Shown one piece after another: positions 1 to 46,137 of a stretch of 46,137 bases of DNA. Location of the stretch: the IMG/VR virus record IMGVR_UViG_3300042294_003123, positions 1 through 46,137 of that record. The stretch is one strand, 5' to 3'. This DNA is from a virus. Positions within the stretch are counted from its first letter, which is position 1; each line of letters opens with the position of its first letter. The notes beneath the pieces are model-generated. The model saw nothing but the letters and a program-made list of their open reading frames with translations, was not told the DNA's origin and searched no databases. Position numbers and translations under genes: made by a program.

Positions 1-17
1 TTCAAAAATACGTTTAC

Positions 18-398
18 ATGACCCAGTATAAAAGATGGAATCATGAGTTGAGTAAATATGAATTGCCTAGTGAATATCCAAGTGAGTACCGTAAGCAACG
101 TGAAATGTTCCATAACAGAGAATGTGCCAATATGGTAGGTGAATTGCATTTAATGATCCGTAATTGGGAAGATAGATACCGTGAGGATTTTATTGCCCAA
201 AACATGGTTAAATTGAACCGTGCATTAGCAAAACACATTGATGATAACATGACTGCAAGTAACATTCGTGTGAACATTGGAGGTGATGGTGCTGAGGTGT
301 TAGCTGATGTTGGTGGTAAATTATTTAAAACCTTCGGTACTTTGTGTGGTGGTTGGGTTCAGTGCTTACACTACCGTTACAGAAGTTCTTTAAAATAA
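18..398 (+). CDS. Hypothetical protein, possibly 5'-truncated by the window
   Basis: A 126-residue reading frame that starts at the first ATG, but the same frame is open back to the window edge, so the true start may lie upstream. No promoter or A-rich leader of the type seen before the next genes is visible in front of this ATG. The product is basic and Arg/Tyr-rich in its first 60 residues, then has a Gly/Val-rich segment around residues 88-110. I recognise no family. It is followed at once by the promoter of the next gene, so it probably ends a transcription unit. Confidence 0.6.
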   Translation: MTQYKRWNHELSKYELPSEYPSEYRKQREMFHNRECANMVGELHLMIRNWEDRYREDFIAQNMVKLNRALAKHIDDNMTASNIRVNIGGDGAEVLADVGGKLFKTFGTLCGGWVQCLHYRYRSSLK

Positions 399-400
399 AT

Positions 401-430
401 TTGGCTCCCCAAGATAGGGTTCGTATATTC
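401..430 (+). promoter_or_regulatory. Promoter (TTGG-N19-TATATT)
   Basis: TTGG at 401-404 and TATATT at 424-429, 19 bases apart, with the recurring GGCTCCCC after the -33 box. It drives the gene starting at 451. Confidence 0.8.
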
Positions 431-450
431 ACGACATGGAAATAAAGGTT

Positions 451-645
451 ATGTTGAAACAAATGGTAGGTCAAATTGCGAGTGTTAACTCATCACCTAC
501 TTTGTGTGCTAAATTGGTTAGTGTAGGTAATGAGTGTATATGGGAGGTTGTTCCATCACGTTATGATGATAGAAATAATCACCGTGTGGGTGAGCAATTT
601 AGTTTGCCAGCCTGGATTAGTGGTAATTGTTTTTGGGGTGTATAA
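451..645 (+). CDS. Small hypothetical protein (64 aa)
   Basis: Unknown function. An upstream in-frame ATG at 436 exists, but I chose 451: the sequence AATAAAGGTT lies directly before this ATG, and the same leader precedes the starts at 1387, 1995, 2421, 3360 and 5075. The protein has two cysteines, a Trp-containing central segment and a Gly-Asn-Cys-Phe-Trp-Gly C-terminus. It is the first gene behind the 401-430 promoter and is followed 10 bases later by a small membrane protein, so the two probably share an mRNA. Confidence 0.7.
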   Translation: MLKQMVGQIASVNSSPTLCAKLVSVGNECIWEVVPSRYDDRNNHRVGEQFSLPAWISGNCFWGV

Positions 646-655
646 AAAATAGGTT

Positions 656-763
656 ATGATAAAGTTTATTAAAGATTGTATTGTGGGAACTATTATATTG
701 ACCACAGTGGTGTTATTTTTAGCTGCGGCTGTAATTTCAATTTATAAAGCATTTGGTTATTAA
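656..763 (+). CDS. Single-pass membrane micro-protein (35 aa)
   Basis: A 35-codon frame starting at an ATG preceded by AATAGGTT, a close match to the early leader AATAAAGGTT. After a short basic N-terminus (MIKFIK) there is one hydrophobic helix at about residues 8-30, consistent with an inner-membrane peptide. It sits between two other small early genes and ends one base before the next ATG. Early phage micro-proteins of this type often act on host membrane functions, but nothing here shows the target. Confidence 0.55.
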   Translation: MIKFIKDCIVGTIILTTVVLFLAAAVISIYKAFGY

Positions 764-764
764 T

Positions 765-1016
765 ATGGAAGGTATTACAATGAATAACGATACGTTTAAT
801 TACATTCACAAACGTGCTTTGGAAACCGCTGGTGCATTAGGACACCTTCGTGGAACCGTCATTGGTGAAATGTTATATGAGGATATTACACCATCTAAAT
901 TCAAACATTTGTATGAGGCATACAAGCGTTCATATGAATTGGGAGGTGACACGATGGATGAATTTGATATATCCAGGATTAAACAACGCGCCGAGGAAAT
1001 TGGTGCTATTATATAA
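765..1016 (+). CDS. Hypothetical protein (83 aa)
   Basis: Unknown function. ATG codons at 765 and 780 are both possible. I took 765 because it begins one base after the preceding stop, consistent with translational coupling; a TTG at 753 would overlap the upstream gene. The protein is helical and charged, with Tyr/Phe-rich helices and an acidic C-terminal third containing DEFDISR. No motif points to an activity. It is the last gene before a 370-base gap. Confidence 0.6.
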   Translation: MEGITMNNDTFNYIHKRALETAGALGHLRGTVIGEMLYEDITPSKFKHLYEAYKRSYELGGDTMDEFDISRIKQRAEEIGAII

Positions 1017-1330
1017 TGCAACCTTTATTTTATTTATACTACATACGTGGGGTACTCCGTTGGGGGTACTCCCGTACTACTAACATGGGGTGGCCGGTAT
1101 ATATACCGCATGTGTACATAATAAGGCACCACGCGCGCTGATGTCATTACGGCGTGGATAACGTAGGGAAAGGACTTAGACCACCAGTTATATCGAATAT
1201 AACTATAGGGCATCGATGAATATATACGAATATACTATCCTATACGACCCCCCACAATGGATTCAAAATTCCATATAGCCAAAAATTACGGAAAATCACA
1301 AAAAGCACTCTCGAGATCTTAAAAAGAAAT
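1017..1330. other. Structured non-coding gap, GC-richer than its flanks
   Basis: No gene is supported here. The segment contains a tandem 10-base repeat GGGGTACTCC (about 1049-1075), the perfect palindrome CGGTATATATACCG (about 1095-1108), an inverted repeat CCACGC/GCGTGG around 1129-1156, and AGTTATAT-CGA-ATATAACT (about 1187-1205). The ACGAATATAC motif near 1227 recurs in the other large early gap near 3187. It could be a replication or regulatory locus; the role is not shown by the sequence. Confidence 0.5.
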
Positions 1331-1360
1331 TTGGCTTCCGCAAAGGATATACGTATATTC
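1331..1360 (+). promoter_or_regulatory. Promoter (TTGG-N19-TATATT)
   Basis: TTGG 1331-1334, TATATT 1354-1359, spacer 19. Leader AATAATAAAGGTT leads into the ATG at 1387. Confidence 0.8.
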
Positions 1361-1386
1361 CCCGTGTTAAAGAAATAATAAAGGTT

Positions 1387-1920
1387 ATGATTACACAGAA
1401 AGCAAGATTAGGTTGGAAAGAGGTTGAAGCCCTTCTACCAGAGTACTTTGTTGACAGTATTAAAATAGCAAACGAATCAAGTGAATTAGGTAAAAAAGAG
1501 GATAACGATTGTGTTGTACGTGCCTTCATGTGTGCTTTGGATATATCGTATGAACAAGCACACGCTTGGGTTAAAAAAGAGTTAAAACGTCAAGATCGTA
1601 AAGGTGCTTTTATGTATGCCTATAGTAAAAACATTATTGGTAAAACCAAAAATAGTAAAAAAATTAGTTTTATAGGAGCTCACCCATCACGCAATATGAA
1701 ACATTCGGTTGGTAGTAATAAAGTATTAGTAAACAAACAATATAAAAAAGCAACAGGTTATACTTTAAAATCATTTATGGAAAATCATCCAGTTGGTCGT
1801 TTTGTGTTAATCGTTCAAGGTCATGCTGTTGCGGTTGTGAATGGTGTGTTGTATGGTAATAGAGACGAGCAGTGGAAAGGATTGTATCGTTCAGTTTGGT
1901 TTGGTTTTGAATGTAAATAA
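1387..1920 (+). CDS. Putative cysteine peptidase-like protein (Cys/His/Asn-type fold)
   Basis: A 177-residue protein with the layout of small papain-like cysteine peptidases or transglutaminase-like proteins found in phages. A Cys in an Asn-Asp-Cys-Val-Val-Arg-Ala context (C42) begins a helix, a central basic region follows, and a C-terminal segment Gly-Arg-Phe-Val-Leu-Ile...Gly-His-Ala-Val-Ala-Val-Val-Asn-Gly (H146) with Asn158 could complete a Cys-His-Asn triad. The fold and residues are inferred from spacing alone. The substrate is unknown; host proteins are possible because it is an early-type gene. It has its own promoter and leader and is followed by another promoter. Confidence 0.55.
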   Translation: MITQKARLGWKEVEALLPEYFVDSIKIANESSELGKKEDNDCVVRAFMCALDISYEQAHAWVKKELKRQDRKGAFMYAYSKNIIGKTKNSKKISFIGAHPSRNMKHSVGSNKVLVNKQYKKATGYTLKSFMENHPVGRFVLIVQGHAVAVVNGVLYGNRDEQWKGLYRSVWFGFECK

Positions 1921-1939
1921 AAAGAAAAGAAGAAAAGGG

Positions 1940-1969
1940 TTGGCTCCCCGAAATCCTGTTCGTATATTC
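1940..1969 (+). promoter_or_regulatory. Promoter (TTGG-N19-TATATT)
   Basis: TTGG 1940-1943, TATATT 1963-1968, spacer 19, with GGCTCCCC. Leader AAATAAAGGTT precedes the ATG at 1995. Confidence 0.8.
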
Positions 1970-1994
1970 CCGAGGTAGAAGTTAAATAAAGGTT

Positions 1995-2174
1995 ATGAAA
2001 CAAATAGAAATAGTAGAAGGTAATTTAAAAGCAATTAAATGTTTATCAGATTTTGGTGGCCCAAATATGTGGGATCTTTATATTAAAACTGTTTATGGAT
2101 ATTATGAAAAAATCCAATGGATGGGTGTTCAAAGAATCCAAGAGTTATTTACCACTAAATTACCATTATTTTAA
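1995..2174 (+). CDS. Small hypothetical protein (59 aa)
   Basis: A 59-residue protein of unknown function. The start is well supported by the AATAAAGGTTATG leader behind the 1940-1969 promoter. It is Tyr/Trp-rich in its centre (MWDLYIKTVYGYYEKIQW), giving it a compact, aromatic character. The next gene begins 11 bases after its stop with a related leader, so the two form a small operon. An overlapping frame beginning at 2053 is rejected as an artificial extension of the next gene. Confidence 0.7.
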   Translation: MKQIEIVEGNLKAIKCLSDFGGPNMWDLYIKTVYGYYEKIQWMGVQRIQELFTTKLPLF

Positions 2175-2184
2175 AATAAAGATT

Positions 2185-2382
2185 ATGATAGACAATAAAA
2201 TATTTTGGGCAGAAGATTTTTACGGTGAGAAAGCCAAAGGTGGTATTTTCGTAAGAGCCGTTGATTTAAAAAAATTCTTAGAACTAGTAGAGGCCAATGA
2301 AAATGGCAATGGTGGAAAGATTGTAGGTCTAAGGTTTGATGAAAATAATTTGGAAATTCTTGTAGAGGATTTGGAATCCTAA
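2185..2382 (+). CDS. Small hypothetical protein (65 aa)
   Basis: Starts at the ATG preceded by AATAAAGATT, a one-base variant of the common leader. The same frame extends upstream to 2053, but that part lies inside the 1995-2174 gene. The 65-residue product is acidic at its C-terminus and alternates short beta-like and helical stretches (FWAEDFYGEKAKGG, then a Leu/Glu helix). No family recognised. Its last 12 bases contain the TTGG box of the next promoter, so coding and promoter sequence overlap. Confidence 0.65.
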   Translation: MIDNKIFWAEDFYGEKAKGGIFVRAVDLKKFLELVEANENGNGGKIVGLRFDENNLEILVEDLES

Positions 2383-2400
2383 AAGAGGGTTCGTATATTC
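2371..2400 (+). promoter_or_regulatory. Promoter overlapping the upstream gene end
   Basis: TTGG 2371-2374, TATATT 2394-2399, spacer 19. The -33 box lies inside the last codons of the gene ending at 2382. Confidence 0.75.
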
Positions 2401-2420
2401 ACCCCATAATAATAAAGGTT

Positions 2421-2615
2421 ATGTTTGAAACACCAGTAAGTCTAGTAATTAAAAGTCATTTAAATGACGCAATGATTGAAATCCAGTACAACCCCGAGTT
2501 GGCTCAATCACGTTTAGAGTTTGTAAAGTATTTGGTTCACATGTTTCCAAACACCGATACAGAAATCGATGTAAAAGAAGTTCACAAACAATTTAAATTA
2601 AGCAAATCAAACTAA
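2421..2615 (+). CDS. Small hypothetical protein (64 aa)
   Basis: Start fixed by the AATAAAGGTTATG leader. A 64-residue, probably helical protein with mixed charge and a Lys-rich C-terminus (KQFKLSKSN). Nothing identifies its role. It ends one base before the ATG of the following membrane micro-protein, indicating a shared mRNA. Confidence 0.65.
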   Translation: MFETPVSLVIKSHLNDAMIEIQYNPELAQSRLEFVKYLVHMFPNTDTEIDVKEVHKQFKLSKSN

Positions 2616-2616
2616 T

Positions 2617-2715
2617 ATGGAAACCATAGCATCAATTTTAATCATGTGTTTAATTTGGTTGTCGGCTCTTGCCTACTCCAAGTACCGTCACGATAACTTT
2701 AATCCGTATAAATAA
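2617..2715 (+). CDS. Single-pass membrane micro-protein (32 aa)
   Basis: Thirty-two codons beginning one base after the upstream stop. A hydrophobic helix at about residues 4-20 (ASILIMCLIWLSALAY) is followed by a basic and polar tail (SKYRHDN), consistent with a small inner-membrane protein with a cytoplasmic C-terminus. It is the second membrane micro-protein of this early region, after 656-763. Function unknown. Confidence 0.55.
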   Translation: METIASILIMCLIWLSALAYSKYRHDNFNPYK

Positions 2716-2720
2716 TCCAA

Positions 2721-3002
2721 ATGCATAGTAAACCAATCCAGGATCTTTTAGATCAAAAAAACACACTAAGCGAAATAGCAGCCCTAATGTATGGTGATGA
2801 CTATATCCTACATAAGGAATTCTGGAACTCACCTACCGAACGTGAATTATTCCAGGTGTGGGAACAGCTTGATTTACTTGGGTATGAGGAACCAATTACC
2901 GAGGAAATGCAAGCCCTAGGAGATCTGATATTTGATGATTTGGTTAACAAAGGTATTATCCCAATGGATGATGAGGGCGAGGATGACAATGATGATGAAT
3001 GA
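2721..3002 (+). CDS. Acidic hypothetical protein (93 aa)
   Basis: A 93-residue protein with a strongly acidic tail: the last 13 residues are almost all Asp/Glu. The body is helical with several aromatic residues (EFWNSP, ELFQVWEQLD). Such acidic early phage proteins can be DNA mimics or inhibitors of DNA-binding host proteins, but that is only a compositional hint. It follows the membrane micro-protein by five bases and overlaps the next frame by eight bases. Confidence 0.65.
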   Translation: MHSKPIQDLLDQKNTLSEIAALMYGDDYILHKEFWNSPTERELFQVWEQLDLLGYEEPITEEMQALGDLIFDDLVNKGIIPMDDEGEDDNDDE

Positions 3003-3186
3003 TGTAACCAAACAAGCTCTTGATGCTTTAAAAAAATGTCCCCAATGCCTACAATCCTTACGTGACATAAAGTGTTATGATTATGAGGCGCGTTTTGGTG
3101 CGTTTATACGCGTTAAATGTGGTATTATATTGCTTAGTATGGTTGATTGGCACATTGTGGCACAAGAACTAGAATCGTTATTATAA
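2995..3186 (+). CDS. Small hypothetical protein with a Cys pair (63 aa)
   Basis: I placed the start at 2995, the last of three consecutive in-frame ATGs at the end of the acidic gene; the frame extends up to 2932 but that part lies inside the upstream gene. The product has a CPQC pair near residue 13 and two further Cys near residues 25 and 39, so a small zinc-binding knot is conceivable. Its C-terminus is hydrophobic and helical. No function recognised. It closes the 2421-3186 operon. Confidence 0.5.
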   Translation: MNDVTKQALDALKKCPQCLQSLRDIKCYDYEARFGAFIRVKCGIILLSMVDWHIVAQELESLL

Positions 3187-3262
3187 ACGAATATACATGT
3201 ATATGGGTATATACGGATATGTAGATGTGGTAAGGTAAAGCCAAGCTTGCAAGCCGTTATTT

Positions 3263-3280
3263 GGAATCATTCTAAATGAC
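3263..3280. repeat. Palindromic repeat copy 1 (GGAATCATTCTAAATGAC)
   Basis: First of three copies of an AGAATNATTCTAAATGA element; the others are at 6103 and 9576. Each lies 19-37 bases upstream of a TTGG-N19-TATATT promoter, so it could be an operator. Confidence 0.6.
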
Positions 3281-3298
3281 GAAAAAAGAACCTTCTTT

Positions 3299-3328
3299 TT
3301 GGCTCCCTGGATTCCTGTTCGTATATTC
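3299..3328 (+). promoter_or_regulatory. Promoter (TTGG-N19-TATATT)
   Basis: TTGG 3299-3302, TATATT 3322-3327, spacer 19, with GGCTCCC. It drives the RadA-like ATPase gene at 3360. Confidence 0.8.
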
Positions 3329-3359
3329 ACGGGGTAGAAGTTAATAAAAAATAAAGGTT

Positions 3360-4169
3360 ATGCAAAATATTGAAATGAAAAACGTTAATTTAGTAAAAAG
3401 AGGTCGTCCTTCTAAACAAGCTGAAGTTAAAGCTTTTGATCCTAGTAGTATTCAATTACTTAGAGGTTCTGATTTGAAGTTTAATGACTCTTTGTTCCAA
3501 CCTATGAAAACTAATTCTGAGGTTGATGTTATTTTAAGTACTGAAGGTGGTGTTATGCCCGGTACTAATATGGTACTTGTTGGTGGTCCTGGTTCTGGTA
3601 AATCAACAGTTGTTTTAGATATGCTTTCTAACTTTACTCGTCAAGGTTACAAATGTTTGTTTGTAAGTGGTGAAATGGATGAAGTTGGTTATTACAAGTA
3701 TTGTAAGCGTTTACCTAAGTTTGCTTGTGTTCAAACCTTGTTTTTGAAAAACTATGCTGAAACAGTTAAAGAAACTCTTGAATATGTTTTTGCTCAAGGT
3801 TATGATATTATTGCTGTTGATTCAATTGCTGAGGTTATTGAAATGGTTAAAGATAATTATAAAACAACTGAAGGAGCTGCTGAAAGTTGGTTTTTGAATT
3901 TGCAAGATCAGCATAAAAAAGGTAATAATAAAAATAATTACTATACTACCTTTATTAATATTCAACAAGTTACTAAACAAGGTGATTTTGCTGGTTCAAA
4001 CCGTTTGAAGCATATGACTGATGCAATGTGTCATATTGAGCGTTCAAAAGATGGTTTGCAACGTAAAATGTTCTTTAGTAAAAACCGTGATTGTGATAAA
4101 GATTTTGATGTTTATTTCACAATTCATAAAGATTCAGTTCATTATTCATATGAGACAATTTCCGAATAA
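3360..4169 (+). CDS. RadA/KaiC-like RecA-fold ATPase
   Basis: A 269-residue RecA-superfamily ATPase. The Walker A motif GGPGSGKST is at residues 75-83, FVSGEMD at 101-107 supplies a conserved catalytic-type Glu, and the Walker B DIIAVDS is at 149-155. Near the C-terminus a Lys-Asn-Arg segment resembles the KNRFG region of RadA/Sms. The length and single domain fit a recombination-mediator or DnaB-core-like ATPase acting on phage DNA during replication or repair. The N-terminus carries an AT-hook-like core, RGRP, at residues 14-17. It has its own strong promoter and leader, and its stop codon lies in the loop of a terminator hairpin, so it is a one-gene unit. Confidence 0.8.
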   Translation: MQNIEMKNVNLVKRGRPSKQAEVKAFDPSSIQLLRGSDLKFNDSLFQPMKTNSEVDVILSTEGGVMPGTNMVLVGGPGSGKSTVVLDMLSNFTRQGYKCLFVSGEMDEVGYYKYCKRLPKFACVQTLFLKNYAETVKETLEYVFAQGYDIIAVDSIAEVIEMVKDNYKTTEGAAESWFLNLQDQHKKGNNKNNYYTTFINIQQVTKQGDFAGSNRLKHMTDAMCHIERSKDGLQRKMFFSKNRDCDKDFDVYFTIHKDSVHYSYETISE

Positions 4170-4187
4170 GGAATTGTCTCTTTTTTT
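4152..4187 (+). terminator. Intrinsic terminator enclosing the stop codon
   Basis: GAGACAATT-T-CC pairs with GGAATTGTCTC (4170-4180), an 11-bp stem with one bulged base, followed by seven T. The TAA of the ATPase gene is in the loop. Confidence 0.85.
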
Positions 4188-4215
4188 GGAAATTTAAAAA
4201 ATTTTAATTATATTC
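4186..4215 (+). promoter_or_regulatory. Promoter with a near-leaderless start
   Basis: TTGG 4186-4189, TATATT 4209-4214, spacer 19. The ATG at 4221 is only 7 bases past the -7 box, so the mRNA would have almost no leader. The -33 box abuts the terminator T-run. Confidence 0.75.
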
Positions 4216-4220
4216 ACGTC

Positions 4221-5006
4221 ATGAGAAAAAATATTAGTTTTATCCCTCTAAACAACGACATTAACAAATTATCCGCTTTCATTCCTTCATTAGATGCAAG
4301 TTGGAGAGCTAATCAACGTATTAAATCAAAACCAGTAATGGTTGAATCCCTAGATGCTGTAAGAGAGTTTCAACGTCAAGGTTGGAATATTGCTGGGGCT
4401 TATGAAAAACGAGATAAAAATCGTAAAGTTGGTTCCCACTTTATTAAAATGGAACATCCTGATTTTGTTATTAAAAATTCTAAAGGTCAAGCCGAGGCTG
4501 TTGCCACTATGAATATTTCTAACTCTTGTACAGGAGCAAAACCTATGGAACTTGACTTAGGTGCTTATCGTCAGGTTTGTTCAAATGGTTTGATTGCTCA
4601 TACCTCTTATAGTAATGAAAAAGTACCTCATACTGAAAAAGGTCAATATTCATTACAAGAAATCCTTTGTGATTTAGGTATTCGTACACAAGGTGTTATG
4701 GAAGAGTTTAATAAACTAAAAGAAAAACAATTGTCACCTAAAGAAATGATGAATTTAGCTACACAAGCAGCAGATGCTCGTTTTGGTAAAGGTCATCGTA
4801 TTGATGTTTCTCAATTACTTAATGTAGTAAGAGAGGAAGATAAAGGTGATGATGTTTGGACTGTGTTTAATCGTATTCAAGAAAACCTAACTCAACCTCA
4901 TCGTATTATTGATAATATGGGAAATATGATGAGTGGTGTATCTGATATTAATGAAGATACTCGTATTAATAAAGAGTTGTTTGAATTAGCACACGCTTAC
5001 GCTTAA
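4221..5006 (+). CDS. DUF932 family protein, copy 1
   Basis: A 261-residue protein with the hallmark of DUF932 (the phage/plasmid-like TIGR03299 group): a segment near residues 113-127, Gly-Ala-Tyr-Arg-Gln-Val-Cys-Ser-Asn-Gly-Leu, followed by a helical region. The family is widespread on phages and plasmids, and its biochemical role is not established. It is a clear paralogue of the gene at 6208: both share the R-x-V/M-C-x-N-G-L motif and a downstream ARFG/VRFG segment. It is transcribed from its own leaderless-type promoter and closed by a terminator that overlaps the next promoter. Confidence 0.75.
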   Translation: MRKNISFIPLNNDINKLSAFIPSLDASWRANQRIKSKPVMVESLDAVREFQRQGWNIAGAYEKRDKNRKVGSHFIKMEHPDFVIKNSKGQAEAVATMNISNSCTGAKPMELDLGAYRQVCSNGLIAHTSYSNEKVPHTEKGQYSLQEILCDLGIRTQGVMEEFNKLKEKQLSPKEMMNLATQAADARFGKGHRIDVSQLLNVVREEDKGDDVWTVFNRIQENLTQPHRIIDNMGNMMSGVSDINEDTRINKELFELAHAYA

Positions 5007-5013
5007 AAAGAAA

Positions 5014-5045
5014 GAAAGAAAGGGGTGGCTTCGTCACCCCTCTTT
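5014..5045 (+). terminator. Terminator merged with the next promoter
   Basis: AGGGGTG (5021-5027) pairs with CACCCCT (5035-5041), and flanking A-rich and T-rich runs extend the stem. The -33 box of the next promoter lies inside the hairpin. Confidence 0.75.
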
Positions 5046-5054
5046 CGTATATTC
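5025..5054 (+). promoter_or_regulatory. Promoter (GTGG-N19-TATATT)
   Basis: GTGG 5025-5028 replaces TTGG; TATATT 5048-5053, spacer 19. It leads via AATAAAGGTT into the ATG at 5075. Confidence 0.7.
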
Positions 5055-5074
5055 ATGTCGCAGAAATAAAGGTT

Positions 5075-5557
5075 ATGAAAAAAATAATGTATTTACACGG
5101 TTTAGAGAGTTCCAACGTTTGTGATAAAGTTGATTTTCTAAAAGAACGTGCTGAGGTTTTAGCTCCTTCTATTGATTATCGTAAATCAAATATTGAAGAA
5201 GAGCTTATGTATATGGTTGAATCTTTCCAACCTGATTTGATTATTGGTTCTTCAATGGGTGGTCACGTTGGTTTGATGTTAGGTAATTATTATGATATTG
5301 AGGTTATTGCTTTTAACCCTGCTATTCACTCTCGTCCTATTGAACCTGAATTAAATAGATTAGAAGCTAGAGACCCTAGAGTTAATTTTCAGCCTTTGAT
5401 TGTTTTAGGTATTGAAGATGATGTTATTAATCCTTTGATTACTAAAGAAATTCTTGATGATGCTTTATTTTATTGTGATATAGAAGAAGTAGAAGGTTTA
5501 GGTCACCGTATTTCATTTGATGTATTTGTTGATATTTATAACAAATATGTCATTTAA
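5075..5557 (+). CDS. YqiA/UPF0227-like alpha/beta hydrolase
   Basis: A 160-residue alpha/beta-hydrolase. It shows an oxyanion-type YLHGLESS near the N-terminus, the nucleophile elbow GSSMGG (Ser60), an acid in GIEDDVINP (D115 or D116) and the catalytic-type His144 in GLGHR. Length and spacing match the YqiA/UPF0227 esterase family, which hydrolyses short acyl esters; the phage substrate is unknown. It starts after the AATAAAGGTTATG leader and overlaps the next gene by 11 bases, so the two are co-translated. Confidence 0.8.
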   Translation: MKKIMYLHGLESSNVCDKVDFLKERAEVLAPSIDYRKSNIEEELMYMVESFQPDLIIGSSMGGHVGLMLGNYYDIEVIAFNPAIHSRPIEPELNRLEARDPRVNFQPLIVLGIEDDVINPLITKEILDDALFYCDIEEVEGLGHRISFDVFVDIYNKYVI

Positions 5558-6104
5558 TTTACTTGAATATCTAAAAAATAACCCATTACTAGAAGAATTA
5601 CCTAAAGACAAATGGGTTGATATTGCTCCGGATGAAAAAGCCGAATATGCTAAAGATATATTCGACCTAATCAATACAGCATATGCACCTATAGGTGGTA
5701 ATTTAAATTATAAAAGCGAAGCCGATGTATTAGGTTCGGAAGCCGATGCTGATTATGAGGTAGTTAATATAGACGATGATCCTGAACCTGATGCTTTGAT
5801 TTCATATAAAGAAAAGGAAGCAGGTAAAAAATTAACAGCATTAGGACATGATGGTTCTTCTGAAGCTAAATCAAAATCATTAAATAAAATGACTACTTTA
5901 CTTAAACAACCTGGATATTACTTAGAGGTTTCAGGTAAATTACAAGATATTCTATTAGCTAAAGGTGCTCCTGTAGTAAAAGATAAAGAATTAATTCAAA
6001 AAGTATTAAAAGGTAAAAAATTAGAATTTAATGAAGATGGAACGTACAAACGTTTTATTGGTGGAGAACCACACACCAAAACCTTGCTTGGAAATCCTAT
6101 TTAG
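5547..6104 (+). CDS. Conserved phage protein of unknown function (GNAT-like, uncertain)
   Basis: A 185-residue protein starting at an ATG inside the end of the hydrolase gene; an ATG at 5517 in the same frame would overlap more. The middle has a DDDPEPDAL acidic patch followed by a conserved-looking stretch with GHDGSSEAK, then PGYYLEVSG and a C-terminal IGGEPHTKTLLGNP. I have seen this arrangement in other large phages and it may be an acetyltransferase-like fold, but I cannot name catalytic residues. It is translationally coupled to the hydrolase. Confidence 0.55.
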   Translation: MSFNLLEYLKNNPLLEELPKDKWVDIAPDEKAEYAKDIFDLINTAYAPIGGNLNYKSEADVLGSEADADYEVVNIDDDPEPDALISYKEKEAGKKLTALGHDGSSEAKSKSLNKMTTLLKQPGYYLEVSGKLQDILLAKGAPVVKDKELIQKVLKGKKLEFNEDGTYKRFIGGEPHTKTLLGNPI

Positions 6105-6120
6105 AATGATTCTAAATGAC
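6103..6120. repeat. Palindromic repeat copy 2 (AGAATGATTCTAAATGAC)
   Basis: Perfect AGAAT-G-ATTCT palindrome followed by AAATGAC, overlapping the stop of the preceding gene and 19 bases upstream of the 6139 promoter. Compare 3263 and 9576. Confidence 0.65.
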
Positions 6121-6138
6121 ATTTCCTCCGCAGCAAAT

Positions 6139-6168
6139 TTGGCTCCCCAGGATCCCTTTCGTATATTC
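6139..6168 (+). promoter_or_regulatory. Promoter (TTGG-N19-TATATT)
   Basis: TTGG 6139-6142, TATATT 6162-6167, spacer 19, with GGCTCCCC. Leader AATAAAAGTT precedes the ATG at 6208. Confidence 0.8.
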
Positions 6169-6207
6169 ATGTCATAGAAAAAAGTTAAAAAATAAAAAAT
6201 AAAAGTT

Positions 6208-7008
6208 ATGTTAAACATTCAAAATTCCGAGTTCATTTCAAAAGAACAAATCCGTCAACAAGCTCCTTCAATTTTTACTGCTACCAGTGCTCCTGGAACT
6301 AGTGAAAAGTATGCTCACATTCCTACCGATAAAATTATCGATGATATGGCTGCCCTTGGTTGGGGTGTTGTAGATGCTAAACAAGTTCGTGCTCGTAAAG
6401 GAATTGGTTTCCAAAAGCACTTGGTTGTATTCCGTAATAACGATATTCAAATCACTGCCGAAGATGGTGATAACGTTTTCCCACAAATCCTATTGACTAA
6501 CAGTCATGATGGTAAAAATGCGTTTACCTTTACTGCTGGTTTGTTCCGTATGGTTTGTGAAAATGGTTTGGTTGTGTCAAGCCGTGAGTTTGAAAATATG
6601 AAGATTCGTCATATGGGTTATTCATTTGATGAATTGCAAAACACCATTAAATCAATGGTTGAAAAATTACCTTTGACTGTTGAATCACTTAATAAATTCC
6701 GTCAAGTAGAATTAGGTCAAGAACAAGCTCTTGATTTTGCTAAAAAAGCTCTTGAAGTTCGTTTTGGCGATGATGTTGAAAATATTAAAGTTGATTTGAA
6801 TGATTTACTTACTGCTACTCGTCCAGCAGATAAAGGTTCTGATTTGTGGTCAATTTACAATGTAGTTCAAGAAAAATTGGTTCATGGTATGTTTAATTAC
6901 ACCTATGGTTCCAAAGTTCGTAAAGCTCGTAAAATCAAAAACTTCCAACAAGATTTGGTTTTGAACGAAAGATTGTATGATTTGGCTCTTGAGTACGTTC
7001 CCGCATAA
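6208..7008 (+). CDS. DUF932 family protein, copy 2
   Basis: A 266-residue paralogue of the 4221 gene. The signature Gly-Leu-Phe-Arg-Met-Val-Cys-Glu-Asn-Gly-Leu-Val-Val is at residues 111-123, followed by a long helical C-terminal half. The two copies diverge strongly outside the signature, so the duplication is old or they were acquired separately. The function of the family is unknown. It has its own promoter and long A-rich leader, and its stop codon sits in the loop of an 11-bp hairpin. Confidence 0.75.
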   Translation: MLNIQNSEFISKEQIRQQAPSIFTATSAPGTSEKYAHIPTDKIIDDMAALGWGVVDAKQVRARKGIGFQKHLVVFRNNDIQITAEDGDNVFPQILLTNSHDGKNAFTFTAGLFRMVCENGLVVSSREFENMKIRHMGYSFDELQNTIKSMVEKLPLTVESLNKFRQVELGQEQALDFAKKALEVRFGDDVENIKVDLNDLLTATRPADKGSDLWSIYNVVQEKLVHGMFNYTYGSKVRKARKIKNFQQDLVLNERLYDLALEYVPA

Positions 7009-7019
7009 GGGAATGTACT
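6992..7019 (+). terminator. Hairpin enclosing the stop codon
   Basis: AGTACGTTCCC (6992-7002) pairs with GGGAATGTACT (7009-7019), 11 bp with one G-U pair. It has no T-run, so it may work as a 3'-end stabiliser rather than a classic terminator. Confidence 0.55.
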
Positions 7020-7024
7020 TAAAC

Positions 7025-7054
7025 TTGGTAATATAAAGATCTTTTTATATATTT
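7025..7054 (+). promoter_or_regulatory. Promoter with a near-leaderless start
   Basis: TTGG 7025-7028, TATATT 7048-7053, spacer 19. The ATG at 7060 is 7 bases past the -7 box. It probably also serves the first tRNA. Confidence 0.75.
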
Positions 7055-7059
7055 ATATC

Positions 7060-7251
7060 ATGAACGAATTAGAAGAACAAGCAAAACAAGAAGCAATTTT
7101 TAATGCTAAATGTGATGAGATTTTATCTCAATCAAATAAAGCAGGAGTTCAGCTTGAAGTAATTTGGTCAGCTTTTAAACACAAAGAACAATTCCGTAAT
7201 GCTTCATTGCTTGAATGCCTACAAGTAGGAGCAGATGAGTGGGATGTTTAA
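7060..7251 (+). CDS. Small hypothetical protein (63 aa)
   Basis: A 63-residue, acidic, helical protein of unknown function, rich in Glu/Gln/Ala at its N-terminus and with two aromatic residues at the end (EWDV). Its ATG lies directly behind a promoter with no room for a ribosome-binding site. The stop is only 7 bases before the first tRNA gene, so the mRNA and the tRNA-Leu are probably one transcript separated by tRNA processing. Confidence 0.65.
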   Translation: MNELEEQAKQEAIFNAKCDEILSQSNKAGVQLEVIWSAFKHKEQFRNASLLECLQVGADEWDV

Positions 7252-7258
7252 AGGATAT

Positions 7259-7344
7259 GCTGTTGTGGTGGAATAGGTAGACACGCAAGACTTAAAATCT
7301 TGTGGACCGTAAGGTTCGTGCCGGTTCGATTCCGGCCAGCAGTA
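7259..7344 (+). tRNA. tRNA-Leu(TAA)
   Basis: Class II tRNA with acceptor GCTGTTG/CAGCAGT, GGTAGACACG D-loop, anticodon loop CTTAAAA, long variable arm and T-loop TTCGATT. CCA is not encoded. Confidence 0.93.
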
Positions 7345-7361
7345 CAAAAATTAAAAAAACA

Positions 7362-7372
7362 TATATTTATAA
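7362..7372 (+). promoter_or_regulatory. Late-type TATTTATAA element
   Basis: TATATTTATAA ends 3 bases before the lipoprotein ATG, with no TTGG box at the proper distance. Similar elements precede several late genes. Confidence 0.5.
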
Positions 7373-7375
7373 CAA

Positions 7376-7534
7376 ATGAAAAAAGTATTATTTATTCTAA
7401 GTTTGGTTGTGTTCGCAGCTTCTTGCTCAAATTCAACCTCCACTTCAGGTGTTGACACCTTGAAATGTGCCGATTCTACGTGTGGTGATTCAACCAAAGT
7501 AGTAAAAGACACTACAGGTAAGGACAGCCTTTAA
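7376..7534 (+). CDS. Small predicted lipoprotein (52 aa)
   Basis: A 52-codon frame encoding a clear lipoprotein signal: MKK, a hydrophobic stretch, then the lipobox AASC with the lipidated Cys at residue 17. The mature part is only about 36 residues, Ser/Thr/Asp-rich with two more Cys. Such tiny phage lipoproteins can block superinfection at the outer membrane (as known for T5 Llp), but that role is inferred. It lies between tRNA-Leu and tRNA-Thr with its own late-type promoter element. Confidence 0.7.
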   Translation: MKKVLFILSLVVFAASCSNSTSTSGVDTLKCADSTCGDSTKVVKDTTGKDSL

Positions 7535-7546
7535 TTGTCCATAAAA

Positions 7547-7619
7547 GCCTCCTTAGCTCAGTTGGTAGAGCTTCTCACTTGTAATGAGAGGGTCGGCGGT
7601 TCGAGTCCGTCAGGCGGCT
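7547..7619 (+). tRNA. tRNA-Thr(TGT)
   Basis: Acceptor GCCTCCT/AGGCGGC with one mismatch, anticodon stem TCTCA/TGAGA with loop CTTGTAA, T-loop TTCGAGT. Confidence 0.92.
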
Positions 7620-7666
7620 CAAATGTACTTAAAAGCATACCGTAAGATCTGCTTAAAGTCTTTTTT

Positions 7667-7739
7667 GCGAGAGTAGCTCAGTTGGTAGAGCATAACCTTG
7701 CCAAGGTTAGGGTCGCCAGTTCGAACCTGGTTTCTCGCT
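7667..7739 (+). tRNA. tRNA-Gly(GCC)
   Basis: Acceptor GCGAGAG/TTCTCGC, anticodon stem TAACC/GGTTA with loop TTGCCAA, T-loop TTCGAAC. Confidence 0.93.
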
Positions 7740-7744
7740 CAAAT

Positions 7745-7797
7745 GTAGTCTTTAGTTAGCTCCCCCGACCTAACATAACTTGCTATCTGAAGGCTAC
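7745..7797 (+). ncRNA. Structured RNA candidate R1 between two tRNA-Gly genes
   Basis: GTAGTCTT (7745-7752) pairs with AAGGCTAC (7790-7797), 8 bp with one G-U, enclosing GTTAG/CTAAC (7755-7759 with 7770-7774). It fills the gap between the two tRNA-Gly genes. There is no tRNA anticodon arm or T-loop. It may only be a spacer hairpin that aids processing. Confidence 0.4.
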
Positions 7798-7802
7798 TCC
7801 AA

Positions 7803-7875
7803 GCAGGTGTAGTATAATGGCTTATTATGCAACACTTCCAATGTTGAGATGACAGTTCGATTCTGTCTACCTGCT
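7803..7875 (+). tRNA. tRNA-Gly(TCC)
   Basis: Acceptor GCAGGTG/TACCTGC, anticodon stem CAACA/TGTTG with loop CTTCCAA, T-loop TTCGATT. Confidence 0.93.
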
Positions 7876-7897
7876 CTAAAAAAAATTTAAATATAGT

Positions 7898-7927
7898 TTG
7901 GCATCTTAAGATCCCTTTCATATATTT
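7898..7927 (+). promoter_or_regulatory. Promoter inside the tRNA island
   Basis: TTGG 7898-7901, TATATT 7921-7926, spacer 19. It precedes a 31-codon ORF, a terminator and a boxA-like site. Confidence 0.75.
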
Positions 7928-7951
7928 ATCACATATTAAAACACATAAAAA

Positions 7952-8047
7952 ATGAAACATTGTCAGTCATATCAGTTTAGTCTTACAGCGTCGTGGATGA
8001 ATCGTCCCGAGGTTAAAGATATTAGACTGAAAGGGCTTATGATGTGA
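7952..8047 (+). CDS. 31-residue leader-like ORF
   Basis: A short frame (MKHCQSYQF... ending KGLMM) that starts 25 bases past the -7 box of the 7898 promoter in an A-rich context. It is followed by an intrinsic terminator at 8080-8107, then a boxA-like site and tRNA genes. The order promoter, short ORF, terminator, downstream genes is that of an attenuator leader. There is no run of one codon type that would show which signal is sensed. It could equally be a small effector peptide. That it is translated is an inference. Confidence 0.4.
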   Translation: MKHCQSYQFSLTASWMNRPEVKDIRLKGLMM

Positions 8048-8079
8048 TGTTTTTTTAAAACATATTGAAACACAGAATA

Positions 8080-8107
8080 AGCCCGGTTCACAAGATCGGG
8101 CTCTTTT
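8080..8107 (+). terminator. Intrinsic terminator in the tRNA leader
   Basis: AGCCCGG (8080-8086) pairs with TCGGGCT (8096-8102), a 7-bp stem with one G-U pair, followed by CTTTT. It sits just before a boxA-like site. Confidence 0.75.
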
Positions 8108-8108
8108 A

Positions 8109-8129
8109 GTTCTTTGACATACGAGAAAC
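8109..8129 (+). promoter_or_regulatory. boxA-like antitermination site 1
   Basis: Begins GTTCTTTGACATA, similar to bacterial boxA of rRNA leaders (TGCTCTTTAACA in E. coli). All 21 bases recur exactly at 9663-9683, again just upstream of a tRNA. Confidence 0.55.
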
Positions 8130-8133
8130 CAAT

Positions 8134-8206
8134 GCGGCAGTAGCAAAGATGGTCAATGCACTGGACTGAAAATCCAGCCATGTAGGTTCGAGTCCTACCT
8201 TCCGCA
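8134..8206 (+). tRNA. tRNA-Phe(GAA)
   Basis: Acceptor GCGGCAG/CTTCCGC with one mismatch, anticodon stem CTGGA/TCCAG with loop CTGAAAA, T-loop TTCGAGT. Confidence 0.92.
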
Positions 8207-8215
8207 CAATTACAC

Positions 8216-8291
8216 AGCGTAATAGAGGAGTCAGGTTTATCTCATCTGCTTTGGGAGCAGAGGCACGCCGGTTCGAATCCGGCTTACGCTA
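8216..8291 (+). tRNA. tRNA-Pro(TGG)
   Basis: Perfect acceptor AGCGTAA/TTACGCT, anticodon stem TCTGC/GCAGA with loop TTTGGGA, T-stem GCCGG/CCGGC. Confidence 0.93.
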
Positions 8292-8326
8292 CAAAAAAAT
8301 CGTTAAATGTGAAATGCGCAATCACA

Positions 8327-8353
8327 GCAGGTTAAGCGATATCCTGCATTTTT
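8327..8353 (+). terminator. Internal terminator-like hairpin with alternative fold
   Basis: GCAGG (8327-8331) pairs with CCTGC (8343-8347), followed by five T running directly into tRNA-Lys. The upstream ATCGTTAA (about 8300-8307) can instead pair with TTAAGCGAT (8332-8340), enclosing TGTGA/TCACA and opening this hairpin. Confidence 0.55.
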
Positions 8354-8427
8354 GACTTCGTAGCTCAATTGGTTAGAGCACCTCACTTTTAATGAGGGGG
8401 TTTCGAGTTCGAGTCTCGACGGGGTCA
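8354..8427 (+). tRNA. tRNA-Lys(TTT)
   Basis: Acceptor GACTTCG/CGGGGTC (with G-U pairs), anticodon stem CCTCA/TGAGG with loop CTTTTAA, T-stem TCGAG/CTCGA. Confidence 0.93.
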
Positions 8428-8433
8428 CAATTT

Positions 8434-8509
8434 CTTTCCTTCGCTTAGTTGGTTTTAAAGCGTCTCTTTTACACGGAGAAGATCGTTGGTTCGAATCCAG
8501 CAGGAAAGA
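8434..8509 (+). tRNA. tRNA-Val(TAC)
   Basis: Perfect acceptor CTTTCCT/AGGAAAG, anticodon stem TCTCT/GGAGA with loop TTTACAC, T-loop TTCGAAT. Confidence 0.88.
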
Positions 8510-8519
8510 CAAAATAAAT

Positions 8520-8601
8520 GCCGTAGCGCCGGAGTGGGAGAGTCGGGACGGATTGTAAACCCGTTGCTTAAGCTGAGTAGGTTCGAATCCTACCTACGGC
8601 A
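8520..8601 (+). tRNA. tRNA-Tyr(GTA)
   Basis: Acceptor GCCGTAG/CTACGGC, anticodon loop TTGTAAA, long variable arm as in bacterial class II tRNA-Tyr, T-loop TTCGAAT. Confidence 0.92.
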
Positions 8602-8608
8602 CTAAAAT

Positions 8609-8682
8609 GGAGATATAGCTCAATTGGTTAGAGCGCCTGCCTGATGCGCATGAGGTTATAGGTTCGAGTCCTATTTTCTCCA
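8609..8682 (+). tRNA. tRNA-Ile(GAT)
   Basis: Acceptor GGAGATA/TTTCTCC, anticodon loop CTGATGC with one mismatch in the anticodon stem, T-loop TTCGAGT. Confidence 0.88.
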
Positions 8683-8691
8683 CAATTAAAT

Positions 8692-8764
8692 GGTGTATGT
8701 AACTCAGAGGAAGAGTACTCGCTTGTGACGCGAGAAGTCGGGATTTCGAAACTCCTCATACACC
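8692..8764 (+). tRNA. tRNA-His(GTG)
   Basis: Acceptor GTGTATG/CATACAC with an extra encoded G at -1 facing C73, the identity mark of tRNA-His; anticodon stem CTCGC/GCGAG with loop TTGTGAC. Confidence 0.9.
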
Positions 8765-8770
8765 CTAAAA

Positions 8771-8854
8771 GGAAAATGACCCTTGATGGTGATAGGGCTT
8801 GCCTGCTAAGCAATGTGTACCTTCGGGTATTTGGTTCGATTCCAACTTTTTCCG
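8771..8854 (+). tRNA. tRNA-Ser(GCT)
   Basis: Class II tRNA: acceptor GGAAAAT/TTTTTCC with one mismatch, anticodon loop CTGCTAA, variable arm with a CTTCGG loop, discriminator G. Confidence 0.9.
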
Positions 8855-8866
8855 CTATGTAAAAAC

Positions 8867-8875
8867 TATTTATAA
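8867..8875 (+). promoter_or_regulatory. Late-type TATTTATAA element
   Basis: TATTTATAA ends 7 bases before the ATG at 8883; there is no matching -33 box. Confidence 0.45.
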
Positions 8876-8882
8876 CAAAACT

Positions 8883-9335
8883 ATGGAATTCAGAACATTA
8901 ACAAACCGGAAAAAAATTGAATTGGTTGACTACGTTAGAGCGTATTTAAACGACAATCCTCATGTTGAGGTATTAGTTGGGTGTGACTCGCAAGGTTATT
9001 GGGATAAAACAATATATGCAACTGTAGTCGCATTATATAAACCGGGTAATGGTGCTCATGTTTTATACCATAAAGAAGTATTACCTGTTGAAAGAGTTCG
9101 TCAAGTACGTTTGATGAATGAAGTTTGGAAATCAATTGAAGTAGCTGAATTATTAAAAAATGCAGGTTTACCTCAAGTTAAATATATTGATATAGACATT
9201 AACCCTGATAAAAGATATAAATCAAACGAAGTTTTAAGAGCAGCAGTTGGTTTAGTTGAAGGGATGGGTTATAAAGTTAGATACAAAACATTAGGTGCAA
9301 TGGCAACATTTGCTGCTGATACGTTAGTAAAATAA
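8883..9335 (+). CDS. RNase H-fold protein of the YkuK/DUF458 type
   Basis: A 150-residue protein. The first beta-strand VEVLVGCDSQG places Asp35 where the first catalytic Asp of an RNase H fold belongs; Glu80, Asp103/105 (YIDIDINPDKRYKSN) and Asp146 could complete the site. This pattern matches the YkuK/DUF458 group, described as predicted RNase H-like nucleases without a firm function. The start at 8883 is taken because the frame upstream runs through tRNA-Ser. Its position between tRNA-Ser and tRNA-Arg suggests a role in RNA metabolism, for example processing or turnover of the island's RNAs (inference). Confidence 0.75.
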   Translation: MEFRTLTNRKKIELVDYVRAYLNDNPHVEVLVGCDSQGYWDKTIYATVVALYKPGNGAHVLYHKEVLPVERVRQVRLMNEVWKSIEVAELLKNAGLPQVKYIDIDINPDKRYKSNEVLRAAVGLVEGMGYKVRYKTLGAMATFAADTLVK

Positions 9336-9341
9336 CTAATC

Positions 9342-9415
9342 AGTTCCTTAGCTCAATGGATTAGAGCACTTCACTACGAATGAAGGGGTTATAGGTTCGA
9401 ATCCTATAGGAACTA
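9342..9415 (+). tRNA. tRNA-Arg(ACG)
   Basis: Perfect acceptor AGTTCCT/AGGAACT, anticodon stem CTTCA/TGAAG with loop CTACGAA. A34 would need host TadA to become inosine. Confidence 0.93.
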
Positions 9416-9421
9416 CTAAAA

Positions 9422-9491
9422 GTTCAGGTTGGTTTAGGAAGCCGGGTGGTCTGCAAAACTACTGAAGTAGGTTCGATTCCTACCTTGAACT
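9422..9491 (+). tRNA. tRNA-Cys(GCA)
   Basis: Acceptor GTTCAGG/CTTGAAC, anticodon stem GTGGT/ACTAC with loop CTGCAAA, T-loop TTCGATT; short D-arm. Confidence 0.9.
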
Positions 9492-9498
9492 CAAATAC

Positions 9499-9572
9499 GC
9501 GAGTGTGGTGAAATGGTATCATAATGGTCTCCAAAACTATTGTTGAGGGTTCGAATCCTTCCACTCGTGCCA
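9499..9572 (+). tRNA. tRNA-Trp(CCA), 3' CCA encoded
   Basis: Acceptor GCGAGTG/CACTCGT, anticodon loop CTCCAAA, discriminator G followed by encoded CCA (9570-9572). Confidence 0.92.
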
Positions 9573-9575
9573 ATT

Positions 9576-9592
9576 AGAATAATTCTAAATGA
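9576..9592. repeat. Palindromic repeat copy 3 (AGAATAATTCTAAATGA)
   Basis: Third copy of the AGAATNATTCTAAATGA element, 19 bases upstream of the promoter at 9612. Copies 1 and 2 are at 3263 and 6103. Confidence 0.65.
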
Positions 9593-9611
9593 ATTTTTCT
9601 TTTAGAAATGA

Positions 9612-9641
9612 TTGGAATTGCAAAATATTGTTTGTATATTC
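9612..9641 (+). promoter_or_regulatory. Promoter inside the tRNA island
   Basis: TTGG 9612-9615, TATATT 9635-9640, spacer 19. It is followed directly by a boxA-like site and tRNA-Leu, as in a stable-RNA operon. Confidence 0.8.
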
Positions 9642-9662
9642 ACATCATAGTAAGAATTAAAA

Positions 9663-9683
9663 GTTCTTTGACATACGAGAAAC
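9663..9683 (+). promoter_or_regulatory. boxA-like antitermination site 2
   Basis: Exact 21-base copy of the site at 8109-8129, placed 23 bases after the -7 box and 4 bases before tRNA-Leu(TAG). Confidence 0.6.
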
Positions 9684-9687
9684 AAAT

Positions 9688-9769
9688 ACCCTGGTGGTGG
9701 AATTGGTAGACACGCCGGTCTTAGAAACCGGTGCTTAATCGCTTGCGAGTTCGAGTCTCGCCCTCGGTA
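9688..9769 (+). tRNA. tRNA-Leu(TAG), weak acceptor stem
   Basis: Class II tRNA with GGTAGACACG D-loop, anticodon stem CCGGT/ACCGG with loop CTTAGAA, and T-loop TTCGAGT. The acceptor ACCCTGG/CCTCGGT has two central mismatches (C-C and T-T). Confidence 0.85.
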
Positions 9770-9772
9770 CAA

Positions 9773-9968
9773 ATGAAACATTCCTTACATAGGACGGATT
9801 AGCACCGTTGAAAGACAATCTTCGACTTTTGGGAGTAGCTACTCAATAAGATACATGGCTCGAAGTGTTATGTGATGGACCCTGCTCTGTGTGGCCACAC
9901 AACAGGTGAACAGTAAACTATGTTCAGTAAAATCTAAAACTACGGTGAGCGTAGAAGGATAGTTTCAT
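9773..9968 (+). ncRNA. Structured RNA candidate R2 (about 196 nt)
   Basis: Fills the gap between tRNA-Leu(TAG), ending 9769, and tRNA-Asn, starting 9972. The ends pair: ATGAAAC (9773-9779) with GTTTCAT (9962-9968), then after a 2x2 internal loop TCCTT (9782-9786) with AAGGA (9955-9959). Inside are ACGG/CCGT, CTTCGA/TCGAAG enclosing GAGTAGCTACTC, a hairpin around GTGTGGCCACAC closed by CCTG/CAGG, GAACA/TGTTC, and CTACG/CGTAG. There is no reading frame and no tRNA signature. T4 also carries stable non-tRNA RNAs (C and D) in its tRNA cluster; any sharing of function with those is unknown. Confidence 0.65.
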
Positions 9969-9971
9969 AAT

Positions 9972-10043
9972 GTCTTGGTAGCTCAGTGGTAGAGCAAGCG
10001 GCTGTTAACCGCTAGGTCGTAGGTTCGAAACCTTCCCAGGACG
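9972..10043 (+). tRNA. tRNA-Asn(GTT)
   Basis: Acceptor GTCTTGG/CCAGGAC, anticodon stem AGCGG/CCGCT with loop CTGTTAA, T-loop TTCGAAA, discriminator G. Confidence 0.93.
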
Positions 10044-10049
10044 CTAAAT

Positions 10050-10121
10050 GGCCCGTTCATCTATCGGTTAGGATACCAGGTTTTCAACCTGTAAAGACGA
10101 GTTCGATTCTCGTACGGGCTA
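10050..10121 (+). tRNA. tRNA-Glu(TTC)
   Basis: Acceptor GGCCCGT/ACGGGCT, anticodon loop TTTTCAA, T-stem ACGAG/CTCGT. Confidence 0.92.
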
Positions 10122-10130
10122 CAAATAAAT

Positions 10131-10204
10131 TGCGGGGAAGATGAGCTGGTGCACACAGGGGTCTCATAAGCCTCTCTAGGTGGATTCGATTTCCACCCCC
10201 GCAA
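10131..10204 (+). tRNA. tRNA with CAT anticodon (Met or Ile2)
   Basis: Perfect acceptor TGCGGGG/CCCCGCA, anticodon loop CTCATAA, T-stem GTGGA/TCCAC. The acceptor resembles initiator tRNA, but the anticodon stem lacks the three G-C pairs of initiators and the D-arm is irregular. It could be initiator-derived, elongator Met or lysidine-dependent Ile. Confidence 0.8.
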
Positions 10205-10214
10205 CTAAATAAAT

Positions 10215-10285
10215 TACCCTCTCGTCTAACGGCAGGACAAGTGGTTTTGGACCACTGAATTGGAGTTCGAATCTCTGGGGGGTAA
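10215..10285 (+). tRNA. tRNA-Gln(TTG)
   Basis: Acceptor TACCCTC/GGGGGTA, anticodon stem AGTGG/CCACT with loop TTTTGGA, T-loop TTCGAAT. Confidence 0.92.
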
Positions 10286-10292
10286 CTAAAAT

Positions 10293-10365
10293 GGGCTGTT
10301 GGTATAGTTGGCTAACACGGTAGCTTTGCAAGCTTCAATCCCCAGTTCAAATCTGGGACGGTCCA
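10293..10365 (+). tRNA. tRNA-Ala(TGC)
   Basis: Acceptor GGGCTGT/ACGGTCC, anticodon loop TTTGCAA, T-stem CCCAG/CTGGG. Confidence 0.92.
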
Positions 10366-10373
10366 CAAAATTT

Positions 10374-10448
10374 GGTCTATTAGTGTAGTGGTTAACACGC
10401 CTCACTGTCTATGAGGTAGCCTCGGTTCGAATCCGTGATAGACCGCCA
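10374..10448 (+). tRNA. tRNA-Asp(GTC), 3' CCA encoded
   Basis: Perfect acceptor GGTCTAT/ATAGACC, anticodon stem CCTCA/TGAGG with loop CTGTCTA, discriminator G followed by encoded CCA. Confidence 0.94.
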
Positions 10449-10575
10449 AAAGAAAAAGTAGTGAAGCTGTAATTAGGAAGTAGAGTGTATTAATTACCGA
10501 AAAAGGGTTTATAGTAGGTAGGCGTCACTTATTGCACCTAATCAGAAACCTTGAAAGACCCGAAACTTTTTCTTT
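10449..10575 (+). ncRNA. Structured RNA candidate R3 (about 127 nt)
   Basis: Starts at the base after the CCA of tRNA-Asp and ends 4 bases before tRNA-Ser. The ends form a perfect 11-bp stem, AAAGAAAAAGT (10449-10459) with ACTTTTTCTTT (10565-10575). Inside, GTAATTA pairs with TAATTAC (10469-10475 with 10491-10497), GGTTT with AAACC (10506-10510 with 10546-10550), and TAGGT with ACCTA (10515-10519 with 10536-10540). There is no coding frame and no T-loop. Flanking tRNA maturation would release it with near-precise ends. In size and setting it resembles the T4 stable RNAs C and D. Confidence 0.7.
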
Positions 10576-10579
10576 ATTC

Positions 10580-10666
10580 GGAAGTTTGGCAGAGCGGTCG
10601 ATCGCGCTAGTCTTGAAAACTAGAGATGTTGAAAGGCATCCGGGGGTTCGAATCCCTCAACTTCCG
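10580..10666 (+). tRNA. tRNA-Ser(TGA)
   Basis: Class II tRNA: perfect acceptor GGAAGTT/AACTTCC, anticodon stem CTAGT/ACTAG with loop CTTGAAA, long variable arm, discriminator G. Confidence 0.93.
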
Positions 10667-10774
10667 CACCTTAAAACCGATTCGGGTTCGTGAACAAAGG
10701 AGGCCTGCGACTTGAAATATAGACAAATCACGTTAAATCTCCTCACACTAGGTGGTATCGGTGACCTAGTATTT
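10667..10774 (+). ncRNA. Structured RNA candidate R4 (about 108 nt)
   Basis: The gap between tRNA-Ser(TGA) and tRNA-Arg(TCT). AGGAG (10698-10702) can pair with CTCCT (10739-10743), and ACTAGGT (10747-10753) pairs perfectly with ACCTAGT (10764-10770). ACCGAT near 10676 could pair with ATCGGT near 10757 as an alternative. No closing stem as clear as in R2 or R3, so this is the weaker case. Confidence 0.4.
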
Positions 10775-10846
10775 GGTTCCATAGTTAAATGGATATAACA
10801 AGACTCTTCTAAAGTCTGGTTCGTGGTTCGATTCCACGTGGAACTA
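10775..10846 (+). tRNA. tRNA-Arg(TCT)
   Basis: Acceptor GGTTCCA/TGGAACT, anticodon stem AGACT/AGTCT with loop CTTCTAA, T-stem CGTGG/CCACG. Confidence 0.93.
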
Positions 10847-10853
10847 CAAAAAA

Positions 10854-10920
10854 GGATACTTACAGCAATTTTTAACTATCAAATTTGTAACTTGACTCAG
10901 TAAAAACAGTATCCTGTAAC
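10854..10920 (+). ncRNA. Tandem hairpin RNA A
   Basis: GGATACT (10854-10860) pairs with AGTATCC (10908-10914). The 5' strand is followed by TACAGCAATTTTTAAC and the 3' strand by TGTAAC. TTACAG next to the 5' strand is complementary to CTGTAA after the 3' strand, so a pseudoknot is possible. Elements B and C share the layout. It lies upstream of the Ro-like gene. Confidence 0.6.
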
Positions 10921-10927
10921 TTATTAA

Positions 10928-10990
10928 GGGCTTCTAACAGCAAATAAAAAATACTCAGACTGCAAATCCGATTAAAAAAACAGAAGCCCG
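10928..10990 (+). ncRNA. Tandem hairpin RNA B
   Basis: GGGCTTCT (10928-10935) pairs with AGAAGCCC (10982-10989), 8 bp with stem bases unlike A and C, followed by AACAGCAAAT and, before the 3' strand, an A-run; then GTAAA. It is the same architecture with a different stem, which argues for a conserved RNA structure. Confidence 0.6.
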
Positions 10991-11018
10991 TAAATTTTAA
11001 AAAAATTTTCAATATAAC

Positions 11019-11048
11019 TTGGTTATTTTGAAAAAAGTTATTATATTT
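11019..11048 (+). promoter_or_regulatory. Promoter between hairpin RNAs B and C
   Basis: TTGG 11019-11022, TATATT 11042-11047, spacer 19. It would transcribe hairpins C and D and the Ro-like gene as one unit. Confidence 0.7.
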
Positions 11049-11069
11049 ATAATATTAAGAAATTAAAAA

Positions 11070-11128
11070 GGATTCAGACAGCAATTTTCAACAATTTCAT
11101 TAGGACGAAAAAAACGGAATCCTGTAAC
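11070..11128 (+). ncRNA. Tandem hairpin RNA C
   Basis: GGATTC (11070-11075) pairs with GAATCC (11117-11122). ACAGCAATTTTCAAC after the 5' strand matches element A nearly base for base, as does TGTAACTTCTTGAGGG after the 3' strand. Confidence 0.6.
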
Positions 11129-11131
11129 TTC

Positions 11132-11255
11132 TTGAGGGAATGAGTACATCCAGCAATTATTATTACTTATACATAATAATTCGAAACTAACACCTCAGTC
11201 ATCGACTCCCCTAGCCGATGCCGTACTCAGTAGATCCCCTCAAACATTGGCTAGG
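11132..11255 (+). ncRNA. Four-helix RNA D upstream of the Ro-like gene
   Basis: TTGAGGG (11132-11138) pairs with CCCTCAA (11237-11243), TGAGTAC (11141-11147) with GTACTCA (11223-11229), AATTATTAT (11155-11163) with ATAATAATT (11173-11181), and CATCG (11200-11204) with CGATG (11216-11220). CCTAGCC in the last loop is complementary to GGCTAGG at 11249-11255, giving a pseudoknot or a switch. It contains CAGCAA at the position seen in hairpins A to C. It may be a larger relative of them or a 5' regulatory element of the gene 49 bases downstream. Confidence 0.65.
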
Positions 11256-11303
11256 TGCGGGTCATGACAGAGGCTTAACTTAAAATAAAAAAAAATAAAA
11301 GAT

Positions 11304-12680
11304 ATGAGTAATTTAATTAACGCAATGAGACAAAAAGATGCCTTAACTGCTAACGGCGCTTTGACTAACTCTACTTCGTTGAATGCGGTTGTAGACATGT
11401 TCTTTTTAGCAGGTGCTTCTCGTAGAATGTCAGAACAAGAAATCATTAATGTGTTTGTAAAAGCATATAATGAAGATCCTAACTTGGCTGTAAAATGTCT
11501 GTTTTGGGCTCGTGACGTTAGAGGTGGTGCTGGTGAACGTAGGTTCTTCCAAATCATCATGAAATATATTAGCGAAAACTACCCATCTGTTTTTGAATTT
11601 AATATTCGTTTAACTCCAGAATATGGTTATTGGAAAGATGTTTTTAATGTCTTAAATCCAAACAGAACTGTTTTAGATTGGATGTCAGAACAATTGAATG
11701 ATTCTAATAGTGGATTGATTGCTAAGTGGTTTCCACGTAGAGGTGTTTGGTTCTCTTCAATGCATAAACATTTGGGAATGACTCCAAAACAATTTCGTAA
11801 AATGATTGTGGAAAAAACTAAAGTTGTTGAAACTTCTATGTGTAATAAAGAATGGGATGCTATCGAGTATTCTAAAATTCCTTCACAAGCTTTTCAAAAA
11901 TACAAAAGAGCATTTTCAAGAAATGATGAATCTAGGTTCAAAGATTTTATAAGTGCTGTTGTAAAAGGTGAAGCTAAAGTTAATTCAGGAACTTTATTTC
12001 CATATCAATTATATCAATCTTACATTAGAGGACTAGATAAAAATTCAGTGCTTGCACAATGGATTAATCTACCTGATTATGTAGGTGAGGGATCATTTTT
12101 ACCAGTTTGTGATGTTTCTGGTTCAATGAATGGTTTACCAATGGAAATATCTGTTTCTTTAGGTGTATACTTGTCAGAAAGAAATAAATCAGCATTTAAA
12201 GATGCCTTTATTACCTTCTCAGAATCTCCAAGATTACAATATTTAAAAGGTAATGTAGTTGAAAGATTTAGTCAATTAGCTAATGCTGATTGGGGTATGA
12301 GTACTAATTTACAATCTGTATTTGATCTAGTATTAAATAAAGCAATTGAAAATAGATTAGCTCAATCCGATTTGCCAGAAACTATTTTGATTATTTCTGA
12401 TATGGAATTTAATTATGCTTGTGGAAATAAAACTAATTTTGAAGTAATTCAAGATAAGTTTGAAGCCGCTGGTTATAAAATGCCAAAATTAGCTTTTTGG
12501 AATGTAAATGGAAGAGAAGGTAACGTACCAGTATCCGCAAATACTAAAGATGTTGCCTTAATTTCAGGAGCTTCACCATCAATCGTTAAAAACGTTTTGT
12601 CAGGTAAAGATTTTACTCCAAAAGGTATCATGTTGGAAACTCTATTGAGTGAAAGATATGAAAAAATTATGGCTCTTTAA
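11304..12680 (+). CDS. Ro60-like protein (DUF2828, TROVE-like plus vWA)
   Basis: A 458-residue protein with an N-terminal helical-repeat region (about 1-250) that includes the ARDVRGGAGERR segment typical of DUF2828, and a C-terminal von Willebrand A domain with an intact metal site: Asp270-Val-Ser272-Gly-Ser274, Thr334 and Asp366. This order is that of Ro60/TROVE proteins, ring-shaped RNA chaperones that bind misfolded RNA ends and Y RNAs. Placement at the end of a tRNA and ncRNA island, behind four structured RNAs, fits an RNA-handling role (inference). The leader is A-rich without a Shine-Dalgarno. The stop codon lies in the loop of a terminator just before tRNA-Met. Confidence 0.8.
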   Translation: MSNLINAMRQKDALTANGALTNSTSLNAVVDMFFLAGASRRMSEQEIINVFVKAYNEDPNLAVKCLFWARDVRGGAGERRFFQIIMKYISENYPSVFEFNIRLTPEYGYWKDVFNVLNPNRTVLDWMSEQLNDSNSGLIAKWFPRRGVWFSSMHKHLGMTPKQFRKMIVEKTKVVETSMCNKEWDAIEYSKIPSQAFQKYKRAFSRNDESRFKDFISAVVKGEAKVNSGTLFPYQLYQSYIRGLDKNSVLAQWINLPDYVGEGSFLPVCDVSGSMNGLPMEISVSLGVYLSERNKSAFKDAFITFSESPRLQYLKGNVVERFSQLANADWGMSTNLQSVFDLVLNKAIENRLAQSDLPETILIISDMEFNYACGNKTNFEVIQDKFEAAGYKMPKLAFWNVNGREGNVPVSANTKDVALISGASPSIVKNVLSGKDFTPKGIMLETLLSERYEKIMAL

Positions 12681-12694
12681 TTAGAGTCATTTTT
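12669..12694 (+). terminator. Hairpin enclosing the stop codon, before tRNA-Met
   Basis: ATGGCTCT (12669-12676) pairs with AGAGTCAT (12683-12690), 8 bp with one G-U pair, followed by four T that abut tRNA-Met. The TAA is in the loop. Confidence 0.65.
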
Positions 12695-12768
12695 GGACCC
12701 TTAGCTCAGTTGGTTAGAGCAGCTCACTCATAATGAGAAGGTCACAGGTTCAAGTCCTGTATGGTCCA
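12695..12768 (+). tRNA. tRNA-Met(CAT), elongator-like
   Basis: Acceptor GGACCCT/ATGGTCC with one mismatch, anticodon stem GCTCA/TGAGA with loop CTCATAA, T-loop TTCAAGT. The AGAGC...CTCATAATGAG context resembles elongator tRNA-Met. Confidence 0.9.
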
Positions 12769-12774
12769 CAAAAG

Positions 12775-12788
12775 GGGTTCTTTGACAT
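12775..12788 (+). promoter_or_regulatory. boxA-like site 3
   Basis: GGGTTCTTTGACAT shares the GTTCTTTGACAT core with the sites at 8109 and 9663. GGGTTCTTTGAC is complementary (12 bp, one G-U) to GTCAAAGAATCC at 13129-13140 downstream of the next gene. Confidence 0.5.
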
Positions 12789-12816
12789 ATTAAAATTAAA
12801 AAAGGAGAAACAAATT

Positions 12817-13119
12817 ATGGTATTAAATTCATTTATTTTAGGTATGCTTACAGTGGTAGCTGTGATTGTAGTTGCAGTTATCGTTAGAGGTATGGTTAAG
12901 ATTACACAATTAGAGAAACAGTTGAAAGACACTCAAGAAAGTATTGAATGGAGAGACAGGAACAATTCAGATATGAATCGTGATATACATGAAAGGTTAT
13001 CAAGAATGGAAGAACATGCTTATCGTCACATGGAGGAACTTAAAAAAGAGTTAATGAGTCATTGTGATTCTAGAGTAGACAAGCTTCAGTCTAAGTCAAA
13101 GGAGGCACAAGTAAAATAA
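12817..13119 (+). CDS. Membrane-anchored coiled-coil protein (100 aa)
   Basis: A 100-residue protein with one N-terminal transmembrane helix (about residues 4-25, Val/Ile-rich) and a charged coiled coil to the end, probably facing the cytoplasm. The start at 12817 is chosen because AAGGAG lies 12 bases upstream, one of very few Shine-Dalgarno sites in the window; the frame further upstream runs through tRNA-Met. Function unknown; a spanin-like or membrane-organising role is possible. It is flanked by a boxA-like site and its complement, and ends before a strong terminator. Confidence 0.7.
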   Translation: MVLNSFILGMLTVVAVIVVAVIVRGMVKITQLEKQLKDTQESIEWRDRNNSDMNRDIHERLSRMEEHAYRHMEELKKELMSHCDSRVDKLQSKSKEAQVK

Positions 13120-13151
13120 GTTAAACCCGTCAAAGAATCCTTTTTAAATAG

Positions 13152-13181
13152 CCCATCAATTAATTTTGGTGGGTTTTTTTT
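13152..13181 (+). terminator. Intrinsic terminator
   Basis: CCCATCAA (13152-13159) pairs with TTGGTGGG (13166-13173), followed by eight T. It closes the RNA island and the 12817 gene. Confidence 0.88.
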
Positions 13182-13260
13182 ATATATTATTTTTTAGATT
13201 TTTTTTATATGTATAAATAAAGTTGTTTCAATTAGTTTTTTATTGTTAAAATTAAAAAGT

Positions 13261-14388
13261 ATGAAACATTTATCTAAAGAAGAGCTACTAAGTAGACTTG
13301 AAGCAATTAATAAAAGCAATGCTATTATTTACTTTGATTTAACAGGAGTCATTTTAGGGGTAAACGATATCTTTTTAAAAGCAATGGGCTATGAAAAAGA
13401 TGAACATAAAGAACTTATAGGTAAACATCATAGCTTATTTGTTTGTGAAGATTATGCAAGATCTTTGGAATATGAAAAGTTTTGGGATATCTTAAGAAGT
13501 GGAAAACATTATGAAGGTGAGTTTGAAAGAAGAAAAAAAGATGGTAGTCTTATAAATTTACAAGCAACCTACAATCCTATTTATGATGAATCAGGTACGC
13601 TTACTAAAATAATGAAAATTGCTACTGATATTACTGAAATAGTTAATAGTAAAAATCAAATGGAAGCTGTAAATAGAAGCTCAGCAACTATAAGATTCGA
13701 TATTAATGGTTTTATTTTAGATGCTAATTCTATTTTTTTAGAAACAATGGGGTATAAAGCAAATGAGAAAAACCAAGTTATAGGCAAACATCATAGTATC
13801 TTTATATCTTATGATTATTCAAAATCTGATGAATATTTAAAATTTTGGACGGATTTAAAGACTGGTAAAATATTTAATGGAATATTTGAACGAAAAAAAG
13901 TAGATGGTTCAGCTGTATACTTACAAGCAAGTTATAATCCTATATTTGACAGTAAAGGAAATGTTACTAGTATAATTAAAATTGCTATTGATGTTACTGA
14001 AGCTACTAAAAATAAAAAAGCAATTAAAGAACTTACAGATAATTTACAGATTGAATTACATAATTCTGAAAAACTTAAAAATGCTCTTGAAATAGAAAGA
14101 AATGCTGCAGTTGAAGATTTAGATGCTACATTAAAAAAGAGTCAAAACGAGTTAATTAAAACAATTGTAAAGTCTGCTCTATTTGTAATTATGAGTGTAG
14201 GATTTATTACAACAATCATGTATTCTTTTGCTATTCTTTCCGATAAAGATACTCAAATAATTGGTTCTACTTGGAGTAATATGTTTAGTGTATTATTAAC
14301 AAATGCTTTTTCAATAGTTGGTACAATTATGGGTATTAAGTATGCTACACAAGACAATGATAAAACAAAAACAACAAAACAACTATAA
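13261..14388 (+). CDS. Membrane protein with two PAS domains
   Basis: A 375-residue protein starting at ATG 13261 (a TTG at 13243 is less likely). Residues about 12-130 and 135-250 are two homologous PAS domains, each with a GKHHS segment, an FERRKKDGS-type hairpin, a YNPI(Y/F)D strand and a final I-A-(T/I)-D-(I/V)-T-E linker. A coiled coil follows to about 300, then two transmembrane helices (about 300-322 and 333-358) and a short basic tail. PAS domains sense ligands, redox or light and usually drive a kinase or methyl-accepting output; no output domain is present. It lies next to the holin and endolysin genes, so a lysis-timing sensor is possible (inference). Confidence 0.8.
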   Translation: MKHLSKEELLSRLEAINKSNAIIYFDLTGVILGVNDIFLKAMGYEKDEHKELIGKHHSLFVCEDYARSLEYEKFWDILRSGKHYEGEFERRKKDGSLINLQATYNPIYDESGTLTKIMKIATDITEIVNSKNQMEAVNRSSATIRFDINGFILDANSIFLETMGYKANEKNQVIGKHHSIFISYDYSKSDEYLKFWTDLKTGKIFNGIFERKKVDGSAVYLQASYNPIFDSKGNVTSIIKIAIDVTEATKNKKAIKELTDNLQIELHNSEKLKNALEIERNAAVEDLDATLKKSQNELIKTIVKSALFVIMSVGFITTIMYSFAILSDKDTQIIGSTWSNMFSVLLTNAFSIVGTIMGIKYATQDNDKTKTTKQL

Positions 14389-14389
14389 T

Positions 14390-14662
14390 ATGAAAAATTT
14401 CTTTAAACAATTATTCGACGACAACAACACAATTAATGAAAAAGCCGTAGTAGGTTTTATTGCTTTTTTATGCTTGGTTTTAGCTTTACTTGTTGACCTA
14501 GTTACAGGTTATATGGGTAATGCTTTGGTAATTAACGAATTTATTTTTGATGGATTTATGATAATCATTTTAGGTTCATTCGGTATCGCTTCAGTTGATA
14601 AATGGATGAATATAAAAAATGGTAAGAAAAACGAGGACGAGGAAGGTTCTATAGAAGAATAA
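14390..14662 (+). CDS. Putative holin (two transmembrane helices)
   Basis: A 90-residue protein, ATG one base after the PAS gene stop. It has two hydrophobic helices (about residues 18-42 and 50-70) joined by a short loop, and a highly charged C-terminal tail (KNGKKNEDEEGS). Size, topology and position right before the endolysin fit a holin. The frame could be extended upstream into the PAS gene, which I reject. After its stop another frame stays open for 21 codons without a start, possibly a former C-terminal extension. Confidence 0.6.
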   Translation: MKNFFKQLFDDNNTINEKAVVGFIAFLCLVLALLVDLVTGYMGNALVINEFIFDGFMIIILGSFGIASVDKWMNIKNGKKNEDEEGSIEE

Positions 14663-14728
14663 TGAAGTCTACGTTACTAGATTAAATACAATTTTAGAAA
14701 AAATAGATAAACATAAAGATAAATAAAT

Positions 14729-15436
14729 ATGCTATTAAAAAATGGTTCAAACGGTGAAGACGTTAAAAAATTACAAGCTAAATTAGGTTTAGCTGCTGAT
14801 GGGATTTTTGGTCCTGGTACAGAAAAAAAAGTAAAAGAATGGCAAGCTGCGAATGGTTTAACAGCAGATGGTATTGTAGGAGCTGGAACTTGGGGTAAAA
14901 TGTTTCCCTTAGTGATACCAGAATCACCTTTTAAATTACAAAATTTAGTAGGTCATATTCCAAATGATGTTATTATTCAAATTCCAGATACTGCTGCTAA
15001 GTTCAATATTACTAATACTCTAAGATTAACTCACTTTTTAGCTCAATGTGCTCATGAATCAGGAAACTGGAGATATAGAACTGAATTAGCATCAGGAGCT
15101 GCTTATGAAGGTAGAAAAGATTTAGGTAATACTCAACCTGGGGATGGGGTTAAGTTTAAAGGAAGAGGATATATCCAATTAACAGGAAGAGCTAACTATA
15201 AATCATTTTCTAATTTTGTAGGAGTAGATTGTGTTGCTAACCCAGAATTAGTTGCTACTACATATCCTATGATGTCGGCTGCTTTCTTCTTTAATTCAAA
15301 TAAACTTTGGACTATTTGTGATAGAGGAGCTACGGATGATATCATTACTTTAGTAACAAGAAGAGTAAATGGTGGTACAAATGGTTTAGCAGACAGATTA
15401 AAGCATTTTAAAGAATATTATCCGTTATTAGCATAA
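14729..15436 (+). CDS. Endolysin: peptidoglycan-binding domain plus GH19-type lysozyme
   Basis: A 235-residue cell-wall hydrolase. Residues about 3-58 form a PG_binding_1 domain with two repeats (NGEDVKKLQ, LAADGIFGPGT, GLTADGIVGAGTWGKM). Residues about 75-235 are a glycoside hydrolase family 19-like domain with the catalytic-type Glu110 in CAHESG, and a KFKGRGYIQLTGRANY segment at about 142-157. It would cleave the peptidoglycan sugar backbone at lysis after holin opening. There is no signal peptide, which fits holin dependence. The holin and the PAS membrane protein lie directly upstream. Confidence 0.9.
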   Translation: MLLKNGSNGEDVKKLQAKLGLAADGIFGPGTEKKVKEWQAANGLTADGIVGAGTWGKMFPLVIPESPFKLQNLVGHIPNDVIIQIPDTAAKFNITNTLRLTHFLAQCAHESGNWRYRTELASGAAYEGRKDLGNTQPGDGVKFKGRGYIQLTGRANYKSFSNFVGVDCVANPELVATTYPMMSAAFFFNSNKLWTICDRGATDDIITLVTRRVNGGTNGLADRLKHFKEYYPLLA

Positions 15437-15480
15437 CTTGTTAATTTCGACACGATCCGCGAATATTCCGAGGTCGTTTA

Positions 15481-15516
15481 ATATAGGCGCTATATAAAAG
15501 TTTATGGCGCCTATAT
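15481..15516. terminator. Perfect 10-bp inverted repeat after the endolysin gene
   Basis: ATATAGGCGC (15481-15490) pairs with GCGCCTATAT (15507-15516) with a 16-base loop. It has no T-run, so it may be a terminator, a 3'-end stabiliser or an operator; the next gene starts 10 bases later. Confidence 0.5.
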
Positions 15517-15525
15517 GTATTGATA

Positions 15526-15966
15526 GTGGACATTAAGAAAATATTTGGATTATTTGAGGAACCTCAAGAGAACAATAAAGAAATATCTCGTGAGGAATAT
15601 AATCAACTTGTAGATAACTACAAGAAACATCCTTTATACTGGGTTGGGATGTTTAAAAAACTTATCTATAATCATAATATATTTAATACTCAGATACTCA
15701 AATTTTTTGAACAATTAGATGAAGGATTAGATAAAGTAGATATAGATAAAGCCGGGGAATATGTAGTGTTTACTAAAGCTTGGGATTATATTAAAAAAGT
15801 CAATCCAGAGGATAAAAAACATCAAGAGGCACTTTTTCATTTTACAGATGATTATTTAAAAACAGCTTTAGAATTATCAATAAATTATTTTCAGGAACAA
15901 GAAGAATATGAAAAATGTGCACATCTTAAGAAAAATTTAGAGTTTGTAAAACTTCTTTTAACTTAA
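15526..15966 (+). CDS. Hypothetical protein with a UVR-like C-terminus
   Basis: About 146 residues. No ATG is available near the frame start; GTG 15526 is my choice and TTG 15520 is the alternative. The protein is helical and Lys/Glu-rich. The last 20 residues (EEYEKCAHLKKNLEFV) resemble the helical hairpin of UvrB/UvrC (UVR) motifs, which mediates protein-protein contact, but this is a weak match. It is the first gene after the lysis block; function unknown. Confidence 0.6.
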   Translation: MDIKKIFGLFEEPQENNKEISREEYNQLVDNYKKHPLYWVGMFKKLIYNHNIFNTQILKFFEQLDEGLDKVDIDKAGEYVVFTKAWDYIKKVNPEDKKHQEALFHFTDDYLKTALELSINYFQEQEEYEKCAHLKKNLEFVKLLLT

Positions 15967-16022
15967 GCTTGGAGTGATTTGAGTTTAACATTATATTCCA
16001 ACCACAGGGTAAAAAAGAAAAT

Positions 16023-16217
16023 ATGAAAAATAGAGAAATAATAATGAGAAGAATGGAAAGAGTAGAAGGGGGAATTGAGAAATTACAATTAGCGTTGCGA
16101 CAGGGTAATTGGACAGCCGTAGATGAAATTCTCCAAGAAATGAGAGAAAATCTTGGTGATGCTAAAGCATTTGTACAACAAGAACCTTTAGGTCCTGGTG
16201 AAATTAATCAATATTAA
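16023..16217 (+). CDS. Small helical hypothetical protein (64 aa)
   Basis: A 64-residue protein, mostly one long amphipathic helix (MRRMERVEGGIEKLQLALRQ) and a Gly/Pro tail. It starts at an ATG in an A-rich context and ends three bases before the HD-domain gene, with which it is probably co-expressed. No family recognised. Confidence 0.65.
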   Translation: MKNREIIMRRMERVEGGIEKLQLALRQGNWTAVDEILQEMRENLGDAKAFVQQEPLGPGEINQY

Positions 16218-16220
16218 TAT

Positions 16221-17006
16221 ATGAATCTTACTGCTGAAGAAATTTCCAAAAATTGGTTACGTTTAATGGGTTTTATTGAGGATCATATTTCTGAACCTCG
16301 TAAAACTAAATTAATGGAATTTTATGAAAAATATAGTGAGCGTTTAATGTTAATGCCTGCTGCTCATAAAAAAGAATACCATAATGCTTTTCCCGGAGGT
16401 TATGTAGAACATGTTAATCGTGTTATTACTTGTGCTCTTCATTTACATGAATTATGGGCTACAATGGGTGCTGATACTACTACTTATACAAAAGAAGAGT
16501 TGGTATTTTCGGCTCTTAATCATGATTTAGGTAAAATGGGGTCCGAAGAAGAGGAATCATATATTCCTCAGACTGATAATTGGAGGAAAGAAAAACTTGG
16601 TGAAGATTATATGTTTAACACTAAAGTTCCATTTGCTTCTGTTCCCGATAGAGGATTATTCCTACTCCAGTCTCATGGTATTCAGTACACATTTAATGAA
16701 ATGATTACTATTCAGACTCATGATGGTTTATATGATGAGGGTAATAAAAAATATCTTATGGCTTTTATGCCCGAGCAAAAACCACGTACTTCTCTCCCCT
16801 ACATAGTACATCAGGCCGATTTAATGGCTGCTCGTATTGAGTTTGAAAGAGAATGGTTACCAAAATTACAGGGTAGCTTGGAGACTAAAAAGAAATCATT
16901 TATATTGGATAGTAAGAAATCAGCTCCTGTAACTTCAGCTACCAAAACCAAAGCATTAGGTAGTGTAAAAAGTGAAGGGCTTAAAAACCTATTAGATAAT
17001 TTATGA
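16221..17006 (+). CDS. HD-domain phosphohydrolase
   Basis: A 261-residue protein with an HD-superfamily metal site: His64 in GGYVEHVNRV, the His101-Asp102 doublet in ALNHDLGKMG, and further His/Asp downstream (QTHDGLYDE, HQADLMAAR). HD proteins hydrolyse nucleotides or cyclic nucleotides; which substrate applies here cannot be told. The C-terminal 50 residues are Ser/Lys-rich and probably flexible. Related proteins occur next to late-transcription genes in other T4-like phages. It overlaps the next start by four bases (ATGA), so the block 16023-17988 is a tightly coupled operon. Confidence 0.8.
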   Translation: MNLTAEEISKNWLRLMGFIEDHISEPRKTKLMEFYEKYSERLMLMPAAHKKEYHNAFPGGYVEHVNRVITCALHLHELWATMGADTTTYTKEELVFSALNHDLGKMGSEEEESYIPQTDNWRKEKLGEDYMFNTKVPFASVPDRGLFLLQSHGIQYTFNEMITIQTHDGLYDEGNKKYLMAFMPEQKPRTSLPYIVHQADLMAARIEFEREWLPKLQGSLETKKKSFILDSKKSAPVTSATKTKALGSVKSEGLKNLLDNL

Positions 17007-17281
17007 TATTAACAATTATTATTCTTTCAATATTGGTCGTAGTCCTTGGATTTACGACCTTTAACCTCTTACGTAAAAACGAAAAACAAGAAGATATTTT
17101 AGCAGGATATATGTCTTATCTCAATAAAATCTCAGATACCATTGAGGTAGCAGATAAAAAATTAAAAGAAGTAGATCATAGGGGTTCATTCAAATCGGAC
17201 GATGAGGTAGGTTTTGTTTTTGAACAAATTAAAAGTATTCAAACTATTTTGAACGCCTTTATTATTAAGGAAATCAAATAA
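17003..17281 (+). CDS. Small membrane protein with coiled coil (92 aa)
   Basis: A 92-residue protein with an N-terminal transmembrane helix (about residues 2-22, Ile/Leu/Val-rich) and a charged helical remainder. It overlaps the HD gene at its start and shares one base with the sigma-factor gene at its end. It may tether a partner to the membrane. Function unknown. Confidence 0.65.
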   Translation: MILTIIILSILVVVLGFTTFNLLRKNEKQEDILAGYMSYLNKISDTIEVADKKLKEVDHRGSFKSDDEVGFVFEQIKSIQTILNAFIIKEIK

Positions 17282-17988
17282 TGGAATTAACTACCGAAAA
17301 AAAGAAAAAAGGAGTACAGTATTTTACCCAAGATACTGAAAACGCAATTGTACTATACAATAATACCCCAAACTCAGATGAAAGAAGTAGAATATATAGA
17401 GAAAGAATTCACTATGGTTTTTTTAAATTAACTGAAAATATTATTCATACTTTTAAGTTTTATTATACCGAAGTAGAAAATATTGAAGATTTACAACATG
17501 AAGTAATTACCTTTCTTTTATCTAAAATTCATTTGTATGATCAAACAAAAGGTACAAAAGCATATTCTTATTTTGGTACTATTGCTAAACGTTACTTAAT
17601 TTTATCTAATCAGAAAAATTATAAAAAACGTGTTGATACTACTTCTATTGACATTTTAGAAGAAGATGAAAATCATTCATATAACATAGACGAAACACCA
17701 TCTAACGAACGTTTATCTATGTATATAGATGAATTTACTGATTATTGTACCGAAAATATTTATACTTTATTTCCTAAAGAATATGACGCTCAAATAGCAG
17801 ATGCTATTTTAGAACTATTTCGTAAAAGAGAATATTTAGATGTTTTTAATAAAAAAGCTCTTTACATTTATATCCGTGAACAAGTTGATGCTAAAACTCC
17901 TAAAATTACTAAAATAGCAAATCAACTTTATGACATATTTAAAAAAGGTTATGTATTTTATCTAGAAAACGGATATACAAGTTTTTGA
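17281..17988 (+). CDS. Late-transcription sigma factor, gp55-like
   Basis: A 235-residue protein resembling T4 gp55, the minimal phage sigma factor that directs host RNA polymerase to late promoters. The region at about 45-110 has sigma region 2 character: an amphipathic core (ENIIHTFKFYYTEVENIEDL), then F-L-L-S-K-I-H-L-Y-D and AYSYFGTIAKRYLI, which matches the -10-recognition helix. The C-terminal half is helical and charged. It is the last gene before the virion genes, and a TATTTATAA element follows 7 bases after its stop. I infer that this sigma reads that element. Confidence 0.75.
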   Translation: MELTTEKKKKGVQYFTQDTENAIVLYNNTPNSDERSRIYRERIHYGFFKLTENIIHTFKFYYTEVENIEDLQHEVITFLLSKIHLYDQTKGTKAYSYFGTIAKRYLILSNQKNYKKRVDTTSIDILEEDENHSYNIDETPSNERLSMYIDEFTDYCTENIYTLFPKEYDAQIADAILELFRKREYLDVFNKKALYIYIREQVDAKTPKITKIANQLYDIFKKGYVFYLENGYTSF

Positions 17989-17994
17989 GTTTCA

Positions 17995-18003
17995 TATTTA
18001 TAA
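17995..18003 (+). promoter_or_regulatory. Late-type TATTTATAA element before the virion genes
   Basis: TATTTATAA at 17995-18003, then a second TATATTTAT at 18015-18023 that runs into the ATG at 18022. Neither has a TTGG box. Confidence 0.5.
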
Positions 18004-18021
18004 GAAACTAATTGTATATTT

Positions 18022-18357
18022 ATGTCGCAATTTGATAATATAGTCTTTAAAAATAAAAAATTTTCTGATTTATTAGAGGAAATTTATAATAACCAAAAGA
18101 AAAAAGATCAACAAGTTACTGCTCTTATAAGTGAGCTAAAACCACTTATTTCCGATATTGGAGATGCTACTTTAGTAGTACCTTTAATTAAAGAATATAT
18201 GGAAATAAGTGTTAAAAATGATGATATCTTAATTAAAATGGCAGCGTTAGCTCAACGTGCTATGCAAACACAAACCGCAGAGGGTACATTAACTATTTCT
18301 GATGAAGAAAAAGAACAATTACTTGCTGCTATGAATGAGTTAAAAGGAGATAAATAA
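18022..18357 (+). CDS. Hypothetical late protein (111 aa)
   Basis: A 111-residue, helical, acidic protein with no recognised family. It opens the baseplate block and shares its last base with the ATG of the spike-like gene (TAATG). The position suggests a structural or assembly role, for instance a small chaperone. The start is supported by the late-type promoter element that overlaps it. Confidence 0.65.
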   Translation: MSQFDNIVFKNKKFSDLLEEIYNNQKKKDQQVTALISELKPLISDIGDATLVVPLIKEYMEISVKNDDILIKMAALAQRAMQTQTAEGTLTISDEEKEQLLAAMNELKGDK

Positions 18358-19634
18358 TGGCTTTATATGATGAAGGTTTATCGCAACAGATGCTGTCTAT
18401 TAATAGTAGACAGTTTGATGCATCCCAATTCAGTATATTTCCAGTAAGAGTAAAATTTACTTTTTTAAATTTAGAAGAAATTAAAACAACATATCCTAAC
18501 CTTTATGAAAGATATGGAAATGAATATAGTTTAGGAGGAATATTAGTAGATTCAGTAACTAATCCAACCCCTCCTCCTAATGATAGAGAAAAAGAATTAG
18601 AAGGTTATACATTTGCCTTACCTTTATTTCCTAATGCTAAACAGATTCCTCTTTTAAATGAGATCACATATCTTTTAGCAATGCCTAGTCCAAATTTACA
18701 AAATAAAAATTTTATAGATACTAATGATGTAGCTTATTATTATTTTCATCCTGTAAATTTATGGAATAGTATTCATCATAATGCTTTACCTGATCCTTTA
18801 GCTACAACAACAAAAACCCCATCAGAACAAAAGTCATATCGACAAGTAGAAGCAGGTTCAAGAGTTAAACCAACAGATGGTGTTGATGATATTCCTTTAG
18901 GCCAAACATTTGATGAAAAGGCAAATATTAAAAATCTACAACCATATGAAGGAGATCATATCATTGAAGGTAGATGGGGCCAATCAATAAGATTTGGTTC
19001 AACAGTAACTGGAAGTAATAATACATGGTCTTCTACTGGAACTAATGGTGATCCTATTCTTATTATTCGTAATGGACAATATAATGATAAAAAAGAAGCA
19101 TGGTATCCAATTGTTGAAAATATTAATTTAGATACAGGTTCTATTTATTTTGGTTCTACTCAAAAAATTCCATTAGATGCTTCTAGTACAAATTATAGTA
19201 GTTACGATACAGCTCCAACAATCCCCAAAGAATATTCCTATTCCCAAATTATTATAAACTCAGGAAGATTAGTATTTAATTCATATGAAGATCATATTTT
19301 ATTAACATCTAAAAAATCCGTTGGTTTAAATGCTGTTCAAAGTGTTAATATAGATACTCCTAAAACTATAATAAAATCGGAACAAATATATTTAGGTTCC
19401 AAAAACCAAACAGATACAGAACCTTTATTATTAGGAGACAGAACATATGAAATATTAAAAACTTTAATAGATGATGTAAATTCTTTAGCTAAAAGTTTAT
19501 CAACCCAAGTAGGAGTTCCCGCAGGTACTCTTTTAGCACCTACAGCAACAATAGCCCAAGCTGTACTTAGTAATACAACAAAATTAAAAACAGAAGTAGA
19601 AAAAATTAGATCAGATATAAGTAGAACTAAATAA
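18357..19634 (+). CDS. Baseplate central spike-like protein (gp5-like)
   Basis: A 425-residue virion protein. The region at about 195-265 has short beta-strands with a GDHIIEGRWGQSIRFGS core that looks like an OB-fold or spike entry. Further on is a repetitive beta-rich stretch (GSIYFGS, SGRLVFNS, DHILLTSKKSVGLNA, KTIIKSEQIYLGS) like the beta-helix of a T4 gp5 or VgrG spike. A helical C-terminus follows (from about 365). It would sit at the tip of the tail tube and pierce the outer membrane. No lysozyme domain is visible, unlike T4 gp5. It is coupled by TAATG junctions to the genes on both sides. Confidence 0.65.
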   Translation: MALYDEGLSQQMLSINSRQFDASQFSIFPVRVKFTFLNLEEIKTTYPNLYERYGNEYSLGGILVDSVTNPTPPPNDREKELEGYTFALPLFPNAKQIPLLNEITYLLAMPSPNLQNKNFIDTNDVAYYYFHPVNLWNSIHHNALPDPLATTTKTPSEQKSYRQVEAGSRVKPTDGVDDIPLGQTFDEKANIKNLQPYEGDHIIEGRWGQSIRFGSTVTGSNNTWSSTGTNGDPILIIRNGQYNDKKEAWYPIVENINLDTGSIYFGSTQKIPLDASSTNYSSYDTAPTIPKEYSYSQIIINSGRLVFNSYEDHILLTSKKSVGLNAVQSVNIDTPKTIIKSEQIYLGSKNQTDTEPLLLGDRTYEILKTLIDDVNSLAKSLSTQVGVPAGTLLAPTATIAQAVLSNTTKLKTEVEKIRSDISRTK

Positions 19635-20965
19635 TGGCTATCCCTGGAATTATAAATACCACCAATATAGTTGATACTATTAATAGTAATCTTCCTGACT
19701 CTTTAAAAGCTAAAGGATCTGCTAAACTTAGTCAAATAATAAATGACCAAAGTACTAAAGTAGCTTCTTTAATGTTACCACTAGCATTAAAATATGCACA
19801 AGAATTAGGAATAGATCCTAATAATTTATCAGTTCCAGATATATGTCCCTCAGAAAATACATTAAACACAATCTTACCTCCATTAAATGGATTAATAGAT
19901 GATTTAAATCAAGTAGGAGACTTATTAACAAATATAACTAAAATAGTAGGAAGTGTAGCTTTAGGAGGACAAATACTACAAACCACATCAAATACTCTCA
20001 ATAATGTACTTCCTGCTCTTCAAACCGCTATTTTAGCTTTTCCACCTACAACATTACCGGGAGCGGTTGTTGGAGCTGTTGATGCTATTGATTATGCAAA
20101 TCAAAAATTATTATTTAAAAAAGATGGTACACCAGCTCTTCCTCCTATAAATTCAGCTATTGGTTCAGCATCTATTAATTTAGTTGTAGCTTCTGGTTTT
20201 ATATTATTAGTAACTAATTTACTAGAAGTTATTATAGCTTTATTAAAACAATGTTTCCCTGATGCTTCTATAAATACAGTAAATCCTAGTGTATTATCAT
20301 TAGCTGATTCTGCTAAACCAAAAGACCAAGTAAATTCATTACAGGGATATAAAGGTTTTAATTTAGAAATAGTTGAAGTTCCATATAATGATAAACTAAC
20401 ACAACGAAAAGCAGTTGCTAGAAATCAAAGTGGTGAAATAATATTACAAACAGAATTATCTTTTACTACTGAAAATAATATTTTAATAAATGAATTAAAA
20501 AACATAATAGATCAAAGTGGATTGATAGGAAATGTAACAGAAAATCCAACAACAACAACCGTTGAACCTTCAATATTATTAGGTACAGGTAGCCAAAATC
20601 CTAAAGATGTTAGATTATCTATTGTTAACACAAAAACATCTAAAGTTCTTGAGAAATTAAAAATCCAACTAGGTTTAAATGCCTATTTAAGAATACCACC
20701 CCCACCAATCCCTTCAACAACCACCCCAGAATCGTTATCATCTTTTGTTCTTTCAACTTATAATTGGGTTAATGAAGTAGAAAGAAGAAAACCTGAGTCA
20801 ACTGAAAATTCTCAAAAAACAATTAATAAAAATATACCTATAGTTTTAAATTATTTAAGAGAATTACAAAGTTTAATTACTGATAGAGAAGTAATAGAAG
20901 GAAGAGTATCAAGAGTTAATATTCCTTTAGATACTTTAAATAATCCTATTACTGTTTCTATATAA
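19634..20965 (+). CDS. Structural protein, probably tail or baseplate hub associated
   Basis: A 443-residue protein with long hydrophobic, Ala/Leu/Val-rich helical stretches (about 95-150 and 175-205, the latter resembling a membrane segment) and a more polar, beta-rich C-terminal half. Its place between the spike-like and gp25-like genes suggests a hub protein or a short ejected protein that forms part of a membrane channel (inference). I do not recognise a named family. Confidence 0.5.
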   Translation: MAIPGIINTTNIVDTINSNLPDSLKAKGSAKLSQIINDQSTKVASLMLPLALKYAQELGIDPNNLSVPDICPSENTLNTILPPLNGLIDDLNQVGDLLTNITKIVGSVALGGQILQTTSNTLNNVLPALQTAILAFPPTTLPGAVVGAVDAIDYANQKLLFKKDGTPALPPINSAIGSASINLVVASGFILLVTNLLEVIIALLKQCFPDASINTVNPSVLSLADSAKPKDQVNSLQGYKGFNLEIVEVPYNDKLTQRKAVARNQSGEIILQTELSFTTENNILINELKNIIDQSGLIGNVTENPTTTTVEPSILLGTGSQNPKDVRLSIVNTKTSKVLEKLKIQLGLNAYLRIPPPPIPSTTTPESLSSFVLSTYNWVNEVERRKPESTENSQKTINKNIPIVLNYLRELQSLITDREVIEGRVSRVNIPLDTLNNPITVSI

Positions 20966-20981
20966 AATCCATAAAAAATAA

Positions 20982-20990
20982 TATTTATAA
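20982..20990 (+). promoter_or_regulatory. Late-type TATTTATAA element
   Basis: TATTTATAA ends 3 bases before the ATG at 20994; the mRNA would be leaderless or re-initiated inside the block. Confidence 0.5.
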
Positions 20991-20993
20991 ACA

Positions 20994-21341
20994 ATGAAAC
21001 CATCAGATTTTAAAAAAATTATTAAAGAGGCAGTAAAGGAAGCTATTCAAGAAGAATTAAAGGATATTTTATTGGAAGCTGTTCGTGCCCCTAAAACAAT
21101 TGTTACGGAGTCAATTAGAGATACTTATGCTCAACCCCATATTGAAAAACCTAAAAAACTTTCACCTGCAGAAAGACAAGCAATGTTTGGAGGTATTTTA
21201 GAAGATATGCAAACTGGAGGAATAGCTAATTCTCAATACGCAGGTAATTTTCAACCAAAAGCAGTAGATCCTATTAATGGTGCTTTACCCGAAGGTAGTG
21301 TTGGATTAGATCAGATTATGGCTTTAATGAATGGTAAATAA
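20994..21341 (+). CDS. Hypothetical late protein (115 aa)
   Basis: A 115-residue protein with an amphipathic N-terminal helix (FKKIIKEAVKEAIQEEL), an LLEA segment that looks like a prohead-protease-type site, a Pro-rich middle, and a Gly/Asn-rich C-terminus. It overlaps the gp25-like gene by one base (TAATG). The role is unknown; it could be an assembly factor of the baseplate wedge. Confidence 0.6.
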   Translation: MKPSDFKKIIKEAVKEAIQEELKDILLEAVRAPKTIVTESIRDTYAQPHIEKPKKLSPAERQAMFGGILEDMQTGGIANSQYAGNFQPKAVDPINGALPEGSVGLDQIMALMNGK

Positions 21342-21745
21342 TGGCTATTATAGTTAGAAATAGATTTCCTGTAGATTTATCTGCTCAAAAAGCAGTAGGA
21401 GTAGATCTTCCTTTTAATGGACCTGCAGTGTTTAAATCTAATTATCTAACTCGAGATGCCATAAAATTTAATCTAATCAATTATTTCTCAACAACACCAG
21501 GAGAAAGAATATTTAATCCACTTTTTGGTAGTAATCTTAAATCTTTAGTATTTAATAGCATAAGTGATAATACTGATGATTTAATAATTAGCATAATAAC
21601 AGACGAAATAAATAGATTTTTTCCTTTCGTAACTTTAGCAAGTATTATTCCCGAAAAACAAGAAGACTATAACACATACATAATAACAATAACATATCAA
21701 GTGGTTAATTTTGGTATAAATGATACTATAAACATTACAATATAA
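21341..21745 (+). CDS. Baseplate wedge protein, gp25-like
   Basis: A 134-residue protein of the gp25/IraD-like family. Diagnostic features are DAIKFNLINYFSTTPGERIFNPLFGSNL, in which the TxPGER-hydrophobic-NPxFG pattern is nearly invariant in the family, and the helix that follows. In T4 and in contractile injection systems, gp25 connects the sheath initiator to the wedge. It is followed one base later by the gp6-like gene, the canonical T4 order. Confidence 0.9.
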   Translation: MAIIVRNRFPVDLSAQKAVGVDLPFNGPAVFKSNYLTRDAIKFNLINYFSTTPGERIFNPLFGSNLKSLVFNSISDNTDDLIISIITDEINRFFPFVTLASIIPEKQEDYNTYIITITYQVVNFGINDTINITI

Positions 21746-21746
21746 A

Positions 21747-23606
21747 ATGGCAATAAAAAGAGATATAAAATATTTAAATAGAGATTTCAATTCATTAAGA
21801 GATCAATTAATAAGTTACGCTAAAACTTATTTTCCTAACACGTACAATGACTTCTCTCCAGCATCCCCTGGAATGATGTTTATGGAAATGGCTGCTTATA
21901 TTGGGGATGTTTTATCTTTTTATTTAGATAATCAAGTTCAGGAAACATATATTCAATATGCTCGTCAAACCAATAATATATTTGATTTAGCATATATGTT
22001 AGGTTATACCCCAAAAGTAACATCAGCGGCTACCGTAACTTTAGATTTTTATCAACAACTTCCAGCAACATTAAGTGGTAGTACAACAATCCCCGATTAT
22101 ACTTATGCTTTACAAATTCCTCAAAACACTTATGTTACTTCTATAGTTAATAATTCTTTAAAATTTTTAATTCAAGATAAAATTGACTTTAGTTTTAGTA
22201 GTTCCTTAGACCCAACAGAAATTTCAGTATATTCGGTTGTAGATAATTCTCCACAATATTATCTACTTAAAAAATCTCGAAACGCTATATCAGCTACTAT
22301 AAAAACAACAACAGCTAATTTTACCGATCCTATTCCTTTTAATTTTTTTGATATAAATGATAATAATATTATTGGTATATTAGATGTATTCGATTCTCAG
22401 GGTAATGAATGGTACCAAGTAGATAGTTTAGCTCAAGATGCAGTTTTTGACTCTATTGATAATATTAATCCAAATGATCCTAATTTTTCATCAGATACAG
22501 ATACTCCTAATTTGTTAAAAATTAAAGTAGTACAAAACAGATTTGCATCAAGATTTTTTAACTCAGGATCATTAAGAATAATTTTTGGTTCAGGTGATCC
22601 TGAAAATACAACAGAAGTTATAACTCCTAACCCACAAAATGTAGGTTTAGGATTACCTTTTGAAATAGATAAATTAACAACAGCTTATTCCCCAACAAAC
22701 TTCGTATTTACAAACACATTTGGAGTTGCTCCATCAAACACAACTTTAACGGTTCGTTATTTAGTTGGTGGAGGTGTTGAATCTAATGCTGTTGTTGGTT
22801 CTTTAACTTCTTTAGATAATACAAATGTAACTTTTATAAATAATACAATAAATGATTCTTCTTTAGCTAACTACGTTTTTGGTTCATTACAAGTTAATAA
22901 TCCTCAAGCAGCAACAGGGGGAGGAAGTGGGGATTCTTTAGAAGCTATTAGACAAAATTCTCTTGGTAATTTTCAAACCCAATTAAGAGCTATTACTACA
23001 GATGATTATAATATTAGAGTATTAAGTTTACCTCCTTTATATGGAAGTATAGCTAAAGCATTTACAACTAAAGCAAAAGTTTCTACATTTAGTGTAGGTG
23101 AAATTCAAAATGCTATTGATGTATATGTTTTAAGTTATAATGTTAATGGTAATTTACAAACTGCATCTGATGCTTTAAAACAAAACATAATAACTTATTT
23201 ATCTCAATATAGAACTATAAATGATTCTGTAGATATTAAAAATGCTTTTATTATTAATATAGGGGTTGAATTTGATATTGTAGTTTTACCTAATTATAAT
23301 AATGATGAGGTTTTAGCTAATTGTCTAACTTATTTAATAGATTATTTTAATATTAATAATTGGCAGATAAACCAACCAATAATATTAAGAGATATTTATG
23401 CTGGATTAGATATAATTCCCGGAGTTCAAACCGTAAAAAATATTTCTATTATTAATAAAGCTGGATTATCTTTAGGATATAGTGAATATGCCTATGATAT
23501 AGATTCAGCCACTGTAGATAACGTAGTTTATCCTTCAATTGATCCTATGATTTTTGAAGTTAAATACCCTAACACAGACATTAAAGGAAGAGTAGTAACA
23601 TTATAA
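21747..23606 (+). CDS. Baseplate wedge protein, gp6/J-like
   Basis: A 619-residue protein. The N-terminus (DIKYLNRDFNSLRDQLISYA, then PASPGMMFMEMAAYIGDVLSFYLDNQ) is characteristic of the T4 gp6/baseplate J family: an acidic, aromatic dimerisation region followed by the helix that packs on gp25. The middle is beta-rich; the C-terminal 200 residues contain the LPPLYGSIAKAF-type region of this family. Gp6 forms the ring that holds the wedges together. It adjoins the gp25-like gene by a one-base gap and the next gene likewise. Confidence 0.85.
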   Translation: MAIKRDIKYLNRDFNSLRDQLISYAKTYFPNTYNDFSPASPGMMFMEMAAYIGDVLSFYLDNQVQETYIQYARQTNNIFDLAYMLGYTPKVTSAATVTLDFYQQLPATLSGSTTIPDYTYALQIPQNTYVTSIVNNSLKFLIQDKIDFSFSSSLDPTEISVYSVVDNSPQYYLLKKSRNAISATIKTTTANFTDPIPFNFFDINDNNIIGILDVFDSQGNEWYQVDSLAQDAVFDSIDNINPNDPNFSSDTDTPNLLKIKVVQNRFASRFFNSGSLRIIFGSGDPENTTEVITPNPQNVGLGLPFEIDKLTTAYSPTNFVFTNTFGVAPSNTTLTVRYLVGGGVESNAVVGSLTSLDNTNVTFINNTINDSSLANYVFGSLQVNNPQAATGGGSGDSLEAIRQNSLGNFQTQLRAITTDDYNIRVLSLPPLYGSIAKAFTTKAKVSTFSVGEIQNAIDVYVLSYNVNGNLQTASDALKQNIITYLSQYRTINDSVDIKNAFIINIGVEFDIVVLPNYNNDEVLANCLTYLIDYFNINNWQINQPIILRDIYAGLDIIPGVQTVKNISIINKAGLSLGYSEYAYDIDSATVDNVVYPSIDPMIFEVKYPNTDIKGRVVTL

Positions 23607-23607
23607 A

Positions 23608-24813
23608 ATGGCAGTATATAAAATTTTCCCATCCAAAGACGCAACTTTATATTCATTGTTTCCTAACATGAATACAGGGTTAGATCCTATTATAGAAGCA
23701 ACCCAAACTTCATTCACAACAGGAGAACCAAATCCTCAATCAAGTCGATTTTTAATAGCATTTTCTCCTACAGAAATAGAAGATGTTTTAGAAAACAAAA
23801 TGGGGGTTTCATCCTCAGTACAACTCCAAAACTCTTCAAGCTACCAGGTTAATCTTCAATGTTTTATATCTACAGCTACGGGTGTTGATATAAATCCAAC
23901 AGGCACATTATTAGAAATATATTATATTTCTGAAGATTGGAGTATGGGTACTGGTCAATACCTTGATGACCCTATTTCAACAGATGGAGCTACATGGTAT
24001 TGGGTTAATTATTCAGGAAGTACAGCTTGGAAAACAACAGGATTTCCTACAGGAGTAACAGCCTCTTTTACGGGTTCATCAACTAACAGAACTGTAAATG
24101 GTTATGCTGGTGGAGGAACATGGTATACAGGATCTGTTAATAATAAATGGAATTCAAATACTTACCCTATATCATCTTCTCAAACATTTAATTATTCAAC
24201 AGATAAAGATTTAAATGTTCCTGTAACCAATATAATAGGAGCTTGGTACACAGGATCTGTTGATAATAATACATTTAACGGATTTATTGTTAAACAAAAT
24301 CCTGAATTTGTATACAACAGAAATTACCAACCAGAATTAAAATATTTTTCTGTAGATACAAATACAATTTACCCCCCAGCTTTACAATTTAGTTGGAGAG
24401 ATTTTGTTTGGAATACAAGTTCTAATATATCTGTTTTAAATACCCTACCAGCACGTATAGCTTTAAACCAAAACCCAGGAGTATTCTATAGCCAAAGTGT
24501 AAATATATTTAGAGTTAATGCTGCACCAGAATACCCACCTGCTGTTTGGCAAACTGCTTCTTTATATACTCAAAATTTTTACTTACCTCAAGAATCTTAT
24601 TATGCAATTAAAGATTTAAGTACTAATGAGTATGTAGTAGAATTTGATACTAGATTTACTCAATTAAGTGCTGATTCTACAGGTAGTTATTTTAAATTAT
24701 ACATGAATGGTTTACAACCTGAAAGATATTATCAAGTATTAATTCAAACCACTGTAAATGGTTCAACTTTAGTATATAATGATGGATATTACTTTAAAGT
24801 AATTAATGGATAA
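23608..24813 (+). CDS. Baseplate or fibre-associated structural protein (401 aa)
   Basis: A 401-residue protein rich in Ser, Thr, Gly, Tyr and Trp, with many short beta-strands. The start (AVYKIFPSKDATLYSLFP) and the repeated WYTGSVNN/WYTGSVDN pieces (near residues 171 and 212) suggest a jelly-roll or DNRLRE-like fold. The place after gp6 is where T4 has gp7/gp8, and this may be a wedge component, but homology to gp8 is not evident by eye. It shares one base with the next gene. Confidence 0.6.
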   Translation: MAVYKIFPSKDATLYSLFPNMNTGLDPIIEATQTSFTTGEPNPQSSRFLIAFSPTEIEDVLENKMGVSSSVQLQNSSSYQVNLQCFISTATGVDINPTGTLLEIYYISEDWSMGTGQYLDDPISTDGATWYWVNYSGSTAWKTTGFPTGVTASFTGSSTNRTVNGYAGGGTWYTGSVNNKWNSNTYPISSSQTFNYSTDKDLNVPVTNIIGAWYTGSVDNNTFNGFIVKQNPEFVYNRNYQPELKYFSVDTNTIYPPALQFSWRDFVWNTSSNISVLNTLPARIALNQNPGVFYSQSVNIFRVNAAPEYPPAVWQTASLYTQNFYLPQESYYAIKDLSTNEYVVEFDTRFTQLSADSTGSYFKLYMNGLQPERYYQVLIQTTVNGSTLVYNDGYYFKVING

Positions 24814-25193
24814 TGGAAAAAATTAATTTATTTAAACAAGTCTATCCTAAAAAAGAAGTTAATAATGTAATAAATACTAACTTTACTGAATTTACTTTAC
24901 CTACTACTCAATCCTTATCTACTGTTTCTATAGATGAATTTTTTAACCAATACCAAACTTTATTCTATCAGATACCTAAATTTGGAGAAACAAACTCTCA
25001 TGAGTATCTTATAAAAACAAGTAGTGAATATATCGGATCTACATTACCGGCAAATGATACTATTCAAGCATTAATAGATGAAATCAATCAATTAAGACAA
25101 GAAAATTTAGATTTACAAAACCAAAGTATATCTGATTCACTACAAGGAGCAAAAAACGCAATTGATGTTGCACAACAAAATATAAAGAAATAA
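24813..25193 (+). CDS. Small structural or assembly protein (126 aa)
   Basis: A 126-residue protein, the N-terminal half mixed and aromatic, the C-terminal 40 residues a coiled coil (DEINQLRQENLDLQNQ). It sits between two large virion genes with one-base overlaps at both ends, so equal translation is likely. Function not recognised. Confidence 0.6.
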   Translation: MEKINLFKQVYPKKEVNNVINTNFTEFTLPTTQSLSTVSIDEFFNQYQTLFYQIPKFGETNSHEYLIKTSSEYIGSTLPANDTIQALIDEINQLRQENLDLQNQSISDSLQGAKNAIDVAQQNIKK

Positions 25194-28100
25194 TGCCAAC
25201 ACTTTTAAGACGTATAGATCCCAACACCCTAAATTATCAGGTAATATCTCCTGAAGATACTTCCTTATTAGGTTCTTTAGAAGTTACTAGTTTATTTGAT
25301 CCAACAAGAGGTCAAGTTGAATATTATATTTACGACATTGATAAGAACTTAATTTATGGTAACGAAAATTATAATTTATGGACTGTTACTGAAGATCCTT
25401 CTTTAGCAGAAACTACCTTACAAACTAATTTAACTGGTTCTAATTTAGATTATATCCCTTCTCCTCAAACGGCTAAAATTTCTACACTTAATATTGATCC
25501 TATTAAAGATGCTGAATTAAGTGGATTTAATTTTGGAAAAATACAAACAATATATAACTTTCTTACTTATGAATTAAATTCATCCCCAATAAACCAATTC
25601 TTCATAAGTAATATATCTTCAGATAGAACTGAAATTAGATTAAAAACTAATTTTATTAGTGATGAATCTTTAACTATTGGTTATGAATTTTTTAAAGATA
25701 AAATAATAAATGATCCTACATTTGATGAATTTTATTTAAATTTTGGAGGTAATCAATTAGTTTTAGCAGTTAATATTTTATTAGATAATACACAGTCTCC
25801 TAATTCAATATTAATTAAACTTTATGAACCCTTACCACAAGATATTAATACAAAAAATGAATGTTATATAGTTACTAAAAATGGAGAGTCAGTTGCATAT
25901 GAAATTTCATTTGAAGAAAATATAATATTTGTTGACCCAACAATCCCAATCCAGGGTCCTAATTTTAATTTAGATTTATTAGATAAAATTAACCCTTCTA
26001 CAAATTATCAATCATACAAAGATATTACATCAACCCCATTATCTGGTTCTTACTACCAGTTATTAACTAATTTAACTTCTTCAGGAATTTATATTAATGT
26101 TGATTATTCTGATTATTCAAACTTTGTTCAATTTTCATCAGCAGCACAACGTTTAGACAACTTTAGACAAAAATTAATTACTATATCATCTTCTCAAGCT
26201 GAAATAAATATAATATATTCTGAAATAACAGGTTCAACATCAGAATCATTTGCTGTATCCTCAAGTAAAACTATTTTAGAAAACACAATTCAAAATACTA
26301 TTACAAGTTTTGATGATTATGAATATTATTTATATTATGAGTCAAGTTCAACATCGTGGCCTAAATCAAATAATATAATACCTTATGTACTATACGATGT
26401 TAATAGTGTTACTGGTAATAATTGGTACAATAGTCAATCAACTGTAGCTCAAACATATGATGCTTATAATCAAAACTATATATATTATTCAATTCCTGAT
26501 TATATAGTTAATGATTCTCAAAATGATAATTATATATTATTTTCTGAATTAGTATCTCAATTATTTGATAATATTTGGGTATATGAAAAATCTATAACTG
26601 ATAAATTAGATTCTAATCCTAATTTAAATATAGGTGTATCACCTGCTTTAGTAGCAGATACAATTCAAAGTTTAGGTATAAAATTATATGGTAGTAATTT
26701 TACTACCCAAAATATATATAATTCATTATTAGGATATTCTCCAAGTGGTAGTGTTTTATTACCTACTGGAAGTAAATATGTTACAACGTATATAACAGCA
26801 TCTGTATCCCAATCAGTTGTTCCTACTATTGATGATTATCATAAATTAACTTATAAGAAAATTTACCATAGTTTACCTTATTTATTAAAAAGAAAAGGAA
26901 CAGTTCAAGGTTTACGTTCTTTAATTAATATATTTGGTGTTGCTCCTACTTTATTAAGAATTAATGAATTTGGTGGAAAAGATAAAAATGTAAATACATG
27001 GGATAATTGGCAAGATGAATTTAACTATTCTTTTTATACTAGTGGCTCAGCTTATATTACCTCATCTTTTGTTTTAAATTCTACTTGGAGTGCTACTAAT
27101 AATAGACCAGCTGCTGTAGAGTTTAGATTTAAAACAGATGGTTTACCACAAAATACCGCTAGTGTAGTTTCTCAAAGTTTATGGTTAACAGATGGTGGGG
27201 TTAATTTACGTTTAAGATATACAGGTTCAGGATATACAAGTGGATCTTATTCAGGATCCATAATTAGCCCTTATTATCAATATGCTCTATTAGAATTTAT
27301 TCCAGATACTAGTACTCCAACAGTTTCTGCAAGTGTTTATTTACCTTTTTATAACGAAGGATGGTGGTCTGTATTAATAAACAGTTCAAGTAATGGATTT
27401 GAATTGTTTGCTAAAAATAAAAATTATGAAGGAAATGATGGAAATACATTATCCTTTCAAGCATCTTCTTCTATAACTGGTAATAATGTTTGGGCAACAA
27501 GTACTAAATCTATTTTTGCTTCATCCTCATATAAGATATTTAGTGGTTCTTTACAAGAAATTAGATATTATACACAAGCTTTAGGTGAAAATGCCTTTGA
27601 TGCTTATGTGATGAATCCTTATTCAATTGAAGAAGATGAAAATTTAGCATTTAGGGCTTCTTTGGGTGGAGAATTATATACATCATCTGTTTCAATTCAT
27701 CCTAAGATAACTGGTAGTTGGGTTACAACTTCTTCTTTTGTAGGAACAAATAACTTTTTTACTAGTTCAGGAGGAAATTGGGCAGTAAATAGAGAAGTTA
27801 TTTATTTTGATCAATTTGCAGTAGGAATTCAAAACCCAGTATCTGATAAAATTACTAATCAACAAATATTATTACCATATACTAGTAATGTATTAAATAA
27901 TATCCCTAATAATAAAGTATTATCTGCTTTTAATACTATTCAACAAAGTTATCCTATAAGTCAAAGTTATACTAATGATGTAAATTATTTAGAAGCAGCT
28001 TTTTCTCCTCAAAATGAAATTAATGAAGATATAAATTCTTCAATAGGTTTCTTTAATATAGGTGAATTAATAGGTGACCCAAGACAATTATCTTCCTCAG

Positions 28101-30418
28101 CAGTAACTTATCCTGATTTAGATATTTTACGAGATGCTTATTTTGAAAAATATATTTCAAATTATGATTGGGTAGATTTTATTAATTTAATAGCATATTA
28201 CGATAATTCATTATTTAAAATGATTGTTGATTTTGTCCCTGCTAAATCAGGACTAGCATCAGGAATTGTTATTAAACAAAATATTTTAGAAAGAAATAAA
28301 TATCCACAACCACAAATTAATACATTTACAACTACTTCTTATTATGGTAGTGGAAGCCAACCTGATACTAGTTGGAACTCTCCTATAACAACTCAAAATA
28401 TAATTTCTACTAGTTCAATTTTAACAACATTAATTACTGGTAATTCAGGAGGTTCAGTTCCTAATTTAGGAGAAAATACACAATCATTAGGCCCAGGATT
28501 TAATATTGTACCTATTACTCAAAGTTGGATAGGAAATAATGCTTCTTTAAGTGGTTCTATTCCTTATACAGAATCATATCAATATGAATTTTTTAATGGT
28601 GAATTTAGTGGTTCAAATGTAATAGTAGAAAATGGAAAATTAAATGATTGTTTTGTAGAAATAGTTGAAGTATATACAACAGCATCTATCCCATTACCAG
28701 GCTTATTTACACCTCTGTTTAAATTCACAGGATATGATTTAGATATTGAAAATACTTATTATTTATCTTTTACAATAACTAATAGTGGTAGTGGTCTTGG
28801 AGGAGCACGTATTCTTTATTTTGATGAAAATGGAAAAGACAAAACCATTTACTATAGAGATGATTTAACCTCAGGATCTGCTATTACTATAAATCAATTA
28901 GAAATAGGTAATCTATCAGGAAATCAATCTACTCAATCCCCTAATCAAACAAAACCAGTTCAATTTACTATCCCTATTTATTTCAACAGTGCTGATAGTA
29001 TTTTTGGAAGTTCAACATTAACTAATTTTACAATATATAAAGCACAGTTAAATGATTTAAGTGGTGATTGTGAACCTTTAACAAATAATGTATTAGCAAA
29101 TAGACCTAATCCTTATTATATGGATGTTGATTTTTCAGACAACCCTTATATAGCCGTTAATCAACAATCTATATTAACAGGAAGCGCAACCCGTTTTGCC
29201 ATTCCACAATCAGATTATACCACATTAAAACATGCTGGTCCTAGATATTTTGGTTCAAGAACTATTGCTCCCGACTTTGGCCAAGCAATATATAAAAACC
29301 CAGCACAACTACCTATAGTATCATCCGCTCAAGTAGTAGGTATTACAGATTTATATCAAAATTTAAGAGATGGAACTTTATCTACTAGTTCATTATTTAA
29401 TACTCAATCTCAAGTACCAAATGTAGAAAATTATTCTCAATGGTTTTGTTATTTTAATCAAATAACTTCTTCTAACCCAGAATATCCATCAGGAAGTAAT
29501 TTAAATTTATTTTATATTATAGATAATCAAGGAAGAGCATATGGTTTAAGTAATCAAGGTAGTAGTACTCAACAAATAAATGATTATTTATATATAATTT
29601 CTAATATATATCCTAAAAATTCTTTACCTGATATAATTCCTATTAGTGGAAGTAATGTAACTAATGCTAATGCTTTAAATGATATTTTAGTAATTGAAGG
29701 AGGAGCAAGGTACCAATCAATATGTACTTTAACAGGAAGTGCTGGTGGTTATTTATATGCTAACTGGAGTGGCAGTGGTTGGCAAGGAGAAACTTATTTT
29801 AGTACAGCAAGTGTTAGTTTACTAACAGATACAAGTAGTTTGGGATTAAATACAGGATTTTTAGCTATATTTTTATCTCAATCTGCTACATATGATAGTG
29901 AATCTGTTACTATTTTAAATCCATTACTTGGATTGAATATTTGGAATAAAAATACACTATCTTATGTAACAAACAATACTTGTAGTTATTCAGATACTTT
30001 ATTTCCTTTACAGTATGGAGATTTTATACGATTTGGAAATTATTCAGGTTCAAGTAATATAGGTAAAGCTCCTCTTAGTAGTTCTTTAGATTTTAGTTTT
30101 TCTGGAGCTGGATTAACTAATTTTTATTCTATTTATGATTTAGGATATGCTAGAAATTTCACTGGTGGAACTTCAGAAACTAGTAGTATAAATATTACTC
30201 CTTATCTTACAGGATCTTTAGATTATGTAAGTTCACAATTGTTAGGAGCTCCTAATGTCGCAAGACAAAATTATAGGATATTTAGAAGAATACCATCCCA
30301 AACAAATGTGTTAGTAGGAGTTGAAATTTCCGGATTAACAGAGGGACTTCTAATACCAGAAAACTACGATCCAAAACTAAATCCAATAGATTTAGCAAAA
30401 ATTGCAGGAATAATATAA
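25193..30418 (+). CDS. Very large baseplate/tail-fibre protein (1741 aa), with a LamG-like region
   Basis: The largest gene of the window. The first 600 residues are a mixed domain with a conserved-looking helical segment, TIDDYHKLTYKKIYHSLPYLLKRKGTVQGLRSLIN split around residue 555, that may anchor it to the wedge. Residues about 625-830 look like a LamG/concanavalin-type beta-sandwich (EFRFKTDGLP, EGWWSVLINSSSNGFELFAKN, SGSLQEIRYYTQALGENAFD). The rest is Ser/Gly/Asn-rich beta structure typical of fibres. By place and size it corresponds to T4 gp7 or a fused wedge-fibre protein; LamG-like folds can bind surface glycans. A 42-base gap with a late-type promoter element follows. Confidence 0.65.
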   Translation: MPTLLRRIDPNTLNYQVISPEDTSLLGSLEVTSLFDPTRGQVEYYIYDIDKNLIYGNENYNLWTVTEDPSLAETTLQTNLTGSNLDYIPSPQTAKISTLNIDPIKDAELSGFNFGKIQTIYNFLTYELNSSPINQFFISNISSDRTEIRLKTNFISDESLTIGYEFFKDKIINDPTFDEFYLNFGGNQLVLAVNILLDNTQSPNSILIKLYEPLPQDINTKNECYIVTKNGESVAYEISFEENIIFVDPTIPIQGPNFNLDLLDKINPSTNYQSYKDITSTPLSGSYYQLLTNLTSSGIYINVDYSDYSNFVQFSSAAQRLDNFRQKLITISSSQAEINIIYSEITGSTSESFAVSSSKTILENTIQNTITSFDDYEYYLYYESSSTSWPKSNNIIPYVLYDVNSVTGNNWYNSQSTVAQTYDAYNQNYIYYSIPDYIVNDSQNDNYILFSELVSQLFDNIWVYEKSITDKLDSNPNLNIGVSPALVADTIQSLGIKLYGSNFTTQNIYNSLLGYSPSGSVLLPTGSKYVTTYITASVSQSVVPTIDDYHKLTYKKIYHSLPYLLKRKGTVQGLRSLINIFGVAPTLLRINEFGGKDKNVNTWDNWQDEFNYSFYTSGSAYITSSFVLNSTWSATNNRPAAVEFRFKTDGLPQNTASVVSQSLWLTDGGVNLRLRYTGSGYTSGSYSGSIISPYYQYALLEFIPDTSTPTVSASVYLPFYNEGWWSVLINSSSNGFELFAKNKNYEGNDGNTLSFQASSSITGNNVWATSTKSIFASSSYKIFSGSLQEIRYYTQALGENAFDAYVMNPYSIEEDENLAFRASLGGELYTSSVSIHPKITGSWVTTSSFVGTNNFFTSSGGNWAVNREVIYFDQFAVGIQNPVSDKITNQQILLPYTSNVLNNIPNNKVLSAFNTIQQSYPISQSYTNDVNYLEAAFSPQNEINEDINSSIGFFNIGELIGDPRQLSSSAVTYPDLDILRDAYFEKYISNYDWVDFINLIAYYDNSLFKMIVDFVPAKSGLASGIVIKQNILERNKYPQPQINTFTTTSYYGSGSQPDTSWNSPITTQNIISTSSILTTLITGNSGGSVPNLGENTQSLGPGFNIVPITQSWIGNNASLSGSIPYTESYQYEFFNGEFSGSNVIVENGKLNDCFVEIVEVYTTASIPLPGLFTPLFKFTGYDLDIENTYYLSFTITNSGSGLGGARILYFDENGKDKTIYYRDDLTSGSAITINQLEIGNLSGNQSTQSPNQTKPVQFTIPIYFNSADSIFGSSTLTNFTIYKAQLNDLSGDCEPLTNNVLANRPNPYYMDVDFSDNPYIAVNQQSILTGSATRFAIPQSDYTTLKHAGPRYFGSRTIAPDFGQAIYKNPAQLPIVSSAQVVGITDLYQNLRDGTLSTSSLFNTQSQVPNVENYSQWFCYFNQITSSNPEYPSGSNLNLFYIIDNQGRAYGLSNQGSSTQQINDYLYIISNIYPKNSLPDIIPISGSNVTNANALNDILVIEGGARYQSICTLTGSAGGYLYANWSGSGWQGETYFSTASVSLLTDTSSLGLNTGFLAIFLSQSATYDSESVTILNPLLGLNIWNKNTLSYVTNNTCSYSDTLFPLQYGDFIRFGNYSGSSNIGKAPLSSSLDFSFSGAGLTNFYSIYDLGYARNFTGGTSETSSINITPYLTGSLDYVSSQLLGAPNVARQNYRIFRRIPSQTNVLVGVEISGLTEGLLIPENYDPKLNPIDLAKIAGII

Positions 30419-30437
30419 CAAAAACTAAAATTAAATA

Positions 30438-30446
30438 TATTTATAA
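30438..30446 (+). promoter_or_regulatory. Late-type TATTTATAA element
   Basis: TATTTATAA 14 bases before the ATG at 30461, in one of the few gaps of the virion block. Confidence 0.5.
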
Positions 30447-30460
30447 TAAAATAAACACAA

Positions 30461-31111
30461 ATGGGATATTTAAATAATTCGGTAGTAACAGTAGATGCTA
30501 TTTTAACTGATGTAGGTCGTCAATTATTATCACAAAATAACGGTACATTTAGAATCACTCAGTTTGCCTTAGCAGATGATGAAATTGATTATACACTTTA
30601 TAATCCAAATCACCCCTCCGGTTCAGCTTATTATGGTGAAGCTATTCAAAACATGCCTTTGTTAGAAGCTTTTCCTCAAGCAAGCCAAATTATGAAATAT
30701 AAGTTAACTACTTTACCTCGTGGCACTGCTAAAATTCCAATTTTGGCTATTCCTGCTTCAATTACTTTGAAACAAGGTCAATCACAAGTAATTACTCCTC
30801 AAACATTAAACTATACTGGTGGTAATACATTTGAACAAAATGGATATACTTACACAATTTCAGATATTAGATTATTCTCTACTTTCGAAGGTGTAGGTAT
30901 TAATACTCCTAATGCTCAAGCTTTAAATACTTCTACTACTTTAGGAACAAGTGTTTCTAAAACAGTAATTGGTACTAGTTTAAATTTAAGAGCAACTACA
31001 ATCAATACATTGTTTACTACAACTACTTCATTACAAGCAACATTAACTATTGAAGGTAGAGATTCTGGAGCAAGAGCAATTATCCCTGTAACTGTAACTC
31101 AAGTATCATAA
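30461..31111 (+). CDS. Virion structural protein (216 aa)
   Basis: A 216-residue protein. The N-terminal DAILTDVGRQLLSQNNGTFRITQFALADDEIDY stretch is of a type I have seen in structural proteins of other large T4-like phages; the remainder is a beta-rich Ig-like domain (Thr/Ser-rich, ending IPVTVTQVS). It probably is an abundant tail or head-decoration component, since it has its own late promoter element and an A-rich leader. No firm family name. Confidence 0.6.
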   Translation: MGYLNNSVVTVDAILTDVGRQLLSQNNGTFRITQFALADDEIDYTLYNPNHPSGSAYYGEAIQNMPLLEAFPQASQIMKYKLTTLPRGTAKIPILAIPASITLKQGQSQVITPQTLNYTGGNTFEQNGYTYTISDIRLFSTFEGVGINTPNAQALNTSTTLGTSVSKTVIGTSLNLRATTINTLFTTTTSLQATLTIEGRDSGARAIIPVTVTQVS

Positions 31112-31121
31112 AATATAATAA

Positions 31122-32195
31122 ATGGCAACTTTTCAAAGATTAGACCCTTCCGATTTTGTAATAAGTGCTGATGCTATATCATCAACATGTTGGACTAATG
31201 GTAATCCTACCTTAACCCAATTTTTTACATCTTCAACCCAAGCAAACGGAAGTTCAGGAAATTATTACATAAATGTTTACCAAACATCTTCATTACTATC
31301 AGGATCAGCAGTTCAATTTGCTATTGCTTATGGTAATGCTAAAGGTAGTGGTAGTGCTAACTACAATAATTTAGTAAATGGTGCATCACCAACCTCAACA
31401 GTTTATGGTCAATATCAAGTTTTAGTAATTGGTGATGAAAATACCAATTTCCAATGGGGTGATAACCAACCAAGTGGTAGTGAATTCTTTGCTATATCTG
31501 TTGAAAGAACAGCTTATAAAGAGTCATTATTTTTGGGTTCAATGACTTTAACAATTTCTGGAAGTTTAGGAAGAATTAGCTTAACAGATAATAGTAATTA
31601 TGTTACCTCAACAACCTTTACTTCAGCTGGTAGACTATACCAATTAATTAGTGGTTCAACAGGAACAAAATACTCAGGTTCAGCAACAACTACAGACGGT
31701 TATTCAGCAAATTCAGGTTCATACGGATGGTTCTTACCAGATATTGGAACTATCTTATTAAACCCTATGGCTTTAGCTGATTATCCTGCTAGTGGAGGTA
31801 TCGGTTTAGCTTATAGTGGTTCATATCCTTGGGGACCAAATGTTGTTGTTGCTACTGCTTCATCGGCTCCTAATGTTTCTGCTAATACTTCATTGTTCCA
31901 AGCAATTAGTGGTTCATCTAATTTTAAGTTAAATTCACAAGAAACCATATCTTCAGATTTTATATTTGTAAGACCTAGAAGTAATGAATTCAACTACTCA
32001 GAAAATCCTTCGTTTATTTCTGGTTCAACAGGTGAAGTATTATATAGTTCGTTTATCAATAATCCTACTACCTATATTACTACAGTAGGTTTATACAATG
32101 ATAATAATGAATTATTAGCTGTAGCTAAACTTTCAAGACCTTTACCAAAAGATTTTACAACTGAAGCATTAGTTAGAGTTAAATTAGATTTCTAA
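31122..32195 (+). CDS. Tail-fibre-like structural protein, paralogue 1
   Basis: A 357-residue, Ser/Gly/Thr-rich beta protein. The last 80 residues (RSNEFNYSENP, then YITTVGLYNDNNELLAVAKLSRPLP and a VRVKLDF end) are clearly homologous to the last 80 of the next gene, while the N-terminal parts differ. A shared C-terminal module with variable front parts is typical of fibre or decoration proteins that attach to the same partner. The residues GSG and SGS recur throughout. Confidence 0.6.
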   Translation: MATFQRLDPSDFVISADAISSTCWTNGNPTLTQFFTSSTQANGSSGNYYINVYQTSSLLSGSAVQFAIAYGNAKGSGSANYNNLVNGASPTSTVYGQYQVLVIGDENTNFQWGDNQPSGSEFFAISVERTAYKESLFLGSMTLTISGSLGRISLTDNSNYVTSTTFTSAGRLYQLISGSTGTKYSGSATTTDGYSANSGSYGWFLPDIGTILLNPMALADYPASGGIGLAYSGSYPWGPNVVVATASSAPNVSANTSLFQAISGSSNFKLNSQETISSDFIFVRPRSNEFNYSENPSFISGSTGEVLYSSFINNPTTYITTVGLYNDNNELLAVAKLSRPLPKDFTTEALVRVKLDF

Positions 32196-32200
32196 AATGA

Positions 32201-33214
32201 ATGGGTGCTTACAAACAATTCCTAACATCCGACATAATTGTCACACCGTTTGAGGTAAACAAATCGTTTACCTTTAAAGGTAACGAACTTACTGGTTCTA
32301 ATGTTACAATTGAAAGATATTTAGGACAAAACATCCAATCAGATCCGTTTATTTCAGGTTCAAATCCCCAAACAGGAATTATATATACTCAAGATCAAGA
32401 ATTAGTATATAATTCTATTAAGCAGTTGTATTATGGAAATTATTTAAATTCAACTGCTAGTTTAGGTTCACCTGTTAATACTGCTAGTTTAGTTCCTGGT
32501 TATGATGAGTTAGGAAATAGAATCACAGGAACAGTTCCTTCTTCGGGCAGATATTGGACTTATCCCCAAACAACTTTAACTTTTGAACATTATTTTCCTA
32601 CTTCTTCTAATGCTATTATAGGTGTTATTTCTATTCCTGTAGGATTATTTGGAAATTATATAATGCCTAATTCATTTCAATGGATTTCAGATAGTGGTTC
32701 AATAACAGATGATGGAGAAGGAAATTTAATATTTGGAAATACAGGACAAATATGTGGTAATATATTTTATGGTCATGGAATTGCTATAATTACAAGTGAT
32801 TCCCAACCAGGTGGGGATATTTATGGAACTGCTATTTATGGTAGTTCACTATATGGAACATCGGATGTAGCTGTTATTAATAATTTTGTAACATCTTCTA
32901 ATGTAACATGTTCATTTTCAAGTTCTTTAGTAATATTTGAAAATCAATTCAAATGTACTTTAAGAGAAAATGAATTCAATTATACTAACAATCCTACCAC
33001 ACTTACTGGAAGTACATCCAATACAGGTTCAATATATTATCCCCAAAATGATACTGTAAAAAGTTTTGTTACTGGTTCATATTTTGGGCCCTACGTTACA
33101 ACAGTAGGACTTTATGATGAAAATCAAAACTTATTAGCAGTAGGAAAATTAGCTCAACCTTTACCAACAAACGCAACAACAGATACAACAGTTTTAGTTA
33201 ATATAGATTTATAA
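32201..33214 (+). CDS. Tail-fibre-like structural protein, paralogue 2
   Basis: A 337-residue protein sharing its C-terminal module with the preceding gene (ENEFNYTNNPTTLTGSTS, then YVTTVGLYDENQNLLAVGKLAQPLP). The N-terminal part has a Gly-rich beta stretch (about 205-230, GTAIYGSSLYGTSDVAV). It follows its paralogue after 5 bases and ends one base before the GIY-YIG gene. It is probably virion surface exposed; receptor contact is possible but not shown. Confidence 0.6.
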   Translation: MGAYKQFLTSDIIVTPFEVNKSFTFKGNELTGSNVTIERYLGQNIQSDPFISGSNPQTGIIYTQDQELVYNSIKQLYYGNYLNSTASLGSPVNTASLVPGYDELGNRITGTVPSSGRYWTYPQTTLTFEHYFPTSSNAIIGVISIPVGLFGNYIMPNSFQWISDSGSITDDGEGNLIFGNTGQICGNIFYGHGIAIITSDSQPGGDIYGTAIYGSSLYGTSDVAVINNFVTSSNVTCSFSSSLVIFENQFKCTLRENEFNYTNNPTTLTGSTSNTGSIYYPQNDTVKSFVTGSYFGPYVTTVGLYDENQNLLAVGKLAQPLPTNATTDTTVLVNIDL

Positions 33215-33215
33215 T

Positions 33216-33656
33216 ATGTGGTTATACAACGAAAAAGTTATAGAAAATATTGAGGATTTTCCTCAAGACACCTTTGGTTTTATTTACATAGTAACTCATA
33301 AACCAAGTGGAGTTTCTTACATTGGTAAAAAAGTATTATATTACAATGTAAAGAAAAAATTAACAAAAAAGGAACTAGCAGAACAAACAGGACCAGGCAG
33401 GAAGTCAGCCACAAAGGTGGTAGTAAAAGAATCGGACTGGAAAACTTATTATGGTTCTGCTAAACCAATTTTAGAACTCATAAAAGGAGGTAAACAAGAG
33501 GAATTTACCCGTGAAATTTTACAATTGGTTCCTAATAAAAAACTTTTAACTTACTATGAATGTAAGTTTTTATTTAAATATGGAGTATTAGAACAACCTA
33601 ATTATTATTTTAATGATAATATTTTAGGTAAATTCTTTACTAAAGATTTTGCTTAA
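33216..33656 (+). CDS. GIY-YIG-type endonuclease-like protein
   Basis: A 146-residue protein with a GIY-YIG core: GFIYIV at about residues 21-26 and SYIGKK at about 36-41, then ESDWKTYYGSAKPILELI and a C-terminal YYECKFLFKYGVLE that carries the Glu expected for metal binding. This version, with the ESDW-x-YYGS block, recurs in T4-like phages as a free-standing protein. It may be a homing-type or DNA-processing nuclease. No intron or disrupted gene is seen around it. The last virion gene of this block lies directly upstream. Confidence 0.7.
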   Translation: MWLYNEKVIENIEDFPQDTFGFIYIVTHKPSGVSYIGKKVLYYNVKKKLTKKELAEQTGPGRKSATKVVVKESDWKTYYGSAKPILELIKGGKQEEFTREILQLVPNKKLLTYYECKFLFKYGVLEQPNYYFNDNILGKFFTKDFA

Positions 33657-33657
33657 T

Positions 33658-33687
33658 TTGGTAATTTAAACCCTTGTTTATATATTA
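33658..33687 (+). promoter_or_regulatory. Promoter with a near-leaderless start
   Basis: TTGG 33658-33661, TATATT 33681-33686, spacer 19. The ATG at 33693 is 6 bases past the -7 box and keeps the AAGGTTATG end of the early leader. It is the only promoter of this class in the late half. Confidence 0.75.
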
Positions 33688-33692
33688 AGGTT

Positions 33693-34622
33693 ATGCTCAA
33701 TCAACCTTTGATAGCATTAGCGAATTCGGTTTTAGGAACAGGAAAACAAACAGCAAGAGGTAATTTTGCTTATCATTGCCCGTTTTGTAACCACCATAAA
33801 CCTAAATTAGAAATTAATTTTACTGAAAATAAAAAAGGAGAAAATCCTTGGCATTGTTGGGTTTGTGATAAAAGAGGTAAAAGATTAGCTCAAATATTTA
33901 AACAAGTTAGTGCATCTCCAAAAGCAATGGAGGAACTAAGAGCACTTGTTAAAACCGAAACAGCAGAAAAAGAAGTAGTTGTATCCGAGGCTGTAAATTT
34001 ACCTAAAGAATTTAAAACATTTAAAAATATTTCCTCAACTAACATTATAGGAAGACATGCTTTAGCATATCTAAAATCTAGAAATATTACAGAGGAAGAC
34101 ATTTTAAAATATAATATCGGTTATTGCGAATCAGGACCATACAAAAACATGGTTATTATTCCCTCATATGATGGTGAAGGTAGATTAAATTATTTTACAG
34201 GCCGTTCGTTTGAAAAGGATGTTAAAATAAAATATAAAAACCCATCTGTATCTCGCGACATCATACCATTTGAGTTGTTTATAAACTGGGATATACCGTT
34301 TATATTATGCGAAGGACCATTTGACGCAATAGCCATCAAAAGGAATGTAATTCCGTTATTAGGCAAAAATATACAATCAAAACTAATGAAGAAGATAGTA
34401 ATGTCTTCTGTTGATAAAATATATATAGCACTTGATAAAGATGCTCAAAAACAAGCTTTATCATTTTGCGAACAATTACTGAACGAGGGGAAAGAAGTGT
34501 ATCTTGTTGATATGCAAGATAAAGACCCAAGCGAAATGGGTTTTGAAAATTTTATTAATCTAATTACAGAAACCTATCCCTTAACATTCTCAGGTTTACT
34601 TGAGAAAAAACTATTTTTATGA
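33693..34622 (+). CDS. DNA primase, DnaG/gp61-type
   Basis: A 309-residue primase. The N-terminal zinc-binding domain has YHCPFCNHH (C29, C32) and PWHCWVCDKRGK (C55, C58). The TOPRIM domain shows the conserved Glu207 in LCEGPFDA and the Asp pair in IALDKD (D248, D250). It would make RNA primers for lagging-strand synthesis. At 309 residues it lacks the C-terminal helicase-binding domain of bacterial DnaG and is closer in size to T4 gp61. It overlaps the next gene by four bases. Its own TTGG-type promoter suggests it is made early despite its late surroundings. Confidence 0.9.
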   Translation: MLNQPLIALANSVLGTGKQTARGNFAYHCPFCNHHKPKLEINFTENKKGENPWHCWVCDKRGKRLAQIFKQVSASPKAMEELRALVKTETAEKEVVVSEAVNLPKEFKTFKNISSTNIIGRHALAYLKSRNITEEDILKYNIGYCESGPYKNMVIIPSYDGEGRLNYFTGRSFEKDVKIKYKNPSVSRDIIPFELFINWDIPFILCEGPFDAIAIKRNVIPLLGKNIQSKLMKKIVMSSVDKIYIALDKDAQKQALSFCEQLLNEGKEVYLVDMQDKDPSEMGFENFINLITETYPLTFSGLLEKKLFL

Positions 34623-35386
34623 CAAAAATAAAAAAATCCTACAACAGAATTTTAGAAGTATCAGATGATGCCAAACAAATAACATTACCAGATTCCCGTT
34701 ATTATAGACGAAACGGAGAATATTATCCATCGATTACCTATGTTTTAGGTTATTATCCTAAAGGTAAATTTTTTGAGGACTGGCTTAAAAAAGTAGGTTA
34801 CTCTGCTGAACATATTGTTAAAAAAGCAGGTGAAGAAGGAACTCAAGTTCATGAAATGATTGAAGAATACCTTGAAGGTAAAGAAATGAATTTTATGAAT
34901 CAATATGGTAACCCTCAATACAGTCCTGATGTATGGCAAATGTTTTTACGTTTTGTAGACTTTTGGGAAACTTATAATCCAAAATTAATTGAGGCCGAAG
35001 TTCATTTATTTTCAGATGAATTGAAAGTAGCAGGTACTTGTGATTTGATTGTAGAAATTGAAGATAAACTTTGGTTGATTGACTTTAAAACATCTAATCA
35101 CATCCAACCTACTTACGAATTACAGACTGCTGTTTATGGAAAGTGTTATGAGGAATGTTTTGGTAAAAAAGTAGACAATTATGGTATTCTTTGGTTAAAA
35201 TCATCTAAACGTAAATCTAATAAAGAAAAAATGCAAGGTAAAGGATGGGAAATGGTTTTGTCTACTAGAACACAAGAGGAAAACATTGATATCTTTAAAA
35301 CAGTAAAACGTTTATTTGATTTAGAAAATCCTACTCACGCTCCTATATTTACTGAGTTCAAAACTAAAGTAAAAAGAATTTTATAA
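34619..35386 (+). CDS. PD-(D/E)XK nuclease, RecB-like
   Basis: A 255-residue nuclease of the RecB/AddB-type PD-(D/E)XK group. The motifs are in order: GTQVHEM (His78), EAEVHLFS (Glu127), AGTCDLIVE (Asp142), LIDFKTS (Asp155, Lys157), and Gln169-x3-Tyr173 (QTAVY). It is predicted to be a metal-dependent DNA exonuclease, perhaps for recombination or degradation of host DNA. It is translationally coupled to primase (ATGA overlap), which favours a replication or recombination role. Confidence 0.85.
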   Translation: MTKIKKSYNRILEVSDDAKQITLPDSRYYRRNGEYYPSITYVLGYYPKGKFFEDWLKKVGYSAEHIVKKAGEEGTQVHEMIEEYLEGKEMNFMNQYGNPQYSPDVWQMFLRFVDFWETYNPKLIEAEVHLFSDELKVAGTCDLIVEIEDKLWLIDFKTSNHIQPTYELQTAVYGKCYEECFGKKVDNYGILWLKSSKRKSNKEKMQGKGWEMVLSTRTQEENIDIFKTVKRLFDLENPTHAPIFTEFKTKVKRIL

Positions 35387-35395
35387 TATTTATGA
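35387..35395 (+). promoter_or_regulatory. Late-type TATTTATGA element
   Basis: TATTTATGA, one base off TATTTATAA, 12 bases before the ATG at 35408. Confidence 0.4.
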
Positions 35396-35407
35396 CAAAT
35401 ATTTTCC

Positions 35408-36169
35408 ATGATTGGACTGATCTCTTTATTAAAAGAAATAGAAGGAACACCTAAAGCCATTTTTATGGCAGGTCCAGCAGGATCAGGAAAATCCTATATA
35501 TCTTCTAAACTAGTCCCTTCAGATTTTACAATCATAAATGTAGATGATACTTATGAGGAACTACTTAAATCCTCAGGTATCGGAATGAAATTAGCTCAAA
35601 TGTCACCTGATGAATTAAAAAAAGCAGGTGAATTAATGGGTCAAGCTAGAAAAACAACTGATACAAAGTATCAAGATGCTCTTAAAAATGCTAAAAACCT
35701 TGTAATTGATAGTGTAGGAGGTTCTTCTAAAACACTACTTAAGAAAAAACAACAATTAGAAGACTTAGGTTATACCACATTCATGATAATGACTTATGTA
35801 TCGCCTATTACCTCACTAGAGCGTAATATGAAGCGAGACAGATCATTGTTACCAAGCATCGTACTCCGTTCTTGGCGCGATGTAAACAAAAATATAGACA
35901 CATATAAACAAGCTTTTGGAGGTGATTTTACATTAGTAAACTTAGATCCTGATGATGCTAATAAAAATTTTGACGAAGAATATATTTATCAAACCTTTAT
36001 TAAACCTTTAGGACAAGTAGGTAAAGAAAAATCACCAGAGGAAATAGCAAAATCAAAAGCAGAAACAAAACAAATTTATTTAGATATAAAACAAACTCTT
36101 AATACACAACCCGAGTTTGATACATTAGAACAAGCCCAACAAAAAATTACTAACTTTATAAACAAATGA
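35408..36169 (+). CDS. P-loop kinase, zeta-toxin/polynucleotide-kinase-like
   Basis: A 253-residue protein. Walker A GPAGSGKS is at residues 22-29; a DDTYEEL motif near 48 follows the second strand, as in zeta-toxin-type kinases; NLVIDSVGG near 97 would be the Walker B region; and an Arg-rich lid (LERNMKRDRSL) lies near 138-148. The family phosphorylates nucleic acid ends, nucleotides or cell-wall precursors, and the substrate here cannot be deduced. The N-terminus (LISLLKEIEG) resembles the short amphipathic N-termini of the following late genes. It overlaps the next gene by four bases. Confidence 0.75.
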   Translation: MIGLISLLKEIEGTPKAIFMAGPAGSGKSYISSKLVPSDFTIINVDDTYEELLKSSGIGMKLAQMSPDELKKAGELMGQARKTTDTKYQDALKNAKNLVIDSVGGSSKTLLKKKQQLEDLGYTTFMIMTYVSPITSLERNMKRDRSLLPSIVLRSWRDVNKNIDTYKQAFGGDFTLVNLDPDDANKNFDEEYIYQTFIKPLGQVGKEKSPEEIAKSKAETKQIYLDIKQTLNTQPEFDTLEQAQQKITNFINK

Positions 36170-36528
36170 GAAAATTATTAGATTTACTTAACGAAGTAGA
36201 AGAAAAACAAGCTAAAAAACCTATTAAAGAAGAATCTTCTGTAGTAGATGAGGTAGGAAAATTCTTTGTAGTTAAAAAACCTAAAAAAGGTATGACTAAA
36301 GAAGACATGGTTCAAGAAGCTACTGTTTTTGATGAAGTCAAAATGGATGAAACCAAAGGTGTCTACAAAAATAGATCTGAGGCAAATCGTATGGCTAATG
36401 AGTCTTTAATGGAATATGAAAAGCAACTTAAAGAAATGGAAGATGCTGTAAACGAGTTCCGTGAAGCTAAAAAATCCATCGAGGAAAAAAGAAAAGCAGC
36501 TGTAGAAAGAGTTAAATCTTTAAAATAA
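36166..36528 (+). CDS. Hypothetical late protein with coiled coil (120 aa)
   Basis: A 120-residue, Lys/Glu-rich protein. It starts with MRKLLDLLNEVEEKQ, an amphipathic helix containing an L-N-E site like the T4 prohead-protease consensus. The C-terminal half is a coiled coil. It may be an internal-head or scaffold-like protein (inference). It abuts the nucleotidyltransferase fusion gene without a gap. Confidence 0.6.
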   Translation: MRKLLDLLNEVEEKQAKKPIKEESSVVDEVGKFFVVKKPKKGMTKEDMVQEATVFDEVKMDETKGVYKNRSEANRMANESLMEYEKQLKEMEDAVNEFREAKKSIEEKRKAAVERVKSLK

Positions 36529-39036
36529 ATGGATTTACTAACTAAGTCTTTGTTAGAGGACCTGTTAGAAAACCCTGTAACAGTGGCCATTTATGGTGGT
36601 GGTTTTAAACCGCCAACCAAAGGTCATTTTACTGTAGCTGAAAAAACACTAGAGGAATATCCCGAAATAGATGAGTTAAAAATTTTTGTTGGTGGTGGTG
36701 TTAGAGATGGTATTACCCAAGAAGAATCAATTAAAGTATGGGACATCTATAAAAATTATCTTTCTCCAAAAGTAACAGTTGAACCTTCTGTAGCACCCGT
36801 TAAATCCGTTTTAGGGTATGCTAAAGAAAACCCAACCCATAAAGTATATTGGGTATTAGGGGCTCGTGAAGGTGATGAAGATGATTTAAAAGATATTGAA
36901 AGTAGAACAAGATCACTTGAAAAATATCCCAATATTGAAGTTAAAGTAATTACATCATCAGGTGGAGTTAGTGGAACTAAAACTCGTCAAGCAATTAAGT
37001 CTAATAATAAAGAACAATTTTTCCATTTAATTCCTGATGTAGCTGAAAAAGAAAAAATTTGGGATATTCTAAAACCAGCAGTTAAAGAATCAAAAAGTAG
37101 AGCTCAAATTCTTAAGGAAAGAAAAGCTAAAATAGAAGAAGGTTTTATAGATAACATGAAAACCAAATTTCAAACCTTTCTTAAAGCACTTAAACAAGAA
37201 GGTAAAGAAACAAAAGAAGCAGTTAAACTATTAATTAAAGCAGCTAAAGGTGAAGTTGAATTAACTAATGAACAAAAAGAACAAATTGGTAATCAACTAA
37301 AAGATGTATTAAAAACAATTGGTTTAGTAGGTATTGCTACTTTACCTGGTGGATTTATAGCAGCGGCATTGCTTAAAATATTTAAACAAACTCATTTAAT
37401 TACCCCTTCGGCTTTTGTAAATGAAGTAGGTGAAGCTAGTGCTAAAGTTTATCCTTTTTCTTCTGATAAAGATCCTAGTGAAATAATAAATTTAGCTAAA
37501 AACTTTTTTAGCAAAGGAACCTCATCTAAAGTTTTTGAACAACCATTAACATATACTTTTTCTACAGACAAAGCTAATTACGTTGTTAAATTTAATGTAG
37601 AGGTAGAACGTCAAACATATATAAATTTCTCTAAAAACCCTGATTGGAAACCAGGTCCTCCATATAAAACATATGCTTCTGTTGGTTTCAATATTGAGGG
37701 AGAGGAAGAAGATAAAGATACTAATTTAAATGAACAATTTTCTGTTTTATCTACAGTAACAAAAATTATTTTTGATTTTATTGACAAAATAAATGAAGCT
37801 GAAGGTAATTTAGTATCATTAGTAATTGCTCCTAAAAGTGATACTGGTAAAGAATCATCATTAGATTCTAAACGAGGTAGATTTTACATAGCATATATTA
37901 AAAAGAATTTATCTAAATATCCAGAATATAAAACCAGAGATGGTAAAAGTAATTCAGGGGGTGAATATATAGAAATTTATAAAACAAATAATATAAATGA
38001 AATAGTAACAGATACAGAAGTCATTTGTGATAATTGTGGTTGGGAATGGCCTATAGCAGATGGTGGAGATGATTTATATATCTGCCATAAATGTGGACAC
38101 GATAACAATCCTGATTTAGAAGAAGGAACTTGTGGTTATGACACAGATGTTAAAACAGGTAAAAAATTAGATACACCTGGTGGATTAGAAGAAGGTCGTC
38201 CTAAAAAGAAAGACCCTAAAAAAGGAACAGGTAAAAAACCTGAAGGATCTGGTCGTAGATTATACACAGATGAGGATCCTAAAGATACAGTTCGTATTAA
38301 ATTTAAAACCAAAGAAGATATAGTTGATACTTTAAATAAAAAACAATTTAAAGCTAAATCACATGCTCGTCAATCTCAAGTAATTAATTTAATTCATCAA
38401 CGAGTAAGAGCAGCTTACGGTAAGGCAAAAGATCCTGAAGTAAAATCAAGATTAAAACGTGCTTTAGACTATATTGAATCTCGTAAAGAATCATCAAAAA
38501 AGAAAACAGAACGTTTACGTAAAATGAAAGAAGCATCTGACCTACAAGCAGGAACAGCTTTACCTTATGGTTCAGGATTTGCTCCTGTAAAAGAAAAAAA
38601 TGATCCTTTTGGTTTAAATGAATTAGCTAAAGATTTTGTAGAAGAAGTTTTTACAGAAACTTGGAACCCCAAAGATTCGTTCTTATCTTTAGCCGTATTT
38701 ATGAAAGACAATGGAATGAATGTAACACCATTGCCTAGAATTAAGGTTATATCAGACGACAAAGAAAATGCGTCGCATCTTTTGGGTAAGACTGCTTACT
38801 ACAATCCAGCAGATAAGTCAATTACTCTTTATACCTTTGGAAGGCACCCAAAAGATGTTTTACGATCTTTTGCTCACGAAATGGTTCATCATGAACAAAA
38901 TCTTAATGGTACTTTAGGAAAGGTTAGTACTACTAATACAAATGAAGATGGTCATTTAGAAGAATTAGAAAAAGAAGCATACCAAAAAGGTAATATCATG
39001 TTTAGAAATTGGGAGGATAGTATAAAAAATGTATAA
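36529..39036 (+). CDS. Multidomain protein: nucleotidyltransferase, zinc ribbon, HExxH domain
   Basis: An 835-residue fusion. Residues about 17-190 are a cytidylyltransferase/NMN-adenylyltransferase-type domain, with GGGFKPPTKGHF giving the T-x-G-H site (T30, G32, H33) and SGGVSGTKTRQAI as the counterpart of the ISST motif. Residues 500-522 form a zinc ribbon (C500, C503, C519, C522). At about 545-655 a basic domain (GRPKKKDPKKGTGKK, HARQSQVINLIHQRVRAAYGKAKDP) resembles DUF5872. The C-terminus has HEMVH at 783-787, a zinc-metalloprotease signature. L/I-x-E sites followed by Gly or Ala separate the parts, so it may be cut during head maturation. Its substrates are unknown. It overlaps the HAD gene by eight bases. 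Confidence 0.7.
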   Translation: MDLLTKSLLEDLLENPVTVAIYGGGFKPPTKGHFTVAEKTLEEYPEIDELKIFVGGGVRDGITQEESIKVWDIYKNYLSPKVTVEPSVAPVKSVLGYAKENPTHKVYWVLGAREGDEDDLKDIESRTRSLEKYPNIEVKVITSSGGVSGTKTRQAIKSNNKEQFFHLIPDVAEKEKIWDILKPAVKESKSRAQILKERKAKIEEGFIDNMKTKFQTFLKALKQEGKETKEAVKLLIKAAKGEVELTNEQKEQIGNQLKDVLKTIGLVGIATLPGGFIAAALLKIFKQTHLITPSAFVNEVGEASAKVYPFSSDKDPSEIINLAKNFFSKGTSSKVFEQPLTYTFSTDKANYVVKFNVEVERQTYINFSKNPDWKPGPPYKTYASVGFNIEGEEEDKDTNLNEQFSVLSTVTKIIFDFIDKINEAEGNLVSLVIAPKSDTGKESSLDSKRGRFYIAYIKKNLSKYPEYKTRDGKSNSGGEYIEIYKTNNINEIVTDTEVICDNCGWEWPIADGGDDLYICHKCGHDNNPDLEEGTCGYDTDVKTGKKLDTPGGLEEGRPKKKDPKKGTGKKPEGSGRRLYTDEDPKDTVRIKFKTKEDIVDTLNKKQFKAKSHARQSQVINLIHQRVRAAYGKAKDPEVKSRLKRALDYIESRKESSKKKTERLRKMKEASDLQAGTALPYGSGFAPVKEKNDPFGLNELAKDFVEEVFTETWNPKDSFLSLAVFMKDNGMNVTPLPRIKVISDDKENASHLLGKTAYYNPADKSITLYTFGRHPKDVLRSFAHEMVHHEQNLNGTLGKVSTTNTNEDGHLEELEKEAYQKGNIMFRNWEDSIKNV

Positions 39037-39580
39037 GCTTAAACTAACAGACATATACAAACAATTAAAAGAAGAAGAGGTAACTCAAACCGAACCTGCT
39101 CAACAATATAAAATATATTGTGATATGGATGGAGTTATTGCTGATTTTGATAAACGATTTAAAGATGTAAATCCTGAAAAATTATCGGCTGCTCAATACC
39201 AAACCAAATATGGTATAGAAAAGTTTTGGGATCTTATTGATGAAGAAAATAAAGTAAAATTTTGGGTTGGTATTCCTTGGATGCCTGATGGAAAACAACT
39301 TTGGGATTATATTAAAGATAAACAACCTACACTATTATCTGCCCCATCTAAAAAACCAGCTTCTCGTTTAGGAAAAAGATTATGGGTTAAAAATAATATT
39401 CCAGGAACTCCTTTAATTTTAGCATCAGCAGAAAAGAAACAAAATTATTCAGGAAGAAATAAAATACTTATTGACGACAGACCTGATAATGTAGAACAAT
39501 GGCGCTCAAAAGGTGGTATTGGAATATTACATACATCAGCTCAAGATACAATTCAACAACTACAAAATTTAGGACTATAA
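39029..39580 (+). CDS. HAD-superfamily phosphatase, 5'-nucleotidase-like
   Basis: A 183-residue HAD phosphatase. The motif-I CDMDGVIADF puts the nucleophile at Asp32 and the acid at Asp34, with a Lys/Arg-rich middle (SAPSKKPASRLGKRLWVKN) for motifs II and III, and ILIDDRPDN (about 149-157) as motif IV. The short form with DGVIADFD is like 5'(3')-deoxyribonucleotidases. An N-terminal extension (YKLKLTDIYKQLKEEE) is not part of the HAD fold and resembles the tags of neighbouring genes. Likely role: dephosphorylation of nucleotides or nucleic-acid ends. Confidence 0.8.
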   Translation: MYKLKLTDIYKQLKEEEVTQTEPAQQYKIYCDMDGVIADFDKRFKDVNPEKLSAAQYQTKYGIEKFWDLIDEENKVKFWVGIPWMPDGKQLWDYIKDKQPTLLSAPSKKPASRLGKRLWVKNNIPGTPLILASAEKKQNYSGRNKILIDDRPDNVEQWRSKGGIGILHTSAQDTIQQLQNLGL

Positions 39581-39582
39581 AA

Positions 39583-40374
39583 ATGGCATCACCAATAACA
39601 TACAAACGTTTAGTATTATCAGGAGATAAAGCTAAAGAAACAGCCGATGAGGTTAAAGCAAAAATGGCTAAAGATTGGAAAAGAGATTTTCCTGATGGTA
39701 AATTAGATATTAAATCGGGGGTTGAGGGTAAAATGGTAATTGATGTTACCACAAAAGATTCATCAGCTGCCTCTTTAGCTTCTAAAATTAAAGATATTGC
39801 TACTCGTAATAAAGTAACTACTGTAACTAAAGATAAACCAACTTTAAAAGCAGTTAAAGAAAATGCTACTGAAAAAGATAAAGATGCTGAATTAATGAAA
39901 AAAATTAAATCGTCTTTAACATTTCAAGTAACAGGTGGTAAAAAAGGAAAACCTGGTTTAAAAGAAGCTTTGGATAGAAGATTAGCAGCTGTATTTTTAA
40001 AATATAAAGATAAATCTTTTCCAATGAATTATAGAGCAGGTTCTATGTTTGCTAAATTTATTGATGACCTAGAAAAATCAGGTGTTTTTAATAGCGAAGA
40101 CGAAGTTTCAGATTTTATGTCAAGTAAAGAATTTGATAATTACGCTAACAGATTTAATGTAAATATTGATTATGCTGATTACGATCCAACCCCATTAGAA
40201 TTAGCTCCAAAAGAACCAATAAATCCACAAGATATGATTCCTGGTAGAGCACCTAATAATTTTATGGATAATGATATTCCTCATAGAGTAACTGATTTAT
40301 TAGAAAAATTAAAGAAAACAGGTAAATTAAAAAAATCTGAATTAAAAGAAATTATAAAGCATACTAAGAAGTAA
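39583..40374 (+). CDS. Hypothetical late protein (263 aa)
   Basis: The frame can be read from 39499, but the ATG at 39583, two bases after the HAD stop, is the natural start. The 263-residue product is Lys-rich with an alpha/beta-like N-terminal part (TYKRLVLSGDKAKETADEVKAKM, then KMVIDVTTKDSSAASLASKI) and a helical C-terminal half. Its role is unknown; a virion or DNA-binding internal protein would fit its charge and location. Confidence 0.6.
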   Translation: MASPITYKRLVLSGDKAKETADEVKAKMAKDWKRDFPDGKLDIKSGVEGKMVIDVTTKDSSAASLASKIKDIATRNKVTTVTKDKPTLKAVKENATEKDKDAELMKKIKSSLTFQVTGGKKGKPGLKEALDRRLAAVFLKYKDKSFPMNYRAGSMFAKFIDDLEKSGVFNSEDEVSDFMSSKEFDNYANRFNVNIDYADYDPTPLELAPKEPINPQDMIPGRAPNNFMDNDIPHRVTDLLEKLKKTGKLKKSELKEIIKHTKK

Positions 40375-40946
40375 TGAAAAACGATTCGGTTTTAAAAAAA
40401 GAGTTCAAACATAGAGATGTAGAACGTCTCCGTAACTTGGTTCAAGGCAAGCATGGAGAAAAAACTACTATGGGAACTGGTTATCAAAAATCAAAAGAAT
40501 TTCATGATGAGGGTGATATTTGGGAAGAAGATGGACGAACATGGACCATCAAAAACGGTTTAAAACAAAATATTACTAAATTAGATAAAGCAAAAGAGGG
40601 TATTGTATTACCTTTATTTTGTCCTACTTGTTCTCGTACAATGAAACCCCATTTAGACAAAAAATGGTTTGTGATGTATGGACATTGTTTTGATTGTCAG
40701 GTAGATTTTGAACATAAATTACGTAAAGAAAATAAATTAGAGGAATTCGAAAAACAAGTAATAAATGACCATTTGGAAGGTACTATTAATGATTTTGAAG
40801 TTTGGTTTGATGAATTAATCAATACAAAAGATCAGTTTGTTACTGAGGCAGGCGATATTGAAAAATGGGATGGTTCCGGTAAAATACAGTTGTTAAAATA
40901 TAAACAAGAAGCATTAGAATATTTAAACAAACAACGAAAAGAATAA
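40374..40946 (+). CDS. Zinc-ribbon-containing hypothetical protein (190 aa)
   Basis: A 190-residue protein with a four-Cys zinc ribbon: C83-P-T-C86 and C105-F-D-C108, flanked by a basic N-terminus (KKEFKHRDVERLRNLVQGKHG). The C-terminal part is acidic and helical. It could contact nucleic acid or stabilise a complex. It is coupled by one-base overlaps on both sides. No named family. Confidence 0.6.
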   Translation: MKNDSVLKKEFKHRDVERLRNLVQGKHGEKTTMGTGYQKSKEFHDEGDIWEEDGRTWTIKNGLKQNITKLDKAKEGIVLPLFCPTCSRTMKPHLDKKWFVMYGHCFDCQVDFEHKLRKENKLEEFEKQVINDHLEGTINDFEVWFDELINTKDQFVTEAGDIEKWDGSGKIQLLKYKQEALEYLNKQRKE

Positions 40947-41566
40947 TGGAAATTACAATGATTACAACCATTCTTGTTGCCATCATTACAGCTGTAGTAG
41001 GCCCTGTTATTATAGAATGGGTAAAGGCAAAGTTAAAAAAGAGTGAAGAAGAAAAACCATCCCCTGTTAAAGAAGCTATTGATGTTAACGAATTAGTTGA
41101 CCATCAGTTAGATCAATTAATGGAAGAATTAGGGTGTGACAGAATTTGGATTGGACAATTTCATAATGGTGGTCATTTTTATCCTACAGGAAAATCTATT
41201 CAAAAATTTTCTATTTTTTATGAAAAATTAACTCCTAGCACTAACACTATTCAACATATTTTCCAACAAATCCCAGTTTCATTATTTCCAAAAGCATTGT
41301 CTAAATTATATAAAGATGGAGAATTAGCTATTATTAATTATAATATTGATGAAACTTATGATTTAAGTATGTTTTCTAAAGAACATAATACTAAATCTTT
41401 TTATATGTTAGCATTAGATGATTTAGATGGTCATTTTATTGGCGTAATAGGAATTGCGTTTAATGATAAAGAACATAAATTATCTAAGGAAGAATGGATA
41501 TTTATAAGACAGAAAGTGGGTGCTATTGGCTCCCTTTTAACAGACTATTTATATAAGAAAAAATGA
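40946..41566 (+). CDS. Membrane-anchored GAF-like protein
   Basis: A 206-residue protein with one N-terminal transmembrane helix (about residues 5-27, TTILVAIITAVVGPVIIEWV) and a cytoplasmic domain at about 50-200. In that domain, CDRIWIGQFHNGGHF, FSIFYEKLTP and DDLDGHFIGVIGIAFND are placed as the strands of a GAF/PAS-type sensor fold. Such a phage-coded sensor without an output domain recalls the PAS protein at 13261. It overlaps the next gene by four bases. Confidence 0.65.
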   Translation: MEITMITTILVAIITAVVGPVIIEWVKAKLKKSEEEKPSPVKEAIDVNELVDHQLDQLMEELGCDRIWIGQFHNGGHFYPTGKSIQKFSIFYEKLTPSTNTIQHIFQQIPVSLFPKALSKLYKDGELAIINYNIDETYDLSMFSKEHNTKSFYMLALDDLDGHFIGVIGIAFNDKEHKLSKEEWIFIRQKVGAIGSLLTDYLYKKK

Positions 41567-43743
41567 ACGATATTCAAAAAATAAAAGAATTTTTCTCTAA
41601 ACCTTTGAACGAAGTAAGCGGAAATGTAGATATTGAAGACTTTAATAAAGTGGTTCAAGCAATACAACAAACTAATTACCCAGTAACTGTAATGTTAACT
41701 TCAATGTTTGGAAACGAAATTGAAATTATTGTAGGTATGGATGCTCCAGATCCTCTTATTGATGCTATATCTGATATCATGGATGATTTAGGGTATAATA
41801 GTAATAGAGACTATTCTATAGCTGGTGATTCATCTACTTTATCAAGAAGACAATATGATGAAATCCGTAAAATAAATGGTGGTCATAAAGATTACTATCG
41901 AGAATCAGTAAGCAAAGAAAAAAATAAATCTCTTAATAAATCTAAAGATGTAAATGAACTTTCTTTTGAATTCGGAGGAATCACAGTTCCTGAAGCTAAA
42001 AAAACAGATTTAGTTAAAAAAATAAAAGAAGCTATTACAACAGCTTATGAAACTATGGATATTAATGATCCTGTCTTAATGAAGGCAAGAGCAGCAGCTT
42101 TCCAAAGAACACAACCTAAACCAGAACCTGTAAAAACAACCAATCCGAATTACAAAGCTATTAAAAATGCTGATAAAATTAAAGCTCTTAAAATGCGTCG
42201 TGCTCAATTAATGCGCGATATGGAACAAGAGGCTGAACCAGAAGGTGGTCCAATTGCTGACAGATATGGTGATATGCTTAACAAAATTGACAAAGCAATT
42301 GCTATGTTAAGTGAAGGTAATAAAGAATATTTTAAACCATCAATCCGTAAGGACAAATCTAATCCTAATTTTTTATTTGTAGATATAGCTTATCCTGAAG
42401 GTTCAGGTGTTTTATCTGTTGGTGGATCTAAAACTATGTCTGGTCAAGATAGAGAAGAAGGTGCTGCTAAAGCATTAGCAATGGGTAATGAGATTGTTAA
42501 AAAATTAGAAGCAAAATATAATATTGAAGACATTGAGATAAAGGATTTAAAAAATGGTAAAGTACAAGTATTTGCTGTATCAGATGATTTTATTAAAATG
42601 GCTTCTCCTTCATTAGATGAAGCTAAAACCGCTGTTGATATGGCTAAAAAGCAATTAGATGCTTTAGGTGTTAAATATGAATTAGGTAATGAATTTAAAC
42701 CATTTAAAGTAATTTATAAACCAACAGGCCAATCAGATGAATTTTATGATACCTTTGAAGATATTGTTGATTTATTTAGCTTAAAAGGTGTTGTAAAATC
42801 ATCAATGGGTGAAGCAAAATTTATGTCAGGAATGCTTTCAGGTAAAGACTTTATTAACGCAAAATTAAGTAAATATCCTAAGGCCAAAGCTAAAGTTAAC
42901 CAATTAATTGATATGATTGGTGAATCAAAGTTTACAATAGAAATGGCTGAGTGGATTTTTGATTTCTTTAATAATGCTCACTTCGAAAGCCCAGTATACG
43001 AAGCTTCTAAAAAAGAAGAAACTGAATTTCATAAAAAATTAGATAAATTAGTTCATAGCACTTTCGGTAAAAGAAAAGATGAATTAGAAGAAACAGTTAA
43101 CCTAAAAGCATCTAAATTATCATCAGCTGAATATCAAAAAGCTAAAAAGTTAAAAGATTTCAAATCAAGCGATTGGAAATGGAATGCTGACGAGGATTTA
43201 TATACCAAAGTAAACGAAGCGGAATTAACCGAAGCTTATGTTCCTTCAAACATTAAAGAATTTGCTAAAAGAAAAGGTGTATCTTCTTTAGTAAATAAAG
43301 TAGCAGGTTGGGCTGAAAAAGTAGGTGCTGGTATTAGAGGTGGAACAGCTATTGGATACAATTATTCTACTCTTATTTTAGATATGACTTACCAAGGTTC
43401 AGAAATCCGTATTAATACAGACAACGATACCGTTACATTATATGATGAACCAGTAAATAGTTTTAATGAATTCCAACGTGTGTATATTGATGGGCAAGAT
43501 TTAGAAGAAAATGTAGCCCCAAATCATAATGGTAAATCAGCACCTTATGGTTCAGGATATAAACCATTAGAGGAAAAGATTGCTGAAGCATTAAATAAAA
43601 TTAATGAAGAATTATGTCCTGCTGGTAAAGCATATATTAAAAGAAGAAAAGCAGCTGGTGAAAAATCATCTGCCTACCTTTCAGGTCGTGCTGTAAAAGT
43701 ATGTAAAGGCCAAATGTCAGGTAAAGCTAAAAAGAAAAAATAA
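41563..43743 (+). CDS. Large hypothetical late protein with repeated L-x-E sites (726 aa)
   Basis: A 726-residue, Lys/Glu-rich protein of several small segments. It has possible prohead-protease-type sites, for example L-N-E/V near residue 17, L-S-E/G near 248, and V-N-E/A and L-T-E/A near 550. An APYGSGYKPLEE motif near 665 matches ALPYGSGFAPVKE in the 36529 gene. The last 45 residues (LCPAGKAYIKRRKAAGEKSS, then AYLSGRAVKVCKGQMSGKAKKKK) are a compact Cys-containing basic module. It is probably a virion-packaged polyprotein (inference). It shares one base with the next gene. Confidence 0.55.
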   Translation: MNDIQKIKEFFSKPLNEVSGNVDIEDFNKVVQAIQQTNYPVTVMLTSMFGNEIEIIVGMDAPDPLIDAISDIMDDLGYNSNRDYSIAGDSSTLSRRQYDEIRKINGGHKDYYRESVSKEKNKSLNKSKDVNELSFEFGGITVPEAKKTDLVKKIKEAITTAYETMDINDPVLMKARAAAFQRTQPKPEPVKTTNPNYKAIKNADKIKALKMRRAQLMRDMEQEAEPEGGPIADRYGDMLNKIDKAIAMLSEGNKEYFKPSIRKDKSNPNFLFVDIAYPEGSGVLSVGGSKTMSGQDREEGAAKALAMGNEIVKKLEAKYNIEDIEIKDLKNGKVQVFAVSDDFIKMASPSLDEAKTAVDMAKKQLDALGVKYELGNEFKPFKVIYKPTGQSDEFYDTFEDIVDLFSLKGVVKSSMGEAKFMSGMLSGKDFINAKLSKYPKAKAKVNQLIDMIGESKFTIEMAEWIFDFFNNAHFESPVYEASKKEETEFHKKLDKLVHSTFGKRKDELEETVNLKASKLSSAEYQKAKKLKDFKSSDWKWNADEDLYTKVNEAELTEAYVPSNIKEFAKRKGVSSLVNKVAGWAEKVGAGIRGGTAIGYNYSTLILDMTYQGSEIRINTDNDTVTLYDEPVNSFNEFQRVYIDGQDLEENVAPNHNGKSAPYGSGYKPLEEKIAEALNKINEELCPAGKAYIKRRKAAGEKSSAYLSGRAVKVCKGQMSGKAKKKK

Positions 43744-44033
43744 TGGACTTAATTAGATTACAAGAATTAGTATCTGAATCATTACGTGACTGGTTTAAAA
43801 AAGAAGACTGGGTGCGTATTGATACTCAAGGCAATATTACTGGTCCTTGTGGTACTATGAAAAAAGGGGGAGCTACAACACGTTGCCTACCTCGTAAAAA
43901 AGCCCAATCATTATCTAAAGCAGAACGTGCCAAAACTTCTCGCAAAAAAGTAGCTGGTTCTAAAAAAGGAAAACAGTTTGTAAAGAACACAGAAAAGGCA
44001 GAATATAAAAAAGGTACATATCATAAAAAATAA
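43743..44033 (+). CDS. Small very basic late protein (96 aa)
   Basis: A 96-residue protein, strongly Lys/Arg-rich in its C-terminal two thirds (KKAQSLSKAERAKTSRKKV, then AGSKKGKQF), with two Cys in GPCGTMKKGGATTRCLP. The N-terminus, MDLIRLQELVSESLRDW, is an amphipathic helix like those of neighbouring genes. The charge suggests DNA or RNA contact, such as a packaged DNA-condensing protein. Unnamed, but similar small basic proteins occur in other T4-like phages. Confidence 0.6.
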   Translation: MDLIRLQELVSESLRDWFKKEDWVRIDTQGNITGPCGTMKKGGATTRCLPRKKAQSLSKAERAKTSRKKVAGSKKGKQFVKNTEKAEYKKGTYHKK

Positions 44034-44035
44034 CA

Positions 44036-44044
44036 TATTTATAC
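44036..44044 (+). promoter_or_regulatory. Late-type TATTTATAC element
   Basis: TATTTATAC, one base off TATTTATAA, 9 bases before the ATG at 44054. Confidence 0.4.
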
Positions 44045-44053
44045 ACATATATT

Positions 44054-45523
44054 ATGGCAAAATTTAACTTAAAAGAACACATAGCAAAAAATAAAGCTAC
44101 ATTTTTTGGTTCATTAACTGAAGGTCAATTTTCTTGGATGACCCAAGATACAGGCCAACAAATTGGTTCACAAGAAGGAAATACAATTCCTGTATACATG
44201 TTTGATGACAAAGGTAAATATTGGTTTGAACCAAGTTATGATGGATATGGTGTATTTGGTGGTATGGATTATTACGAATTATTAGACCAAATGAATGGTG
44301 GTAGAGGTGATAGAAGTGAAGGTATTAGAAAAGCATTTGATCCAACAGCAGAAGGTAAATTATTATTTCCTGCGTTAGTAGTTAGTCCTAATAATTTTAA
44401 TTATAAAACTCACGATTTTACTAAAGAAGCAGAAACCGATCCTGACCAATCTTGGTTACCTTATGAAGAAGATAATAAGGATGATTATGATGATTATGGT
44501 ATGGGAGGGGGATTTGGTGATATGGACAAACCAGAAGATTATGATGATGAAGATGATATGATGGAAGGATATGATGAGTTCAAAAGAGTAGAAAAAGGTA
44601 AAAAGAAAACAGTAGCTAAAGACAAAGGCGAAGAAGATGTATATGGAGCCGGAGTTAAAAAAGGTGAAGAAATTGAAAAGAAAAAAATGAAAATGTCAGA
44701 ATTTAAAGCTAAAATCAAAGAAATGGTATTAGCTGAATACGAAAAAGATGTAAATATCACTAATACCAACCCCGAAAGTGAGGTTGATTTCTTGGCTGAA
44801 TTAGAAAACATGTTAAATGAAGCAGAAGGTTTAACCCCTCTTCAAGACTATGTTTACCAGTATGAAATAGAAATTAGTGGTGAAGATCAAGCACAAGAAT
44901 TTTTAGATGATATTAAAAAACTAAATACTCCAGATGATGTTTATGAATATTATGCTTACGATAGAGACTGGTCAGGTTCTATGGATGATGATTTAGAAAA
45001 TATCTACAGACAAGTAAAAAGAAAATTTAAAAATTTAAACGAAGCAAGTGAATTTGATACAAATAAACCAGCTCGTATTGCTGAATTTATTACAGCACTT
45101 AATAGACTTGTAGATGATTATCATGCAGAATTATATTTAAATGATGATTTGTTTGCTGCTATTGAAATGGTAATAAAAGCTGCTAAAGAAGAAGCAATGA
45201 ACTTAAGCGAAGCTGACGAAACTGAAAAAGATACAGCTGAAACTGATACTGAAACAACAACTGATGTAGCTGTAGATGATACAGAAACTACAGATGTTAC
45301 TACAACAGCCGAAGTAGATCCTAACGTAAAAGCAGTTCAAGATTCATTAACACAAGCTCAAGCAGCAGCACAACAATTAGGTGATAAAAAATTAATTGAT
45401 CAAATTGGTAATACAATCACTTTCTTCACTCGTGCTCACGTAGTTGAAAAACCAAAAGGTGGTGCTGTAGCTGAAAATTTAAACGAATCTATGTTTCCAA
45501 TGTTAAAGAAAATTTTAAAATAA
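44054..45523 (+). CDS. Acidic late protein with repeated L-x-E/A sites (489 aa)
   Basis: A 489-residue protein. The first 120 residues form a globular domain (SWMTQDTGQQIGS, YWFEPSYDGYGVFGGMDYYE). After an Asp-rich linker (about 140-172) come small helical segments divided by LNEA near 254, LNEA near 332 and LSEA near 390, and the end is LNES...MLKKILK. The spacing of these sites suggests processing by a T4 gp21-like protease into internal head peptides (inference). A Thr/Asp-rich linker is at about 393-425. Function unknown. Confidence 0.55.
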   Translation: MAKFNLKEHIAKNKATFFGSLTEGQFSWMTQDTGQQIGSQEGNTIPVYMFDDKGKYWFEPSYDGYGVFGGMDYYELLDQMNGGRGDRSEGIRKAFDPTAEGKLLFPALVVSPNNFNYKTHDFTKEAETDPDQSWLPYEEDNKDDYDDYGMGGGFGDMDKPEDYDDEDDMMEGYDEFKRVEKGKKKTVAKDKGEEDVYGAGVKKGEEIEKKKMKMSEFKAKIKEMVLAEYEKDVNITNTNPESEVDFLAELENMLNEAEGLTPLQDYVYQYEIEISGEDQAQEFLDDIKKLNTPDDVYEYYAYDRDWSGSMDDDLENIYRQVKRKFKNLNEASEFDTNKPARIAEFITALNRLVDDYHAELYLNDDLFAAIEMVIKAAKEEAMNLSEADETEKDTAETDTETTTDVAVDDTETTDVTTTAEVDPNVKAVQDSLTQAQAAAQQLGDKKLIDQIGNTITFFTRAHVVEKPKGGAVAENLNESMFPMLKKILK

Positions 45524-45529
45524 AAGTAT

Positions 45530-45703
45530 ATGAACACAACAGAATTATTTGAAAAAATCGAGTTATTATTTGAAGAATTTAAAGCAGAACATGCTAAAAC
45601 TTCAAAAGCTGCTCACGGTCGTGCTAGAAAAGCTTTAGGTGAAATCAAGAAATTGGTTACCGAGTATAGAAAAGCATCAATCGATGAAGATAAAGCAAAG
45701 TAA
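45530..45703 (+). CDS. Histone H1-like (Hc1-type) DNA-binding protein (57 aa)
   Basis: A 57-residue protein (MNTTELFEKIELLFEEF..., with AAHGRARKALGEIKKLVTEY). It matches the pattern of the short Hc1/H1-like proteins common in Bacteroidota and their phages: a helix, a Lys/Ala/Arg turn with G-x-A-R-K-A-L, and a second Lys-rich helix. These bind DNA and probably condense it. The start follows 6 bases after the upstream stop. It overlaps the next gene by 20 bases. This identity supports the suggested host phylum. Confidence 0.75.
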   Translation: MNTTELFEKIELLFEEFKAEHAKTSKAAHGRARKALGEIKKLVTEYRKASIDEDKAK

Positions 45704-46137
45704 TATCGATAAACTAAAAAAGTTAATAGAGGAGTCCCTACCTAAAGGGGACTCTCCTATTACTGAAGCAACCTTATCTAAGGCAACCTTAGAAAAAAGA
45801 GAAGAAATTCTTAAAAATTTAAAAAAGAATAAAAAAGAATTAGTAAAACGCTATGGCAAAGATGCTGAGGCCGTTATGTATGGACGAGCAACAAACTTAG
45901 CTAAAAAAGCAGTATCAGAAATGAATAAACAAAAATTAAAAGAACTTGTTAGAAAATCTCTAACGAATGAAGCCGATTTAGAAGTAATGGCTGATAAAAT
46001 AGGAGGCGAAGATGAATTATCTTTAGCTTCTAATTTAATTGATGATTTTGAATCAAAATTAAAATCACATGATTGGTATTATATGATGTCTGATGACAAC
46101 AGAGCATATACTAAAGGTTCAGCAGAAGAATCAGAAC
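45684..46137 (+). CDS. Hypothetical late protein, cut by the window end
   Basis: Starts at ATG 45684 inside the end of the H1-like gene and stays open to the window edge (151 codons so far). The N-terminus is basic (MKIKQSNIDKLKKLIEESL) with a possible L-x-E site; I-T-E/A and T-N-E/A sites follow, as in the preceding late genes. Then come Lys-rich helices and an acidic stretch (IGGEDELSLASNLIDDFE). It probably belongs to the same set of virion-packaged proteins; no family recognised. Confidence 0.6.
   Translation, partial: MKIKQSNIDKLKKLIEESLPKGDSPITEATLSKATLEKREEILKNLKKNKKELVKRYGKDAEAVMYGRATNLAKKAVSEMNKQKLKELVRKSLTNEADLEVMADKIGGEDELSLASNLIDDFESKLKSHDWYYMMSDDNRAYTKGSAEESE

Follow-up and report, generated by a model that had tools for sequence, protein, structure and literature searches.

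The stretch of viral DNA analysed here (IMGVR_UViG_3300042294_003123, 46,137 nucleotides, referred to below as the window) contains, at positions 9773-9968 between two tRNA genes, a gene for a structured RNA of 196 nt, the centre of which corresponds to the Rfam family freshwater-1 (RF02979). The comparison of relatives shows that the RNA is the whole interval and not just the 62-nt centre covered by Rfam, because the covariation seen in the relatives spans the full ~196 nt; the flanks, nevertheless, may have been described before. The evidence is comparative throughout; it gives good support to the gene, its structure and its ends, and also shows the distribution of the RNA among phages. Concerning its role, the best explanation overall—a likely one, in which the release, the dimer and the function are all inferred—is that of a trans-acting phage RNA that is freed by tRNA maturation and pairs with itself. 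The features of the locus are as follows.

9688-9770, plus strand: upstream tRNA-Leu(UAG), called by ARAGORN.
9773-9968, plus strand: full-length RNA gene (extended freshwater-1 RNA), 196 nt, defined by the match to covariance model R1 and by covariation.
9773-9786, plus strand: closing stem P1, 5' strand (7 bp, 2x2 mismatch, 5 bp), with 13 of 14 pairs double-changed in 52 sequences.
9787-9791, plus strand: P2 (helix 2), 5' strand, with its partner at 9869-9873, supported by covariation.
9794-9808, plus strand: P3 hairpin (helix 3), ACGG/CCGU with the loop AUUAGCA, double changes in all 4 pairs.
9820-9865, plus strand: P4 stem (helix 4; 9820-9825 with 9860-9865) around the variable P5 hairpin with the palindrome GAGTAGCTACTC, supported by covariation.
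9871-9932, plus strand: Rfam RF02979 freshwater-1 core (P6 + P7), 72.9 bits, E 1.5e-16.
9881-9906, plus strand: P6a (CCUG/CAGG, invariant) and P6b hairpin (UGUGU/ACACA), from the Rfam match and the alignment.
9893-9896, plus strand: tip loop L6, GGCC, self-complementary, a predicted symmetric kissing loop judged from the loop states in relatives.
9908-9925, plus strand: P7 hairpin (helix 8), GAACA/UGUUC, double changes in all 5 pairs.
9940-9954, plus strand: P8 hairpin (helix 9), CUACG/CGUAG, supported by covariation and missing in one subfamily.
9955-9968, plus strand: closing stem P1, 3' strand, supported by covariation.
9972-10044, plus strand: downstream tRNA-Asn(GUU), called by ARAGORN.

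According to ARAGORN, the RNA is separated by 2 nt from the tRNA-Leu(UAG) and by 3 nt from the tRNA-Asn(GUU), and no closed reading frame of more than 23 codons lies inside the interval. Thermodynamic stability was considered as a proof of the RNA and rejected, the z-score of the fold energy being -1.56, with 15 of 200 shuffles equally stable, a value that is non-significant taken alone; the minimum-energy fold (-49.5) and the conserved fold (-40.2) are, in addition, two different structures. The reality of the RNA is settled by its relatives. These were gathered by running patterns based on the core and the 5' domain against IMG/VR and, once, against bacterial genomes. Chance coding matches among the pattern matches (L011, L016, L042, L058, L060-L070, L072 and others) were excluded; the true members are similar to each other over the full ~196 nt, whereas the chance coding matches are not.

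The alignment of 52 members (A3), in which the structure is named from the window, has standard pairs in 93.3% of its paired cells, in comparison with 36.6-44.4% if the partners are slid by 1-3 columns. Changes on both sides are seen in 35 of the 47 pairs, and the number of double-changed cells, 412, stands against 127 +/- 12 in shuffles, none of the 500 being as high; with regard to the paired cells and the covariation score, too, no shuffle out of 500 is as good. All helices of at least 4 pairs show double changes, save the invariant P6a, while P4 is 99.7% paired with double changes in 5 of its 6 pairs. The structure proposed by RNAalifold on its own consists of 39 pairs, 28 of them with double changes, and most of its helices coincide with those given above. 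The closing stem P1 is composed of AUGAAAC/GUUUCAU (7 bp), an AU/UA 2x2 mismatch and UCCUU/AAGGA (5 bp), i.e. 12 bp in total. In a scan of column pairs for long-range or pseudoknot pairing, no stacked candidate could be separated from phylogenetic correlation. The covariance model R1, built from 52 sequences with that of the window itself among them, matches the window over its positions 1-198 of 198 with 196.1 bits, exactly at 9773-9968.

Most of what the first-pass annotation had proposed from the letters of the window was confirmed in this way. A structured RNA of ~196 nt bounded by tRNAs held, on the basis of covariation and the R1 match, and so did the absence of a reading frame inside (none exceeding 23 codons), the 12-bp pairing of the ends with a 2x2 internal loop and the inner hairpins; the ends at 9773 and 9968 held within one or two bases, the model made from the relatives giving the same span. 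The gaps to the two tRNAs, given there as 4 and 4 bases, had to be corrected to 2 and 3 nt. As to the two perfect palindromes claimed to be of 12 bases each, GAGTAGCTACTC (9833-9844) has 12 nt as claimed and the other one, TGTGTGGCCACACA (9888-9901), actually has 14 nt. Random drift of the closing stem in close relatives, which would have refuted the proposal, was not found: the sequence of P1 varies with its pairing kept. What had been missed was that the centre, 9871-9932, is the known family freshwater-1.

The match to RF02979 amounts to 72.9 bits, the gathering threshold being 72, and covers the model positions 1-62 of 62 without truncation; the E value given above comes from a search of the tRNA island alone. 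The P6 + P7 core of the window thus matches all 62 model positions, and it shows the two hairpins of freshwater-1, the first stem with a 3-nt bulge and the second with an 8-nt loop, both of which covary in the relatives. The Rfam model, however, is without the ends of the RNA and without P1, P2, P3, P4, P5 and P8, all of which belong to the ~196-nt RNA of the window, and, beyond the Rfam description, the full RNA is seen to be phage-borne and flush with tRNAs. Apart from tRNAs, no other family exceeded its threshold when the whole window was compared with Rfam, and a search of 9573-11303 at E up to 5 yielded, besides tRNA, only chance-level matches below threshold. Neither GOLLD nor ROOL had an Rfam covariance match in 9573-11303 at E up to 5; 6S RNA, tmRNA and RNase P RNA likewise gave no Rfam match at E up to 5, and no tmRNA is found by ARAGORN.

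Regarding the distribution, R1 matches all of the 100 loci tested with 120-217 bits, the re-fetched copy of the window (L056) included, and a further 12 loci picked up by R1 at 54-133 bits form a second subfamily, which has UUCAG ahead of the core and whose displayed members are without P8 (GGUGA hairpin). Besides the window, about 110 phage loci are found by R1, and the 100 loci comprise 70 distinct RNAs. All 50 records searched as a whole have a match, with one copy per record; the sole double match (G437) is a single copy split into two adjacent parts at the end of a contig. The carrier contigs reach 310 kb, and one copy is situated in a contig of a Chitinophagaceae MAG (L057). Among cellular genomes, RF02979 was present in only 1 of 395 genomes of the phylum to which the Chitinophagaceae MAG genome (G001), on which that search was centred, belongs. 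No cultured phage carrying the RNA was identified by blastn in the 'phages' collection, and no copy was detected in the plasmids searched. The closest cultured-phage match of the baseplate protein of the window is from Flavobacterium phage immuto (46% identity), and the full RNA model run against the immuto genome and two other records gave only 11.7 bits at E 0.13, i.e. chance level. The RNA may be widespread in large Bacteroidota phages—a claim belonging to the bolder self-assembly reading given below, for and against which the balance is level.

Several natural variants are found among these loci. The entire P3-P5 domain is absent from L117, which keeps P1 and the core and still scores 120.7 bits with R1; a long extension is inserted within P5 in L084 and L099; and P8 is missing in L021, L035 and L122 as well. 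Because such variants without P3-P5 or P8 exist, P1 and P6/P7 can be considered the essential frame and the other arms peripheral. The invariant segments are GGACCCUGCUCUG, CAACAGG and GAAAG.

With respect to the neighbouring tRNAs, a same-strand tRNA called by ARAGORN ends at most 7 nt before, or at most 4 nt inside, the start of the RNA model in 88 of the 100 loci. These upstream tRNAs are of 12 kinds—Leu-UAA, Gly, Tyr, Ala, Glu, Leu-UAG, Asp, Gln, Met, Phe, Thr and Ile—and in about half of the loci the 3' end of the RNA is followed by a tRNA at a distance of no more than 9 nt; in many loci with no downstream tRNA, P1 runs into a U-tract. Among the 12 exceptions, several (L054, L084, L090, L099, L103 and L113) show a tRNA or a tRNA-like sequence not called by ARAGORN. 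A TAnnTTTG box within 60 nt was found in only two of the 100 loci scanned, L021 and L089, both of which are without an upstream tRNA; the distance from the end of the box to the RNA is 3 nt and 7 nt, respectively, and a TTG element lies 20 nt upstream of the box. The same arrangement is seen in L147 from the second subfamily, so that in the three tRNA-less loci the promoter ends 2-7 nt before the RNA. The TTTG/TAnnTTTG pattern is that of Bacteroidota promoters. The 5' end thus appears to be the same whether set by a tRNA or by a promoter, which is the best argument for a discrete transcript, albeit one inferred from the comparison, no RNA having been observed. The release by tRNA end-processing, already suggested by the first-pass annotation, can be regarded as likely because of the tight register to many tRNAs together with the promoters substituting for them in tRNA-less loci; it remains inferred, there being no transcript or processing data.

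Two rival explanations start from the same position behind the tRNAs. The first one takes the RNA for a cis-acting spacer of the tRNA operon, i.e. an attenuator, a terminator or a processing aid for the neighbouring tRNAs. It is supported by the location, always on the tRNA strand and adjoining a tRNA, and by P1 with the U-tract, present in many loci without a downstream tRNA, which could terminate transcription. It is, however, unlikely: there is a single copy per phage, even where more than 20 tRNA genes are present, the upstream tRNAs are of 12 different kinds, a downstream tRNA is often missing, some loci have no tRNA and a promoter of their own, and no spacer would need the invariant core. 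The second one regards the interval as an element acting at the DNA level, either a mobile cassette or a recombination site, which inserts at the 3' ends of tRNA genes and whose structure would matter as single-stranded DNA. In its favour, the element is flush behind many different tRNAs and the carrier phages share few neighbouring genes. Against it, which makes it very improbable, stand the constant location on the tRNA strand, the promoters replacing tRNAs at a matched distance, the conservation of loops and junctions beyond the palindromic stems, and the ratio of G-U to A-C in P2-P8 (14 vs 6), the last one favouring the RNA strand only weakly. An RNA acting in trans is favoured instead because there is one copy per record and because the RNA depends neither on the tRNA species nor on a downstream gene.

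Some further elements were observed in and around the tRNA island. Just upstream of the RNA in L090, L113, L099 and L084 there are tRNA-like sequences with acceptor ends of the AGTCAGG...CCTGACT type and unusual anticodon regions; they go unrecognised by ARAGORN and could possibly be conserved phage tRNA-like RNAs. In the window, the spacer 10449-10579 between tRNA-Asp and tRNA-Ser is structured, with a perfect closing stem of 11 bp (AAAGAAAAAGU/ACUUUUUCUUU); similar DNA is present in 9 fetched loci (77-100% identity) and there is no Rfam match, and this spacer may likewise contain an RNA gene of that type. A third spacer, 10668-10774 between tRNA-Ser and tRNA-Arg, contains hairpins and is kept in L130 at 81% identity. 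The segment 10848-11303 is made up of three consecutive hairpin-bracketed elements (AAAAAGGATAC...CAGTATCCTGTAAC and variants), for which Rfam gives matches to Dictyostelium class I RNA that stay below threshold. A near-identical 26-nt repeat, AGTTCTTTGACATACGAGAAAC, at 8108-8133 and 9662-9687, ends exactly where tRNA-Phe and tRNA-Leu start; it is similar to elements of the boxA antitermination or rRNA-leader type. An Rfam tRNA match of 30.6 bits at 8772-8853, not called by ARAGORN, overlaps the start of an RNase H-like ORF (8799-9335), and two DUF932 genes (4221-5006 and 6208-7008) are located upstream of the island.

Concerning protein neighbours, none is conserved, the largest cluster being present in 11 of 70 loci, so a conserved neighbouring protein as the partner of the RNA was rejected. 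In the window, the gene at 11304-12680 encodes a DUF2828 + DUF7788 protein (PHROG 850), with related proteins in 682 phage records. A third rival explanation would make the RNA a Y-RNA-like partner of this Ro-like protein. It rests on this gene being the first one after the island and on the PHROGs family being annotated as an RNA-binding protein; Y RNAs are also closed by pairing of their ends. It is very unlikely and has been largely refuted: the DUF7788 protein occurs in only 2 of 50 records carrying the RNA, and, common as the protein is in phages, the RNA was not found in any phage of the collection that supplied those 682 records. The co-occurrence with a Ro-like (TROVE or vWA) gene that a Y RNA would show is therefore not met.

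The preferred reading, a trans-acting phage RNA, includes the prediction of a dimer, for which the tip loop of P6 was extracted without selecting for palindromes. The stem varies freely across the 19 distinct hairpin sequences of the first subfamily. The loop L6 is UGCA in 82 loci, GGCC in 14 (the window included), UCGA in 1, GCGC in the L022 type—as read from the fold in context, a simpler rule having read CGCA—and UACA once, in L089; it is hence self-complementary in every member but L089. All four combinations of an outer U-A or G-C with an inner GC or CG are used, and the palindrome is not required for the formation of the hairpin, since pairing of the central loop bases inside a single chain is impossible. 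With the hairpin columns excluded from the tree, 11 changes of loop state are counted, only one of which concerns a non-palindrome. It should be noted that, if hairpins are exchanged between phages, the number of independent changes may be overestimated; by a conservative count by type, 3 of the 4 non-UGCA loop types are palindromic, which gives p of about 0.0009 (binomial, random tetramers). The loop of P5 (L5) was considered as a second kissing loop and remained unsupported, CGCA, UGCU and AUCU occurring in addition to AAUU and AGCU; of the two palindromes in the first-pass annotation, that of P5 is accordingly not kept as a loop palindrome in the relatives.

A comparable behaviour has been described for the OLE RNA, whose L9.3 palindrome switches from GGCC to GAUC or AGCU, and for L21a of GOLLD, with a switch of GC to CG (Kretsch et al. 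2025; PMC12286853), such switches being taken there to indicate symmetric kissing loops between molecules; these loops were seen by cryo-EM (PMC12286853). Because the switching of the L6 palindrome matches the OLE/GOLLD pattern, two copies of the RNA are predicted to join as a homodimer via an L6 kissing loop; this prediction by analogy, made with no dimer data, is modestly favoured. The likeness to OLE consists in the tetranucleotide palindrome (GGCC, GAUC or AGCU) that lies in the symmetric kissing loop of its dimer and switches in evolution (PMC12286853), whereas OLE itself is a larger bacterial RNA with no Rfam match in the region of the window. The rival here is a trans-acting RNA working as a monomer, with the L6 palindrome kept for another reason, e.g. 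a symmetric protein ligand. For the monomer speak the lack of any observed dimer, the non-palindromic loop of L089 and the strong predominance of UGCA, seen in 82 of 100 loci. Against it, a loop read by a protein would be expected to keep one sequence, whereas L6 takes four palindromes, and 10 of the 11 loop changes on the tree are between palindromes. The monomer is the less likely of the two, but still possible.

Among the RNAs of known phage occurrence, GOLLD and ROOL are large and structured, are encoded by phages and prophages, frequently close to tRNA islands (PMC12286853), and form homo-oligomers, partly through kissing loops (PMC12286853). The RNA of the window is likewise phage-encoded near tRNA genes; it differs, however, in having 196 nt, where many GOLLD RNAs exceed 800 nt, in showing no sequence likeness to either family, and in that its oligomer would be simpler and is only predicted from the loop palindromes. 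The stable RNAs C and D of T4 are another example of the location in a phage tRNA cluster, their function being unknown.

Returning to the preferred reading, the phage gene in the interval would encode the full-length freshwater-1 RNA, a multibranched non-coding RNA of ~196 nt that acts in trans, and would be transcribed within the tRNA operon of the phage. The 3' processing of the upstream tRNA-Leu(UAG) would set its 5' end and the RNase P cleavage at the 5' end of tRNA-Asn(GUU) its 3' end, and the two ends of the freed RNA would pair in P1, protecting it against exonucleases. In phages without a flanking tRNA, their own Bacteroidota-type promoter and, in many loci, the U-tract after P1 would produce the same ends. 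The self-complementary L6 (GGCC in the window) would then pair two copies as a symmetric kissing-loop dimer, and this dimer, with its invariant core (GGACCCUGCUCUG ... CAACAGG), would probably bind a host component during infection. The invariant segments, GAAAG included, suggest a surface for binding a partner. An action on the host translation or RNA machinery is conceivable as well, but it is a guess, no evidence naming the target. The translation machinery seems a reasonable first place to look because the RNA would be expressed together with tRNAs and GOLLD reportedly binds ribosomes, as seen in pull-down assays (report cited in PMC12286853).

Based on the above results, what had been an orphan motif of 62 nt can now be described as a defined gene that has ends, a genomic context, a likely host group and a testable quaternary structure. 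The bolder reading—that this is a compact RNA of ~200 nt, released from tRNA transcripts by the enzymes of tRNA maturation and assembling as an RNA-only homodimer or higher oligomer, i.e. a small counterpart of GOLLD and ROOL—has at present equal chances of being right or wrong. With its ~200 nt, the RNA lends itself much better than GOLLD or ROOL to synthesis, mutation and imaging, and the relatives provide a natural mutant series, including the deletion of a domain, the expansion of P5, a promoter in place of a tRNA and the switches of the loop. It may thereby become possible to address the reason why the tRNA islands of large phages include self-assembling RNAs.

Follow-up and report, generated by a model that had tools for sequence, protein, structure and literature searches.

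The nearest described counterparts of the RNA analysed here are the phage tRNA-island RNAs of unknown function, namely T4 RNAC and RNAD, GOLLD and ROOL. RNAC and RNAD are small stable RNAs lying beside phage tRNAs (PMC9697503), and GOLLD and ROOL are structured non-coding RNAs of phages and prophages, often near tRNA islands (PMC12286853); no function is known for any of them. The HDV-like theta ribozymes, small pseudoknotted RNAs, also abut phage tRNAs (PMC10879173). As to strand order, a 2023 paper gives natural circular permutation, processed cases aside, only for the hammerhead and twister ribozymes, 5S rRNA and group II introns (PMC10085705).

The DNA under study (the window), a 46,137-base virus record, has about 24 tRNA genes on the plus strand. 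One spacer in this array holds R3 (Table 1), which differs from each of the systems above. GOLLD is often longer than 800 nt, and GOLLD and ROOL form cages, whereas R3 has 127 nt and another core; neither GOLLD (RF02032) nor ROOL was matched in the window at the gathering threshold or within 10430–10600 at E-values up to 5. The same two Rfam searches returned no known family at R3, and neither ARAGORN nor Rfam gave a tRNA, tmRNA or YrlA match there. T4 RNAC and RNAD were rejected as relatives, the core motif being absent by inspection and our covariance model R1 (see below) giving no match in the whole T4 record. An HDV-like (theta) fold, defined by a nested double pseudoknot with internal pairing of the 5′ helix, was likewise rejected: in 27 homologs the first helix of R3 is formed between the two ends of the RNA, the strands follow another order than in HDV-like ribozymes, and no HDV model matched. 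Hammerhead and twister have natural permuted forms, as does the R3 family, but R3 has no Rfam match and its core sequence is unrelated to theirs.

Location of R3 in the tRNA array

A first-pass annotation, made from the sequence of the window without database searches, had described a structured RNA closed by a perfect 11-bp stem that starts at the first base after the CCA of tRNA-Asp and ends four bases before tRNA-Ser. Both borders were confirmed, the four bases being 10576–10579. Between 7000 and 13000, this stem is the sole fully complementary inverted repeat reported at spans up to 400 nt. Model R1 matches 10449–10574 at 150 bits, the window itself being a member of the model, and has no second match in the window. 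R3 is thus distinct from the spacer named R2, as had been proposed; R2 contains the Rfam RNA freshwater-1.

Table 1. Positions in the window of R3, its parts and the flanking tRNA genes.
Feature	Position	Strand	Basis
R3 RNA, R-form (A-B-C order), 127 nt	10449..10575	+	homolog comparison; model R1 match
tRNA-Asp (GUC), encoded CCA at 10446-10448, directly 5′ of R3	10374..10448	+	
tRNA-Ser (UGA), 4 nt 3′ of R3	10580..10667	+	
P1 closing helix, 5′ strand (pairs with 10565-10575)	10449..10459	+	homologs
P1 closing helix, 3′ strand	10565..10575	+	homologs
P3 5′ strand CUG (pairs with CAG 10543-10545)	10467..10469	+	
P2 5′ strand AUUAGG, 3′ of UA bulge 10470-10471 (pairs with 10537-10542)	10472..10477	+	
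P4 5′ strand GAGUG (pairs with CACUU 10526-10530), R3-type only	10483..10487	+	
Pa 5′ strand (pairs with 10517-10521)	10494..10498	+	
Conserved 18-nt loop GAAAAA-GGGUUU-AUAGUA; PK5 = 10505-10510	10499..10516	+	
P2 3′ strand CCUAAU and P3 3′ strand CAG	10537..10545	+	
Pseudoknot strand PK3 AAACCU (pairs with 10505-10510)	10546..10551	+	
Conserved strand UGAAAGACCC	10552..10561	+	

Freshwater-1 (RF02979) lies in the same tRNA array as R3 and is a separate RNA, its model matching at 9871–9932 only (at 72.9 bits, marginally over the cut-off), in the spacer from tRNA-Leu to tRNA-Asn; in the relatives L006 and L007 it is found between tRNA-Met and tRNA-Gln instead. It was reportedly described in a 2017 paper. 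Other features of the array were noted in passing. A weak tRNA match at 8772–8853 (30.6 bits, cut-off 29) was not reported by ARAGORN. The 107-nt spacer from tRNA-Ser to tRNA-Arg (10668–10774), possibly another RNA, is present in the window, L001 and L002 and absent from L003–L006. Upstream of the DUF2828/DUF7788 gene, 10849–11160 comprises three units of about 55–75 nt, with a possible fourth at about 11133, laid out as a GG-stem, ACAGCAA, a further stretch, a stem-CC and UGUAACUU or CGUAAAUUU. Similar units occur in L001, L003, L005, L006 and L020, and their stems covary (GGATAC/GTATCC, GGATGC/GCATCC); they may be partner RNAs of the DUF2828/DUF7788 protein or repeats resembling type III antitoxins.

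Distribution and packing of the family

Close relatives were reached through the adjacent TROVE-like gene. R3 lies between tRNA-Asp and tRNA-Ser in L001, L004, L005, L006 and L007, and is kept in L005 and L006 though the flanking tRNA-Asp and tRNA-Ser genes are quite different (L005:356–650, L006:5150–5445). Unrelated sequence between the same two tRNAs, which the first-pass annotation would have counted against a stable RNA, was not found in these relatives; instead, the near-identical phage L002 is cleanly devoid of R3, with 99.1% identity over 5.3 kb up to 10451 and resumption at 10575. In L002 at least, the phage can therefore dispense with R3.

When viral contigs were scanned with a single 16-mer taken from mid-R3, 33 loci were obtained, and 31 of these had the whole element. 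The family, here named tRNA-island pseudoknot RNA, was then extended by looser patterns, a genome scan and BLAST against phage records. Carriers include Vibrio phage KVP40 and relatives, Pectobacterium PM2 and Escherichia phage mogra (all Straboviridae), Proteus PM135 (Demerecviridae), Bacillus Eldridge (Herelleviridae), Cellulophaga phi14:2 (Crassvirales) and Klebsiella RaK2 (Alcyoneusvirus), as well as Klebsiella KP13-26, Erwinia pEp_SNUABM_01 and DSS3_MAL1. The mogra copy has the strand order of R3, occupies about 100444–100545 of MN850579 and is flanked by tRNA-Met and tRNA-Arg. The core, consisting of the 18-nt loop, the pseudoknot, P3 and P2, is thus common to T4-like, T5-like, Herelleviridae, crAss-like and jumbo phages. 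A few bacterial assemblies also carry the RNA and may be viral contigs; no match was obtained in 5,426 E. coli genomes or in 72,556 plasmid records. Model R1, built from an alignment of sequences in the strand order of R3 (A3, see below), gave one match each in 18 of the 20 records searched, including phages outside the model (E-values 1.3e-12 for RaK2, 7.9e-11 for PM135, 2.0e-10 for PM2 and 9.1e-7 for mogra). KVP40, which has the other strand order, was missed by this model, as expected. At gathering and lax thresholds alike, Rfam returned no known family at the family elements. No paper with the conserved sequence or a description of the family came up in a literature search that lay mostly outside subscription journals and preprints, and, judging by the accessible sources, the family appears not to have been described.

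Two records showed further features. Contig L037 has two copies, the one at 10260–10398 being diverged and lying beside an R3-type copy. About 1.1 kb of DSS3_MAL1 (L252:1–1110) contains a tmRNA along with the family RNA and, at a place separate from the latter, a match below threshold to the GOLLD 3′ part.

The packing between tRNAs is tight. In all 25 R-form copies that abut an upstream tRNA, the distance from the upstream tRNA end to P1 is −1 to 2 nt, and in 29 of 30 R-form cases the downstream tRNA follows P1 after 2–6 nt. The upstream tRNAs have seven identities and encode CCA in 8 of the 25 cases; abutment on an encoded CCA, as first described, hence holds for the window and fails as a general rule. 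All 625 tRNAs within 4 kb of a copy are co-oriented with it. The position in the array varies from start to middle to end, and none of the copies listed falls within an ORF that reaches 100 aa. Because some copies in the other strand order have a downstream ORF within 50 nt, these may play a role in cis. In copies with no tRNA downstream, P1 continues into a U-tract (L086, L097, L105) or almost does (L168), and in L137 and L203 a U-tract comes after P2, as would be expected of an independent RNA that has a 3′ end of its own.

Fold and circular strand orders

Folded alone, R3 was no more stable than random expectation (z −1.13, with 29 of 200 shuffles folding equally well), and with a z of −1.1 single-sequence folding was discarded as evidence; the window alone would be a weak case for R3. 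In the minimum-free-energy fold, the inner helices measure 8, 7 and 5+3 bp. Across 27 homologs, the 8-bp and 5+3-bp helices showed no double compensatory changes and shuffle-like scores and were rejected. Of the three inner helices of this single-sequence fold, two were thereby refuted and the 7-bp one proved real, corresponding to the pseudoknot GGGUUU/AAACCU; the inner helices as first drawn were not confirmed.

The comparative analysis was based on alignment A3, comprising 27 R3-type sequences, with P1, P3/P2, P4, Pa and the pseudoknot as the structure scored. Paired cells amounted to 96.4%, as against 86.4% in shuffled and at most 54.4% in slid alignments, double compensatory changes occurred at 21 of 36 pairs, and the covariation score was 0.349 (0.167 shuffled, at most 0.120 slid). 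RNAalifold, which is unable to draw pseudoknots, independently recovered the nested helices. The proposed check for covariation across related phages therefore came out far above both controls, and on this comparative evidence the fold of R3 exceeds chance.

In this conserved fold, the closing helix P1 joins the ends of the RNA, and the conserved inner helices are P3 and P2 (3+6 bp), P4 (5 bp) and Pa (4–5 bp). Pa carries the 18-nt loop GAAAAA-[PK5]-RUAGUA, of which PK5 pairs with the strand just 3′ of P2/P3. P1 has double changes at 11 of 11 pairs, with 91.9% of cells paired in A3, and the lengths of its strands vary in step in L004 and L005. P2/P3 is paired in every A3 cell, P2 (100%) showing A-U/G-C exchanges, and across the family P3 is found as CUG/CAG, CUC/GAG, CUU/AAG, UUG/CAA and CAG/CUG. 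P4 is paired in 97.8% of A3 cells, its variation being mostly one-sided or absent, and Pa has double changes at pairs 2 and 3 counted from the loop. The pseudoknot is paired in 99.4% of A3 cells and is exchanged for AGCATT/AATGCT in KVP40 and GGGCCT/AGGCCC in DSS3_MAL1. Since ACCC is kept in both of these phages despite the changed PK5, it was rejected as an alternative partner of PK5.

The strands of the core can be divided into three blocks: A, the CUG-UA-P2 strand; B, Pa with the 18-nt loop; and C, the P2 strand-CAG-PK3-UG..ACCC. R3 has the order A-B-C. In other phages the blocks run B-C-A, and P1 then takes the form of a hairpin that lies between ACCC and CUG, as is clear in L088, L137 and L203. 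R3 carries the 18-nt loop, PK5/PK3, P3, P2 and UG..ACCC that, in A-B-C or B-C-A order, define membership of the family. A core finder that required some pairing returned 42 distinct A-B-C and 36 distinct B-C-A cores. Common to both orders are the loop and both types of junction (the UA bulge, or UUAG opposite AAAC); Pa is varied in both, and P3 and the pseudoknot show the same kinds of compensatory variants in a set that includes 20 hand-read members. Such shared variants and a shared loop are what one fold, circularly permuted, would predict. The third order, C-A-B, was not seen among 130 loops without a downstream PK3, in searches biased towards the two known orders.

Most copies were located by patterns in the loop and Pa region and then accepted on pairing; for this reason, the invariance of the loop and the P2, P3 and pseudoknot pairing in the core-finder set are partly built in. 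P1 played no part in the selection, the phages found by BLAST are also independent of the core finder, and in the 31 loci obtained with the 16-mer the P2, P3 and pseudoknot strands were likewise unused. Conservation in many unrelated phages, covarying helices and the packing rule strongly support a distinct structured RNA that fits between the tRNAs, as the first-pass annotation had suggested.

Possible functions and their significance

R3 is probably a non-coding RNA gene of a widespread phage family, released by tRNA processing and acting in trans. For its course from transcription to a host target we infer the following. R3 would be transcribed together with the tRNAs and set free by RNase P at the downstream tRNA and by 3′-end maturation of the upstream one, whereupon the closing helix would shield it. 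Action in trans would most likely consist in showing the invariant loop and the ACCC strand to a host protein or RNP that is widely conserved. The core stays constant where the end positions shift, so that function is expected to reside there rather than in the ends or in neighbouring genes.

The tight fit between tRNAs, and an intergenic position in phage operons that is sometimes followed by U-tracts, would also suit a cis element of the tRNA transcript, i.e. a rigid insulator or exonuclease barrier without function in trans that would affect how neighbouring tRNAs and mRNAs are processed or how stable they are; nucleases can stall at pseudoknotted folds. Such a barrier, however, would have no need of a conserved 18-nt loop that recurs in phages across many families. 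In most records there is a single copy rather than one for every spacer, and the position in the array ranges from first to last, which makes this explanation unlikely. R3 might otherwise represent a self-cleaving ribozyme of a new class, by which the tRNA precursor is cut, given the pseudoknotted core, the rarity of natural circular permutation outside RNAs such as hammerhead and twister (PMC10085705) and the theta ribozymes that adjoin phage tRNAs (PMC10879173). Yet the two orders put different parts of the core at the tRNA junction, while the closing helix lies directly 3′ of the tRNA in both (R-forms; KVP40); a passive boundary is therefore expected there, not one cleavage site. With a strand order unlike that of HDV-like ribozymes and no match to Rfam ribozyme models, we consider cleavage quite improbable.

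Two further explanations concern regulation of the array and the gene downstream of it. The structured core looks like that of a ligand-binding RNA, and long untranslated arrays may need guarding from termination, but a riboswitch or RNA antiterminator of the tRNA array is very unlikely: many copies are followed by tRNAs with no single downstream gene family, copies occur at the start, middle or end of the array, and in several the closing helix ends in a terminator-like U-tract. The antiterminator in particular was rejected, the array position being too variable. Finally, the gene for the TROVE-like (DUF2828/DUF7788) protein (11304–12680) lies 0.7 kb downstream of R3 and adjoins the tRNA array in relatives L001–L007, which might point to R3 as a Y-RNA-like partner of this protein. 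However, in many phages with the RNA the stretch read lacks this gene, model R1 has no match in L008–L010, which carry the gene but are distant, and R3 itself does not match YrlA, so that such a partnership is hardly credible.

A non-coding RNA freed from the tRNA transcript and acting in trans is hence the reading we prefer, and the first-pass proposal of a stable RNA maturing alongside the tRNAs would fit it. It is possible, if doubtful, that the family is a new naturally circularly permuted class of RNA, either catalytic or a general phage effector (e.g. one that serves as decoy or inhibitor against a conserved host RNP or against tRNA-directed defence), common to the T4-like, T5-like, Herelleviridae, crAss-like and jumbo phages.

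The structured RNAs of phage tRNA islands, RNAC and RNAD, GOLLD and ROOL, have so far been without explanation. The present family is small and is found in phages of laboratory hosts, such as Escherichia phage mogra (recorded host K-12 MG1655) and Vibrio phage KVP40, and its covariation-defined fold in two circular orders points experimenters to the working core. As the 2023 list is limited to hammerhead, twister, 5S rRNA and group II introns (PMC10085705), a further naturally permuted RNA family would be notable in itself.

What the first reader, a model, noticed from the sequence alone, without database searches (positions are those of the whole stretch)
10854..12680. Tandem Y-RNA-like hairpins directly upstream of a Ro60-like gene in a phage
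Seen: three RNAs of 59-67 nt (10854, 10928, 11070) share one layout. A 5' stem of 6-8 bases is followed by ACAGCAA, an AT-rich loop ending in an A-run, the 3' stem strand, and then (T/C)GTAA. The stems differ in sequence but stay complementary. A and C also share TGTAACTT(A/C)TT(A/G)AGGG after the stem. A fourth, larger RNA (11132-11255) carries CAGCAA at the same place. The next gene is a DUF2828/TROVE-like protein with an intact vWA metal site. Known: bacterial Ro proteins bind Y RNAs encoded next to them and take part in RNA quality control. Inference: this is a phage Ro-RNA particle that may guard or sort the tRNAs of the island. The alternative is a tandem riboswitch controlling the Ro-like gene.
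Basis: partly seen in the sequence, partly recalled or inferred. Interest (0 to 1): 0.87.

Follow-up and report, generated by a model that had tools for sequence, protein, structure and literature searches.

The report
Phage mini-Y RNAs displaying anticodon arms
This virus of bacteria carries, just before a gene for a Ro60-like RNA-binding protein, small RNAs of a widespread and apparently undescribed family that share one end module with bacterial Y RNAs and often display a copy of a tRNA's anticodon arm, perhaps as bait to protect the virus's tRNAs.

Summary
A (10853-10915), B (10928-10989) and C (11069-11123) are stem-closed RNAs with ACAGCAA after the 5' stem strand. D is larger. They lie between a 23-tRNA island and a Ro-like gene (11304-12680).

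The family is widespread. DNA patterns without protein information pulled out more than 100 members from other phages and three bacterial genomes. Stems differ but stay paired. Where a Ro-like gene lies in the same fetched stretch, all 110 members are on its strand, 59 of them within 500 nt upstream. Ro was absent from 50 of 50 control contigs. Listeria, Campylobacter, Felix O1-like, Staphylococcus, Enterococcus, Bacillus and Mycobacterium phages carry it beside Ro.

The insert often mimics a tRNA anticodon arm: 43 of 124 members have a loop identical to a real tRNA anticodon loop, against 7.8 after shuffling. The same end module also encloses circularly permuted tRNAs (YrlA-type Y RNAs), or whole tRNA bodies, in sister RNAs.

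Best reading: phage "mini-Y" RNAs whose common end binds the Ro-like protein and whose insert displays a tRNA part, plausibly bait for tRNA-attacking enzymes. Binding, expression and function are untested. A, B and C also resemble Dictyostelium Class I RNA, below Rfam's threshold.

The parts
10853..10915 (+). RNA A: 8-bp terminal stem, ACAGCAA 10862-10868, anticodon-arm-like hairpin TCAAA-TTTGTAA-CTTGA at 10879-10895 (tRNA-Thr UGU loop; 4 of 5 bp), tail GTAACTT
   Evidence: R1 60.9 bits; A was in the training set
10928..10989 (+). RNA B: 8-bp terminal stem, ACAGCAA 10937-10943, anticodon-arm-like hairpin TCAGA-CTGCAAA-TCCGA at 10955-10971 (tRNA-Cys GCA loop; 4 of 5 bp with an A.C mismatch), tail GTAA
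11069..11123 (+). RNA C: 7-bp terminal stem, ACAGCAA 11078-11084, weaker hairpin TTTC-ATTAGGAC-GAAA at 11095-11110 (UAG-like, 8-nt loop; relatives L004/L006/L007 have UGG loops with 5 bp)
11133..11275 (+). RNA D: larger RNA with CCAGCAA (11150-11156) inside stem 11141-11147/11223-11229, plus helices 11193-11202/11264-11273 and 11210-11220/11245-11255 (pseudoknot topology); ends about 28 nt before the Ro start codon
   Evidence: z -3.7; all pairs kept in 6 distinct sequences, but only one double change
11304..12680 (+). Ro-like protein, 458 aa: DUF2828 + DUF7788, phrog_850; helical repeats plus vWA domain with intact metal site (D270-x-S272-x-S274, T334, D366)
7259..10847 (+). tRNA island upstream (23 ARAGORN tRNAs); last tRNA-Arg(tct) ends at 10847, 5 nt before RNA A
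12695..12769 (+). tRNA-Met directly after the Ro-like gene

Best explanation
A, B and C, and probably D, are small Ro-partner RNAs ('mini-Y' RNAs). Two modules make up each RNA. The end module is the 6-9 bp helix formed by the 5' and 3' ends, the invariant ACAGCAA just inside the 5' strand, and the (U)G(UAA) just after the 3' strand. It is the part common to all members and is most likely what the adjacent Ro-like ring protein recognises (inferred). The insert is a piece of tRNA: an anticodon arm alone (window A and B, weaker C; many members elsewhere), anticodon plus T arm, a whole tRNA body, or a permuted tRNA without anticodon arm as in YrlA Y RNAs. The Ro-RNA particle would thus display tRNA parts. 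I think it most likely that the displayed anticodon arms act as bait or competitive ligands for enzymes that attack or process tRNA anticodon loops during infection, protecting the phage tRNA pool. Shown: the family, its modular anatomy, the linkage to Ro, and tRNA-loop identity beyond chance. Inferred: binding to Ro (about 0.8) and the bait role (about 0.35).
For: Linkage: patterns that used only RNA letters brought in dozens of loci holding the Ro gene at 24-60% identity. Where Ro is in the fetched stretch, 110 of 110 members are on its strand and 59 are within 500 nt upstream. Ro was found in 26 of 50 further contigs with the RNA, against 0 of 50 contigs whose pattern hit lacks structure. 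All three bacterial genomes hit hold the Ro gene; Enterococcus sp. BWR-S5 has one RNA pair just upstream of Ro and another pair on a different contig. Isolated phages. Anticodon arms: 43 of 124 members without the Lys pattern have a loop identical to a real tRNA anticodon loop closed by at least 4 of 5 bp, shuffles 7.8 (max 14); with 5 of 5 bp, 17 against 1.1. Element A reads UGU in the window but UUU in close relatives, position 32 changing with it. Y RNA link: the same end module encloses permuted tRNAs (T arm before D arm) in 21 strict cases, and tRNA parts in normal order in others. Rfam YrlA matches sister RNAs at 30-48 bits. Ro: PDB fold matches are Thermus phage phiLo Ro60 (E 6.9e-9), Deinococcus Rsr (6.2e-6) and human Ro60 (1.3e-5). 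Context: Listeria phage LP-048 has RtcB-like and RNA ligase genes downstream of Ro.
Against: No binding, expression or function data for this RNA. In Listeria phage CKA15 the most abundant unannotated RNA (PMC12282133) is a different, ROOL-like RNA, not this family. In the window the anticodon arms are imperfect: mismatch in A and B, 8-nt loop in C. About two thirds of the non-Lys members have no exact tRNA loop, so the insert need not always be a tRNA mimic. Four Ro-bearing phages (DLP_6, CBB, nt-1, Staphylococcus PG-2021_22) showed no member within about 3.5 kb. Some RNA-bearing contigs over 90 kb have no detected Ro. The anticodon spectrum is broad, which argues against bait for one single nuclease.
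Confidence: 0.68

Rival explanations
1. Tether or gate for RNA decay (RYPER-like): the Ro-bound RNAs guide or gate a ribonuclease such as PNPase, the tRNA-like part being the contact surface, and help to degrade host or damaged RNA rather than to distract anticodon nucleases.
For: Deinococcus Rsr and Y RNA tether PNPase (PMC8394870; PMC7790460). Sister RNAs share the YrlA tRNA-like module.
Against: The PNPase contact described for YrlA uses the D, T and acceptor-like module, which A, B and C lack. It does not explain why the insert carries true anticodon loops with changing anticodons.
Confidence: 0.3
2. Cis-acting leader or tandem riboswitch that controls the Ro-like gene.
For: Many members lie within 500 nt upstream of Ro on the same strand; D ends about 28 nt before the start codon.
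Against: Members also lie downstream of Ro (Mycobacterium, Staphylococcus, Felix O1-like phages), inside tRNA arrays far from Ro, and on another contig than Ro in Enterococcus. Inserts vary between phages and contain tRNA pieces.
Confidence: 0.07
3. Decaying tRNA genes or tRNA fragments without function, left by recombination in the tRNA island.
For: Full and partial tRNA bodies occur within the same end module, and many members sit in tRNA arrays.
Against: The end module is kept with invariant ACAGCAA while stem letters change on both sides, and the linkage to Ro spans very divergent phages. Decay would not preserve this.
Confidence: 0.04
4. The RNAs are bound by another protein (as Class I RNAs are by the RRM protein Rnp1A in Dictyostelium), and Ro is only a genomic neighbour.
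For: Similarity of A, B and C to Dictyostelium Class I RNA. Some RNA-bearing contigs show no Ro.
Against: Ro is the only neighbour checked systematically, but it recurs across phages of unrelated hosts and on the same strand in 110 of 110 cases. The end module is shared with Y-RNA-like RNAs, whose known partner is Ro.
Confidence: 0.1

Closest known systems
Bacterial Y RNA YrlA (Rfam RF02553) with Rsr/Ro60
   Same: Stem formed by the 5' and 3' ends; gene next to a Ro-type protein; tRNA mimicry; sister RNAs in these phages hold the YrlA permuted-tRNA module inside the same ACAGCAA end module.
   Different: A, B and C are 55-63 nt, not 90-150 nt. The insert is an anticodon arm, which YrlA lacks, instead of D, T and acceptor arms. 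No RF02553 match for A, B and C, and sister RNAs score below the gathering score. The partner gene is DUF2828/DUF7788, not TROVE by Pfam.
Dictyostelid Class I RNA (Rfam RF01414)
   Same: 42-65 nt, stem of about 6 bp joining the ends, CCUUACAGCAA beside the 5' strand, AAG start and CUGU end (PMC7919456; motif letters from the Rfam consensus). A has CUUACAGCAA and CCUGU. RF01414 is the best Rfam family for A, B and C, and every RF01414 hit fell on a family member.
   Different: Scores 16-31 bits, below the gathering score 41.5. Reported as unique to social amoebae, with an RRM partner (Rnp1A). Homology or convergence is undecided.
Phage-encoded tRNAs that evade anticodon nucleases, and host systems such as PrrC and PARIS AriB
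   Same: The anticodon loop is the contested site; phages answer with tRNA-derived RNAs.
   Different: Here the anticodon arm sits in a non-tRNA frame with a Ro-linked end module and could not serve in translation (inference).
Ro60/Rsr proteins (PDB 2NVO; 9L5Y from Thermus phage phiLo; 9NFA)
   Same: Helical repeats plus vWA domain; best fold matches of the model; intact metal site.
   Different: Sequence profile does not match TROVE in Pfam and only very weakly in the PDB profile search.

Membership tests
YrlA-type bacterial Y RNA | Terminal stem pairing the 5' and 3' ends | tested here: met
YrlA-type bacterial Y RNA | Encoded beside a Ro60/Rsr-type protein | tested here: met
   adjacent DUF2828 Ro-like gene, Ro60 fold
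YrlA-type bacterial Y RNA | tRNA-like domain with D, T and acceptor arms | tested here: not met
   absent from A, B and C; present in sister RNAs with the same end module
YrlA-type bacterial Y RNA | Rfam RF02553 gathering score (69 bits) | tested here: not met
   no RF02553 match for A, B and C; sister RNAs 30-48 bits
YrlA-type bacterial Y RNA | Length 90-150 nt | tested here: not met
   A, B and C are 55-63 nt; range from PMC8394870
YrlA-type bacterial Y RNA | Physical binding to Ro | not testable with these tools
   needs RNA pull-down
Dictyostelid Class I RNA | 42-65 nt with stem of about 6 bp joining the ends | tested here: met
Dictyostelid Class I RNA | 11-nt motif CCUUACAGCAA beside the 5' stem strand | tested here: inconclusive
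   core ACAGCAA in all; A has CUUACAGCAA
Dictyostelid Class I RNA | Rfam RF01414 gathering score (41.5 bits) | tested here: not met
   A 27.1, C 22.7, B 17.7; best relatives 30-31 bits
Dictyostelid Class I RNA | Binding by Rnp1A, DUSE promoter | not tested
   eukaryotic features; no amoeba genomes held
Ro60/Rsr protein | Helical repeat ring plus vWA fold | tested here: met
   model (pLDDT 75.7), best matches are Ro60 proteins
Ro60/Rsr protein | Intact vWA metal-site residues | tested here: met
   D270, S272, S274, T334, D366 invariant in 17 sequences
Ro60/Rsr protein | Pfam TROVE (PF05731) match | tested here: not met
   DUF2828 and DUF7788 instead
Cis-acting riboswitch of the Ro gene | Always in the leader of the regulated gene | tested here: not met
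   downstream, in tRNA arrays, or on another contig in several genomes

The most novel reading that the evidence does not exclude
Many phages and some bacteria encode a class of small RNAs that dock on a Ro-like ring protein through a common stem plus ACAGCAA end and display exchangeable tRNA parts, above all anticodon arms of many isoacceptors, as decoys against host enzymes that cut or modify tRNA anticodon loops. The anticodon shown changes between close relatives as the opposing enzyme changes. Dictyostelid Class I RNAs may be a eukaryotic branch of the same class.
Probability: 0.33. Interest if true: 0.93.

Novelty: new variant of a known kind. Interest (0 to 1): 0.82.

Why it matters
phrog_850 Ro-like proteins occur in 682 phage records, among them Listeria, Felix O1-like, Campylobacter, Vibrio, Enterococcus and Mycobacterium phages, yet their RNA partners are largely unannotated. 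A common end module makes those partners findable and the protein testable. The anticodon arms inside them give a direct, falsifiable link between Ro particles and the war over tRNAs between phages and bacteria; for YrlA, competitive inhibition of an anticodon nuclease has already been suggested although YrlA lacks an anticodon arm (PMC7790460). The resemblance to Class I RNAs, thought unique to social amoebae, would bear on where those RNAs come from.

Tried and rejected
Riboswitch in the Ro leader: rejected because members occur downstream of Ro, in tRNA arrays and in trans.

H-type pseudoknot between TTACA and TGTAA of A: examined by eye, sterically unlikely and not kept in B, C or relatives.

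Listeria CKA15 abundant RNA as expression evidence for this family: rejected. The region 26,236-26,727 is a ROOL-like RNA (90.1 bits, gathering score 99.1). The family members lie at 25,289-25,553; whether they are among the paper's other active regions could not be told.

Alignment A1 held hand-typed letters and was discarded; A2 was made from references.

Covariation of the outer stem in A2 is partly circular, because the stem was used to select members.

Sequence search of the PDB with the single protein found no Ro; the profile gave only weak TROVE hits; the fold comparison was decisive.

TROVE-type Ro loci in 299 Bacillota genomes: only 6 found, none with an R1 match within about 1.5 kb; too few to conclude.

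Nucleotide search of the element region in isolated phages found only the tRNA-Arg. No paper describing this RNA family was found in the library searched.

Full report
What was checked. The three hairpin RNAs and the larger fourth one are in the sequence as described, between tRNA-Arg(tct), ending at 10847, and an ORF at 11304-12680. Seven IMG/VR relatives found through the neighbouring protein (88-100% identity) hold all four elements, several with altered but complementary stems, and an eighth, found by RNA pattern (L198, 82%), holds the array too. Three more distant ones (46-53%) show no clear copy by the simple scan; a weak CM match lies just upstream of the gene in one of them (L009).

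The protein. Pfam gives DUF7788 and DUF2828, and PHROGs gives phrog_850 "RNA-binding protein", not TROVE. The AlphaFold model (mean pLDDT 75.7) matches Ro60 of Thermus phage phiLo (E 6.9e-9), Rsr of Deinococcus (6.2e-6) and human Ro60 (1.3e-5) as the three best solved structures. The vWA metal-site residues are invariant in 17 sequences. So "Ro-like" is justified by fold, not by Pfam family.

The RNA family. A pattern of RNA letters only (AAGG, ACAGCAA, CCTGTAA with gaps) hit 69 viral stretches, of which about 30 have true complementary stems of different sequence. Further patterns raised this to 408 structured sites of 2319 CAGCAA sites, against 46 of 2319 after shuffling the 3' flank. Of 94 distinct sites fetched only by ACAGCAA plus GACTTTTAATC, 74 have the outer stem, against 4.8% in shuffles. 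In an alignment of 72 members every stem pair changes on both sides, with the caution that the stem was a selection criterion. A covariance model, R1, was built from that alignment. Rfam has no family for it at gathering score in the window.

Linkage to Ro. The loci fetched by RNA letters hold the Ro-like gene at 24-60% protein identity in dozens of cases. Of 174 dereplicated members, 110 lie in loci where Ro is in the fetched stretch: all on the same strand, 59 within 500 nt upstream and 14 within 500 nt downstream. Of 50 other RNA-bearing contigs, 26 have Ro elsewhere on the contig; 0 of 50 control contigs do. All three bacterial genomes with a structured hit hold the gene, with an RNA copy just upstream; Enterococcus sp. 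BWR-S5 has a second RNA pair on another contig. Isolated phages of Listeria, Campylobacter, Salmonella (Felix O1 type), Staphylococcus, Enterococcus, Bacillus and Mycobacterium carry one to several copies beside Ro. No copy was seen near Ro in Stenotrophomonas DLP_6, Pectobacterium CBB, Vibrio nt-1 or Staphylococcus PG-2021_22.

Anticodon arms. Inside the outer stem many members have a hairpin with a 7-nt loop identical to a real tRNA anticodon loop. Against 199 loop 7-mers from 1081 ARAGORN tRNAs, 43 of 124 members lacking the Lys search string match with at least 4 of 5 closing pairs; dinucleotide shuffles give 7.8 on average and 14 at most. With 5 of 5 pairs it is 17 against 1.1. Loops of Lys, Thr, Cys, Pro, Ile, Ser, Leu, Phe, Asn, Tyr, Trp and others occur. 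In the window A carries a Thr(UGU) loop where close relatives carry Lys(UUU), position 32 changing too; B carries a Cys(GCA) loop; C is weak, while its relatives carry UGG loops. The stem letters of these arms differ from those of the phage's own tRNAs, so they are not recent copies of them.

Link to Y RNAs. In several loci the same end module encloses a circularly permuted tRNA, T arm first and D arm second, opened at the anticodon arm. That is the YrlA architecture: 21 strict cases, 5 with D and T arms in normal order, and many with a T arm only by the strict test. Examples are L080, L186, Enterococcus phage EFGrKN (L250) and Mycobacterium phage JoeDirt (L252). Rfam's YrlA model matches such RNAs at 30-48 bits, below its gathering score of 69. 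YrlA is described as a basal stem that holds Rsr plus a D/T/acceptor-like domain (PMC8394870). The common end module is therefore most simply read as the Ro-binding end (inference), and A, B and C as "mini-Y" RNAs that carry the one tRNA part YrlA lacks.

Likeness to Class I RNAs. Rfam's best family for A, B and C is the Dictyostelium Class I RNA (27.1, 17.7 and 22.7 bits; gathering score 41.5). Every RF01414 hit fell on a family member. Class I RNAs are reported as unique to dictyostelids, with the same layout (PMC7919456). Membership is not claimed.

How it probably works. Shown: modular anatomy, covarying end stem, linkage to Ro, tRNA-loop identity beyond chance, sister RNAs of YrlA type. 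Inferred: the end module binds the Ro-like ring; the insert is displayed; displayed anticodon arms occupy enzymes that attack or process anticodon loops. The context fits: tRNA islands; RtcB-like and RNA ligase genes beside Ro in Listeria phage LP-048; and a published suggestion that YrlA might competitively inhibit an anticodon nuclease (PMC7790460). A nuclease-tether role as in RYPER remains a serious rival. In Listeria phage CKA15 the Ro-like protein was found in purified particles (PMC12282133), so the complex might travel with the virion (speculative).

Limits. No expression or binding data for the window. CM E-values are rough. IMG/VR contigs are often fragments. Anticodon arms in the window are imperfect. 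D is conserved, strongly folded (z -3.7) and compatible with a pseudoknot, but has almost no covariation, so its role is open.

Noticed in passing
window 9871-9932: freshwater-1 RNA (RF02979, 72.9 bits, gathering score 72) inside the tRNA array; also in relative L007 1919-1980.
   Followed up: no
window 8772-8853: tRNA-like match (RF00005, 30.6 bits) missed by ARAGORN, overlapping the start of the ORF at 8799.
   Followed up: no
window 10449-10579 and 10668-10774: Two gaps between tRNA genes with long inverted repeats (AGAAAAAGT...ACTTTTTCTTT; ACTAGGT...ACCTAGT) that look like further structured RNAs.
   Followed up: no
L258 3196-3747 (Listeria phage cka15, record 26195-26746, minus strand): The most abundant unannotated transcript region of Listeria phage CKA15 (PMC12282133) matches ROOL RNA at 90.1 bits, just under its gathering score.
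   Followed up: partly
PMC12282133, protein CKA15_055 (L258 696-2216): The Ro-like protein of Listeria phage CKA15 was detected in purified phage particles (20 peptides, 57% coverage).
   Followed up: no
L107 8488-8578, L114 9622-9721, L194 10045-10143, L152 888-1002, L137 905-1002: Whole tRNA bodies carrying the ACAGCAA element between acceptor-like stem and D arm, looking like intermediates between tRNAs and the mini-RNAs.
   Followed up: partly
L186 1-680: Array of overlapping permuted tRNA-like units and mini-RNAs in one phage.
   Followed up: partly
L196 2236-2300: Member whose loop CTTCAAT has anticodon UCA (reads UGA), suggesting a phage or host that reads UGA as sense, or a selenocysteine tRNA mimic.
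   Followed up: no
window 4221-5006 and 6208-7008; 8799-9335; 13243-14388: Two DUF932 genes, an RNaseH_like (PF04308) ORF inside the tRNA island, and a PAS-domain protein in the same phage.
   Followed up: no
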